In this document: in pieces, positions 1-64,000 of the stretch
Layout: each line of letters opens with the position of its first letter
Numbering within the stretch: position 1 is the stretch's first letter
From: Phlyctochytrium arcticum
Lineage: Eukaryota > Chytridiomycota > Chytridiomycetes > Chytridiales > Chytridiaceae
DNA: 64,000 bases
NCBI GenBank assembly: GCA_025602905.1
Contig: JAHLKI010000002.1
Location: 248,001-312,000, forward strand
Reading direction: 5' to 3'
Translations under genes and position numbers: made by a program
The notes under the pieces: generated by a model
Told to the model about the DNA's origin: nothing
Seen by the model: the letters and a program-made list of their open reading frames with translations, nothing else
Databases searched by the model: none

Positions 1-1246
1 AACCCCCCTCACAACCTCTTCCCGTCCTTCCCCACTCGTCAATCCCCAACAATACACCCCCCGCCCACTAAACCGGCTCTTGACGCGTTTCTCCAACAAA
101 TCCGTAAAATCGATGCGGCGGGTGACACCCACAACGCAAAGCGGCGTCCGGGATTGACTTGCGTCAAAAAGACTATAGAGCAACGCTTGTTTGGCGTGAG
201 TGGCAAACCGGCAGATATTCTCCAGGATGAAAATGATGGGTTTTTGTTTTCCACCGCGGGATGAGAGGGTATTCAACACGTAATCGAAACAATCCGCAAA
301 TGAACCGATGGATTCGGTCCCGTCCAGGGTTTGGGTGTCAAGTGTATGCCCCAGGATCTGACGGACGATTTCTCGCATGGCCATTCGGTCGTCGGTTTGC
401 ACTGCGGCATCCAGTCTTATCACCCAAAACGGCTGCTCTGACGTCTCTTCTCCCTCATCCCGTTTAGCACACTCATCCGTAACCTCCTGCAATGCCTTCA
501 TGATCATCTACTTCCCATCATTAAAGACTATACACGTACAAAGATGGGGAATGGACATACCACAGTCTTGCCTACCCCACGTCCACCCGCAACCACAATC
601 GAATTCCCTTCGCCTTTGAGTACAGTCCGGGCCAGTACGCCATACACTTTCCTGCCAAAAAAAACCATCAGTCTCAACCGCCCACAATGAACACGTCTTA
701 TACGTACTCGTATTGATCTTTCAAGCCTACGACTTGGAGCGGTTGCGCACGGCCGGATAGGCGGGTCAAAACTGCTTGTTTTGCCCGGGAAAAGTTGGAC
801 CGAGTCCATGAGTGGGCTGGAAAGCTTGGAACATCATCTATTTGCAGAGTCGTTGGGACTGCTACTTTCTTGACTGGAGGTTTTCGGGTCGTTTTAGGAG
901 TACCGGGAGTTCCTGGAGCCAGCTGATCAGTCGTGGCTGCCGTTGCCTTCTTGACTGGAGGTTTTCGGGTCGTTTTGGGAGTCCCGGGAGTACCTGGAGC
1001 TAATTGATCAGTCGTGGGTGCCGGAGTTGCTGTCTTGACTGCAGATTTTCGGGTCGTTTTAGGAGTACTTGGAGTCTGAGGCGTCCCAGGAGCTTTACGA
1101 ACTGATCTCGTCGTAGTAGCTGGAATCGAGTCCCGATCGTCCAGTTTCCGCTTCTTACATTCCTGATCTTCAGGAGTCTTTCGTGGCCGGCCTCGGGGTC
1201 GTTTTGCTACGACTACTTCTACTTCCAGACTTTGGCCGCCAATCAT
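1..1246 (-). CDS. ORC4: Origin recognition complex subunit 4 (3' end off the left edge)
   Basis: AAA+ subunit of the origin recognition complex, which binds replication origins and loads the MCM helicase. Visible exons are 1246-708, 651-561 and 507 to beyond position 1; frames stay open across both introns. The ATG at 1246 is the first in frame before an AT-hook (KRPRGRPRK, residues 15-23). Three basic TPKTTRK-type repeats follow (about residues 60-145), then the AAA+ domain with Walker A GGRGVGKT (202-209). The block ending LLEKRVKSRFS is the ORC4 signature. The Walker B position reads FILEN instead of the acidic LDEF-type motif. The open frame continues upstream to about 1651 but would overlap the divergent START gene, so that extension was not used. 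AT-hooks at the ORC4 N terminus are known from fission yeast. The winged-helix C terminus lies outside the window. Confidence 0.93.
868..1090. repeat. Tandem repeat coding for basic Pro/Thr/Lys units in ORC4
   Basis: Three imperfect tandem units begin near 871, 952 and 1036, a period of 81 then 84 bases, so the ORC4 frame is preserved. Each encodes a PGTPxTPKTTRK(P/S)-type segment, a low-complexity basic linker next to the AT-hook. The first two units are closest to each other, suggesting recent duplication. Confidence 0.8.
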
Positions 1247-1635
1247 TTTTTTGGGATTGTTTTGTGGGTCGAAGCTTTGTGGAAATTTGAATCTGCGCTG
1301 ATGACATACAAGTGTCCGGAGGTTTCGGACATGCTCATTTTGTCTTTGCAGATCACAAAGTAAAGGATGGGCAGTGCCATCAGATCCTCTGAACGTTGGC
1401 AACTGGACCTCATGAGGTTGTCCATGAAAGTCGTCCAAGGTTTCGTACATGCCATGCAATGTTTGTTCGTTTTGTGAAATTTGGATTTTGGGGAAATTGC
1501 CGAATGTTGGGCCACACGTGTTTGTGCCGCGGAACGCGTGAAAAGTCAGCTCCGTCGCCGATAGAACTTCAAACCGCAACAATTCTGTAAAAACATAAAC
1601 CGCTCCACTAGTTCCATAGGAGACCTCCAACAGCA
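1247..1635. promoter_or_regulatory. Divergent promoter region, ORC4 / START gene
   Basis: These 389 bases lie between the start codons of two genes transcribed away from each other and must hold both 5' UTRs and promoters. Open reading frames here are overlaps of the flanking frames without recognisable domains. No clear TATA box or other known site was identified. Confidence 0.5.
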
Positions 1636-3192
1636 ATGGAAGGGCTAACATCCGTCCTCCTGAACGGACTAGCCCTCATCCCAGTCATTGGGATACCGGC
1701 AATCATAACAAGTCATTACCAGAATCAAATTCCCGACTGGCATATGATTGTGGTTGCGACGGTGATTTTCCATTTCTTCATGTACGGGCTGGGTGTGTCG
1801 CTGGAATTGGGAGTAGAGGATTTAGAAGCTATTGAAGAGGGGTGGACGAGTGTTGCGGGTGAAGGCGGAGAGAAGGCGGGAATTGAGGAAGAGGCTGCGA
1901 GGGAAGTTGATGAGGTGCTGGGATTGGATAAAGGAGATGACGTGGGATCAATCACAGATTTCGATTCGCCTACAGAACCCCATTTGAAGGCTGTCGATCC
2001 TTCTATTACAACCCCAACCGGCACTATACCCGACGACCCCCACCTCCAACATTTCGCCGAATTAGAAGCGGAATTCTTGTCGCTCAGCGATACTTCCTCC
2101 TCACCAGCTGGCCCACCGGACAATCACACATTCGAATGGCGAACCACCTATCACAAAACCAGGGGCAACTTTTCTTTTCAAATTGACGAGCGGACTGGAT
2201 ACGATTTCTTTTTCCGCTATGTCATGACGCTGGAGGCCTCGCCAGAGGAAGCATTTGATTTATTGGCAACGGTGGATCGACGACCAGACTGGGATGAGCT
2301 GTGTGATGAAGGTGGGACGGTCGAGAAGACTTCAAATTGGACATCGATACAGGTTAGTGGTGAATAGTTTAGAGGGGTTTGATAAATGGTCTGACATTTC
2401 TGTCTCAAGTTTTTCCGCACAAAAGGCGTCTGGCCTACCAAACCCCGCTACGCCCTCGTCGAATCATGTATCCGAAAATTGGGCCCATCACGATACTTGA
2501 ATGTCACACGCTCCATTCCATCCCACCCGGACTTTACGCCCCAAAAAGGCAATGTCTGTATGACGGCCCATATTGCCGGCCAGTTAGTCGAACCGGACCC
2601 GGAAGGCCGGCAGCGTATGTGCCGGGTGGTCCAGATCGTTCATGGCGATTTGGGTGGCTGGTTGCCTAAAAGTGTTGTGAATGCAGTTACCCGAGAAGCC
2701 ATCCCGGCGGGCATGAGAAAGGTTAATAACCACCTGCGAGCCATGGGACAACAGAAAACTCGATCTGATCTCATCGCCGAGGCTGAGCGAGTATCTCGCA
2801 TCATCCCGAGTAAAGACTTAACAACACATATGCCCCAACCCCCACAAATTGGACTGCAAACAGCTGAAGATGATATACCCATGGCGGCAAAAGCTGCCGA
2901 TGGACCCTCCTCCCCGGCACTCGCGGCTCGCCGCCAACGCATCCAATCCAGTGACCAAATCCTCCCTTCGCCCCCGTCTGTCACCACTCCTCACGAGAAC
3001 CCACCATCCTCCCATCCCGCCACCAAACCTGTGTCTACCGCTCTCATAAATCGATCTAATGCCGGTCGCCAGCTCTTTATTCAAAACAATGCATTGCGCA
3101 CTGTCCTGAATATTCTCCGCTTTGCTAAACCTTGGGTCATTATATCCCTCCTGCTATCACTTATCACTGGACGTCGGTTTGGGCGGGGTTAG
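1636..3192 (+). CDS. START-domain lipid-binding membrane protein
   Basis: Two exons, 1636-2352 and 2410-3192, give 499 residues; the 57-base intron is phase 0 and the downstream frame fits exactly. Two hydrophobic segments (about residues 9-25 and 36-54) open the protein, followed by an acidic, disordered stretch. Residues ~190-380 match a START (StAR-related lipid transfer) fold: ETR/EASPEEAFDLL, then VDRRPDWDELCDEG, then a C-terminal helix starting around PAGMRKVNNHLRAM. A Ser/Pro-rich linker and a last hydrophobic segment (FAKPWVIISLLLSLITG) end the protein. START domains carry sterols or other lipids between membranes. Anchoring at both ends suggests action at a membrane contact or within the ER, which is inference. 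The lipid cannot be told from sequence. Confidence 0.85.
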
Positions 3193-3334
3193 GAATCTCA
3201 TTAAGGTGATGGGGAGATTCAAATAGCACGCATGGATCATGATAGAGCGAGCATGTATAATTTAATAGTTTTTACAAACGACAAATCCTCATCCAAATTA
3301 TATACAGAAAAGTTCATCTTTCTAAAATCCCCAC

Positions 3335-4318
3335 TTAGAATGATGCAGCAAACCGATTGAATGTGCCCCGAGTCAAAAAGTTGCCTTTATCCTCTCCTTT
3401 CTTGTACAAGCTTTTGATGGCCTCACTTTGCACTCGCATCGCCAATGGCAACTGTGATCGATCACTCAAGTCTGGTAACGGCATGTTGATATTTTGAGCA
3501 GCAGCAGTCTTTTTGGCTTGTGGTGGAGCATCATCTTCACTATCACTCTCTGCAGACTTTTTGGCCTTCTTTCGCTTCTTGACGGATGGTTCCGTATCAG
3601 GACTTTCAAGTTCGCTACCACTACTTGTTCGCAACGCCGGAACAGCCTTGTTGTCATCCATCTTCTTTCCCTTGGTCTTCTTATTTGCCTTTTTTATCCG
3701 CTTCTTCTCCTCGGCTTCCAAAACCCGGGCAGCCTTGGCTTTCTCCATCCGCTCCTCCAACTTTTTGATTTCCTTCCCGTCCGACGGGTTAATAGGTAAC
3801 AGATCGTCAGCCGCATACGGCTGGTTGCATTTCAGACAAATGGATCCGGGAACCTGCTTCAAAGCCTGCTCTGAAAACACACATCCGCAGGATGAAATGT
3901 ACGAGAACCGGTAGTTTCCATTCATCTCCCGCCCCGTCACCGGACAACAAAACTTTGCTACAAACGGCCGCTCATCAATGTTGCCCAATATAGAGGAGGA
4001 CGTGGGTGCATCCGCTGACTTAAAAACAGGATTAGGCTCCAAGTTCAGTGTGGTCACATCCTTGAAAGACGTAATATGTTTGGCGATAATATCCCCATCA
4101 CCAAATCCTCCCTTGTTGAGCAGAAACTCGAGAACAGCGTCCTTGTTGTAGAGCTTGCCGAGACCGCAGGCTACGACTGGGGGTGCCAGGAGCTGTTTGG
4201 ACAATGCGCAAAAGAACCAGGCCGAGACTTGATTGATTTTGGGGTCGACTCGTTCCGTAGCCTTCTTGACTCGGACCAGTTCATGGCGTTTGGGAATGGA
4301 GCCTCCGTCACAACCCAT
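3335..4318 (-). CDS. rtf2: Replication termination factor 2 (Rtf2) family protein
   Basis: Single exon, 327 residues, with ATG at 4318. The N terminus MGCDGGSIPKR is the family hallmark. A U-box/RING-like zinc region has Cys at 124, 125, 144, 146, 161 and 164, followed by a long Lys/Glu-rich disordered C terminus and an Ile/Leu-rich final helix. In fission yeast Rtf2 stabilises forks at the RTS1 barrier; in animals RTF2 is removed from stalled forks by the proteasome. It lies tail-to-tail with the START gene (142 bases apart) and head-to-head with CRIPT (about 207 bases), so 4319-4525 should hold a divergent promoter. Confidence 0.93.
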   Translation of the reverse strand: MGCDGGSIPKRHELVRVKKATERVDPKINQVSAWFFCALSKQLLAPPVVACGLGKLYNKDAVLEFLLNKGGFGDGDIIAKHITSFKDVTTLNLEPNPVFKSADAPTSSSILGNIDERPFVAKFCCPVTGREMNGNYRFSYISSCGCVFSEQALKQVPGSICLKCNQPYAADDLLPINPSDGKEIKKLEERMEKAKAARVLEAEEKKRIKKANKKTKGKKMDDNKAVPALRTSSGSELESPDTEPSVKKRKKAKKSAESDSEDDAPPQAKKTAAAQNINMPLPDLSDRSQLPLAMRVQSEAIKSLYKKGEDKGNFLTRGTFNRFAASF

Positions 4319-4525
4319 ATTGATGCTGTCTAAAGCTAGTTGTTCTTATGGGTATGTTTGCAACTTGAAATTGCAGTTTGCAACAAAGCGAAAGAACCAG
4401 AGAACTCTCGCATACTGTCAGACTGCGTTGACCTGACTGCGCAATTGTCACCGACCAAAGATTCCAAATTTCCCAAAGTTTGTAATTCGGTCAAACCAGA
4501 GAATTCCCACCACACTTTGAGCAAA

Positions 4526-5050
4526 ATGGTGTGCAAAAAGTGTAAGTAAGACTTGTAAGCAGACTATATATGCTTGTCGCATATCACTCACTGACACCAC
4601 GTTTTCCTCATTTCATAGGCGAAAAAAAGCTGGCCACATTAGCAGCCCCCGACAAATGGAAGGACGGCTCTCGCAACACCAACCCCAACGCAACAAAATC
4701 CACCGCTTCATCCTCCTCCTCATCATCATCAACAACAACTACGACTCGAGCCATTAACGAAAATAAACTCTTGTCGGCCAAGAAAAAGTTTGGGATTGGG
4801 AGTACCAGCGGCGGCAGCACCACATCATCCAAATTCAATCCGTACGAGGCTCGCTGTAAAGTCTGCAAACAGCGAGTACATCAGGCTGGAAGTCGGTATT
4901 GTCAGATTTGCGCGTATAAGAATGGTAGGTTTTTGGGGAATTTGGGGGTTTGTGAAAGAAGGTGTATTGAAATGGATTTTTTTAGGGATTTGTGCCATAT
5001 GTGGAGTACAGATTTTGGATACGAGTGGGTACAGGATGGCCAGCAAGTAA
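4526..5050 (+). CDS. CRIPT: CRIPT (cysteine-rich PDZ-binding protein) homolog
   Basis: Three exons, 4526-4541, 4619-4924 and 4986-5050, encode 128 residues. The first exon is only 16 bases (MVCKK plus one base), but the joined start MVCKKCEKKLATL matches the CRIPT family start. The core has the paired CxxC motifs expected: MVCKKC, CKVC near a conserved VHQ, CQICAYK and GICAICG. Between residues ~25 and 65 there is a Ser/Thr-rich insertion not seen in the ~100-residue animal protein. CRIPT was named for binding PSD-95 PDZ domains, but it is present across eukaryotes and is associated with the minor spliceosome in humans; its role in fungi is not settled. The stop comes right after the conserved last block, so the gene is complete. 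Confidence 0.93.
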
Positions 5051-5547
5051 TATGTCATGTCACAGCCTCTAGCAACATGGGTTGGTACTGGTGACGGGAA
5101 AGATGCACACCAAGAATAGCAGATTTTGGAGTCTGCACCAACTTCCCTGGCATAAGAGCAGTGGGCTCCATACGCAAGTGCCCATTTCCGGGATGCACCC
5201 CACAGACCCCTCATGATTGTATCCTTCGCGCGGATGAGGAGATTTTGGACCGACCCTCCTCGATCTGAAAATACGTGGGTCAACTTTTCTTAACTACTGC
5301 CGCGTGGGTTATCCCACCATGCAGACAGACAAGAGATCTCTGTAACAAAGCGGTTCCTCTGTATAAAACCTAGATTTTTGGGATAGAGGCCAGCACACAC
5401 AAGTGTACGATGCCTACAGTGTCCACGTGTATATATTACTGTCAAAAATAATTGCAAAAATTTAAAAGAAATGGTCCGAAACAAGAGAGATTGTCTATAG
5501 TACAGTACAGAAAGTCCAAAAGCGGTGGGGAGGAGGAATGTTCCAAT
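5051..5547. other. Intergenic, 497 bases, no gene seen
   Basis: This lies between the 3' ends of CRIPT and of the SLC35B4-type gene (convergent). It should hold both 3' UTRs. Frames crossing it are short and carry no recognisable domain; no tRNA or repeat was seen. Confidence 0.5.
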
Positions 5548-7470
5548 CTATGTCTGTTTCTTGGGTGAAACAGTTGCCAGGGCCTCGCCGAGGGATTGCG
5601 AACGCGTCAGATTTGCTCGCTTACTGGTGCGGTCGGGTGATGTTGCAAGAGTATCAGTACGGGCGCTCAGGTTGGGAGAAGTTGAGCCATTGTGTCGCAG
5701 CTGCGTCATGCCCGCCAATCCCGTCACGCTGACGGACTTGCTGGGTTTCAGAAGGGGTTCTGGGTGCTTGTTGAAATCATCTCCTTTCATGCCGGGACCG
5801 ACCGGTGAACGGTCTGATGTCTCAAACAGGCCGGAATAAATAAAGGTGCCGACAAAAACGGCTGTCGTGCCGATCCAATGTCCAGTGGTGAACAGATTGT
5901 CGAAGAGAATGATGGATAGTAGGAGGGAGAGGAATTTGCGGACAGAGAGAATCTGTGACGTAAAAGAGGTTAATCGACAATGCCGTTCATAACGTAGGGG
6001 GGCCCTACACGAGTAAACGAGACTCACCATATTGAGGGTCACCACTGATGTCATGGAGGAAAGACGGTGAACTCCCGAGATACAAACGTCTATTGAGGGG
6101 GGAGTTGAGGGTCAGAAGATCATTTCAATACGACCGGTCATTTCAGGAACTCACATTGCGTTACCAAATTGAACGAGAGGTACATCCACATCACGGGTAC
6201 AGACAAGCTAACCCATTGCCAAGTCCGTACCGTTGACCAAACCTGCTCCGGAGCCCAAGCTTCCAAAAATGGTCCCAGATAATCTCCAACGCTGACAGGT
6301 ATACTCTCATTGTACGCCTTTGCTTGGGTCATAATGTCCTGGTAGAAAAACAAGAACATGGGCAGGCCCAAAAAGTGGGTGTAGAACAGGCCTTCCCGCC
6401 AGTGACGGCCAAACTTGGTGTATGTGATTTGCTGGAGATGGCCCAGAAAGCAAGCGAGGACAAGGGCAGTGAAGAGAATGGAAAGACCGGTGATCCACTC
6501 GGTCAAGCTTGGCTGGTTGTCACTGGTTGCACTTGAGGAAGAGCCCGGTTTGGCGGACGGGCCAGCGAATACAGAGGCAAACGTTGATACAATGACACCT
6601 GCAGTCACGAGCAACACCCCAGCGACTTGCATTTTTGAAAAGCGCTTGGCAAAAAACAGCCAGCTTATGACCATGCTCACAAACAATGCTCCAGATCGAA
6701 AGATGATGTGTAGGGGCATCGCAATCCGGAATCCCAGGGCAATGTTGTTGAGCACCGACACTGTCCAGAATAGTGCCACTACGCTAAACCAATACCGCAT
6801 TGGGACATGCCGAGGCCTCAACCGGCAAGGCAGCCAGGACAGGACGGAATGACTTTGAGATGCCGCGTCTTCCAATGGCGCTTTTAGTTTTGCAAATGCA
6901 CCGTCGTCCGAATCAGTAGGACCAGTAGAAGGGACGGCCTCATAGCCACTTTGTCGCGTCCGAGACACGGGAGGAGATGCAGATGGGGATGAATCAGTCG
7001 AGTCAGTTGTTGGGGTATGCGAATAGCCCCACTCGATATTTGAGTACAGTCCTTCGGCTGCGACAATCAAGAATTGGAAAAAGGTTATAAGTGTTCCACT
7101 CTTTGGGGCGTTCCTGCAAATCCAATAAAAGTGTTAACTTGGTGTGATGCACGCGTGGGATGTGTCTGACTTACGTTGAAAGCAGTTCCAGGGTATAAAC
7201 GTTTGAGCAGCAGCCGCCAAAGATGAGCATGATGACCAAGAGCCATTCACGGATAAAAACAGATGTCAAGGCGGATGAGACTGTTTTGACTGCATTTCCG
7301 ACCTCTGCCAAGGACGGAATAGATTTCTGGTGCGAGAGCGACTTCTTTGATGCATTGTAGTGGGATGATGGAGGTGTGCTATGGTATTCGAAAGTCTTTG
7401 TGAGGGTGGGGTGTGAGATGCCACCGTCGCCGTCGCCCCGAGGATGCTGGCTGGGATCTTTCCTCGCCAT
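5548..7470 (-). CDS. UDP-sugar transporter, SLC35B4/Yea4 type (one-base frame break)
   Basis: Nucleotide-sugar antiporter of the ER/Golgi, DMT superfamily; SLC35B4 and Yea4 carry UDP-GlcNAc (and UDP-xylose in animals). Exons are 7470-7175, 7114-6155, 6089-6028 and 5952-5548. Family blocks include GGCCSNVYTLELL, AMPLHIIFRSG, VMWMYLSFNLVTQYVCI and LSVRKFLSLLLSIILF. The predicted ~573 residues are longer than the ~330 of human SLC35B4 because of a disordered N terminus, a loop insertion after the first helices and a polar C-terminal tail. The frame breaks at 7078-7083: exon 2 starts in phase with the conserved segment APKSGTLIT, but six A (T on the coding strand) shift it, and five would restore the frame through the rest. 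ATG at 7470 was preferred because the longer frame begins with TTG. Confidence 0.88.
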
Positions 7471-7921
7471 TTCGAGGCAGCCGGCGCCGGCAAAGCTGGC
7501 CAGGGTGGGCAAGGAGCGGACCGGGAGGAAGCGTCGGGAAAAACCGTCGTCGGCCGGACTTTGTCTTTTTCCGCCGTCCTTCTATCAAACTAAGGCCCGG
7601 GAACCGTGGGGACTCGTAATACACTCGGCAGCTGCGCCAATTTAGAACGTTCTGTCGTTGAAAAGTGTCCGTGGGTGCGAGGTTCTGATGGTTTTACCGC
7701 GGTAGGAAAGTACTGTAAGGGATCTCGCCGTTAAGAGTTGAGCAGCAGCAGAAGCAAAAAGGAAATAATGCGGCTCAAGCAAAAAGGAAAGGCCAGAACG
7801 TGCGAGAGGCCCAGCCGTCCCACCCAACAACAAAGCACACGCTGTGAGCGGATCTGGAGCCTGGAGCATGGCTCAGCACCACCAAACACCGGGGACGCGC
7901 AAAAAGGCAAAAAAAAGGAAA
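7471..7921. other. Intergenic, 451 bases, no gene seen
   Basis: Upstream of the transporter start and ending at the 3' side of tRNA-Phe. It probably contains the transporter promoter. Only short shadow frames were seen. Confidence 0.45.
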
Positions 7922-7994
7922 TGCCCCCAACCCGGATTGAACGGGTGACCTTTAGATCTTCAGTCTAACGCTCTCCCAACTGAGCTATAGAGGC
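7922..7994 (-). tRNA. tRNA-Phe (GAA)
   Basis: A 73-base cloverleaf without an intron reads from 7994 down. The acceptor arm GCCTCTA pairs with TGGGGGC (including G-T pairs), the D arm is GCTC/GAGC, the anticodon arm TTAGA/TCTAA encloses CTGAAGA giving anticodon GAA, and the T arm ACCCG/CGGGT encloses TTCAATC. The discriminator is A. Confidence 0.96.
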
Positions 7995-8129
7995 TTCTTT
8001 CGATGAATTTCTGATCGGATTATCGCTTGATATTGCAAACATGACGTGACAGAAGTCGGCCCCATTTGAGCAAACTCACCCTCATCACAAAAAACACTGC
8101 AAACACGGCAGGTAAACGGTCTTTTCACC

Positions 8130-11100
8130 ATGAGGTAGGCGAAACAAGGACAGCATAAGCAGAGAATACCCCAGAACTCACTCTCCGGTGCAAGGTTCGA
8201 ATTGGACGGCCTCCCTATCCTTTTCCCCTACGACTACATATACCCTGAGCAGTATGCGTATATGCGAGATCTCAAACGGACGCTGGACGCCCAAGTATGA
8301 CCCGTTCATCACAATCTCGGCGATTTCGACGATTGAATTTTTGTCTTCCAGGGTCACTGCCTGCTGGAAATGCCCTCAGGAACCGGCAAGACAGTGTCCT
8401 TGCTGTCATTGATTGTCGCGTACCAGCAGGTACTTTTTCTCACCACATAGATCCCACGGCGGGAGTATTGATGAAACAATCGTCTGCAGTTCTATCCAGA
8501 AAAACGGAAACTCATCTACTGTTCCCGAACGGTGCCCGAGATTGAAAAGGCACTGGCCGAGTTGCAGAGATTGATGGAGTACCGCAAGAAGGAGGGAATG
8601 AATGAAAAGTTTCTGGGCTTAGGCCTAACTTCACGAAGGAACCTTTGTGTTCATCCCGAGGTGCGTTATGGTGACATAGGGTCCGAGATGAACGTCACTC
8701 AAAAAGAGCGTCTGTTATCAGGTCAGCAAAGAGAAGCGAGGATCCGTCATTGACGCCAAATGCAGAAACCTGACGGCACCATGGGTGAGGCAGCGAGCCG
8801 CAAATCCAGACGAGGAAGGAGAGGTTCCTCTCTGCAGTTTCTACGAGGTAGATCTCCTATATGGATGTGCGGCCACACGGAACCTGAAGTCTCTTTGTAG
8901 AATCTGCAAAAGGCAGAAGAAACGTCTACCATGCCATCAGGAGTATACACATTAGAAGATCTGAAAGAATGGGGACGGCAGAATGGCTACTGCCCGTACT
9001 TCCTGGCGCGGAATATGGTATGTTGTCCTCCACCTACTATCTGCATCGATTTACAACGTTCTGTACAGATCTCGTTTGCCAATGTTGTCATCTACAGTTA
9101 TCATTATCTACTCGACCCAAAAGTTGCCGAGCTGGTTTCAAGAGAGATGGCACGAGACTCTATTGTGGTTTTTGACGAAGCACATAATATCGGTAAGTGC
9201 TGATAGGACACGGCATGGAGCGGTCAGTTGACATCCTTATTTAGACAACGTATGTACTGAGTCATTGAGTATGGATATCACTCGACCGATGTTGGACGCC
9301 AGTGCCCGCAGTGTGCAAGCATTAGCTACTCGCATCGAGGAGTAAGTAATCTATGCTCAAGTGTTGGGTAAAGCCTCGACTTATCGGTGAACGTAGCTTG
9401 AAGACATCCAACTCGGAAAAGTTACAAACCGAGTACACAAGACTTGTTGAAGGACTCAGAAATGCACAAGAGTCCAGAGCAAATGATGAATTCATGGCCA
9501 ATCCAAGTACATTCCCGCTCAAATGGACACTTTAAATGAGATCTGACGAGCTTCCTGCAGTTTTACCTGAGGATATCTTGGACGAAGCCGTTCCCGGAAA
9601 TATTCGTCGCGCAGAGCACTTTGTAGCCTTCTTGCGGCGGTTTGTGGAATATTTGAAGGTATGTATGCTATCTATCGCTCGCTATGGAGGTGTACTTACG
9701 GGTTTCATTGGTGACAGACACGACTGCGAGTCATGCATGTTGTAGCAGAATCCCCTACTTCATTCCTGCAACACGTCAAGGAAATTACCTTCATAGATAG
9801 GAAGCCACTTAGGTGAGACTTGCTGATGGCATATGACCCATTTAGTGAACTGATCCTGAATATTTGCAGATTCTGCTCCGAGCGTTTAGGTTCCTTGATT
9901 CGAACTCTTGAGTTGGCAGATTTGGCAGACTTTCAAGCTTTGCAAAAGATTGCTGGTTTTGCGACTTTGGTAGCCACTTATCAAAAAGGCATGTCCTTCG
10001 CCCATGACATTATGATTAGTCTGGTCCACTGACCACACGCCGTTTATAGGTTTCATCTTAATCCTAGAACCTTTTGAAAACGATACCGATACTATTCCCA
10101 ATCCCGTCCTACATCTAACGTGGGTAAACTTGAAACTTGACCTGTCCTGGACTGGTTCTTATGATCGTTTAGGTGTCTTGATGCTACAATTGCTCTCAAA
10201 CCCGTATTCGAGCGGTTCAGCTCCGTCATCATCACTTCAGGCACACTTTCACCCATGGAACTCTACCCATCCCTTCTCGGCTTCCAACCCGTGGTTGTGC
10301 AGAGTTATCAAATGACCCTAACGCGAGCTTGTTTCCTACCACTGGTAGGTCCTTGAGCCCTTTCCTCCAAGTATGGCGCAAGGCTCAACATCTTTCTTAG
10401 ATTATCACTCGTGGTAGCGACCAAGTGGCCGTCAGTAGTAAATTTGAAGTCCGAAATGATTTGGCCGTGGTGCGAAATTACGGAAATATTTTGATCGAGT
10501 TTGCCAAAATCGTTCCGGATGGGTTGGTCTGTTTCTTCCCTAGTTATTTGTACATGGAATCTATTGTCGCCGCATGGAACGAGCTGGTGAGTCGCCATCT
10601 CCACATACTGGGCGCTTGCCATGCTAAACATTTTATTCTAAGGGCATGCTCCAAGATGTTTTGAAATATAAATTAATCTTTATCGAGACGCCCGACGCTG
10701 CTGAAACAAGTCTGGCACTAGAGAATTACCGGCTGGCATGCAACAATGGCCGCGGCGCAGTTCTCCTTTCCGTGGCTCGGGGAAAGGTCTCCGAGGGTGT
10801 CGATTTTGATCACAACTACGGTCGAGCTGTGATCCTGTTTGGGATCCCTTACCAGTATACCGAATCACGTATTTTGAAGGTACCCCATTTGGACATATGG
10901 ATTTTGGCAGCTCAGACTTAATATGTGTTTTCCCAGGCTCGGTTGGAATACTTGCGGGATAACAACAAAATACGAGAGAATGATTTCTTGACTTTTGATG
11001 CTATGCGGCACGGAGCCCAATGTGTGGGACGTGTCCTCCGTGGTAAAACCGACTATGGATTGATGATCTTTGCCGACAAGGTACAGTCCCCCACCGCTTT

Positions 11101-11442
11101 AAAGAAAAAACGTCCTCTCCGTCATCTCTTACGCCATACTCCTAGCGATTTGCCCGAGTAGATAAACGAAACAAGTTGCCAAAATGGATTACCGCCGGCA
11201 TGACAGAGGCATGCCTCAACCTTTCAACAGATATGGCTCTAGCTATGGCCAAAAAGTTTTTGCGAACTATGGCACAGCCCTTTGAACATACCCAAGTTGG
11301 GGTTTCGTTGTGGGATGCCGAGGAACTGCGAAAGCGGCAAGAGAAGGAGTCGCAGGGCAAGATACAGGAATTACCCTCAGACGGGAAGGATGCACCACAA
11401 AATCCCACTCGAGCAAATAATGATAACATGGACATCAGCTGA
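8130..11442 (+). CDS. RAD3: TFIIH helicase subunit XPD/Rad3
   Basis: 5'-3' DNA helicase of TFIIH, needed for nucleotide excision repair and as a structural bridge to the CAK kinase. Eighteen exons: 8130-8134, 8195-8294, 8352-8429, 8490-8660, 8722-8847, 8901-9017, 9069-9192, 9245-9341, 9397-9506, 9561-9658, 9718-9812, 9870-9988, 10050-10119, 10173-10344, 10401-10586, 10643-10879, 10937-11080 and 11146-11442, giving 781 residues (human 760). Walker A is MPSGTGKT and the DEAH box FDEAHNI. The four Fe-S cysteines are present in NLCVHPE, AKCRNL, LCSFYE and NGYCPYF. Helicase 2 motifs include [22 protein letters not shown] and [14 protein letters not shown]. The start uses a 5-base first exon (ATGAG), giving [16 protein letters not shown]. 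The intron after 9988 begins GC (GC-AG). The first exon is inferred from the family's N terminus. Confidence 0.96.
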
Positions 11443-11617
11443 AGGAGCGCTCGCCCTATCTGCTGCTCGTCTTTGTTTTTCCGCAAACTGCACCATTGTA
11501 TATAGCAAAATTCACATCAATATTAATAATTTACAAGTCAGCTCTCCATAATAAAATAAACACGCCTGGGTCTATCAACCTGCTCTGCTCATCTACAAAT
11601 CTGCATACGTCGGGGCT

Positions 11618-12234
11618 CTAATCACTATGTCGCATGTAATAATCAATCGCAGCAGAAAACGCCGCGAAACCTAAACATCCTACGCCGACGGCTTTGGGGC
11701 CTGCCCGCGCAGCCAATGCACCGCCTGTCAAACAACCAGCCGATACGCCGTTCCAAATATCGTTCTTGGCCCGATATGTTTCAATCAGACATTCTGTGCC
11801 GGCAAAAATGGATCCAACGAGAGCGAAGTTCTTTGCTGAGGAGAAGGAACGGGTACCCATGTCGCGCGCTGTCAGTTTTATTTGCTCCTTGGTGGATAGT
11901 TTCTATAAAAGTAACAAGATTGGTGGGTGAGTGCCCCTAGATCAATATTCTTTGTATGAGAGTGCACATACCTGAAACTCTTCCGTGTTCATGCCCCAGT
12001 CCACAGACGACATGAACATACCAAAAGCGCCTCCAAGAACAAAACCTAAGGGGCAAAATGTCACCATAAGCTCAAAGGTAAAGATTTTGTAAAGAACCCA
12101 CCAGCTCCTCCACTGAGAACAACTTTGGCCGGACACGACTCCATGACCATGCCAGCAGTTGCGGCCATGGGATCCTGGGCACCAAACATACCCCCTGGCT
12201 GCTGGGGTGCGGCTGCTTGCTGTGATGAGTTCAT
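11618..12234 (-). CDS. TIM22: Mitochondrial carrier translocase subunit Tim22
   Basis: Channel subunit of the TIM22 complex, which inserts carrier proteins into the mitochondrial inner membrane. Exons 12234-12102, 12045-11972 and 11902-11618 encode 163 residues. The Tim17/Tim22/Tim23 signature is visible: Gly-rich segments [14 protein letters not shown] and [15 protein letters not shown], with [15 protein letters not shown] between them, and the cysteine and glycine pattern expected for Tim22. The tail IDYYMR is family-like. The N terminus is Gln/Pro-rich and short. It is convergent with XPD (175 bases apart) and divergent from ELP3, with 222 bases between start codons that must contain both promoters. 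Confidence 0.94.
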
Positions 12235-12456
12235 GGTGGGTTGGATTGGACCGTTTGCGATTTTGACATTCGTTTGATTTCAGATTTCAAGAACGGAACG
12301 TCAACGTGGCCGGGTGGCGCAGTCAGCTGACATCAGCAATCCATGTGGCTTGGACTGAACTCACATTGACAATTGATTTGTTTATGATTGGGTTTTCCCA
12401 AACCAAAAGTGTAAACCGTCTATATTGACTTAGTGATCACTATCAGTCAGCTTGAA

Positions 12457-14460
<2,004 letters not shown>

Positions 14461-14716
14461 ATTCTGAATCTCCTGTACATATCTCACATTTTATTTTATT
14501 TTTGCATGGTTTGAACAGAAGGAGTTCGAAATTTTGAACATGACGCCCTATTAGTCAAAGGATCCATTAATAGGCGCATGAACATGGACTACATAGTCTC
14601 ATAGATATGATAATTCTCCGAGATGAATGCCTTATGATGATGTGTTTATTATGTACATGTGCAGTGGGGTTAGTTGACATGCTTGCTATGTATATTTACT
14701 GTAAGAGGGTAGCATC

Positions 14717-15714
14717 TCAGCGGCCCCCTCGTGCCTTGGGCGAGCTCATTGGTGACGATGGCCTTGATGACCTATCGCCAGGATCCGAAATTCTACGCCG
14801 TCGCCCACCACGCTTTGGCACTGCCGGACTAAGGGATCCCCTCGGAGTTCTGGCTGCCGAGGACGGTGTAGATGGTGGAGAAGCAGTGGATGGCGTATCC
14901 TGGGAGAAGGGGGAATACTGCATAAAAAGCGTCAATATCTACTGCCTTGTGTATACTTACTCCCACCGTTACGTACCGTTGCCAATCGCGATGTTGCATC
15001 CAGATCTCGACCACCAACTCTAGCTGCCCAAACACCCACACCCCGAGACCGGTCTGATTCCACACTTTCAGTCCTTGCCATGTCCACACCTGCTTGAAAT
15101 GGATGTAATGCTGGCGATAAACCGTCTGATGGTGACCTTCGATGAATACTGCAGTCGGTCCGCAACAGCCACTTAGTAGCCCCACCCCCTTTGAGATCGT
15201 TCCTCGAGACTCGCGGAGGGAGGGGAAGAAGTGCTTTCGGCAGATGGTGCGGGTGGAGGGTATGGCCAGGTGGTAGAGGCTCGGAATGTGATTTGGGTGG
15301 TCGTGCGGATATGCCGGACATGAGAGCGCTAGATATCTCCAAGTCGCGGGTGCCTTCCGTCGGAATGACTGGCCCCAATTGCACTTCACTCTCTTCTGTC
15401 CATGGAGAATTTTGTGATGTGGATGACAGCCCCGGCCTATCCATTGCCCAGCCCCGTTCCCTGACCTCATCTGACGGCTTTCCTCGAATCCACCTCCACA
15501 TGCGTCTGGCGGTCGGCTGTATTTTTCGTCGCCATATTGCCTTCAGTATTCCGACAAGAACCGTGAGAACCCCGTGCAGGAGAAGGATGGGGGTGCAGGC
15601 TGCTACAACCCAGAGCGATATGGAGAACGAGACTATGAGAAACGGAAGAAAGGGAAGAGTTACTACGAGAAGCGGAAGTGAGTTTTGGATGTCACCTAGC
15701 GACATTAGGGTCAT
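14717..15714 (-). CDS. Orphan membrane protein with disordered C terminus
   Basis: Two exons, 15714-14977 and 14917-14717, give 312 residues; the phase-0 GT-AG intron is 59 bases. ATG at 15714 opens a strongly hydrophobic stretch (about residues 13-61) that could form two membrane helices, ending in a basic WRRK stop-transfer. The rest is Ser/Pro/Arg-rich and likely disordered and cytosolic, ending with an RGGRRRR-type segment and KARGGR. A second donor 12 bases downstream (GTAAGT) would shift the last exon into another frame with a shorter tail; the model chosen keeps a longer, Ser/Pro-rich end like the rest. I do not recognise a family. Its start lies 170 bases from POP5 in divergent orientation. 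Confidence 0.6.
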
Positions 15715-15883
15715 TCTGTCTGGGTTCTTTCACGTTTGGGATTTCCACGGCCACCTTCTACAAGAAGTTCAAGCCCAGGGTTCGTGGTGCGGAGGTGGGG
15801 CCCAAGCCACGTTTGTCATCAAGTCAAGATCGAGTTTTTGGGCCAAGCGTTTTTCGTTCACCAATTGCAAGCAACGGTGCGAT

Positions 15884-16408
15884 ATGGTCCGCTTCAAATG
15901 TCGATATTTACTGTTTCAAATACACTATCCGCAAGTCTCTTTGCCTCCTGTCGATCTCTCAGCAGCTCATGACAAGGCAGCACCGGCCAGAACCCGGTCG
16001 ACCACAAGACGCAAACCCCCAAATCCGTATCCAGCACAAACATCCCACACACTCCATATAGCCCTCACCCATTCCCTGACCAGCAACTTTGGATCCTATG
16101 GTGCCGCGACCGCCAATGCTTCTGTCAAGTACTATTCATCGCGGACGCAGACGGGCATCATTCGTTGCGCTCGTGAACAGTTTAAGATGGTCTGGGCAGC
16201 GTTGACGTTTTTGACTGAGATCAAAGGGATCGAATGTACCGTTCAGGTTGTGCACGTGGGGGGTACGATCAAGAGTGTTCAGAGTGTGGCGGTAAAGCGA
16301 GGCGAAGAGTTGTTGAAGGATATGGTCCTTGACGGGACACTGACTGGTGAGGAGGTGAAGAGCATCAAAGAGAGGATGCGGAAAGAAATTTTGGCCGTGG
16401 AAATGTGA
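15884..16408 (+). CDS. POP5: RNase P/MRP subunit Pop5
   Basis: Protein subunit of RNase P and RNase MRP, which trim tRNA 5' ends and pre-rRNA. Single exon, 174 residues (human 163). It begins MVRFKCRYLLFQI, the standard Pop5/Rpp14 start, and keeps SNFGSYGAA, VKYYSSRTQTGIIRCAR, the WAALTFLTEIKG block and the VQVVHVGGTIKSVQ strand. A Pro/Thr-rich insertion lies at residues ~20-50. The same frame is open far upstream (to 15191), but that part is antisense to the orphan membrane gene and has no similarity, so the ATG at 15884 was chosen. Confidence 0.94.
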   Translation: MVRFKCRYLLFQIHYPQVSLPPVDLSAAHDKAAPARTRSTTRRKPPNPYPAQTSHTLHIALTHSLTSNFGSYGAATANASVKYYSSRTQTGIIRCAREQFKMVWAALTFLTEIKGIECTVQVVHVGGTIKSVQSVAVKRGEELLKDMVLDGTLTGEEVKSIKERMRKEILAVEM

Positions 16409-16904
16409 ACTTGCTTGTACGAGATGCATATATGCATTCCCACATTACTCAACATGCTGCACCCTCAAGATCATGCACCTTCCATTCGGTTGGCAATACT
16501 ACTGGTCTCTGGAACAACCGCAATCTCAAATTTATGGGATCAAGATCGAGTCCTGAGCATCTTCCGATACTTTGGTGGTACGCGCGACGAGCACTACATA
16601 CCCAAATCGGTGCCTTATTCTGAAGGCATCAACCTCTCATTCATTCTACACATAGTAGTACCCTGCTGTTTTTCTAGTGTAGTTAGATGCATCTTAGGTA
16701 TATACCCCAGGGTCAGATTTGGACTGTATAAGTCCTGTCCTTTTAATCAGAGGCCTTGACAGTACCACATTATATGTATGGGCGAAAACTTGCCAAACAG
16801 GCAGACGGTTATTGGCAAGATAGGGTTCGAGAATCTCCGACTCTGGACAGTGACCTGAAGTCTGATCTCCAGGCAAACACACCCGTGTCTTCAGCAAACG
16901 TACA
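16409..16904. other. Intergenic, 496 bases, no gene seen
   Basis: Between POP5 and POLD3 on the same strand. A frame at 16415-16759 is open but has no recognisable domain and looks like chance. The POLD3 promoter is presumably here. Confidence 0.5.
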
Positions 16905-18566
16905 ATGTCAGACCCAATAACCGTACTCAAGACCGCATTGCAGCAGGAAAAGCGGGTGGTATGTGTATTTTTATATTTGTCGATTTCTGAACTTGTCTGA
17001 AATCTCCGTTTGCCAGGTAACATACAAATGGGTTAGCCGGAAACTGTCCGTTGATGTAAACAGCGCCAAGCAGTCAGTGAAAACAGTTCAAGTGATATGG
17101 CCGATGGTCCGAAACTCAACGTATGGATTCATTCCTTAGGATACTATACCAATATTACGCAACGGAGAAATCGGAGCCAATTTTTGCAACATATTACATC
17201 CAAGGACGGCTAGGGGATGGACGAGATGTGCTATGTCAAGTTGTAGATGAGGAGAGACTCGAAGGTATGATTGCTTTCGTGACCTGATTCTGGACGAATG
17301 TTCAAGAATATTTGTCATTTAGAAGCAAAAAAGCAATACAAGAGTTGTAGCGTCCATGTTTACAGCTTACAGCCCTGCAAGCCCAAGGTGCGTGTGTAAA
17401 CCGATCGCTATACGTTGCATGCTCTGACTATTTTCAGGATGAGAACACACTATTCGCTGTCGACTTTGAAGTGGCCCAAAATGATACCTTCGAGAGCATG
17501 AAGTAAGTTGGCCGATGCAGTATATACACATGTATTAGCAATCTTACAAGAGTAGGGCATGTCGGCTGGTCCGGCATGGATCAGTGGCTCTTTTAGAGCT
17601 AAAGGCTCGGAAGCAAGCTTTGGCTGCCAGCAAATCCACATCTGCTGCTACCTCGAACGCACCCGCACTCAGCACATCGAATAAACCAATCTCAGATCCA
17701 TCTGCGCCTCGAGAGGTAAGATATCGTTTGCTGCCAACCTGTAGTTTCATTGGCCTTATAACTACCCCTTGTCACAGAAATCCCCAGCAACCACCAAATC
17801 CACCACTTCGACCCCCAACAGCAAGTCATCATTTTTCAAGGAACAAGCGAAACAGGCTACCGAAAAGGCTAAACAAACCAAAACACCGTCAAAATCCTCA
17901 GCCGCAAAAAGCAAAAAGGCAAAGACACCAACAACGAAGAAAGCAAGGGAAGACGCCGAACGGCAAGCGCTCAGGGAGGAACAGGAGGCCGCTTTAAATA
18001 GGCTACTCGACTCGGATGATGAAGGAGAGAAGGATGAGGAGGCCATGAGGATGCGGGAATTGGCAGAACAAGCCGAGGAGACCCAGTCACAGCCACAGGA
18101 TTCACCCATAGTCATTTCCGATGCGATGGAGCTGGACGAAACCGATAGTGCTGGACAAGACCCCTTGGATCAATCAAATGGAAACGAAGCAAGACCTCGC
18201 GTGAAACGTCGTCGGCGTGTGAAGAAGACTCGGACGGTCAAAGTTGGAAAATATATGAGTAAGCAGCTTGTATGAAATGTCTTCGCCCGGTATCATTTGA
18301 TTTACATGATGTCCTCCCATTTAGAAACGGAAGACTACTCTGATTGGGAAGAGTACTCGGAAGAAGAACCGGAACGAAGTACGACAATGTCTCATCCAGC
18401 AGCAGCCAAGAAGCAGAAACAAGATGTCAGTGCGCCGGGTGCGGGAGGAGCAAATGCAGCAGGTGCACCCACTAAGGGTGGGGCCAGCAAGGGGGCGGCC
18501 AAGGGCAAAAAGGCCGGCGCTGCTGCCGGACAGAAAAGTCTACTGAGCTTTTTTGGAAAGAAGTGA
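16905..18566 (+). CDS. POLD3: DNA polymerase delta subunit 3 (POLD3/Cdc27)
   Basis: Accessory subunit of the lagging-strand polymerase; links the catalytic core to PCNA. Eight exons, 16905-16958, 17017-17072, 17140-17264, 17323-17387, 17438-17502, 17556-17715, 17778-18258 and 18325-18566, encode 415 residues. The N-terminal winged-helix region has VVTYKWVSRKLSV and AKQILYQYY, and SVHVYSLQPC closes it, as in human POLD3. The middle is Lys/Ala/Ser-rich with an acidic patch and a basic KRRRRVKK run. The last residues QKSLLSFFGKK form a canonical PIP box (QxxLxxFF) for PCNA binding. All splice junctions keep the frame, including four exons of 54-65 bases. Confidence 0.93.
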
Positions 18567-19695
18567 TATCAGATTGTACATAATAACGAGGACAAAATTG
18601 ACTCGTCTTTGCCAGGCGTATTGTATGAATAATCAAGAATCTTTGTGATTGTGTTTGAATGACAATCGCACGACAGAATCAACTGGACTGTGATCCATTA
18701 CCACAGCTATGGACTTTTGACTTGAGGCATGCACAATTCCAGTGCTCTCGCTGCTATACTATTCCGTGCGTTATGAAACTTGATGTAAGATCCTCTATTG
18801 GCATTGGTACCTGAGGTTGATGGAGGAGTCCGGCTCAGGTGTGGTTGCCGGGACGTCTTCTTAGCGCCTCCATTTCGCAAGTGCCGACTGTTCCCCTGAC
18901 ATACCCACCGAAGACAGAGCCTCACCCATTGGAATCTTCGGTCATCACATCCTTTGTGCCCCGCCGTCCGTTCCGTGCTCACCTGCGTCTCTTATAAGCT
19001 TGCACCCACCTCTATGGCCGCACTTCCAATGTATTGGGAACCACTGCCCTTTCCTGTCTTGCAATCGCCGGCATTGTATTCAATCCTGATCCTTTGTCGG
19101 AGCCACTACTTGGTCGTCCTCTTCCAGGCCTACCAGACTCTAATTTGTTCCGATTGCGGGGCAGACAGGTCCATACAGAGGAACCTTCGAGGCTACGGTT
19201 TGCGCAACGTCCAATTGCGAAAACCTCAGGTACGTCCTCGACAGCTTTTGGTTCCATCTGCCGGAAGGGTCTTTGGTGGCATAAGTGACTTCCATCTTAG
19301 GTTGCAACGGTGCAATGTACACACAGCTTCGGCAAGAACTGACGAAAAAGTCTTGATTTTTCTTGCGGATGAACGATGTGCTATAAGGAGAAAACATGTC
19401 AGTTTGAATAGAATATGTACCCTACTTTCCTGTATATGTTTTTGTTCCATCAGATTAAAGTTGACAGGATCATAAAGTTGCGCGGAAGCGCTCACGACGG
19501 CTTTGACCCAGACGTTTACATCAGATCGAGGTCGAGACTGGCAATTTCTTTCTACACACCGTAGTTCTCACCGTCTGTCCTTGAGCAGCCCATATTTACC
19601 AGCATTGCTGCACAATACTCGAGTATCAGGGACATAATAGAGTTCACCGACCCCACAGTCAAGTCATTTACACGGACGAGTCTTGGAATCTATAA
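18567..19695. other. Sparse region with one weak small-gene candidate
   Basis: No confident gene lies in these 1129 bases. On the plus strand a possible three-exon model joins 18820-18838, 18999-19229 and 19301-19356 to give 101 residues with one hydrophobic segment (NVLGTTALSCLAIAGIVF) near the N terminus. The second intron (71 bases) is a clean GT-AG that preserves the frame, but the first (160 bases) is longer than usual here and the start is a guess. I recognise no family. The rest, 19357-19695, appears to be upstream sequence of the NDR kinase gene. Confidence 0.3.
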
Positions 19696-21854
<2,159 letters not shown>

Positions 21855-22031
21855 AATCACCTTTGCATGCCAACCGTCCGTTCCGCAAGCATCATTATTG
21901 TCATACATATAGAAACCAGCTGTCGCTGTGCATGCCCTCGCTAAATAGATGCCAACGTGTACTTGTTATTTTCCTATTTACATTCTGTTTATGAGTATTA
22001 AGAGACGTTTTATCCCTACATTATCAAAACC

Positions 22032-24768
22032 TTAACAAAGCAATTCGTCTCGGTCTTCCGTGAAAGGAAGAGGTGTGGTTTTGACAAGCGTTATAGCTTG
22101 AGTGCCTTGACTCTTTGATGGAGAATCACTTTCATCATCAGATGAAGCCGACGAAACAGCTCTTTCTTGGCGCTGCATATCGTTATTCTCCTGGCTCGAC
22201 ACAAGCATGACTCGAGGGGGAGTAGAGAACCGGGACTCATTTTTAGCAATCAAGCTACGAGGCGAGAACGAACTCTTCCTTACAAGCCGATTCGCCTTTC
22301 GATCCGGACTGGGTATAATTTCAATCGCAACAAAATTGCTACTGCTGCCCGCCATTGGTCGCGGCTCGAGATCCACAGGCTTTTTCAGTGAAGACCCAGC
22401 CCGCCGGACTTTTCGCAGGGGGATAATGATCTCGAGGCCGCTTTTCCGACGCGTACGGCCCTCCGAGTTCTCCTTATTGCTGGAATCTTTCCTTTCACGC
22501 ACCATGTCCAACTTGTCCTGGAAACATGTCGAGTGATTTGACCTGTCCGCATACTTCGGCGGGGTGCCCACCCAGCCGGCTTTTCCATCTTTGATCACAC
22601 GTCGGGCAAATTTGGTTGATGGTCGGCGAGGTGTACTTGGCGGTGGTGAGAGTCGAAGCGTATACAAGGGTACGAGCGGTGGAAGTGGGAGTGTTGAAGT
22701 CGGTGATAGTGAGTATTTGGATTCGGAGATGATATTTGTGGAACATTCCAGTAGTGGGTCGTCGTCGTCAAGCTCGTGCAGAACGTTTAAGTAGGAAGAT
22801 CCTCGAAAGTCGGAATTTTGCTCATGCTCAAATCTGCCCAGGCCGTGTTCAGCTGTCATACTTTCCGCTTCTACACGATCAGCTTCTGACACAATCTGCC
22901 CTCCCCCAGCCCCGCATTTCATTGGAGTCTTGGCTATCCAACACCCAAGTACCTCTTCATAGCGCCACCGCGATTCCGAGACTGACTGACCTGCTATTCG
23001 ACCCTCAATCCGTTCTAATTCTGATTGTAAGCGCCCCGCGTCCTCTGAGGAGCCCCCAAGTCGAGCAAGTGTGTTGAGCATGCCCAGTATTAGCGAACGC
23101 ATAATCTGCGCAATTTTAAGATCAAAGGACTTGTCGAGGGGGTCCAAATTTGGGGACACTTTTCCCAGATACTCCCGTATCCGATCGACGGAGTCAAATT
23201 GCCCAACAAAATATTGGTCAAGTGCAGCTAATGTGGTTGGGGGATCTGACAGCGCATGCAACGAGTGCAAACATCTTTTAAGATTGTTCAGATTGCGAAT
23301 CCTTGGAGTAAATCCGCGGAACAGATACGATTGCAGTGCGAGTAACATGATGGCAATGCGAAGCGGTTTAGGGAATAAACGGCTGACCGCGTCCGCATAA
23401 CGTGAATTGATTTCCAAGCGCGCAAGCCTTTCTATCAATGGTCGACAGACACAATCTGTGATGCACTCGCTGCTAATTGCGTGTAGTACGGTGTAATGAG
23501 TGTACTCTCGGACATGCAGAAATGCCGGACTGTTTCGGTCTGCGTGGAAGCTGCTCAGAATGCGTTCCAAGGCATACATGCGCATCAACTTTGCCTGTTG
23601 CGGGGTAAGATATTGTAGAAGAGATGAGAAAGATCTTTGACTCGTGCAGTGAGTCGTCATGGATGGGCCGAGAATGTGCTTGACAAACAGGGTGGGTCTT
23701 GAGATTTGGTAAGCTCGAGCAAGGAGTGCTCTTGCGGTGTGCAAGTGGGAGGAATGTGAAGAGGTTAGGCGGCACACGTGTTTGAGAAGTTCCCATGTCT
23801 GGTCAACGCCAATATAAGTATAATACTGAAAGAAAGAGTTCGCTCATTATACCTGAATGTCCGCGTGGACGCTTAAGCAAATATCAGTGATGGCCAAGCA
23901 TATTGTTGGTACATGCAGATACGCTTTACAGAGCTGCACACAGTGACTCCAAATCACCCATCTACAGAAAGCCACTGGGTCTGGTAAGTAACTATTCCCG
24001 TTGCCGGTACCGGCCACATAAAGAACCCCATCTGAAGTGTACCCACCTACGATAGTGACTGGGCACCGCAGCATACCATGCCTCCTCTGCATCGAGGTCA
24101 TCGTCATGATCACCCATGGATAGAGGAATACATCTCGCGACCGCAAAAGACGCAAGTTGCGACAATCCAGGAATAGCACGCGGTGGTGAATGATGTGAAG
24201 ATGCCATGAGTTCAATGTCTGCATTAGGCGGTTCCCTCCACCGATAAACATCATGTTTGTTAAGCAACGAGCTATGAGCCAGCTTCTGCCTCTTTCGACT
24301 AGCGGTAGCGGTAGTTTTGCAGTGCCCTTGCCATACATGTCGCGCAAGCTCGTCGAACAGATCAATCAAGGTCGCTCCATGGCGTTTGACGGGAGATGCT
24401 ACCTGTGTAGCCGGCATTCCAATCTTGCCACTCACGCCAGCAGCGTAGTGTCTCCAATCACCGATAATATCTTCGTTGCTGCTTCCGAATGAGCTTCCTA
24501 TGATGTGCGGCCGCTCCTTTCTTCGCTGATATCGAACCTTGACGCGTGGGATTTCATGGTTCCGGAGATCGAGATACGTGGCCCCGTCCGCGACAATTGA
24601 TGGCGTCTCGAGCATCTCTTCACATCCTTGAGGATGGGAAGGGTTGGACCACTGAGAGCGTCGGGGGCCGTGCGCGGCAGCCTCCCGAGCAACTTCAGCA
24701 ACTGCGCCGAGTTTAGCTCGAAGCTGCCGTAGTTGCCGGCGAATTCTCTTCAGGTCAAACAAATCCAT
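22032..24768 (-). CDS. Orphan 865-residue protein
   Basis: Three exons, 24768-24047, 23961-23853 and 23798-22032, keep one frame through two consensus introns (85 and 54 bases). ATG at 24768 begins a basic amphipathic helix (RIRRQLRQLRAKLG). Residues ~225-540 are helical and Leu-rich (for example RLEINSRYADAVSRLF and IAIMLLALQSYLFRG), suggesting an alpha-solenoid or TPR-like fold. From ~560 to the end it is Ser/Pro/Lys-rich, with SP and TP sites (SPTSTLPLPPL, TPPRVM) and basic clusters that could be nuclear signals. The mix of a helical domain and a phospho-site tail resembles nuclear scaffold proteins, but I recognise no family and offer no function. An RNA polymerase I factor of the Rrn11/TAF1A kind was considered without convincing motif support. 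Confidence 0.75.
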
Positions 24769-25146
24769 CTTGTCTATGCTAACTTTGCATAGTCACCTCT
24801 GCAGATCGTTAGGTGTCAAAACCAGGTGTCAAAACGGTGATAAACGCGAACTCTTGCGTCGTCCAGACGTCCGAACGGTAGATCAGTGGCCAGTCAAAGT
24901 CAATTTCGCAGAAGTGCAGAGAAAGGCTGGAGTAAAGTCTTGTTCTCCTTTTAGGAGCTGTTCCAGAGCTGTTCAGTAGATTTTCGCAAGATCACAGAAC
25001 TTGCAAGTGCCAACGCGTTTTGCAAGGTTCAACCCTTCCGTCCAACACATCGTTCCTTTATACTCGCCCACACTAGTCTGCCAAGTCTGGATCGACAGTC
25101 CCCTTCTCGCGTACCTCGGCACCTCCCTACTAGCTCGACCACCAAC
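24769..25146. promoter_or_regulatory. Divergent promoter region, orphan gene / centrin
   Basis: 378 bases between two start codons pointing apart. A near-repeat GGTGTCAAAACC/GGTGTCAAAACG is present at about 24811-24837. No known factor site was recognised. Confidence 0.45.
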
Positions 25147-25832
25147 ATGTCGCTCATATACGCCAATCCAAAGAACAAACGTCGGCAGAATCGTCCAGAG
25201 CTAACCGAAGAGCAGAAACAGGAGATACGGGAAGCTTTCGATTTATTCGATACGGACAAGGACAACGCGCTCGACTATCATGAGCTGAAGGTATTGCAAG
25301 ATCAATCTGGCTTTCGCATCCTTGTATTAAATAGTCTATTAGGTAGCAATGAGAGCCCTTGGGTTTGATTTGAAGAAGCCAGAGGTCTTGAAAATCCTGC
25401 GTGATTATGAGAAAGACCAACAGCCTGGCTTGATTGAGTTTGATGACTTTAACAAAGTCAGTACGTATCATGTTTCAAGCCAAAGCTGTAATTCTGGATT
25501 GGCATAAACGCCTCATTTTTTGTAGTGACGGAAAAGATTCTTGCCCGTGACCCAATTGAGGAGATCCGGAAAGCGTTTCATTTGTTCGATGATGACCGTA
25601 CCGGCAAGATCACCTTAAGAAATCTGCGGCGGGTTGCTAAGGAAATTGGCGAGAACCTGGATGATGATGAACTACAGGCTATGATCGATGAGTTTGACCA
25701 AGACCAGGATGGCGAAAGTAAGTATCTTTCTCCTTCACCAATTCTGATTTTCCGAGGGTTGACAGCAACGTTTTCTTTCTTGCAGTTAACGAACAAGAAT
25801 TTCTGAACATAATGACAGATAACTTCGACTAA
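25147..25832 (+). CDS. CDC31: Centrin (centrin-3/Cdc31 type)
   Basis: Calcium-binding EF-hand protein of basal bodies and spindle pole bodies, also part of TREX-2. Four exons, 25147-25290, 25343-25460, 25526-25717 and 25786-25832, give 166 residues. Four EF-hands are visible: [13 protein letters not shown], the degenerate [28 protein letters not shown] and [14 protein letters not shown]. The junction block [18 protein letters not shown] and [19 protein letters not shown] match centrin-3 rather than centrin-1/2. The second loop lacks some acidic ligands and probably does not bind calcium well. The end IMTDNFD is a little longer than the animal tail. Confidence 0.96.
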
Positions 25833-26819
25833 ATGGCAGGCCATTGACAAGAAGCAATCTGAGCGAGAATATTTGATCCTTTTGCAGATCCCGGCCCGTT
25901 CCTCCCCCAACCATTGTACTTTCGCATCGTGGAAACTAGCTGGAAATATGACTTGAAGTCGGGCCCACGAAGTCCCTGCCGTTGCGCACCACGGACCTGG
26001 AGGGAGCCACGACGGACTGAAATCCTTTTATTTATACCCTAATGTCAGCCGAATATCTGGTTGTCCGCTCACTCGCCTAAATATATTTTGTTCTAAGTAT
26101 GCAGTGCTGCGTTATTGTCGGCAAAGCCCGAGTATTCCCTCTATTATACCCCGGATTGGATCCGCATGCAAGTTGCACTCCGATTCCGTCTTGCTCCTCA
26201 AGCGCGATTGGTCAGGTTCACATGATGGTGCAAACACAATGCATTATCTCAAGAAGAGATTGATACTATTCTCATGCACAGACTAATATGGTGACATTGA
26301 TGTCCATTTCTGAATGATCATTTTTGGCTCACGCCATCGAAGGCAAATTGCAAACGGACGCTCGAAATTGAGACCTCAATGGAAAACGTTTTGACGTTTG
26401 CGAGTGAATGACTGCCTAGTGACTGAGGGAGTGCAGTCATTTCACATTGGAGTCAGTCTAAAGTTCGAAGCTCGGCAGATCTGATGCAAAGCCAATATAT
26501 TTGGCGCTGCCATATGGTGATCCTGGCAACATATACACATCAAACTACTCAAAAGTTCAAGGAATGCCCGCGAGTTATCGGGGCGAATGAACAGCCCATA
26601 AATTGATTCTAATGCCCCAGTCACGATCTGCACACGGCACAAATGATCTGGCCGCAGTAGTGCTGGTCATTCCGCCTTCATATTCGGCTGCAAGCTCTAT
26701 GATGCCTTTCATGCACGTGGTACGACCCGCTAAGAATCAGCTAAGAATTGGACTCTACTCGCACATGGAGCAGTAATTTGAGGAGAACATCATGTTTGTT
26801 TAGAAGTGTGGTATACATG
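25833..26819. other. Intergenic, 987 bases, no gene seen
   Basis: Between the 3' ends of centrin and ZIM17, which converge. The size is large for two 3' UTRs, but frames are short, splice-linked coding was not found and no tRNA fold was seen. Confidence 0.45.
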
Positions 26820-27576
26820 CTAGACAGACTTGTCCCTTTCGGCGTCTTCGGCATCCCGTTTTCGTTTCAGAATCTGTTCAATCGTTCCTGGCGGGTTTTG
26901 TGAGTCGTACCAGCCCAAATGATCCGCAATCAGATGCAAATTGGAGCATCCATCACATTTGATAATCACCACCCCCGTCTGATAAGCCTTTTTCGACATG
27001 TAGTTGTGCTGGCGGTGCGAGCAGACTTTACAAGTAAAGCCAATCAGCAGACGTGGCGGGGAGGAGAGCTTGCCGAGAGGTACTTTCTTGTCGTTCAGCG
27101 TCACGGTCGGGATACTTTCAGAAGGGGACTGCTCTTGTGGAGGGGCATACTCTATGGCTTCAGCGGGAACTTCAGGGTGTTGACACGGTTCATCCTTCGA
27201 TCCTTGGTGTAGTGATAATGGTGAATGATGGATAGACGCACATAGGGTGGGAGTTTGGAACGGTCGTTGCGGGGTGAGTGGGGTTAAGCTCAACTTTGAG
27301 GTAGTTGTGCGCTGTGGAGCGTGAGAAGCTATCCGAAAGGAGTTGCAGTGCAAACGTCGGGTGAATTCACCCAGTCTTGATGCTTCCTTCATGCACCGCA
27401 TTCCAGATATATTCCGCATTTGATCCAGCAGACTGTGAGAGTGTGAGTTTGAATTTTTGTCGCTGCCGCTCCGAATCTCCGATGAGGTTGCCAAGCCACT
27501 TGTACCGGCGATTGTCACCGCCAATATTGAGCCGAGTGAGATCATGACCAACTGCTCTCAGTAGCACCCAACTCAT
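26820..27576 (-). CDS. ZIM17: Mitochondrial Hsp70 escort protein Zim17 (DNL zinc finger)
   Basis: Matrix protein that keeps mitochondrial Hsp70 soluble. The C-terminal DNL zinc finger is complete: CKVC, then TGVVIIKCDGC, with the DNL-type sequence NLHLIADHLGW. The N-terminal part is Ser/Arg-rich and contains RRLHCNSFRIASHAPQR, a plausible matrix-targeting segment. The start is uncertain. One model splices ATG 27576-27506 to 27432-26820 (73-base intron, 227 residues, start MSWVLLRAV). The other uses the unspliced frame from ATG 27545 or from Met codons at 27419-27392. The coding region from 27419 down is certain. It is divergent from the small orphan gene at 27657, with only about 80-110 bases between starts. 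Confidence 0.88.
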
Positions 27577-27656
27577 CTAAAGTTCTAAACCGAGTCTGTA
27601 TTGGACTCTTCACCTATAGCTACCGACGAAAACGAGTTCAGGGGCACGCCTTTCCA

Positions 27657-28330
27657 ATGTCGGATATCATAGATCCAGCGACTCTGCCCGATGTTTCGTA
27701 CTTTCCTCGCGACATGGCGCGAAGTATGGTGACCGAAGTGCGATCAATAGGTGTGTAAAAACTCCGTCCAGTCTTTATGAATCTATTTCCACAGAGATTT
27801 ACATTCCTTCCCCACTGGTTGATGGTGGAATTTAAAACGGTGCAGCGGCTGGTCTGGGCACGAACGGTCTGGCTGAACACGCTGACAAGATTGAATCAGG
27901 ACTTAATCGGATGGGGCGTGGCATGGATTCCGCCGGCAAGTCGATTCGCGCGGGCCTGATCGTGGTCGGCATTGGGATCGGCATCGGGCTGACGGTTATG
28001 GGGTGTGGCATGCTTCTCACTGGATTAGGAGATTGGAAAACCGCCGAGGCTCGAAGGGCGCGTAGAAAACGGTCCAGCGGACGCAAGGGCAAGAGAGGTT
28101 CGGGAGGCCGGTGTAGATGTGAGGACTCGTCGAGTGAGGAGCCCCAGGGAGAAGACGATGACCGGCTTGATGACTTCGCAGATTTTAATGAGAAGCTTCA
28201 AAAGCAATCATCATCTTCCAAAAGTGCATCGCAAAACGTGTCTCAGCAAGCCCATGGGGTGAGAACAAGCGCAGAGTCAGAGTACCTCCACTCAACAACA
28301 CCTCACGCATCGATTCAACCTGGCAGTTGA
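27657..28330 (+). CDS. Orphan single-pass membrane protein
   Basis: Two exons, 27657-27750 and 27846-28330, give 192 residues. A nearer acceptor would end in a stop within 14 codons, so the 95-base intron ending GTGCAG was chosen, which opens the long second frame. An N-terminal amphipathic segment is followed by one Gly/Ile-rich hydrophobic helix (about residues 67-90, GLIVVGIGIGIGLTVMG), a basic patch (RRARRKRSSGRKGKRG) and an acidic/Ser-rich tail. Topology is probably N-out or lumenal with the basic side cytosolic. I recognise no family. Confidence 0.55.
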
Positions 28331-28597
28331 TGATCGCCCCATACGCGAGTTTTTTTGGCAGAATTGTTGCCTAGAATTTCGGTTTGGTTGCTGGCTATTT
28401 TCGGGTATAAGAACTCCCGGTATTACAGAATGAAAACTAGTGTACAGGAATAGTGAATAAAGAAAATCTAAAATAATGGAGCAGTCGAGAGTAAGGATAC
28501 GTACATAGCCGGCATTCGGGCATTGGGGTGAAGAGTGTCTTGGGTTCGTTTGGAATACTCCAACAACACCAGGTCTGCTAGTGATAGAATGACAAGA

Positions 28598-30697
28598 CTA
28601 CCTATAATAATCGCTGTCTTCGTCATCTATGTCGGAATCCCCATTATCACTGGAGTCGGGTAGTATATTGGCCAAATCAAAGAGATGCCGATTCTCGCGG
28701 GCATGTGCTAATGCTTCTGCAGCCAGAAAATGCTGCGAAGGAGAAGGTGGATTTGACGATAAGGGATCGGAAAAGGACGTATCAGGGGATGGTGACCTAA
28801 TGGAGGAGCCATTAATGGAAGGGTGAGAGTTAGGTTGTTTCGAAGGAGTTGAACCGACGTTGGGAGGGGAGAGAGAATGCGCCGGTTTTGTCGATGGTGG
28901 GAGGGGGTCATTTGTATTGTTTTGGGAAGCGACATCTGCATTTGAAATGGAGCAGTCGTTTAGATCAGCAGCTATACTGCCAACCTCGCTCTCAGATTCA
29001 CAGTCCGAGTCAGAACTTGACATGTCATAGAAGATGCTGTCTGTGTATGGTGGGGCTGCGTCATCTGGTGTTGGCAGCGTAGCGAAACTATCATCACAAA
29101 CGATGGCAGCGAAGTCATCCCCGGTTTCCATGGAGGGTGACACGGAATCAGGATCGGAAACATCTGGATCAGTCCGCGTGGGGGAAGGCGGGGAAGGTGG
29201 ATTTGACGGACCGGAAGTCTGCTGCACATCGGCCTCCAGTTTTCGGGTTGCGATAGAGGCGTCGGAGAAGGTGCCACATGTAACTGCTCTCATGGCCTCG
29301 AGCCAGTCCTCGGGTATACGCTTGACTTGTTCTGCCAATTCATCATACGATGCATATTCTGGGACCCAAATGTCCCCACCAACAATCTTGTCGTAGTCTA
29401 AAGTTGGACATAAATCCGGGCACTCTTCCAATAATGTGTCGCAATTCTCTCGGCCCACTGATGATAAAACGCAACCACTCTCCATTACAATCTTGTCAGC
29501 TCCGATAAACTCAATGCTCACTTGTAAACTGTGCCGAACCTCAACGTGGGCCGGCAAAAGCTCTCCGTCAGGAGGTACTGGCGGACACTGGACAATCTTT
29601 GCAGTCGAAGGTGCGATGCCGCCAGTTGTTGGTATATAAAGAACCGTTTCAGATTCGGCGTATAGACCGTCACCGCCACGGCAAATAAGACCAGGTCGGG
29701 GTAAGGGAAGCTTCTCGCTTCGTGATTGCACAGTGTGCCGCGAAATGGCCTTACCACCAATATCGGACAGTTCAAACTCGCCCTCATTGGTGTCAGGCAA
29801 CTGCTCCACTTGCTCCCAGCGCAAAATTTCAGTCATACCAGACACTCGAGTTCCTCTCCGCTCTATGGGGTATTCGGGACAATCTCGTCTTCCCTGGCAC
29901 CGTTGCTCGCCCACGACATGGTGCTCTCGTAAAACCAATGAGATCTTTTTCAGTCTAACTCCTTTCCGAGCCGATTCATTGGCAACAACCATGCGATACG
30001 CAAATCTTAAAGGGTCGCCTGGTCCCATTGCTATGGATCCCACTTCTATGTCGTATTCAACGGGCACGGCATCGGGTGCAGAGCGCCACCGGCGGATATC
30101 AGGATGGAGAAGTATTGGGAGCAAGCGAGGATCATAAACTCGGAACGGGTGGAGAGATACGCTCGCAGTACGTATTGGTGGTGCAGAACGAAAGATGGAA
30201 GATGAAACCTCTGTCAAAGTGGCAATCACGTCGTAATTTATCCGACCTTGGTATGAGTGCATCGCAGAACTTTGGTGGCCAAGGAAAGCCATTGATGGTG
30301 GAAGAAGATGCGGAGACGGGGATGTTCCAGGTGGTGGGGGTGGCATTGATGATGGGTCTGGGTCCTCGGGGAACTGAATATCGAATGGGATTTCCAAAAT
30401 TCCACCAGCTTCGATAGTTTCAACCTCTGCCAATAGGTCTACCGACCGATGTAAAAGAAGCTGCTCGCGGCGTGTAGTCTCCAAAGTCTCAGTTGCATCT
30501 TTGTATAGACAGAACGCTCTGCCGCATAGTGTTACAGTCAAACTTTTGATGCGCAAGGGGCTCGCTCGCCGAATTGCGTATCCAGGTTCATGCTGAATTC
30601 GGACCAATCCTTGCACGCAGCATTGCTCCAGACCATAATACCCCCGAAGTAGCGTTGATGATCCTGGTAGCGGAAGAATGGAAACCGTACACGGCAT
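28598..30697 (-). CDS. Alpha-arrestin (ART/ARRDC-type adaptor)
   Basis: Single exon, 699 residues, ATG at 30697. Residues ~1-430 carry arrestin N and C folds: an N-lobe beta pattern with PLRIKSLTVTLCGRAF and GGILEIPFDIQFPED, and a C-lobe with VEYDIEVGSIAMGPGDPLRF and RHSLQVSIEFIGADK. The remaining C terminus is long, acidic and Ser/Pro-rich and holds one PPxY motif (PPYT at about 549-552), the docking site for Nedd4/Rsp5 ubiquitin ligases. Alpha-arrestins bring such ligases to plasma-membrane transporters and receptors to start endocytosis. It is the next gene beyond the 3' end of the minus-strand receptor at 32796, on the same strand, 2.1 kb away; any functional link is inference. Confidence 0.9.
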   Translation of the reverse strand: MPCTVSILPLPGSSTLLRGYYGLEQCCVQGLVRIQHEPGYAIRRASPLRIKSLTVTLCGRAFCLYKDATETLETTRREQLLLHRSVDLLAEVETIEAGGILEIPFDIQFPEDPDPSSMPPPPPGTSPSPHLLPPSMAFLGHQSSAMHSYQGRINYDVIATLTEVSSSIFRSAPPIRTASVSLHPFRVYDPRLLPILLHPDIRRWRSAPDAVPVEYDIEVGSIAMGPGDPLRFAYRMVVANESARKGVRLKKISLVLREHHVVGEQRCQGRRDCPEYPIERRGTRVSGMTEILRWEQVEQLPDTNEGEFELSDIGGKAISRHTVQSRSEKLPLPRPGLICRGGDGLYAESETVLYIPTTGGIAPSTAKIVQCPPVPPDGELLPAHVEVRHSLQVSIEFIGADKIVMESGCVLSSVGRENCDTLLEECPDLCPTLDYDKIVGGDIWVPEYASYDELAEQVKRIPEDWLEAMRAVTCGTFSDASIATRKLEADVQQTSGPSNPPSPPSPTRTDPDVSDPDSVSPSMETGDDFAAIVCDDSFATLPTPDDAAPPYTDSIFYDMSSSDSDCESESEVGSIAADLNDCSISNADVASQNNTNDPLPPSTKPAHSLSPPNVGSTPSKQPNSHPSINGSSIRSPSPDTSFSDPLSSNPPSPSQHFLAAEALAHARENRHLFDLANILPDSSDNGDSDIDDEDSDYYR

Positions 30698-32795
30698 GCT
30701 CAGGCTCGTTTTGCTGCCAGAAACGAAAGCAAAGAGATCGAAATCAGCAAATTTTAGTGTCGTTCACTTCTACGGGTGCAATATGAGATAGTATGGTCGA
30801 GGGTAGACACCACTGAGATAGCTACAGTATTCTACCCATTATAATGTAGTTGGCAGCGAGAGGCATTCCGAAGTTGATTTTCGTTGAGCAATTTTGGCAC
30901 TCCAAACCTCTTTGCTGTGACGTCCCTGCCAGCGTCAAAGCCACTTGCGCAGCAGCACTTGCTTTGCGAACTCCGCGCCGAAAACAACGTACCTTGAGTT
31001 TGAAGAACAAAAATCGGCCAGTGATGATTCTGTTTGTTTCCTTCATCGCAATAATATCGTTTAGGACGAGATTGAAGCACGGTCCGAAAGTTGTTCTGTT
31101 GTAGTGGTTTCTTCCGCGTAACATTTACACTCTCTCTGTTCTTGTCACTAAAATTAATGGAGGGGCCACATTTTGGTCAAATCATGGTTCCGACTTACTC
31201 ACCAGTGTTGGCATACTTCAGTTACTTGAACTAACTCTACCGGGGATCAACAGCAGTCTAACATACCAACTGCGTGAGTTATACTGGAAGGCTCACGCCA
31301 AAAATATTGTATTCATCAGAACTCTTTTCGCGTAATGGTCCAATTGAGTGCTCCGGCTCATGTGTCTTCTCTAAAAAAAATGGGCCCGCACTTCGTTGTC
31401 GTGAGCTATAGGCTGCATGCAGAATTCGACTAAACTATTATTCGTGTTGAATGCACGACATAGCGGAATGGTTGCCGCGATTGCTCAAAAAAAGGACACC
31501 CTTAATCCATCGCTCCTCTGCCTGGCAGCTTCGACAAACCCATCAGAACCATTCCTTCCCTCCGATTAAGGGGTCCGAACGTGTTGAGTTGAACGGCCTT
31601 GCAAGGGTCTATTCTTACTGTATTCATATGGTGGCAATCTTGTTAGGCAGATTGACAAAGACATATACTTGTTGCCTCTTAATTTTCCTTGAATCCTTAC
31701 GCGTTCGTGAATCTTGGAAATGTGAATACCGTTTCGGGCAGGTACAGTTGCGGTGCAAAGCAAGCAAGTCCAACAATATTTTCCCACGGTCTGTCCAGTG
31801 TGCGAGCCGGGAAATTGGAGAAAATATTTTTCAACGCTCTATAATGACATTTCCGCCACATCAGGGAGATCAAGTGGACAACAACTTGGACTTCGTGGAT
31901 TGCCGATTCGGTACCAAGTGGACAAAATGGAATCAAGCGAACCAAAGTACCTGAACGTTTGAGGGCATCGTCAGAAGCTGCATATTTATATTCCTTATTT
32001 TAATCGGTTTGCAGCCTCCTTTTCATTTGTGCAGAACAGATTTCGGGGCTGCCCTCTAGGAACTTGCGGGTGGGAAAAAATTCTGAAATTCTGACAATAG
32101 TGAATTTGTTGAATTGTAAGCAAAAGGAAATGACGGTTGGCTACCGGAGAAGTGGATCATGCGGTTGAGTTAAAGGCTTTGCAGAGTGTGCATATGTACT
32201 GACAAAGACGTTCTGACAGAAACTATTGCGGGAGGGGTCGCTCGCCTTCTAAAGGGTCACGTAGTTGATTATTATTTTGTGGCTGAGTATCAAACAGCGC
32301 CATTCTGGACGGTGTCGATGCATCGTTTGTCCATGCAACTTTTCGCTACCAACATCATGCAACCCTTTACCGCGCTGGACCGTCGAATCGACACTTGCCT
32401 CGCCATATATGATATTCATTGTGCTCTATATGTGGGTGGTCTCTACACCAAGAGATCCCAGGTCGCCCCGAAAAGTGGAAATTCTGTGCCGAGTCCATCT
32501 GCTCCGCGCTGCCTGAAACTGCGCTTTAGGCAATGTCGTCTACGCCAAGGCTCTGCTATCAAGTGTCCATCCCCCCTCTAACTCAAGATATTGTGTGCTG
32601 CTTGTGAACTTCGACTTGGTGCAAGACCAGTTACGTAGCGCAGCGGGAAAGCAATGAACCGTCATTTGCGCGATTACTAGGTAGACTGGAGAAGGTGGCT
32701 TCAAGATGAAATGTGTTGTAGCATTAGAAAGCAGTGTATACGTCCCACGGGGTATAAAATAAGTAATTTAGTCACACTTTCATAATTTACCCCCA
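30698..32795. other. Intergenic, 2.1 kb, no gene seen
   Basis: Between the alpha-arrestin start and the 3' end of the minus-strand receptor. The longest frame (31451-31954, 167 codons) has no recognisable domain, overlaps other short frames and looks like chance. The arrestin promoter should lie in its left part. No tRNA, tandem repeat or transposon signature was found by eye. Confidence 0.5.
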
Positions 32796-35700
32796 CTACT
32801 CTGGAGGGGCAGGAGCGTCTTGGCCCACTATTTCTGCAATGATTTGAGTAACTTTTTCGAACGCGCGCGTCTTTTTGATTTTGATTGCAACCGCCTCTTT
32901 GGGGAATTGCAGAACAAAGCGGTGGTCATTCGGTTCTGAGTGGATCTGGACCTCCGCCTTGAGTTTGTATGTTGTCCCCTGTCAAACAAATCAGCCAAAG
33001 TTCTTCAGATGTGGGTATAAACGTACCAAGCCGCTGTCGACGGGCTGCAAGCTCAACAAGGCCATCGCAGGATTTATTACCAAGTGTCTCGTGAGCCAGT
33101 GTTCTCCCATCAGCCCATCACTTAAAACTGAGCACTCTACGAGTTCGTCAAGTGGAGTATCTGTCGATCGGTCAATAGTGCTTGATTTCAGTACCATCGG
33201 AGCCGTATGATTCAACTGATTTTTCGTTTTCTGTGTGCCCGAGGAAATCCCAGTGTGAGAGCTCACCACGCTGGACGTGAGCCATGCTGTTGATCTCAAT
33301 TTTGACGAACGAAAGATGAAGAAGGTTGTGAGGCAGAACCAATTGAGGGTCAAAATTCCGAAAGCCTTGAGGTAAAACGCGGTTTCGGGGCTGATATCTT
33401 GCAACAATACTACAGGAAGCACAACTATGGCCACAGCTAAGGTCACGTAGCATATCATCGCAACGGGTCTATGATGGCCGTTCAGCAAAACCTCCACAGC
33501 TCTTACAATACAACTTACTTGCTTTCCGCATATCCACCGTATGCGCGTCGAGTAGAATAGGCAAGAGCAAAAGCCATTCCCATCAAAACAAGCTTGTAGC
33601 CAAAGGTAACTCCTGTCATAATCAACGAAACGTTTGAGTCTGAGCTACATGTCCAGTATCGTGTGTTGCCGATGTCAACTAAGGTTGGTTGTAAAGGGCT
33701 CAAAGCAGTCCAAATTGCGTCGAGTACCTAATATATGTCAGTACCACATAACTAAATGCCAAGATCGCTTTCTTACCAATTCTCCAAATAAAAGTGTCAT
33801 CGGGATCGGGATGACCATTGTATCCGTCATCACAAACTTGCCGCGGTTCCGGAATATCCTGTGAATTCGATAGTTCTTGCCAATAATATTCCTTCATATC
33901 TCTTAGCTCCTGGCCAAAATATCTTGAATCTAAAAACATACCCGAATACCAAAGAGAAAGCGGCACCTCCCATCCAGACCTGAGCAGAACAGATTTTCTC
34001 CGAAGGGCGCCATGTGTACAAAAATATCAATCCACAAGCAATTATCGTTCCAAAAATCATCTGGGCGGAAAAGATCGGCGCCAATTTGCGGACCTCTCTA
34101 TGAGCACGATAATAGAAGAGGTTCACTATCAAAAATGTGGCAAAACAGGCGGTGAAAGCGGAAAGCGCCAGGACGATCGCTGGACCAACGGCCCGTGCAT
34201 CGATGCTACGTTGTTCTGTAGGTATATAATCCACATCAGACGCGATTCCCGAAGCAGTCAACTTTAGTTGGAACAATTGCAAGTCGTTGCCCTCTATGTA
34301 GCTATTGTCTTCTTTGAGCACCGAGAAAGATATTGCAAAGCTTGAATTATTTGCGGCATCCCGCCGGCGTAAGGAATTGGTCGATGCGTTCACGAAAGAC
34401 CGAAAAATCACACGTGAGGGTGCTATTTGGAGAGTGGCCGCAATACGGGCCATGATCTCATCACGCTTGCCATAAGCGTTGCTTCTGTCATCGTCCGCCA
34501 GTTTCATAAGGAGGGCATCTCTCTTATTGCCTTGCATCGAGCAGTCGACCCCTTCAAAAAAGGGATTACAGTGACAGAAGTTGGATCGGCATACACCGTT
34601 TTTGGTACACCCTAAAGAGCAAACTACCAAAGCCACATTATAAAGACCAAGTTCGAGACGTGTAAAGGGAATGGCGTACCTGGTATGACGCAGCTCTTGT
34701 ATCGGCTGCTCTGGCCGAAAGATTCTTCATGGGTTTCAGGACAACTCTTGATTGTCAAAGGGATGCCAACTTGGAAGATCTCTGGATCAAAATGAGATGT
34801 TGTCCCTTCAGTTTTAATCACTACCATATGCTCTCCGGGATTTGCAGTAACCACTATGCGACGAAAGTCTATGAAAGACTGCGCTCTGTACTGGGTCACA
34901 GACCCAAACACGTCACCGTTGGGAAGTGATATCGTGAGAAGAAGTGAGTCAGCTAGTGAGGGAACGAAGTACTGTCCGTACACTACGAGGTTTCGAATTC
35001 ATAAGATGTTTCTTAATTGACCTGATGGTCGGCTTACCGTCAACAGGGGCGACTGACAAGTGTTCCAAAACCTCTCCAGAGAATAATGCACTTATTGTAC
35101 CATTGGCAAGCAGCTTATCAAGACTACTGGCTATGCTGGGTCCATAATCCGACGCGCCATTTGAATCAAAGGTAACGTGGGAGGGAAATGCGATGAACGG
35201 TGGGCGAATGCTATCCGGGCTGCCCTCGACATATATAGCACCTCCCCTTGCTGCATAGTTGTGGTTAAACGTTACACCATCTCCAAGTACCAGAGAGCTG
35301 TTAGAGTTAGTGGTGACGTATATTGCACCCCCGCCTAATTCAGCAATATTTCCATTAAATCTGTCAATCGAAATCAGCATAGTAAAATGTTGGCCGTGAT
35401 CAGAACTTACACGGTGTTCGCTATGCTGAGTATTGTGTCGTCAGATGCGGGTGCAAAATATATGGCACCACCAACACCCCGTCCGAATGGCGTTTTGTTC
35501 CGGAGGAAATACGAGTCCGTAATACTGGATGGCCCGCTGAGGTGCAAAGGATTCGTCATGTCCTCCATGGTGCAATTAGTCATGGTCAGCGGCACTGCGC
35601 TTCCAGTCTTGAAGCCACTGCCAAGGCGGCGGAAAGTGGAACCTTGTAGAACGAATCCTTCCCCCGAAGTCAATGCAAAAACCGTGGTGGAATGCTCGGC

Positions 35701-37954
35701 TTTAATATCTATAGTAAAATGGTTGGTGGACTGCGCGGTGCTGGTGATCGTGCCATTTCCAAAACGGACCTTCGAAGAGACAATCAACAACTTCCACATA
35801 CACATCAGGGATGCCCGGTGAGTGCCACAACATATCAGTTTCACTGGAAATGCTTCTGATAGTGGTGTTTCGGAATAATACTCGCCCGTCCGTGATTGTC
35901 AAAAGCCCGTAGAATATTCCATGGGGGCCCCCGCAGTCTGTTCCGCTATGCTTTAGGAAAAAACAGCGTAATCAGACGATATCCATAGTGCACCTTCTAT
36001 AAGCGAATCCTCAATGATAATTGTGCCCATCCCATAGCACTCCAATGCAAAATTCTCCATTTGTTGTTCTGTTACCGCAACGATCAGTTGAGGTGCCTAA
36101 GCGATGCACAGGTCTCAGCTTACTTCTAATATGTACCCGCCGCAAAGTCAATTGTCCATCCCAGTAACCTCCGTCATTGAGCATGAAGGGTTGGTTATTA
36201 TTCCAGTTTCCCGATACCTCCCAATCTTCATATGTCAGATCTACAGTATCTCCGGAGTTCGAACAAATGTTGTCCTCTGTAAGTTGTCAGTATCTAGTTT
36301 ATGGGAAGGAATAAAACAACTTACTCATTATGACGTGACTCAAAACAATGGGATTAAGATATCCTGAGGTTCCCCAAGCATCGGTACAGGCCTCCGCCTC
36401 ATTCCGTAGGAACGTGATACCAGACATTTCGAAGGTATCATCGCTGTTGTAGGTCTGAATTTGAAGTAAACTGCCCGGTAGATTTATTTTTTTCCCGTTC
36501 TCTGCGTAATCATATCAATCGGTGAACTCAAATTAGCCATAGTTTTAGACCACACCTTCGAAAACCAGATCAGCAAACTTTGCGATGGTCGGCAATCCCC
36601 CTTCCTATGTTGGCAGTACTTGCATTAGTGTTTGCCGCAGAGCAACTGGGAAACATTCTAACCTGGGGGGTGCCAATTCGCAGCAAGTAAAGTGCTACAG
36701 CAGTGGGCCCCTTCATATTCCCTTGGAAAAAGATTTAGTTATTTTTCCAATCATCTTCAATACTGAAAGCAAGCGCGTGCTGCATACCTTTAAAATAGCC
36801 TCTGTCAATGTTGAATATGCCATTACGGAGGAAAATCATTCCCACGCCGCCAGCTTCGCAGGCTAATCGGATTTGTTATGTATGATGTGTAAATGTTTGT
36901 GCGCAGTATTTTCTAACCTTCGAATGCGATGTCCTCAATGTCCGTTTGGACGGAGTCAAAAATGCCAATGAAACCCCCCGCAATCTTTCCATTGTCCGGG
37001 TTGTCTCCCCCGTGTGAGCAGTTTGAAAACTTCGTGTCACGAATAGTGATCTTATTGGCACCTTGCCCAGCTATCACAGTGTAACTGGTTCCAGCCGTGC
37101 TCTGCTTGCCTCGCTGAGCGCAGCTCGTTACGTTGACCGTTTGTATCATCATGTCTGCTCCACTTTCTGCGGCCATAAACATTGACATATCTATCAAGGT
37201 AGGGTCAGGGTAATGATTAAGCAGGTAAACCAACACTTCGGGCTTGCCTTGAAAAGTGCTGCCCTGGACGGTCATTTTGGCCAATGACCCAACGTTTAGG
37301 ACTGCCAATGTGCATTGCCCTTCAGCCTTTACAGGAACAGATCCTGTTTTTGACGGTGTTTGAATAAGTGATCGTACTTAAGACAGTAATGCTGCAGACG
37401 AACCTGATGCTACAACGTCCGACAGAGTGACACTGCCATTCTTGTTCGAAATGCTGAACTCGGCCATGTTTGGAACAATTATGTCAAGGGTAGACATGGC
37501 AAGACTGCCTGCTTCTATGCCGATGGTACCGACCATGGCCGGGGAACCAAGTGATACAGACATGCTGGCGGCAATAAGAGTTGCCCGCCCGCTCGCGGAT
37601 GCCATAACTACTGTAGATGAAGAGAAATTCCATTTGCCATTCGCGCGAATGACATGCGTTTGAGGGGAAAGCTGGATGACATAACTCCCCAGATTGTCTT
37701 GAATGTAATCCCAAGCTGGCTCAAAATGTTGAGCAATTGCCCCATATTAAAGACAAACACTCACCGGAATTTATGGACGCAAACGTCCCAGAACCAGGAT
37801 TTTCGGGTCCTCCGGTGTTGACAATCAGAGACACTACATCGTGATGAGAAACTAAACGATTTTGCTCCTGCTTCCACCCACCTGTGACCGCAAGACTGTT
37901 TGCGACGAAATTGCACAGGACCATTCCAACCAAGATGGTCCAATAGTTGTACAT
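32796..37954 (-). CDS. Chimeric class C 7TM receptor with beta-helix ectodomain (receptor A; one-base frame break)
   Basis: Seventeen exons: 37954-37765, 37697-37404, 37343-36918, 36862-36788, 36721-36663, 36604-36556, 36501-36325, 36276-36124, 36068-35770, 35699-35411, 35360-35038, 34982-34680, 34611-33942, 33891-33777, 33727-33519, 33468-33027 and 32978-32796; about 1418 residues. A signal peptide (WTILVGMVLCNFVANSLA) leads a ~850-residue ectodomain of short strands rich in Asn, Ser, Gly and Thr (TNCTMEDMTN, GGAIYFAP, GGGAIYV, RGGAIYVEG), typical of right-handed beta-helices. An EGF-like cluster follows (GCTKNGVCRSNFCHCNPF), then a short module (MARIAATLQIAPSRVIFRSF), then seven helices from ~1020, with GKNYRIHRIFRN after helix 3 as in GABA-B receptors. 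A PH-like tail ends it. The frame breaks at 35958-35963: six A are present, seven would restore it. Ligand and signalling are unknown. Confidence 0.85.
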
Positions 37955-38130
37955 TTCTGATGGTTAAATGAATTGAATGCCTTATCCAGTGGAAACAAAG
38001 GGAAACCAAGGAAATCGGGTGAGGGATGCGCATGGAACCCATCCATCTTATAGTCAGTCTTTGGAGGTCCAAGGATGCAAACTTATTTTTAGTCTAACTT
38101 AGTTTAAATGGATGCGGCGAAACTTTTTCA

Positions 38131-38272
38131 AAACAAGATCCGGGATGTGGCCAGCCCTTTATTGGCCGACGACAAGAATAGCAGCATTTTAGAACAAATT
38201 GCCACAAAACGCGGCCGCCTTCTATCCTGGACGACCTGTTTTTCAGGGTCATGAAACTATCGCTCTTATTTA
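38131..38272 (+). repeat. Direct repeat copy 1 (receptor control region)
   Basis: 142 bases that align end to end with 38361-38503 with roughly four in five bases identical by eye. Shared blocks include GAACAA.TTGCCACAAAA, CTGGACGACC.GTTTTTC and AGGGTCA. Contains the palindrome GCGGCCGC, lost in copy 2. Confidence 0.85.
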
Positions 38273-38360
38273 GAGCTCTGGTTTAACATGGTATTTCTCA
38301 GAGGGGGCAGTCGGAAAAGTAAAAGACACGAAATATAATCAAAAGAAAAACAACACAAAA

Positions 38361-38503
38361 AAACAAGGTCGGGGATATGGCCAACCCTTCATTGCACAAC
38401 GACACGAATAGTAGCGTTTAAGAACAAGTTGCCACAAAATGGGGTCGCCTTCCATTCTGGACGACCGGTTTTTCAGGGTCAGACAAACTATCGTTCTTAT
38501 TTA
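38361..38503 (+). repeat. Direct repeat copy 2 (receptor control region)
   Basis: Second copy of the unit at 38131, same orientation, offset 230 bases. It ends 112 bases before the ATG of the plus-strand receptor. Differences are spread evenly, so the duplication is not very recent. It has no coding potential. Confidence 0.85.
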
Positions 38504-38615
38504 CAATGATAAATAGTCAAAAACAAATGGTTGTTTCGGTTGATTAGCTATCAAATAAATGCTTATATAGACTTGACATGATTTCCCTCGTTGTTACTCC
38601 CCACTCGCCAAAAAG

Positions 38616-41600
38616 ATGTGGTTTCGCTATCCACTCTTCTGTCACCTATTGGTACAAATCTTCTGCTTCTGGATAGTAAAATCTCAAAATGTTACGATTT
38701 ACTGTGACATTTCCACTACCACATCAAACAACAATGGCTCGCTGGAAGCTCCCTACCAAACTTTTGATGATGCATTTATTGCGGCAGCAGATCTGGCTAA
38801 CAGCATCGGAATCTTACCGGATTCGGTCATCCAGATTAAATTGGCTCCGGGGCTATACAACCTCGATGAAAGTATGGGGGGATTTTATGCTTGGGATGGA
38901 GGAAGCTCACAAACTGCGTCGCTACGAATTTCTGGACAAAACAGCACAATTTCTTTTACCGAAGATTTTTTGACTGTAGGACGTGGGTGCGTAGGGGTCT
39001 TTTCGTCCGTTTTTGAATTACCCATTATTGATAATACCTATCGCAAGGCCTGCATTTGAAATTGGATTCTCAGGAAGTCTTATTTTTGAAAGAATTACTT
39101 TCAAATCTGCGCCAGGGCAGACCGAATGGTTTTTTGCCACCACCACGGCTGATGCGAAGCTTGCATTCGATGACATTTTCGTGGAGGGTACCGATGTTGC
39201 GGCGTACTCGCAAACATATTTTGTCCTATGTAAGTTTTCCTCTATTTTCGTTCCGCGATTGTATGATATAGACGACTGGCAACTAGCAAATGATGGGGGG
39301 AGCATCGCTCTGAACAACGCGGAGTTTGGACACGGAGCCTGTCTGAAAACCCACACGGTATCCTTCGCGGCCATTACCTCAATCACAAATTTGCGTATTG
39401 TTGGTACGTACAATTATGAGATACAATCAGGTGCTAGCTTGCTAATTTCTTTCTAGACAGGGAGTATGCTTCACTTTTCAACGAAGTAACGGCGGGTCAG
39501 CTTGTCTTTAAAAACTGGCACCTTAGGGGACTTTGGCTAGATAGTTACTCAAATTTCGTGGTTTTTGTAAGTCATACGGCCGACCTCCTCTACTTGTTGC
39601 TCACAATCTTCAGGCAACCGGAGAGAATGCCAGAGCTGACGTCGCAAACGGATTACTCGAAAAGCATAGCTCACTTCCATCCGATAATCTTGTGGAGGAA
39701 AATACGGCATTCGATGTGAGTAGCCCCCCGCAGTCCTACCCATCTAGAAACTTCAATGAATTTGTTTGCCTTTCATCAATCAGTCCGAGCGCTTGGCCGA
39801 GATTTATGTTACGAATGTAACTTTCAGAGATACTTCCGTATGTCTGGTGACCGCGTTATACGCCGGGAACATCTATGCAAAGGACATCACGGCAATTGGA
39901 GTCGAAAAATTTATCGATCTGCTTTTTGCTTACAATGCACGAATCGAGCTTGTTGGGGCTCACATCGAAAGTATTATGGTGCCATTTCACTGACCCACCG
40001 TTAATGTGAAATCTGACGATTGCCATCAGACTGTACAGGATCATTGAATAACCAAGGCCCCACTGCGCAAGTGGTAATGGAAAATGTCCACTTTATCAAC
40101 TTGAGTAAGAAAGGCCAAACAGCGGCCTGGGAAAACAAAATGACCCCTCTCTTTAGGAAATCTGGAAAGCCCTTTTATGTACTTCAAAGGACAGCTGGGA
40201 ACATTTATATTCACATTCAAGGTGCGGCTGCCTGGATAGAGTTCTCATTCTCAGCTAATCGTGGTCGCCACAGAATGTGACGCTCGAGGCCACGGTCCCA
40301 ATCACAAATCCACTCTATATGATTTACTTGAGAGGCGGCAGAGCGCAAATTGATGGACTGAGATTGATAGGACTTTATACCTGTGTCGACTCCTGTGTTC
40401 ATGCTTCAAAAATGTTGGATTTCGGTATCAAAAACTCCCTGTTTAGTGGTCAGTGACCTTCCATTTCCTGATCTTTTGGCAAAAGGGGCATTAAACATTA
40501 TTTCAGGTCTTACACTGCTGGGTTCACAGACATTGACTATTGAAGCACCGCCATCGCACGTTCTGATTGACAATTGGACCGTGGAATCAATCAAGAATGG
40601 GGGAGCTCTTGTGGTCCGAGCGTATAATACTGGAGCCAACATATCTATCGCAAATTCAAGATTCGTCAAGAACAAGAATAACCCATTTCTGGTTGGTGTC
40701 AACAGCATGGCTGCAGCCTCTGCCACGTTGAATATCCGAAATACTACTTTTGCAGGTTAGTATCCTGCCCGAACAGCGCCCGTCAATCGAAAACTGATGA
40801 GCAAGTGTTTAGGAAACTACTACTCTCGCGTCATTTCCTTGTGCGATGGTCAGATTAGGTTCGACAACGCAACCTTCTGGAACAATACCAGCGAGGAAAA
40901 CGGCCAAGTCGCTTGCGATATGAGTTCCGGCAAAAATAGTTTGACGATTCTAAGCAGCTTATTTGATGGCAACAAAGGAGTGAATGGAGCTAGCATGTAC
41001 ATCGCCGGCCTGGTCAACGCAAGTCAGGTTTATTTGCGTGGGAATGTCTTCAAGAACAATGTGGCACTCAGTCGAAGCGGAGGATGGTATTCCACTGTGC
41101 CAAGTCCGCTTCCTATTGACTTGGAAAGTATCTACATTAACAATACAGCACGGTCAGGAGCGGATTTTTCAACCGCAGCCGCCAAATTGCGGCTCGTAGC
41201 CAATCTTTCCGATATATCTGGGTATTCCGGATTTGCCCTTCCCACCTTTTCCGCTCAGGCGGTTGACATCTTTGGACAATGGTTCTACACAACTATAGCT
41301 GACTACGCAATTCTATTAGACGTAAATGTTACGCGGGCAAATAACCGAAGTGAGGCAGCTGCTCTTCCTGGTCAAACTACGAGTATGATAGTTTTCGGCA
41401 CAGCAGAGTTTTCCAATGTTCGAATCTTGGCGCCCCCAGGAGTGTATATGGTGACAGTAAGTCACCCCGCCGATACCGCTGCTATTGAGCTTGAACCTGT
41501 CCATATTCCTGTGACTGTCTTGCCCTGCGCATACCCGAAGCGCGAACGGTCTGTCAGTGGCTACGCTGCAAGTGAATGTCATGTACCGGTGTGCCCACGT

Positions 41601-43434
41601 GGTTGTCTCTCCACTGGGGTTTGCGTAGATGATGGCAACTGTGCATGCACCAGCACCATGTATGAGGGATGGGACTGCTCCATTAAAGCGGCGGTGAACG
41701 ATTCAGCAATTGTAACATTCGCTGTCACCGAACAGCTGACATTTTCTACATCTACACGGGATCGAATCTTCGATACGCTACAGGCCACTTTTGGGGAGAC
41801 CTACAATATCATTTTTCGCCAGTTCACGCAATCAAGATCTGATCTAATGGAGTTCAAGTACTCTCTCACAAACAAACGGGGTGAATACCTGACCGCAACC
41901 GAACTGTCGTCGATGTCCACAAAAGCAGCCACATCTTTGATGAGCAGCATCCCTTCCTCGGGTGAAGTAGTCGCCCGGTTGCAGACTGGAGATCTGAGTA
42001 ATACCAATCTTCAACAATCTGTAATCAGCTTGGTGATTGCAAGTATCGGCATAACGGCCGTTCTGCTTCATTCAATGTGGTTGTACATCAAGAGAAACAC
42101 AGGAATTCTCAAAAGTACCGTCATGCCGCTCAATTACATACTCAACATGGGGATAGCCGGCATGTTTGCGTTCCCAATTACCGACCTGCTTCTGCCAACG
42201 CGAGAAAGTTGCACAGCACAGGTAGCCTTTATGCCTTTTTCGATTGGTCTAGCCGTTCCTGCTCTCGCCGCCAAAGTCATCTATTATCGAAGCAAATATA
42301 ACAACAGAATTGGTGTACTGAAGGGACCGACCACTGCTGAAAGCAACTTCAGTACTCTAATTGCAGGGGGACTATTCACTGTGTATTTGGTGAGCGCGAC
42401 TACATAAGGGATCTGAAATTAATAGTTTTGAACTAATCGAGCGAAAAGGTACTCGCAATCCTGTGGTTAAGCGTTGATGCCCCCACCACGAAATTGATTT
42501 ACAAATCATCTTCTGACACGCGTTACTACACATGTGGGAGTAGCAATGGCGATGATTCTTCTCAGCTAGGATTTGTGGTTGCTTTTTCCGGGATAACGGC
42601 CGCTCAGCTGATACCCATGATTTATATCTCCTTGAAAATGCAATCTGCAACCATACCGGCTCGTGAGAATCTCCTTCTACTGGCAAATTCTGTCAATCTG
42701 TTTGTTCTCGGTGGCGCGTTGGTTGGTCTGCTCTTGTCAGACTTCCTATCTGGCATTATTCAGTTCATCGTTCGAGCCATTATCGTGCATCTGGCTGCGT
42801 GGATCCTGGCGCTATCCTTTCTTGCATCCAAAGTGGTCGCTGTGGCCAGATCTGCCAAGGGTGAAGAGGAGAATGAAATGCAAGATGCAATTCGCGATGT
42901 ATGTCTTGTAGCTTCTCTCGAGGATCAGACCATACATTAACTCGATTTGCCTCTAGTTTGCCATGAGTCGACCCATGACCACAGGAGTTGGTCTAACCAA
43001 AGGAACAGCTTTGTTGGGAAGCACTCCCCTGCCCGGCAAGCCCTTGAGTAGAAAGAGGTTCAAGTCTTTGGTTCCTTGGCGTACGCTGTATGTCCAATTT
43101 TGGGATCATCGCCTGAGTATGTGGCCAGATGGCGCAAACAAGGTAACACATCTTCTCCGACTTGAATCCAAACCAGTTATTTAATCACAACTTGCAGGGC
43201 TCCGAGTACTTACTCGCGAAGACAACGGCGGAACTTGAAATGGCTGATGGTAAAGGCTCAGTCTCAGACACCGTCAAAGTTAAAGAGCTGAGTGGCCCGG
43301 AGTGTCTGCTACAATTTGAGACTCATGACGCGGCAAAAAAATGGATTGAAGACTTTGAAGTCGCGAAAGTGAAGGGGGCTGAGATGACAGCAAACGTTCC
43401 TAGCGTGCCAACAGACCCGACCAATCTAGAATAA
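38616..43434 (+). CDS. Chimeric class C 7TM receptor with beta-helix ectodomain (receptor B)
   Basis: Fourteen exons: 38616-38986, 39048-39229, 39272-39403, 39457-39566, 39614-39715, 39784-39970, 40030-40104, 40157-40221, 40274-40448, 40507-40755, 40813-42389, 42449-42898, 42957-43142 and 43198-43434; 1365 residues, frame intact. A signal peptide (LLVQIFCFWIVKSQ) precedes a ~760-residue ectodomain whose opening (YCDIST...GSLEAPYQTFDDAF) is the usual start of a pectin-lyase-like beta-helix. An EGF-like cluster (CPRGCLSTGVCVDDGNCAC, ~800-837) follows, then a module with RIFDTLQATFGETYNIIFRQF. Seven helices run from ~952 to ~1225, with KRNTGILKSTVMPLNYIL after helix 1 as in class C receptors. 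The tail resembles a PH domain (WRTLYVQFWDHRLSMW ... AAKKWIEDFE). The domain order equals that of receptor A, with low sequence identity. Ligand unknown; a cell-surface sensor or adhesion receptor is the likeliest role. Confidence 0.9.
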
Positions 43435-45701
43435 AGAGTAAACGTTATTATATCCGAAATTATACCTTGTAGCCTATAGAAATTTTCAAATTACCCAGAA
43501 CTTCACGGTGCGTTACATCCTACGTAGGTGCCGGCAATGTTGGGAGATGGAGAAGCTTATAGTAATGGAAACCGAGAGTTTGTCAACGAGTAGGAAACTT
43601 TTTATCAACAGTATAGTGACAGAGAAAGGAAACACGATAAACATGGTACAAAGAATACTAGCACAAGAGATTATATACTACATACTACGGTGACTAACAG
43701 TGCTGATGCAAAACCAACGGCAGAAGAGTAAGCACAGGTTAAGAAAGTCCACCTACATCTGCTGGTCAAATACATATGTATAGTTCCAGTAGACCGTAGT
43801 CGATTGTCGTCCTTGTCGTTTCGCTTCATCTGGAAGGAGATCGACACGGTCAATCATATGTGTAGTAACACTGAAAGACGCGAGAGCAGCTCCCGAACGA
43901 GCGACTGACATCCAAAATCTCAACACATCAAGTCGAGGCATGATATGATGATGGCGTACCGTTTTAAAGGAATTGTCTGGAACGGCCTAGGAGCTGATGG
44001 TGCACCTGAGTATCTGGACCTCACGAACACTAGGTAAAAGGGGGCGATATCTGCCATTGGCAGTGGAAGAGCAAAGGAGGACGTCGAACTACGACTTGCT
44101 CGCATCCACATTTTCACTCCTCGAGAAACCGTAACAAGGCAGCGATTTGAAAGTGAATCTTCAAAGGGGAGCGAAGAAGAAAGAACGACGTCGATTTGCC
44201 AGTTCCTTGCACCATATTCAATGATGTTGCCGGAGGACATGTCGAGGTCATAGGTGTGATATAGATGGGCGGTGCATGCACTTGGCGAATGCTTGGAGCT
44301 TCCCCCATATTTAGGTGCTCATTAAACCAAAGAAGTGTCAAGGAATACCCAACCATCGGACTTGCAACCAATTGTGTACGAGAACCGTCCAAGGGAAATC
44401 CATACTGCTGCGCACAAGTATTTCTCACGGTCTTATGTGATCAAGATATTAGACAAGCTTTCTAACTTTGACCAGGCTATACATCTCAGCCCTTGTACAA
44501 AAGCTCATTGAAGTCCTCTCAACAGTCGAACGCGGTGTAACTTCGAATTGGTCGGTACGGATGTAGTCCTGCTATTTCCCAAAGTCCACTTACAAATGAA
44601 GTTGCCCAAATGGGAATGTGAAGAAAACAAGCTTCCTTGAGGCTGCAGAGCTATTCATGCAGACAAGTGAGGCAGAAACGGAAAGAAGCAAATGCAGAAA
44701 GGGCTGTCGACGGAGACGTTTTGAACCGTGAGTGGGGTAAGATGCGCACGAGGGAAATTGCGGACGAAAATTGATAGATGCGCCCAGGAAACACCCGTCG
44801 GCGTCTTATCCAGAAGAAATATTGGCTCAAACTATCGATCCAAACATCGACTTGCAAGCATCGTGTGAACGACTATATGAGAGGGGGAAATTGTGCTAAG
44901 TGCAATGTAGAGCCGGTTTATGATTGTTCACATAGTTCTGGTGCAAAAAGCACCAAAGAGATGCTGCTCATGATGAAAAGCTCATCGGTGTAGTAAGCAA
45001 CGTAAGATGCCGATGGCAGATGATATTGCAAATATCACAGAAAAACAATGTGCGCAGCTGATAATATCCTTTAAGGATATAGTACGCGTGTAATGCAAGA
45101 TGGACTACCCAGAATTCAAAAAGGCATGGATATATGAAATCACGGCGATGAAGGAAAGGATTTTCATGATAACAACAAGTACAAAATTTATCTGCAGGAA
45201 CTAGTCCTGATTAGACTTAAGACTATTGTCGTATTAATGCCAAAGTGAGGTTTGTTTTTTTGGTACGCGGGAGAGAATAGGTTGGTTGAGATGGTCTGGA
45301 CATGAAAAATGGAAATGGACTCAGAGTCAAAGGAACGTAATATGAATGATCAAGGAAAAACAGTGTGACAGCTGATAGCATAATGCCGCGTAGGTATGTG
45401 TTGGCTGATGGGATGAAGAGGTCCTCCTCCATCTCGATCGTTACCACCATATTCGTCCCTAAGTCAACGCTAACCTTGACTTCAGCACTACAGTACCTCG
45501 GCGTAGTATACATCGGCCTCAAACGCCCTTCACGGAGTCTCCGAACTGACAATTTGATATTAATGATCTGCGCAGTACATCACATGACTTGGTGACCTCA
45601 AATCAATTGCAAAGCAAAGCAACTCAACAGTGGCCTTCTCAAGGATCCACCCGTCGGCAGCACATCACTGCATAGATACACGCGTGCAGAACTCTAAAGC
45701 C
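43435..45701. other. Intergenic, 2.3 kb, possible gene remnant
   Basis: Between receptor B and UBC13. On the minus strand two overlapping frames at 43920-44428 read like protein (for example GFPLDGSRTQLVASPMVGY and YDLDMSSGNIIEYGARNW in different frames), which could be exons of an unrecognised gene or a remnant. I could not join them with good splice sites over a full gene and recognise no family. The rest holds only short frames. Confidence 0.3.
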
Positions 45702-46429
45702 ATGGCTCTTCCAAAGCGAATCATCAAGGTGGGTCACGACCTGAACTTTTACCACGATACCTGGCGATCTGTGTGATTTCCCGGGCGGTGATGCTGTCTG
45801 ACAACATTACTAACTGCAGTGTTATTCTTACAGGAAACGGAGCGACTGATGGCCGAGCCAGCACCGGGTATCAGTGCCTTACCACACGAGGATAATTTGC
45901 GGTACTTTGATGTCATAATCTCGGGCCCGGAGCAATCTCCATTCGAAGGTTTGGGGACCACAACGTGCATCGAACTTTTGTACTCAAGGATTAATATAGG
46001 CGGTGATTTCAAACTTGAGCTGTTCCTCCCCGAAGAATACCCTATGGCCCCACCAAAAGTCCGATTCTTGACAAAGATCTATCACCCAAATATTGATAAG
46101 TTGGGAAGAATTTGTTTGGATATTTTGAAAGGTAGAACAATCAAGTTGCCAGTAAGCTCGGATCTCCAATCTTTGGGACTAAAACATCTGTACATTGCAG
46201 ACAAGTGGTCTCCCGCTCTACAAATCCGAACTGTCCTCCTTTCCATACAAGCTCTCCTCTCCGCCCCTAACCCAGACGACCCCCTCGCCAATGATGTTGC
46301 CCAACACTGGAAAGAGAATGAAAAGGCAGCCATTGCAACAGGTACAGTCATCAGCTTGCAAGCCAAATTCCACCTGAACTAACGTATTTATTAGCTCGAG
46401 ACTGGACATCTCAGTACGCCAAAGATTAA
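45702..46429 (+). CDS. UBC13: Ubiquitin-conjugating enzyme E2 N (Ubc13)
   Basis: E2 that with an Mms2-type partner builds Lys63-linked ubiquitin chains, for DNA damage tolerance and signalling. Five exons, 45702-45728, 45834-45948, 46000-46131, 46201-46341 and 46395-46429, encode 149 residues. It starts [15 protein letters not shown] and keeps [28 protein letters not shown] and the HPN motif (76-78). The catalytic Cys is C86 in [18 protein letters not shown]. The last exon adds [11 protein letters not shown], the usual end. Without splicing the last intron the frame would run on into unrelated sequence, so the five-exon model is clear. Confidence 0.98.
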
Positions 46430-46603
46430 ATTGAGTTGAGGCAAAGCCGTGCTTTGCAATGGGGGTCCGCGGGTGTATGTGTGTGAATTGGGTTTTACAC
46501 GTACAATCGATGTAGTTTTGACAATAATGTCAGACCGTGTTTTTATAAGTTGATTATCGTGGGGTTCATAGGTGCTTGTGTGTGGGAAGTGGGGTTCAAG
46601 TGT

Positions 46604-48784
46604 TCATAGTTTCAAGCAAGCAGGATCAAAATCATCACCAGCAGAGCGACTCACGACTGTAGCTAACAATTTCCGCTTTCGCTCAATGCTCAAATCCGTC
46701 AAATCGTACAAACTGCACAGATTAAATAGAAGCTCCTCACACACACCAGCCTTGCGGGGCATGTCAATTGCAATACTGTCCAGAAAGCTTACAGCTTGCC
46801 CCACATTGCCCGTGTACAATTGACAGAGTGCCAAATTGTTGACCCACACCGCTGAAGATGGATTGAGCCCCAACAACTGAGTTAACGTTATAACAGCTCG
46901 CTCCCAGTCTCCTTCAGACATGCGCAGAAACGCCTCATTTCCCAGCAGCAAATCAGGTCGCTTAGTTAGAGATGGATCACGACCTATTAGATCCGCAGTT
47001 CGAGTAAAAACACTCCTGGCAGCACCCATATTTCCCAGTTGAAGATACAAGCGACCGAGTCCTGAAAGCAGGTCGGGATCGTCCGGCCGAGTGACGCTCA
47101 AAGCCCGTAATATTGCCGACGCAGGCCGGTAGTCTTTAAGATCTATCAGTAGGTTGGCAATCTGAATTTGAATCTGGGCTTCACGCGCCATCCAGCGGTG
47201 TTTCGGCTCCATTTCGGCGACTCCGTCCCCGGAGAAATTACAGGTTCGAATCATCTGACGCGTCATGTGTAGGAGCCGATAAAAGCGTGAAATACTTTCT
47301 TGTTGCGCACCCTTGAATCCCGGCAGACGCGCCCAAAACATACGGATTTCAAAACTCAACATGGATCCTTTTATGTCCGGGAAACACTCTGGATATTTTT
47401 CGTAACGTAGATTTGGGGGATCCAAATCAACGCAACCGACCTTGGTTAGCTCACCGCTGGCAAATTCAAAGAGCTTGAGTTTCGCTAAAGCCAGCAACCG
47501 CACGAACCACCAACGCATGATCTCCTTGACTTCAGCGGGATGCATGGCAAGCAACCGTTGTCGAGCCAGAATAGCAACACTACGCCAGCTGTTCGCGTTA
47601 ACCAAAGCTAACAAAGGGTCTGCTTCGTTTGAAACGTCATCCACGCGAACAATCTTGCGGGCTGGGCGAGCACCTGTGTCCAAAGGAAAAGCTTTTGGGA
47701 ATATTTCGCCGATTGGGTCACGCGGGGGTATATCATAAAATACAGTGGGATCAGTCCAGCGTCGCGTGGGCAATGCCTGAAATTTCTCCTCCACTATGGC
47801 GGGAGATGGCTGATGTCGTTGAGATAGTGTCTGCCCGCGACTGAGGGGTATATCAAAGTTTGTAGGGAATGATGCAAATCCACCAGTGTGATGCGTCGGA
47901 GTTACAAAGCCTGCTTTGGGCGGTGGCACTGGCAAACCCAGACTGTCAGCGGTGTAAGCAGTGGGCGCCTGGCCAGAGATTGTTGCCGTTTCGAGTGAAA
48001 TGATGGACCTATTTGATGGGGAAGTAACAGATGGAGAAGAATCTATGGGGGAAATGAGAGATGCTTGCAGGGGTTGTTGTCGATTGGTTTCAGATGGAAC
48101 TTGTTGCGGTTGTTGAAGAGAAGGAAAAAAGTCGATGCCGCTTGCTGTTCCGGGAGGGGCGGATGCTGGTGTTAAGCTGAAGGACAGTGGCTGGGTGTTC
48201 GATACATGCGGCGCCTGCCCCTGTGCGGGAAGTTGAGCGAAGAAATCCATATCTGGGGGGAAATTCGAAGCAGTCTGCTGAAAAAATGGAATGGGTCCCG
48301 TGTCGACTGTCGGTTTGGCGGCTTCAAGTGGTTGGATGTCAATGAGGGATCCAGGAGTGGAAAACTGACCCATGAACGGTGTGCCTGCTGATGGACCAGC
48401 CGCACTAGAAGGAACCTCATCAAATCCGAAGGACTCTGACCTGGTCACCTGTGGGGCCATAGGTGGTGGCAACTTGGACGTCACTGACGATGTGTCCTGC
48501 AGCAAATTTGATTGTAATGGGTCATCCAGCGGTGGATCAATGGATATCGTCAAGCTTTCGCTGGGCTCTAATGCTACATCTTCGGAGACTACTGCTCCGG
48601 TCGGAAGCGTCTCTGAACTGGTGTTGACTGGCTTTTCCCTCAGCGACAACCCTTCCTCCCCTAAATCGGCAATATCGAGCTGTTTATGCTCGTTCAAAGG
48701 AATCTCATTATCCACCGGCTGAGGTTGTGATGTTGAGTCTGATTGTTGTTGTATGTTTGAAGGCCATTCCTCGGCAGCAGACAT
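46604..48784 (-). CDS. TRAPPC12: TRAPPC12 homolog (TPR protein)
   Basis: Subunit of TRAPP III, a GEF/tethering complex for ER-Golgi traffic and autophagy in animals and some fungi. Single exon, 726 residues, ATG at 48784. The first ~330 residues are Ser/Pro/Gln-rich and disordered. From ~370 the conserved part begins (ANSWRSVAILARQRL, then MRWWFVRLLALAKLKLF). TPR-like helices follow between ~540 and 700: ILRALSVTRPDDPDLLSGLGRLYLQLGNM and ITLTQLLGLNPSSAVWVNNLALCQLYTGN are split over 47100 and 46850. The end (VCEELLFNLCSLYDLTDL) matches the family's last helix pair. It lies 376 bases head-to-head with GOT1, another secretory gene. Confidence 0.9.
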   Translation of the reverse strand: MSAAEEWPSNIQQQSDSTSQPQPVDNEIPLNEHKQLDIADLGEEGLSLREKPVNTSSETLPTGAVVSEDVALEPSESLTISIDPPLDDPLQSNLLQDTSSVTSKLPPPMAPQVTRSESFGFDEVPSSAAGPSAGTPFMGQFSTPGSLIDIQPLEAAKPTVDTGPIPFFQQTASNFPPDMDFFAQLPAQGQAPHVSNTQPLSFSLTPASAPPGTASGIDFFPSLQQPQQVPSETNRQQPLQASLISPIDSSPSVTSPSNRSIISLETATISGQAPTAYTADSLGLPVPPPKAGFVTPTHHTGGFASFPTNFDIPLSRGQTLSQRHQPSPAIVEEKFQALPTRRWTDPTVFYDIPPRDPIGEIFPKAFPLDTGARPARKIVRVDDVSNEADPLLALVNANSWRSVAILARQRLLAMHPAEVKEIMRWWFVRLLALAKLKLFEFASGELTKVGCVDLDPPNLRYEKYPECFPDIKGSMLSFEIRMFWARLPGFKGAQQESISRFYRLLHMTRQMIRTCNFSGDGVAEMEPKHRWMAREAQIQIQIANLLIDLKDYRPASAILRALSVTRPDDPDLLSGLGRLYLQLGNMGAARSVFTRTADLIGRDPSLTKRPDLLLGNEAFLRMSEGDWERAVITLTQLLGLNPSSAVWVNNLALCQLYTGNVGQAVSFLDSIAIDMPRKAGVCEELLFNLCSLYDLTDLSIERKRKLLATVVSRSAGDDFDPACLKL

Positions 48785-49160
48785 GGCGCTATATTGAACG
48801 GTACTATAGAAGTTGAAAGTTTGGCAAAATGTGACTGTCGTCTACCAAGATGATCCAGTTTTCGACGTGGAATCACCTCCACCTTCTTCTCCAAGAAAGA
48901 AGTGCTCCAAATCTACGCGTAGTTCCAGGCTAGCTTTCTCCTCAAGACTTGCTTCCGAATAGACCTTCTTGCCTTACTGTCTCTGGTCGCTACTCTAGAT
49001 TTAGCGGATTGGACAAAATTGTCAAACCCTCTGATTGTATTTGCCGCATCCCACGGCCGCCCCAGACCGCTGCGCTTACGTGTTGGGTCTTCGCCTCTGC
49101 CTCTGGCTCGCATCTTCTTCTATCACTCTTTGAGATCTATTGGCCCAGAGCAACACTATC
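48785..49160. promoter_or_regulatory. Divergent promoter region, TRAPPC12 / GOT1
   Basis: 376 bases between start codons of two membrane-traffic genes pointing apart. Frames within it are short overlaps. No recognised site. Confidence 0.45.
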
Positions 49161-49693
49161 ATGATAACAGGGCTCCAACGTACGCCGCACAGGAAGTTCG
49201 GACCCGACTAGGTGATCTAATAATGGTGGGCTATAGAGTTCGGGGCAGCCTTGACCGGCTCTGGCGTACTCTTCTTTGTTTTCGGAGTGCTTCTACTGCT
49301 GGATAAAGGTCTAATGGCTGTTGGAAATGTATGTATCCTTTCTTTCATGATGGAGTCAATGTGCTGAATTGTATTGCCATCTAGCTGCTGTTCCTGTTTG
49401 GAGTTACTCTTTTGATTGGACCCAATCGCACATTGGCCTTCTTCTCACGCCCAGATCGCCTTTCAAGTACAATCTGCTTTGGGGCCGGTATAATATTGGT
49501 TTTGATGCGTTGGGCTTTCGTCGGACTTGTGCTGGAAGTATTTGGCGTCTTCAACCTCTTTGGGTAAGTGCTCGCTCTGGAGGGACCAGCAAGCTGAATT
49601 ATTGACATTTCGTCAAGTCCGTTCCTTCCTATGGTCTTCTCATTCCTGAGAGGGTTACTTTACTCTTTGGGCGTCAAGATACCTGGGCGCTAA
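49161..49693 (+). CDS. GOT1: Golgi transport protein Got1
   Basis: Four-helix membrane protein of COPII vesicles and Golgi, involved in ER-Golgi and intra-Golgi traffic. Four exons, 49161-49179, 49237-49328, 49385-49563 and 49618-49693, give 121 residues. The 19-base first exon (MITGLQ plus one base) was chosen because it splices in phase to FGAALTGSGVLFF, which aligns with the GLTGFGVFF of animal GOLT1. Later blocks are LLLLDKGLMAVGN, FGVTLLIGPNRTLAFF, RWAFVGLVLEVFGVFNLFG and a last segment with FLPMVFSFLRGL. The four hydrophobic segments fill almost the whole protein. The exact first exon is inferred, the rest is firm. Confidence 0.9.
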
Positions 49694-50174
49694 ACATTAC
49701 GAAAGTCTGATGTCTCTTATTTTTGCAACATCAAGAGCATCGAAGATTTCTCCCTGTACCCAGTCACTTATCAAGGGCTTGTGAATGAAGTTCCTAGTAC
49801 TGTCACTACACACATAGTTCTGACGCTGCATACCCAAACAGCAAACTGCTAGTTACAAAAGAGAAAGACAGAGCAACCAGTCTCTAGCCACTCATCATGT
49901 ATTATACTTGGGGGATTATTGGAGCTTTATGGTCAAAAGCATGTCCAATATTGAAAGACCTTCATTCTTATTGTAAACGCCATTCTGATACAGTTTCAAG
50001 GCCGGGTTGTTGAATATCGACGTCTTGAACGTCCTATGTCCGGGATGTGGCACAGCTTCCTCCAGCGAGGGCACTGACGAAGGCAACTGCTACCTGGATC
50101 AAAGACAAGATCAGGAGTAGCAACCTGCGTCAATCGTAGGGGTAGAGTAGTGCAAGCCGGGGTTTCTACGAATC
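49694..50174. other. Intergenic, 481 bases, no gene seen
   Basis: Between GOT1 and SPT16 on the same strand. It should hold the GOT1 3' UTR and the SPT16 promoter. No frame of interest. Confidence 0.5.
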
Positions 50175-53100
50175 ATGTCGATTGTTTTGGACGCCAGTGT
50201 CTTTCACAGGAGAATCGGGGCTTTGATCAAGGAATGGAAGGTCAGAACATAACATTTCCACTTCATATATGTTACATTGCCTGAACCTTGAAACAGGACT
50301 CTCGAACGACTCCTGAGTGGGCCTCTACCGATGTCCTAGCTCTTCTCGTGGGTGCTGCTGAGGAAGATGCACCATATCAGAAGGGTAGCGCCATTCAGAC
50401 CTGGCTGCTCGGGTACGAATTTACGGAAACGCTGGTGTTGGTAACTGAGGACAAAGTTGTGTTCTACACGAGCGAGAAGAAGTCAAAGTACATCGAGCCT
50501 TTGATTAAGAAGGGTACTGGAGTTACAATCGAGATTGTCAAAAGAAGCAAGGATGAGGCGGCAAATAAGGCTGCTGTTGGTGAACTCCTGCAGGCCATTT
50601 CATCGAGTTTCTCTGGAAAGAAGATTGGGACTTTCGCAAAGGACAAGTATCAAGGCAAGCTTGTTACAGAGTGGAAGGACGCCATCAAATCATCCGGAAA
50701 ACTCGAAGAAGTGGACATCTCTGGCGGTGTAGCGAATGTCCTGGCAGTAAAAGATGATGAAGAGACTCGCACGATTCGGCAAGCTTCCAAACTCAGTTGC
50801 TTGGTTATGAAAAAGTACTTTGTTACGGAGATGATGGAGATCATTGATGAGGGAAAGAAGGTCAAACACGAGCAGATAACTCAGAACATGGAAGATCTAC
50901 TCGTCAACGAGGAGCAACGCAAGAAATACAAATTCCCTGCTGATGTTCAATACGATCTCGCAGACTGGTGCTACCCCCCTATTGTGCAGAGTGGTGGAAA
51001 GTACGATCTAAAAGTAAGCGCACAAAGCAACACGGACCCCCTTCATGAAGGAACCATTCTTTGCACTATGGGAATCCGTTACAAGTCATATTGCTCAAAT
51101 GTTGCTCGAACTTATCTGATGAATCCCGAGAAAAATAAAGAGAAGAATTACAACTTTTTAGTCGAACTTCAAGAACACGTTTTGCAGGGAATCAAGGAGG
51201 GCGTGACTTGCGCCGAAGTATACAATTCCGCGACCTCCTATATCGAGAAAAAACGACCTGATTTGAAGAGTAACTTTTTGAAGAACTGCGGATGGAGTAT
51301 AGGCATTGAGTTCCGTGAGTCTGCATACACTCTATCTCCTAAGCACACCGCCAAATTGCGATCTGGCATGATTTTGAACCTTGTTTTGGGATTTCAAAAT
51401 TTGGAAAATCAGGGCTCCAAAGATCCTAAGAATAAGACTTACGCCTTGTTGATTTCTGATACGATCATTGTGACGAATGCCCACCCGACCGTGCTCACGG
51501 AAGTCAAAAAAGGTCTTGAGGAGGTGTCTTTTGAGTTCCAGGATGAGGATGAGGGAAAGCCTGTCAAGCCAGAGAAGACTACCAATGGGGAGAAGAAAAC
51601 CCCTGTGGCTGCTGGGCTTCCAGAAAGGAAGGGTAAACGTCTTCGTGACGATCGTGACAAGCAGGAGAATGAAGCTCGACGTCAAGATCATCAGCGTCTT
51701 CTGCACTCAAAGTTGCAGGAAGAAGGTGTACGGCGTTTCTCGGAAGCAAATGCTGGAGCGGCCGGTGAAGAGAAGGAGGTCTTCAAAAAGTTTGCCAGTT
51801 ACAAGTCAGAAGCACAACTTCCAAAGCAGGTCCAGGATCTTAAGATTGTTGTCGATACCCGAAACGAATCCATCATCCTTCCAATCTATGGTCAACCCGT
51901 TCCATTTCATGTCTCTACGCTGAAGAATGTCAGCAAATCCGATGAACAAGACTATGTCTACCTACGCTTCAATTTTGTAACACCTGGTCAAGTTGGAAAG
52001 AAGGACAACACTACCCCATTCGAGGATCCAAATGCGACCTTTATTCGCGCCCTCAACTTTCGAAGTAGCGACATTGGACGATTTGCAGAGATTTTCCGAC
52101 AGATCAATGATTTGAAGAAGGATACGGCTAAACGTGAAGCGGAACGCAAGGAGAAGGCTGGTTTGGTGGAGCAAGACCGATTGGTGGAGATTCGGGGCCG
52201 TCGACCGCTTCGGTTGCCCGAAGTGTATGTACGCCCTCAAATGGACAAGCGCTTCCCTGGTGATCTTGAAATTCACACCAACGGTATCCGCTACCAATCG
52301 CAACTGAAGAGTGGCCAGAGCATTGATATTCTCTTCTCCAACATCAAGCACTTGATCTTTCAAGCTTGCGACCACGAATTGGTGGTCATAATACATATTC
52401 ACCTCAGAGACCCCATCATGATCGGAAAGCGAAAGACCAAAGATGTTCAAATTTACCGGGATGTGACCGATGCTGGGTTCGACGAAACGGGAGGACGCAA
52501 CCGTCGACGAAACAATTATGGTGATGAAGATGAGTTGGCCATGGAACAAGAGGAACGCCGTCGACGAGCCGCTCTGAACAAAGAATTCAAAAACTTTGCC
52601 GACAAAATTCAGGACGCCAGTCGGATCGACGTTGACGAGACCTACCGCGACTTGGGCTTCCATGGTGTCTTCAGTAGACAGCTGGTCTTGTTGCAACCTA
52701 CAAATGAATGTTTGGTCCATTTGATTGACATGCCAAACTTGGTCATCACTCTGGCAGAGGTTGAATTTGTGCATTTGGAACGTGTGCAATTCGGTCTTAA
52801 GAATTTCGATATGGTGTTTGTGTACAAGGACTATTCACGCCCCGTGACGCATATCACGACAGTTCCGGTGAAGCAATTGGAGAATGTCAAGGAATGGCTG
52901 GAGTATGTTTTCTACCGTTATTGGCCATTCAATGCGCATTCTAATTTACTTGATGCTATAGTTCCTGCGATATCCCTTACAGTGAAGGTCCAGCCAATTT
53001 GAGTTGGCCACAGATTATGAAGACTGTCAATTCGGATCCTATCGGTTTCTTCGAGGCTGGTGGTTGGATCATTCTCCAGCCTGAGTCTGATGTATGTTGC

Positions 53101-53529
53101 CCCCGGCATATATCATTCAATGGGGTGCCCTTAATAACGTGGTATTTAAACAGGACGAAAACAGCGAAGAGGAGATCAGTGAGTTCGAAATGGACGAGAG
53201 TGACTTTGCAGCTTCCAGTGTGAGTTTTGATTTTGTATTCCACTAAAGCTGCGCAATTTTTAATGCATTTGCGTAAATCAGGATGATAGTGCCGAATTTG
53301 CATCTGATGGATCTGGATCAGCAGATTACAGCGGCTCGGAAAGCGAAGTTGAATCCGGCGAAGACTGGGATGAGCTCGAGAGAAAGGCGGCCAAGGTATG
53401 CAAAATGGCCTCTTCCTATTCTGGGGCCCATAGCTGATCTTTGTTCAGGCTGATGCCGAGAAAGGCGAACCTTCAAAACGACGCGGTGATGACGACGACG
53501 ATCGCCGACCATCTAAGAAGCGGCGGTAG
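50175..53529 (+). CDS. SPT16: FACT histone chaperone subunit Spt16
   Basis: Larger subunit of FACT, which loosens and rebuilds nucleosomes during transcription and replication. Six exons, 50175-50240, 50297-52902, 52962-53091, 53154-53219, 53282-53395 and 53449-53529, encode 1020 residues. The first exon gives [18 protein letters not shown], joined to the inactive aminopeptidase-like domain. The middle domain contains [16 protein letters not shown] linker, [17 protein letters not shown] and the PH-like half with [23 protein letters not shown] split over 52270. Near the end [20 protein letters not shown] and [13 protein letters not shown] are typical. The C terminus is acidic ([15 protein letters not shown]) and closes with a basic SKKRR, as in other Spt16 proteins. 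Confidence 0.98.
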
Positions 53530-54376
53530 GATCATTGGGACATAGGTACAAACTTTGAGACTAATATTTAATCTAGGTAACCATTTGACATTGGTCTGTG
53601 CTGGATACGCTCTATTCATATAATTACTCGAGCGTGTGATCCAAACGTATGAAATTTACTTCGCATCCCCTCACCTTACTCTTTTTTTGAAAAAGTGCTA
53701 TGGATTTAACTAGTTGGCTACTGGATGCTCCTTTCTTACCATCTTAGCATAACTACTAGCTCGGCAGCTTGTAACATAGCGTTCTTATAGAAATCAAATT
53801 GCTCATATTCGCGAGGGATAAATCTTATCTTACAAAGTCTTGTTTTACAAAGTAGGGAGAGGAATTTTTATAGAGAAAATGGACCTTTGTGCAGAGAGTT
53901 GATAAAATGTTCAAAGCGATTCGCTTTCTTCCGCTCCTCTGGTTGATCAATGCACTATCAATACGCAAAATCAAATGACTGGCGACGGTGACAGGCATCC
54001 TCCAAGAGGGTGGGAACGTATGTCGATATCGCAAGTTTTACAGATAGATACTTGTTCGGCTTCGGCGCATCCAGCACTTGAATTTTCGTAGCGGTCCGTT
54101 CGCCCGATATCGGTGAACATGCGCAAATACATTACATCGCGCAAACATGTACTTGAAGGCAGTCATGTTGTTATCGTTGATGTCCTTCTTGATGAGAGTT
54201 GTTCGGGTTCAGGCTCTTCGAGCTCTCGTTACATCGAAGATTCAATGATTTGCCCGGGGAATTTCTCACATGAGTTGGCTTACAATGAGCCTTCAGCATC
54301 ATTTATTTACGGGCAGCACGGTGATCACCGACCAAAAATGCTACGACAAACAAGAAGCAAAAGGTAAAATTGAAAT
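53530..54376. other. Intergenic, 847 bases, no gene seen
   Basis: Between SPT16 and tRNA-Ala. A frame at 54113-54367 is short and has no recognisable domain. No repeat was noticed. Confidence 0.5.
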
Positions 54377-54448
54377 TGGAGGTTACGGGGATTGAACCCG
54401 TGGCCTCTCGCATGCAAAGCGAGCGCGCTACCACTGCGCTAAACCCCC
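54377..54448 (-). tRNA. tRNA-Ala (TGC)
   Basis: A 72-base intronless cloverleaf reads from 54448 down. Acceptor GGGGGTT pairs with AACCTCC, the D arm is GCGC/GCGC, the anticodon arm CTCGC/GCGAG encloses TTTGCAT with anticodon TGC, and the T arm ACGGG/CCCGT encloses TTCAATC. Discriminator A. Confidence 0.96.
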
Positions 54449-57169
54449 GGCTGATATTTCAGCAGGTGAAATTACCATCATGATGTATACCCGATTTGTA
54501 CTCAACTTGCCCCGCAGTTTGCCTAGCATACTTCACACCGAAGTAGAGACTAATATGGACCCAAGGGTTTCTCAGAAATGTAGCTTAGCTTGTAAGAGCG
54601 GTCAGGGTTGCTTGCCAGTCGAGTCGGTCCCTGGTGATACGTAGTCGTTATATTACCCTGCCGTACACCCGAGCCAGAATGATGTGTTTTGTGTGATGTA
54701 CGTGTTCGACGTATTACAAACGCAGATTTAAATGTTGCATTATCTTACAATTTTATTCTCATTTGAAAAGCAAATCAAAAAATGTGCACCGTATTTATTC
54801 GAGTCTCTGGTCTCTGCCCATCGATTATCAGGTAACCGCGTGAGGAATTTTTCATAGCACGTCTGTTGACGGACAAATGCGACTTGAATACTACCTTCAA
54901 TACCACTATCTAATTTGGATGTCATATACAAAGGATCAATGTTGGCGATCGAATGGTCGTATTGTTGATAATCAGGGCAAGCATACCCTGGGAAAATCCA
55001 GGACGCATTGCGCGAGGGGATGCCAAACTGTCAAATCTTCTGCAAAGCATTCCTTGAACCAGAGTAAAAAGATGTTTCGTGCCAAAATTCACACTGCAAG
55101 TCCCCAGCCGCGAATGCGTGCGACTAGACAAGGCTGATCGAACCGTTACTGTCCTGAAGGCGTCGGCAGCGCTGGTTTTCACTTTACCAGAAGTAGTACT
55201 GTAGTGTCTGCCTGAATAATCATTTGCATCTGCTTTGTTGTGTGTAAGATGAGGTGTGCTTCCAATTCTGCCCAGGGACCCTAGACGGCGCAGTCAGACG
55301 AAACGACCGCACCATAGTTAGTCTACCCAAGAACGGGAGTGAAAGGTCGAACGGAAGAGAACGGGTTGTGATAAATTCGAATGGGACACTCAATGCTTGC
55401 AAGCATGTAGCTTGGTTGGCATCAAATGCTTTCAAGGTTGCAGCAAGGTTGACTCTACATGGGTGTCTTTTCGCAACACCGTTCAAAATAGCCCAAAAGT
55501 CTCCCCCGCTGCGGTCTGCAATAGACCCCTAACCAGGGCTGCTGCCGTTTCATGAGGACCACAATGGTATCGTCCTTGCGGCGTTTTGTTTGTCGAGAGG
55601 AGCACCTGTATTTTGTCTTTCGTACCAACAATACGCCTTTGGTTTAGTCGAGACAAATGGTATTGTTCATATGCCACAGACCGGAACCGAGAAATGGTTC
55701 ACCTATTCCCCCTGCTTCCGCTATATACAATAGTCATAGAAGGTCGGCCGTTTGTTGAGCAACACGGCTCACCGGCGGAAAGTCGATGGTTGCACTGGAA
55801 CGCAAGTGCGCAGCAGAAGGGTGCTGGACGCGTCCATGCGAATATGAGCTCATTAAATCCATTGATGTAGGAACTGCTGGTTACTCAGTGATACTCACCC
55901 TCTCCACGAACAGAATTCTCTATGTCCGTGAGGTCGCACGCAGCGCTCAAAAGAACGTAAAGTATGCAACCACAAGTAAAACATCCTCGAAAGCACCTGG
56001 AGGGCCCCGCGATAGTCCCAATGTCTTCTTCATACTATACATATTTCGAATGTGTTAGAGAAGAAGGAAGGCTGAAAGTATTCACTGACGGGAGCGACGT
56101 GGTGAGGAGGGCAAGTCTTGTCGAGGTCGCATAGGGTTGTCTGTGACGGAGGCTAGGGACTTGTCGTTTGTCCCCCCGCCCCACCGCACCGGAAGCTTAC
56201 CACCCGGATAGTACAGTTGAAGCTTCCTGATGTACTCAATGTGCTGCAATAATCCATCTTCATCTTCATGTCCATGTTTAATGTTCCACTGGACTTTTCG
56301 ACTACTGGCAAGATAACGGTGCCCACAATGCCGGTGGGAGATTTTCCATTTAATGGTAGGCTATTGTTACTTTCATTGCATGAACGCGTCCCTCAGGGTA
56401 AGTGAGGACTGGCGGTCAAGGGGATTTTCCGCAACATAACTGTCTCACCGGTACCACTCGGAACCCATCACCTGTGCGGCACAAGTCCCTTTAAGCGCTC
56501 GAACATTTGCACTCTTACTACCAGACCCACTGCCGCCCCATCTGCGGCATCTTTCCAAACAACAGCTTTTCCTTGAACAGTGCGCTGTGTCAATTCACAC
56601 GGGGGAAGGAAGTGGTCTCGCGTATGGGGGACATGCTAGCATAGCTATGAACTAGGGTCACATTGTCCCTGCATCTTTCCTCTCAATTACATCCTATAAA
56701 CGAAACGGATGAAAGGTTCTGGTCTGCCGCAGCATGATACTGTACGCACCTTGACCCAGATGGGAAGTGCTCAGTAAATGACATCGATATATATTAAATT
56801 CACATTCTGGTTCGGGGCATTACACAAAGCTCTTCCAAGGCAAATAATGAGTAAATTCCACTGAGTTCAGTGAGTTTCAGAAAGCATGACAGGTCTCCAA
56901 TTGTTGCGTGGTCTGTATTCACATAATTTAGACATTGAACGAAAGAGAAAACTGTGTAGCAAGAATCTAAAGACTTGATTGACTACTACAAACTATTCCT
57001 ACTGTTAAGTACAAGATAATCACATTGAATTCAAGAAAGTGGCAGAGTGGCAGAAAACTATATACACATGAACAAAACGGCGTTCAAAAAGGCAACGAGA
57101 TGTGGAAACCAAAAAAGTTGGGGTATGGGTGGCAGTAGAGGTTGGTGATCAAAGGGAATGATGGACCTC
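54449..57169. other. Intergenic, 2.7 kb, no gene seen
   Basis: The longest gene-free stretch, between tRNA-Ala and the 3' end of the SAP-domain gene. Frames at 55254-55532 and 55586-55870 reach ~90 codons but have no recognisable domain and no convincing splice partners. No tRNA, 5S-like or transposase sequence was seen. It may hold a non-coding RNA or a decayed element, but nothing in it supports that directly. Confidence 0.45.
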
Positions 57170-59548
57170 TCAATTTGAATCGCAAGAAGAAGATTCTCCG
57201 AAATTTGTTCCGGAGGATGGAAGGGTGGAATTTGCTGAATCGGCGGGTGGTGTGGAAGGGTTGAGAGTAGATGCGGGTAAGAGGGTATATGACTTTGGAC
57301 GAAGCAAGCGGGAGTCAGAATTGCTACGAGGTCGAACGCCGCCTCCGGGGCGATCAGGAGCTATGTTGGGGAACTTTTGAATCGCTGCTGACGACAAAGT
57401 TGAAGTGAGAGAGTTTGGGAGCGGCGTCAGAGCGTCTCCTTGCAAATTCATGAGAAACCGCGGGAGGAAGGCTTGGGTCGATGCTGTTGACGTAGAGGCT
57501 GATGATGCAGAAGACAAATTTTCGTAGTTTCCTGATGTTGGTCCAAACCCAAAGGATGACGGGTTGGATAGCTCTCCGCCCAGCATCCCACCAAGACCCA
57601 TCAATCCTGGCAAGTCCAATCCGTTCATGCGCTGCTGCGTTAATTGCATTTCACGCAATTGCACCATCTGTCGGACTTGGTGGTAAAAAGGGTGTCGCGG
57701 GTCATCCTCTGGCTTGAGCTGACCGTCCTTGCGGCGATGGATGAGCTGTAATTCTTCCTGAAGGCGCTGAACCAAAAGTGCTTTTTTCCCAGAAGAAGGC
57801 AAACCGCGCTCTCGAAGCAAGTCTTTGAGCTCTGCAACGGTGATATCATCAAAATCGGCACGAAGGAGTGAAGTATCTAACTTGGCGTAATGTTCTTCCT
57901 GAGAAAGTGGAACAGGGTCCTTGCGCGCAGGTGCTGGGGCAATTGGTATCAGGGCGATGGGTTGGGGCTTGGAAGTCAGGGATGAACCCCCAGATAAGAT
58001 GGCAGAATCAACGCGAGATGCAGCAGGGGACGGGAGGAGGTGGCTAATGGACGAAGAAGCCATCTTGGCCATCTTGAGCGGGTCGCGAGTCTGTAGTTTG
58101 CCACCATTGTAGATGATGTTACCGGTTGATGCCAATAATGGGATGGATGGATTACCGGCGGCAGATGTGTCGTCCGGACTATCTCGACCACTCGGTGCTC
58201 CTGACAGACTGGCCGGCGACAAGAGCGTCGAGCATTTTTGGTGCATACTTCCCACCATAGCACCTCCCCGGCTAGAGCTTGAGCGCATAGAAAGACTCGG
58301 GTATGGCGAATGTTTTGGCGATCCTATTCCACCCCCGGACATCGACATGAGCAATTGCTTTCTTCTCGGCGTAGGTGATGCCGAGCTTGACATGCAGCGG
58401 ACGATGATGGGAGCTTGAATTTTGGCAGATGATGATCGGGACTCGGTTCCGGCCTGCGTTCCGGCATTCATGATGTCAAACATACTTGGGGGTCCCGTCG
58501 TGGAAGTAGGCATCGTGCTTGCGCGCGGGCGGCGTGAAAATCCTTTCGATACCCATGATGGTGATGGTCTACTGTAGCCGAGGTCATCCTGAGAAGTCAT
58601 GGTCACATTAGAATGTAAGCCCAGCGGTTGACTGTAGGGCATCCCGTTCATGCCAGTCATCATCAAATCCTGCTGCTGCTGATGATAGCCGCTTTCGGCG
58701 GCCGCAAGGTAGTTGAGAGAAATCAAATTGTCTTGGCGGAACTGGTTCAAGTGGCTCCGTTGAGGTGGCAAGTGGAAGGATTGTGAGTGGGGTGGCAAGT
58801 ACTGATACGGCTGATCTTGATATAGGCATTGCTGGGGAAGTAAGTCAGTGCCGCTTGTCATATCATACGACGCTGTGAGTTGGAGTCGATCTGAGGAGTA
58901 CTCCGCGGCACTCATCGAAATGGAACGAGTTCGGCCATGGGATCCATTGCTCGGCAGCAGGGAGCTGGTGATGGCTGGGTGAGGTTGGCCGGAGGTAGAT
59001 ACGAGCTGAATATCATCCAAAGAAAGGTTGGAAGTTGCTGATTGCAAATTGTCAATTGGTAAATCCCAACCAACGGTGCTCATTGCAGCGCTACTCAGAT
59101 TGATGGCGGAAGACGTGTTTTCAAAGTTGACCGGGGTGGAGGTAAACGCCGATGGTTGGTGGTAGGAAAACCCCATGTGGTTGTCGGAGTGGTTGACGTT
59201 GTGCGTACCATTGCTGCCACCATCACCGTATTCACCCCCAAAGTCTGAGCCGTGTTGAGAGACCCCGAAAGACTGGTCCGTCAAGTTGGCATATTCATAA
59301 TGAGTCTCTTGCAGAAATTGTTGTTGGGAACTAGTTCGTTCCTCTTGATGGTGCCCCTTTGACAGAAAATGGATCTCTTCTTCAGTTAAAAGTTGTTCCA
59401 CATTTTCATGGGCAAATGATGGAGTGTGACAGTCGAGATAGGAATGGAGGCTAGGTGTTGACTCTGGCGCTGGAGCGTGAAATTGAAATTGGTCGACAGG
59501 GAATTGTTGGATGTGGGGTCCGTCGGGGGCATAGGTTTCGGACAACAT
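57170..59548 (-). CDS. SAP-domain protein, largely disordered
   Basis: Single exon, 792 residues, ATG at 59548. Only one folded unit stands out, a SAP motif at about residues 560-600 (ITVAELKDLLRERGLPSSGKK ... LVQRLQEEL split over 57800). SAP domains bind A/T-rich DNA (matrix attachment) or RNA in chromatin and mRNA-processing proteins. The flanks are rich in Ser, Gln, Pro, Gly and Met with several RxxS-type sites (RTRSIS, RPRAST, RPRSNS) that basophilic kinases could modify. The segment after the SAP motif (HQVRQMVQLREMQLTQQR) is a charged helix. It could be a transcription coregulator; family unassigned. Confidence 0.8.
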   Translation of the reverse strand: MLSETYAPDGPHIQQFPVDQFQFHAPAPESTPSLHSYLDCHTPSFAHENVEQLLTEEEIHFLSKGHHQEERTSSQQQFLQETHYEYANLTDQSFGVSQHGSDFGGEYGDGGSNGTHNVNHSDNHMGFSYHQPSAFTSTPVNFENTSSAINLSSAAMSTVGWDLPIDNLQSATSNLSLDDIQLVSTSGQPHPAITSSLLPSNGSHGRTRSISMSAAEYSSDRLQLTASYDMTSGTDLLPQQCLYQDQPYQYLPPHSQSFHLPPQRSHLNQFRQDNLISLNYLAAAESGYHQQQQDLMMTGMNGMPYSQPLGLHSNVTMTSQDDLGYSRPSPSWVSKGFSRRPRASTMPTSTTGPPSMFDIMNAGTQAGTESRSSSAKIQAPIIVRCMSSSASPTPRRKQLLMSMSGGGIGSPKHSPYPSLSMRSSSSRGGAMVGSMHQKCSTLLSPASLSGAPSGRDSPDDTSAAGNPSIPLLASTGNIIYNGGKLQTRDPLKMAKMASSSISHLLPSPAASRVDSAILSGGSSLTSKPQPIALIPIAPAPARKDPVPLSQEEHYAKLDTSLLRADFDDITVAELKDLLRERGLPSSGKKALLVQRLQEELQLIHRRKDGQLKPEDDPRHPFYHQVRQMVQLREMQLTQQRMNGLDLPGLMGLGGMLGGELSNPSSFGFGPTSGNYENLSSASSASTSTASTQAFLPRFLMNLQGDALTPLPNSLTSTLSSAAIQKFPNIAPDRPGGGVRPRSNSDSRLLRPKSYTLLPASTLNPSTPPADSANSTLPSSGTNFGESSSCDSN

Positions 59549-61215
59549 GATCCTGCGCTAAATAAGGAGCTGTCCTCACCTAAATGAGGAAGTGGGATTG
59601 CTTGCTGGTGGTAAAGTCGCTGGTTGCGAGGACTGGGGTGCCGGGGTGGTGCTGTCCCATTAAAAGGCGGCAGTTGCTGTTGTGACCGGATACGATACGT
59701 TCAACACGTTGATGCCCGGCCGACCGGACTTTCACTTTATTTCATCGCCGGGTGATGCGCGACATGGAGTCTTTTCTTTCCGGCTGTAGACAGCCTTTGC
59801 TCGGTCGCGCGAAAGTCTCGTTCAGCCAGCGCTTTCACGGCCTTGACGCGCGACGCGTTTTGGCGCCGCAGCTGACACATCCTCAGAGCCGGCTCGATTC
59901 AACATCGCTGCTCCGTCTTTTTCCGACGTCTTTAACCTGTACGTTCGGCGTTCATTTGGAAAATTCACCAGTTAAATTTTTGGGGCACATTAATTGACTC
60001 CACCGTACTGAATAGTTGGTTGGAAAAAAACTATTGGCAGAATTTACCAGGCTACAAGAGTACAGTGCAAATGTATGCAACAGGCAGTGGCTAAGGCAGC
60101 TAGATCCTATGGGTTTGACAGTCTGCTCTCCGCGCTCCGCTCGTTGAGACTTGTTTCATGCTCTTATCGAACTTTTTTTCCCTTTTCAAAGTCAAGACGC
60201 CAGACCCCAACATTAGATGCACTATCTCAGGCCTACTCGAGTAGCACCGTTAGCATAGCTTTGTACTGTGCATGCATGTAACATGAGGGCTGCGCTGTAC
60301 GAGCGGTACTTACTTGTTTCTACATCATGTTTTTGTTTCAGGAGCAGATTACGATTCACGCTGTTCAAGATGTTTTAGGAACAAGGCCCGGACTATCGAA
60401 AGTTGCCGTGGCTGCCGTTCGGCACAATACACGGCGGTCAACGTTTCTTAATTGGATTAAGGATCATACCGTTTTCAAAGCGTGCGCTGCGTTTCGAAAT
60501 TACAGTATGCCTCAGGTATGCCTGACTGTCCGTACTCCGACTTTAAGGAAGTGATAAATCTACCTGCCTACTTTCTCGGTATCCTATTTAATTTAAAACC
60601 CTGGTCCAAATTATCCGGACTTTGGGCTGTTGTGAAAATCCTTACGCCTCACTTATTATCCGGACTTGGTCAACTTCATAGGATGCTAGACATATGCCAC
60701 CAAGTGGAGTCGTATTCCTTTTGAAGTACGTCCAAGGGGCCACTCTCTCATTCTTTACGTCCCTACATACATACGATACTCGAGTATACATATGCCCAGC
60801 AGATTCCTCCAAAACGTGTGGCACGGACTTGAAATCCACGGTACATAGCACGAGCGACGCACGAACGGTATGAGCCAGGGCTCCGGGGAGTATTGCCGCG
60901 GGACTGTACCCAGGGTACATGTGGTTGCTGAGCCTTACTGAGCCTTGCTCCTGAGTCTTGTCAATGTTCGGCTATCAGTGAAAGGACCGAGCCTTGTCTA
61001 ACATTACCTGAAGGATATGAGGGGATTGCTGCTGTTTGTTGTCTCACAGCAGCTCTGACTGTGAAATGTACAGAATCCAGCATACTCGAGTACGAGTACA
61101 GGTAGAGCCAGGTCAAAACATGTTGGGGGTTCGTTCCAAGGGAGACGGGGATGAGACATGGCACAAAGTGGCGGTAGCATAATAGCGCATGTTTGCAGCA
61201 AGTTTCTCATCGAAA
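59549..61215. other. Intergenic, 1.7 kb, no gene seen
   Basis: Upstream of the SAP-domain gene, ending at the first tRNA-Leu. The SAP gene promoter lies at its left end. Frames are all under 100 codons without recognisable domains. Confidence 0.45.
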
Positions 61216-61297
61216 GGCGAGATGGCCGAGCGGTCTAAGGCGCTGTGTTCAGGTCGCAGTTTCTCCGGAAGCGGGGGTTCGAATCCCCCTCTCGTCA
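61216..61297 (+). tRNA. tRNA-Leu (CAG), plus-strand copy
   Basis: An 82-base cloverleaf with a long variable arm, as in class II tRNAs. Acceptor GGCGAGA pairs with TCTCGTC, the anticodon arm CTGTG/CGCAG encloses TTCAGGT (anticodon CAG), and the T arm GGGGG/CCCCC encloses TTCGAAT. The discriminator is A. No intron. It is identical to the minus-strand copy at 61713. Confidence 0.95.
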
Positions 61298-61712
61298 CTC
61301 AAAACTTTTTTGTCCTCGTAGCTTCCTCCATTTTTATTTTTTTTTGGTCCTGGTACAAGGATTGATACATCTCCGGATACATCTTGCAAGCAGAACAGGC
61401 AAAACTCACGGTTTAGCCCGGGAAGCTGTACCGTCTGCACGACGTTTTTTGTTAGAGCACAGTGTCTTTTGGCCTGTATGATAACGAGGTGAAATTTGAC
61501 TACTCGTACTCGATCCAAGGCGTCCATCTCCGCCTTCTGTTCTGCTGTGAATCTGTGATCCGGAGGTGATCCACCCGGTTTTTCACCAGGGCGTCGTCTC
61601 TATCTTCGATGGAACGCCAAATACTCCACCAGATGCTCCACGCAAAGCCAGGCTCAGCGGCTCAGGATGGGAAGGTGTTGTGACGGACAAAAAGTGCAAA
61701 AGATCGCATGAG
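61298..61712. other. Spacer between inverted tRNA-Leu genes
   Basis: 415 bases between two convergent identical tRNA genes. T-rich runs follow the plus copy (ACTTTTTTG, TTTTATTTTTTTTT), which can serve as pol III terminators. No gene seen. Confidence 0.55.
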
Positions 61713-61794
61713 TGACGAGAGGGGGATTCGAACCCCCGCTTCCGGAGAAACTGCGACCTGAACACAGCGCCTTAGACCGCTCGGCCATCTCGCC
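61713..61794 (-). tRNA. tRNA-Leu (CAG), minus-strand copy
   Basis: Exact reverse complement of 61216-61297 over all 82 bases, plus a few bases of the 3' flank (CTCA). It reads toward the other copy. Same anticodon CAG, same long variable arm. On this strand the 3' flank lacks a strong T run for tens of bases, so its terminator may lie farther on. Confidence 0.95.
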
Positions 61795-62389
61795 CATGGG
61801 TTTCGGTCTGTTGGATTTTGCCAATCTTATTTAGTAGGAGAAGACTTGGGCAAGAAGGTACTGAGAAAAACGCATGCATTAAGAAGAGGGGGCGGGGGGA
61901 TGTCTGCACTTATAGACTCCCCCAAAATCACCCATACAAATGTATAGTACATAAAGAAAAGAACATGTGTTGCAGCGTCCAAAGCTGTGCAAAGGCATAC
62001 ACATGGAATATGGGTAACGGAAAGAAAGATAGAGGGACTAAACTAATTTGTTCAACGAACGAGACGCCAAACAGTTCGGGGATCTGATGTCGGTGGAGCT
62101 CAATCTGGGAACGACACAAGAAGTCCTATGTGTGTTTCCAACACGGTCAGGATCGGCGTCTGTTGGATCACTGACCCAAACGTAGTTCGCAGCTGAAACG
62201 TAGGTTGAGGAGACCCAAGAAATGAAATCACCACCGTCCAGCAATGTAAATGACGAGAGATATTCTATCTACTGTAACGTACAGGTCTCAAATGTATCCT
62301 AAACTCCTATGCTTCCTGATCTATGTGCACAACCCATGCATGCGATGACAAAATGAAATGATAAACAATTCTACAGATGCAAAGTGCGA
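61795..62389. other. Intergenic, 595 bases, no gene seen
   Basis: Between the minus tRNA-Leu and the stop of the MCC beta gene. It should hold the MCC beta 3' UTR. Only short frames. Confidence 0.5.
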
Positions 62390-63977
<1,588 letters not shown>

Positions 63978-64000
63978 CTAGCAATCAGTTGTAAGCATCA

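Follow-up and report, generated by a model that had tools for sequence, protein, structure and literature searches.

Co-duplicated, head-to-head pairs of beta-helix class C receptor genes in the chytrid Phlyctochytrium arcticum: a candidate two-part receptor

The window analyzed here is a 64,000-nucleotide stretch of the genome of Phlyctochytrium arcticum, and its positions 32796-43434 are occupied by two divergently transcribed genes, A and B (Table 1). An earlier note on this DNA had proposed a head-to-head receptor pair at this place in an early-diverging fungus. The host is indeed a chytrid and the coordinates are exact, with the stop codon of A ending at 32796 and that of B at 43434; the motifs quoted from the two proteins were also located, GKNYRIHRIFRN in gene A and KRNTGILKSTVMPLNYIL in gene B. 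Both genes encode the same order of domains: a putative signal peptide, a beta-helix, an EGF module, a small juxtamembrane domain, a class C 7TM domain, and a tail. The introns of A are 48-66 nt long and carry GT-AG ends in 17 of 17 cases, having been chosen so by construction, and the model is supported by 31.5% identity to a Thoreauomyces protein across 736 columns, while no deposited counterpart of A was found among the four proteins listed. For B, the first 1071 of the 1075 residues of a deposited protein, P0010 (DFS34DRAFT_603523), are identical to our model, as counted after adopting one splice junction from the deposited model. The deposited model ends after TM4 because one intron was read through, and it reaches 29.7 bits with 7tm_3, which is under the cut-off; thus, the B half of the pair is easy to miss. 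The region between the two genes contains a 122-nt direct repeat (38130-38251 and 38360-38481, 84%).

Table 1. Positions of the two genes and their features in the window
Feature	Position	Strand	Remarks
Gene A (A-type receptor)	32796..37954	-	18 exons, 1412 aa; hand-built splice model; homologous to P0001
Gene A exons	37954-37765, 37715-37404, 37343-36918, 36862-36788, 36721-36663, 36604-36556, 36501-36325, 36276-36124, 36068-35994, 35937-35770, 35708-35411, 35360-35038, 34982-34680, 34623-33942, 33891-33777, 33727-33519, 33468-33027, 32978-32796	-	
A putative signal peptide	37889..37954	-	residues 1-22; read by eye
A beta-helix ectodomain with its start	35057..37792	-	residues 55-762; Pfam Beta_helix match 522-682; boundaries by eye
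A EGF-like module	34532..34695	-	residues 865-900; called by eye from cysteine spacing; Pfam EGF matches sub-threshold
A juxtamembrane domain	34196..34531	-	residues 901-1012; alignable over 8 paralogs, incomplete in two models
A class C 7TM domain	33309..34195	-	residues 1013-1258; 7tm_3 119.2 bits
A TM3/ICL2 motif GKNYRIHRIF	33852..33881	-	equivalent to Gi-contacting stretch of GABAB2
A cytoplasmic tail	32799..33308	-	ends in ~90-residue weakly conserved domain
Intergenic region common to A and B	37955..38615	.	661 bp between start codons
Gene B (B-type receptor)	38616..43434	+	14 exons, 1360 aa; model equals deposited P0010 over residues 1-1071
Gene B exons	38616-38986, 39048-39229, 39287-39403, 39457-39566, 39614-39715, 39784-39970, 40030-40104, 40157-40221, 40274-40448, 40507-40755, 40813-42389, 42449-42898, 42957-43142, 43198-43434	+	
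B intron missed in deposited model	42390-42448	+	
B putative signal peptide	38616..38684	+	residues 1-23; read by eye
B beta-helix ectodomain	38736..41249	+	residues 41-690; Beta_helix 23.2 bits (sub-cut-off); strand ladder in low-confidence model
B EGF-like module	41574..41693	+	residues 799-838; EGF_Tenascin 22.1 bits, below 25
B juxtamembrane domain	41694..42011	+	residues 839-944; both low-confidence models show strand-helix-strand-strand-helix-strand
B divergent class C 7TM domain	42012..42844	+	residues 945-1202; 7tm_3 45.5 bits
B TM3/ICL2 stretch AKVIYYRSKY	42270..42299	+	K kept; without R/I/F coupling residues
B cytoplasmic tail	42845..43431	+	

The 31.5-Mb genome holds four such pairs, on contigs C2 (the window), C10, C6, and C21, each head-to-head and each made of one A-type and one B-type gene, with start codons 429-661 bp apart (predicted ones in the case of C10, C6, and C21). 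Class C loci were counted by merging 35 exon matches into 22 and adding the C21 B-type for a total of 23, as the 7tm_3 search misses partners that are too divergent, which had been the case for this gene. With B sequences as queries, four B-type loci were recovered and no more, all four of which adjoin an A-type gene head-to-head, and the remaining 15 class C loci include no divergent pair within 45 kb. Because automatic gene finding gave wrong splicing for A and B in a test on them, the models of the six paralogs were used for conserved regions only; five were trimmed or had their start changed by eye, and the C10 A-type model is incomplete in its EGF part.

In the full-length tree, one branch separates all A-types from all B-types (100/100), and both types branch in the identical order ((C2,C10),C6),C21 with support of 93 or more. 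The B-types of C2 and C10 also group in the 7TM-only tree (74/71), and joining the C6 B-type to C2 or C10 alone is rejected (p-AU 0.0033 and 0.0028, respectively). Moreover, the flanks compared have no tblastx match in common, whereas the pair bodies have 16-46. The same order of the A and B trees, together with unrelated flanks, thus indicates that the two-gene cassette itself was duplicated, giving four co-duplicated head-to-head A/B pairs. We found no published account of such pairing of beta-helix class C receptor genes, and a search with B in close relatives (7993 candidates scored) returned no B-type protein from another species. The four intergenic regions have two 7-mers in common (one and its complement) and no 8-mer, which is about chance, so co-regulation of the two genes is without direct support.

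The earlier note had a beta-helix replacing the Venus flytrap in both proteins, and we judge this to be right. In A, two Pfam models are over their cut-offs, Beta_helix with 27.3 bits against 25.9 and Chlam_PMP with 31.8 against 20.6, and in B Beta_helix stays under its cut-off. A beta-helix-type ectodomain is over a Pfam cut-off in three of the eight paired genes, namely A, the C6 A-type (Beta_helix 28.5, Chlam_PMP 30.6), and the C21 B-type (Chlam_PMP 27.9); the C6 B-type is under it (Beta_helix 21.4), and for the C10 A-, C10 B-, and C21 A-types, with Chlam_PMP at 15-16 bits only, the beta-helix call rests on homology. Hydropathy along the helix is periodic at lag 5 only (z 4.3), with no coil period. 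AlphaFold reached a mean pLDDT of 46.6 for the deposited B protein (four sequences) and 47.8 for the large B exon (five sequences), models too poor to prove a beta-helix, and Foldseek with the former returned no beta-helix protein among the 50 matches listed. With the B-exon model, Foldseek gave hints elsewhere: weak ferredoxin-like matches to the juxtamembrane part (rank 6, 5c2u_A, E 0.0067) and mGlu/GABAB receptors at rank 7 and others. ANF_receptor, assigned to 7TM matches via position and strand without gene models, has matches next to seven of the 15 further class C loci and in none of the eight paired genes, A and B included, as the claim of a missing flytrap would have it. Thus, class C membership is claimed here for the 7TM domain only.

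The EGF cysteine pattern, also called in the earlier note, is clear by eye in A and B; of 11 aligned proteins, 10 have it between helix and 7TM, the exception being the C10 A-type model, which is incomplete there; Pfam EGF matches are under their cut-offs in A, B, and the six paralogs. A profile search with the juxtamembrane domain against PDB sequences gave nothing credible, and an assignment as SEA-like was dropped, no family match supporting it. Neither a GAIN/GPS module nor a 7tm_2 core, as in adhesion GPCRs, was present in A, B, or the six paralogs (Pfam, E up to 1).

Pectin-lyase-like folds are common in carbohydrate-degrading enzymes. Their frequency in such enzymes, also argued in PMC5168858, would fit a beta-helix that is an active enzyme of this kind tethered to a 7TM anchor, but Pfam gave neither a glycoside hydrolase nor a polysaccharide lyase family for A, B, and the six paralogs (E up to 1) or for four deposited proteins (E up to 0.1), and we regard this explanation as highly improbable. 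The architecture of beta-helix, EGF, and class C 7TM is not new, as it was published in 2016 for anaerobic gut fungi (PMC5168858). The receptors described there from Neocallimastigomycota transcriptomes (Seppala et al. 2016) resemble A and B in carrying a pectin-lyase fold with parallel beta-helix repeats, in a few cases with EGF, before a class C 7TM and in having no ANF, and carbohydrate binding was proposed for them; the part of that account drawn on here makes no mention of paired genes, two types, or loss of coupling residues. More broadly, Chytridiomycota and Blastocladiomycota show an enrichment of class C receptors, of which Ascomycota and Basidiomycota have next to none (PMC12842992), in line with the distribution given in the earlier note. 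Powellomyces hirtus P0005, Thoreauomyces humboldtii P0001, and Geranomyces variabilis P0006 have the A-type order of ectodomain, EGF, juxtamembrane domain, 7TM, and tail and group with the C21 A-type gene, with Chlam_PMP over the cut-off in P0001 and P0005 and under it in P0006; unlike the A/B pairs, they are single deposited proteins without described function. The mGlyR/GPR158-GPR179 receptors are likewise class C, lack a Venus flytrap, and have their 7TM preceded by an EGF-like domain (PMC12716839; PMC8611064), but they carry a Cache ligand domain where A and B have the beta-helix.

In the 7TM cores, the class C assignment was borne out by an HMM check, as A and B (Table 1) and the six paralogs (37.2 to 160.5 bits) all score over the curated 7tm_3 cut-off of 33.5. 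The label "GABA-B-like" suits A, since the A-type profile has GABAB2 as its best PDB match (1.3e-30), but not B, since the B-type profile finds mGlu1 best (3e-13) and matches none of the GABAB chains up to an E of 1. All 11 A- and B-type proteins have both cysteines of the TM3-ECL2 pair, and seven of seven A-types and four of four B-types also keep the TM3 lysine 3.50 and the TM6 acidic residue 6.35 (a glutamate), which form an ionic lock (PMC8222003); a supposed loss of the TM6 motif in B was withdrawn, as the alignment shows the acidic residue to be kept. For the tail, a profile search against PDB sequences found no credible relative, and a PH-like identity was dropped, likewise with no supporting family match.

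The two types differ at the TM3 motif KN[YW]R[ILV]xxIF, which is present in all seven A-types (four in P. arcticum and three from other species) and in none of the four B-types. It aligns to K574-R577-V578-I581-F582 of GABAB2, where R577A and I581W abolish signaling and V578A, I581A, and F582A weaken it (PMC8222003); R543/I547/F548 play a like role in Drosophila GB2 (PMC12499500). By this sequence test, the R, I, and F are missing in four of four B-types; the A-types have kept, and the B-types selectively lost, residues that GABAB2 uses for its coupling to Gi. Once outgroup rows were added, the A-types grouped at 75/74 and the B-types lay on long branches; this weak grouping and these long branches make it uncertain how deep the A/B split lies, and the B-types, having lost the motif, could couple in another way rather than not at all. 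In an exon-wise pattern search, the TM3 motif was found at eight of the 15 further class C loci (three on C12, and C6:63.6k, C6:856k, C20, C44, and C1:2194k), and the remaining seven, four of them with the TM6 motif, have no clear match. Four G-alpha loci are over the cut-off in the genome.

From the observed pairing, we infer heterodimerization, a division of labor, and a ligand, and we lean with modest confidence towards A and B being an independently evolved GABAB-like heterodimer that senses a surface glycan, with A coupling and B non-coupling. The divergent locus would yield two class C 7TM proteins acting as one unit, most likely a heterodimer, in each of which the EGF module and then a small alpha/beta juxtamembrane domain connect a long beta-helix, standing in for the Venus flytrap, with the 7TM core. 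A would be the coupling subunit, with its 7TM closest to GABAB2 and its putative G-protein-touching TM3/ICL2 residues kept. B, its fold kept (disulfide cysteines, TM3 lysine, TM6 acid), would bind ligand and/or switch A, a role modeled on that of GABAB1 toward GABAB2; lacking the TM3 coupling residues, it would not activate the G protein alone. The ligand would most likely be a polysaccharide that the zoospore or germling encounters on a surface or cell wall. GABAB (GB1/GB2) is likewise class C, with GB2 the best match of the A-type 7TM profile, and its two non-equivalent subunits, one of them coupling (PMC12499500), parallel the A/B split seen by sequence. However, GABAB has Venus flytraps and neither beta-helix nor EGF, and its heterodimer is proven whereas ours is predicted; as A and B have no flytrap, the pair may be said to work like, not to be, a GABAB receptor.

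B might instead be a non-signaling adhesion, decoy, or chaperone-like trafficking partner that surfaces A and has no role in ligand recognition, which would suit both its missing coupling residues and its full-length ectodomain with EGF and juxtamembrane domain. This is improbable in our judgment, as the C2 and C10 B-types have 35.6% identity in helix and linker and the A-types 34.4%, a similar degree of conservation that suggests a ligand-facing role for both.

Class C receptors are often homodimeric, and A and B could be separate receptors of that kind with different ligands, B coupling in its own way and the pair being a relic of inverted duplication and segment copying. Within pairs, A and B are 20-25% identical in the 7TM, with best matches in different animal subfamilies, and B keeps a well-formed class C core, all of which would agree with separate receptors. 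Yet such receptors need not stay paired, and all four B-type genes still adjoin an A-type although helix and linker identity among members of paired genes is down to 22-36%; the lack of common sequence in the flanks and the loss of the same three coupling residues in every B-type also speak against this explanation, which we consider unlikely but worth keeping in mind. It may be observed as well that a segment copied whole keeps its gene order without any need for joint function, which counts against a heterodimer, as does the low identity of 24-26% between the ectodomains (helix and linker) of A and B within a pair.

The best-known obligate heterodimers of class C are those of animals. Extending the heterodimer reading, it is conceivable, though we put this forward tentatively, that chytrids have obligate heterodimeric class C receptors of GABAB-independent origin, encoded by self-contained divergent cassettes, in which a beta-helix takes the place of the flytrap, one subunit specialized in coupling while the other gave it up, and copying of the whole cassette produced a small family that reads polysaccharide surfaces. 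If true, this would be a second origin of the obligate class C heterodimer design, built on a rigid beta-helix rather than a closing flytrap, and would test whether asymmetric activation requires a flytrap. The A/B pairs offer residue-level predictions and a candidate system for zoospore surface recognition in chytrids. The rhodopsin-guanylyl cyclases/NeoR of chytrids belong to an unrelated family and sense light rather than a surface ligand, but they are predicted zoospore sensors with unequal subunits that function only as heterodimers, and they are taken here as a precedent for an A/B heterodimer (PMC7655827).

The head-to-head arrangement of genes A and B, claimed in an earlier note made from sequence alone, is borne out by their models and recurs in the genome of Phlyctochytrium arcticum (Chytridiomycota; 31.48 Mb, 91 contigs). 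A 7tm_3 search of the whole genome gave 35 exon matches, which we merged into 22 loci, and a search with B added one on the opposite strand upstream of the C21 gene, bringing the class C total to 23. The A/B family accounts for eight of these, and all eight lie in four head-to-head pairs of one A-type and one B-type paralogue, named by contig (see table). With the C21 B-type 7TM as query, the four B-type loci were recovered; every other match, at E 8e-4 or worse, fell on an A-type or an ordinary class C locus. No two of the other 15 class C loci are divergent within 45 kb of one another; three of them stand in tandem on C12 (403199-411624, L013/L014), on one strand and with nearly identical 7TM domains. 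In the open-licence literature searched, head-to-head A/B pairing was not found.

Gene models of A and B (window positions) and the four divergent pairs (contig positions for C10, C6 and C21), with the B-type residues that replace R, I and F of the TM3 motif
Feature	Position and strand	Model or start-codon spacing	R	I	F
Gene A	37954 to 32796, minus	18 exons, 1412 aa; hand splicing
Gene B	38616 to 43434, plus	14 exons, 1360 aa; hand splicing and deposited acceptor at 39287
C2 pair (A/B)		661 bp apart	Y	K	Y
C10 pair	B-type minus from 808019; A-type plus from 808511	491 bp apart (predicted)	Y	K	Q
C6 pair	B-type minus from 172134; A-type plus from 172564	429 bp apart (predicted)	Q	Y	W
C21 pair	B-type minus from 329910; A-type plus from 330512	601 bp apart (predicted)	Q	R	R

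GT-AG ends were a condition of the splice models, and all 30 introns of A and B have them, at lengths of 47-68 nt; the earlier hand splice of B, made before the deposited acceptor was adopted, gave 1365 aa. Read by eye, both proteins run from a signal peptide through a beta-helix start, Asn/Ser/Gly-rich short strands (about 650-710 residues), a conserved linker, an EGF module and a small juxtamembrane domain to seven helices and a tail. N+S+G make up 23-26% of the whole ectodomain, and the class C assignment is confirmed by Pfam 7tm_3 scores above cut-off in A (119.2 bits) and B (45.5 bits). The EGF cluster is legible by eye in both, but EGF_Tenascin stays under its cut-off in B (22.1 bits). 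A and B are paralogues: a two-sequence comparison aligns 538 columns, 23% of them identical, at E 3e-24. A 122-nt direct repeat (84%) occupies 38130-38251 and 38360-38481 in their common intergenic region.

In the genome search, neither ANF_receptor nor SBP_bac_8 matched any of the eight paired genes, and Peripla_BP_4 gave no match. By position, ANF_receptor matches seven of the other 15 class C loci (L016 to L022) and SBP_bac_8 one further locus (L025), so that the lack of any recognisable Venus flytrap in A and B, as had been proposed, has its positive control within the genome itself. The proposed beta-helix stands in A, where Beta_helix (27.3 bits) and Chlam_PMP (31.8 bits) both exceed their Pfam cut-offs, but in B Beta_helix falls short (23.2 bits). 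Across the pairs, a beta-helix model is above cut-off in three of eight genes (A, C6 A-type, C21 B-type), Beta_helix is slightly under it in B and the C6 B-type, and the C10 A-, C10 B- and C21 A-types have a weak Chlam_PMP match only, their putative beta-helix being assigned by homology. A single-exon genome search with Beta_helix matched, among the paired genes, the C6 B-type alone; it also gave two matches above cut-off at C56:9806-10572 (G000), on a contig without a listed 7tm_3 match. Against PDB sequences, the A-type helix profile found one credible chain, 7w5z_U2 (2.4e-11, a match by sequence); the AlphaFold models were poor, and no beta-helix protein was among the Foldseek matches listed from them.

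Class C receptors of chytrids have been on record since 2012 (PMC3251606), with a wide count published in 2025 (PMC12842992), and the domain order of A and B was already reported in 2016 from three anaerobic gut fungi (PMC5168858). A pectin lyase fold is present in around 30% of those gut-fungal class C receptors; some of these also show parallel beta-helix repeats, and a few have EGF. None carries an ANF domain (PMC5168858). The title claim of the earlier note, taken alone, is therefore an already known architecture. The words 'pectin' and 'Venus' are absent from the main text of PMC12716839 (2025, choanoflagellate GPCRs) and PMC13308352 (2026 review), and PMC8887899 mentions P. arcticum only among its references.

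Judged from the trees and locus comparisons, the unit of duplication is the pair. The full-length tree, which takes in A- and B-types only, separates the two by a single branch (100/100) and gives the order ((C2,C10),C6),C21 within each (supports 93 or more). The order is identical in the ectodomain-only tree (72/71 for A-type C6, 90/91 for B-type C6) and again in the tree of the 7TM alone, which includes four outgroup rows (B-type C2+C10 at 74/71); in this last tree, support is 100/100 for a B-type clade and only 75/74 for an A-type one. Placing B-type C6 with C2 alone or with C10 alone is rejected (p-AU 0.0033 and 0.0028); the tree program's long-branch warning concerns the B-types of C6 and C21. 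A-type and B-type identities covary, with r 0.88 in helix and linker and 0.83 in the 7TM, over six non-independent locus comparisons. The flanks compared (1.4-3 kb at C10, C6 and C21; about 10.5 kb each side in the window) have no tblastx match below 1e-3 in common between loci, against 16-46 matches for the pair bodies. In the flank to the right of the C6 pair (178-181 kb, L012), an open frame resembles, by eye, a retrotransposon polymerase; it is a possible vehicle for copying the segment. With support of 100/100 in the full-length tree and 94/96 in that of the 7TM, the C21 A-type joins single proteins from Thoreauomyces, Powellomyces and Geranomyces, and the outgroups of the 7TM tree weakly suggest a root between A and B. 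If the root does lie there, A and B would have parted, and the cassette would first have duplicated, before these chytrids split, and a B-type gene is thus predicted beside these relatives unless lost.

The GABA-B-like seven-helix domain attributed to both genes holds for the A-types but not for the B-types. A profile of seven A-type 7TMs best matches GABAB2 (110 bits, 1.3e-30; mGlu7 and GABAB1 72 each), whereas that of four B-types best matches mGlu1 (53 bits, 3e-13, profile positions 2-196 of 258), and its matches at E up to 1 include no GABAB chain. In human GB2, an ionic lock joins K574 to D688, and signalling is abolished by R577A and I581W and weakened by V578A, I581A and F582A (PMC8222003); in Drosophila GB2 the corresponding residues R543, I547 and F548 are important as well (PMC12499500). 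Aligned to GB2, these residues are positions of KN[YW]R[ILV]xxIF. The motif's K, R and IF are present in all seven A-type proteins; all four B-types keep the K but replace R, I and F, and all 11 proteins have E as the TM6 acid and both cysteines. Thus, the B-types have retained fold and lock and lost the G-protein-facing residues, and the two types differ at the site that decides coupling. The 7tm_3 scores divide the types likewise (A-types 119, 127, 132 and 160 bits and B-types 45.5, 63, 37 and 46 bits for C2, C10, C6 and C21). A looser form of the TM3 motif occurs in Capsaspora and in eight of the other 15 class C loci; in the remaining seven, an exon-wise search found no clear one.

In the mechanism we propose, A and B would form an assembly, a ligand bound to either beta-helix or to both would re-orient the EGF/juxtamembrane stalks, and TM3/ICL2 of A would then engage G-alpha, for which four loci exceed the family cut-off in this genome. 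Architecture, pairing, co-duplication and residue loss are steps of this mechanism seen in the data; the joining of A and B, their asymmetric activation and the polysaccharide nature of the ligand are steps that we infer. What speaks against the mechanism is that the data come from one genome and that B may signal by another route. Its closest functional parallel in Chytridiomycota is a heterodimer too, the rhodopsin-cyclase of Rhizoclosmatium (PMC7655827).

Our B model and the deposited P0010 ('hypothetical protein DFS34DRAFT_603523 [Phlyctochytrium arcticum]') are identical across 1071 residues. P0010 reads through the intron at 42390-42448 and stops after TM4, and because of this it lacks TM5-TM7; its 7tm_3 score is 29.7 bits, beneath the cut-off of 33.5. 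A survey such as PMC12842992, which discards proteins without seven predicted helices, would be likely to overlook it. Past the end of B lies a TPR-repeat protein gene (46607-48781, minus strand), and 50285-52999 holds a gene for Spt16 (FACT subunit) in a single long open frame.
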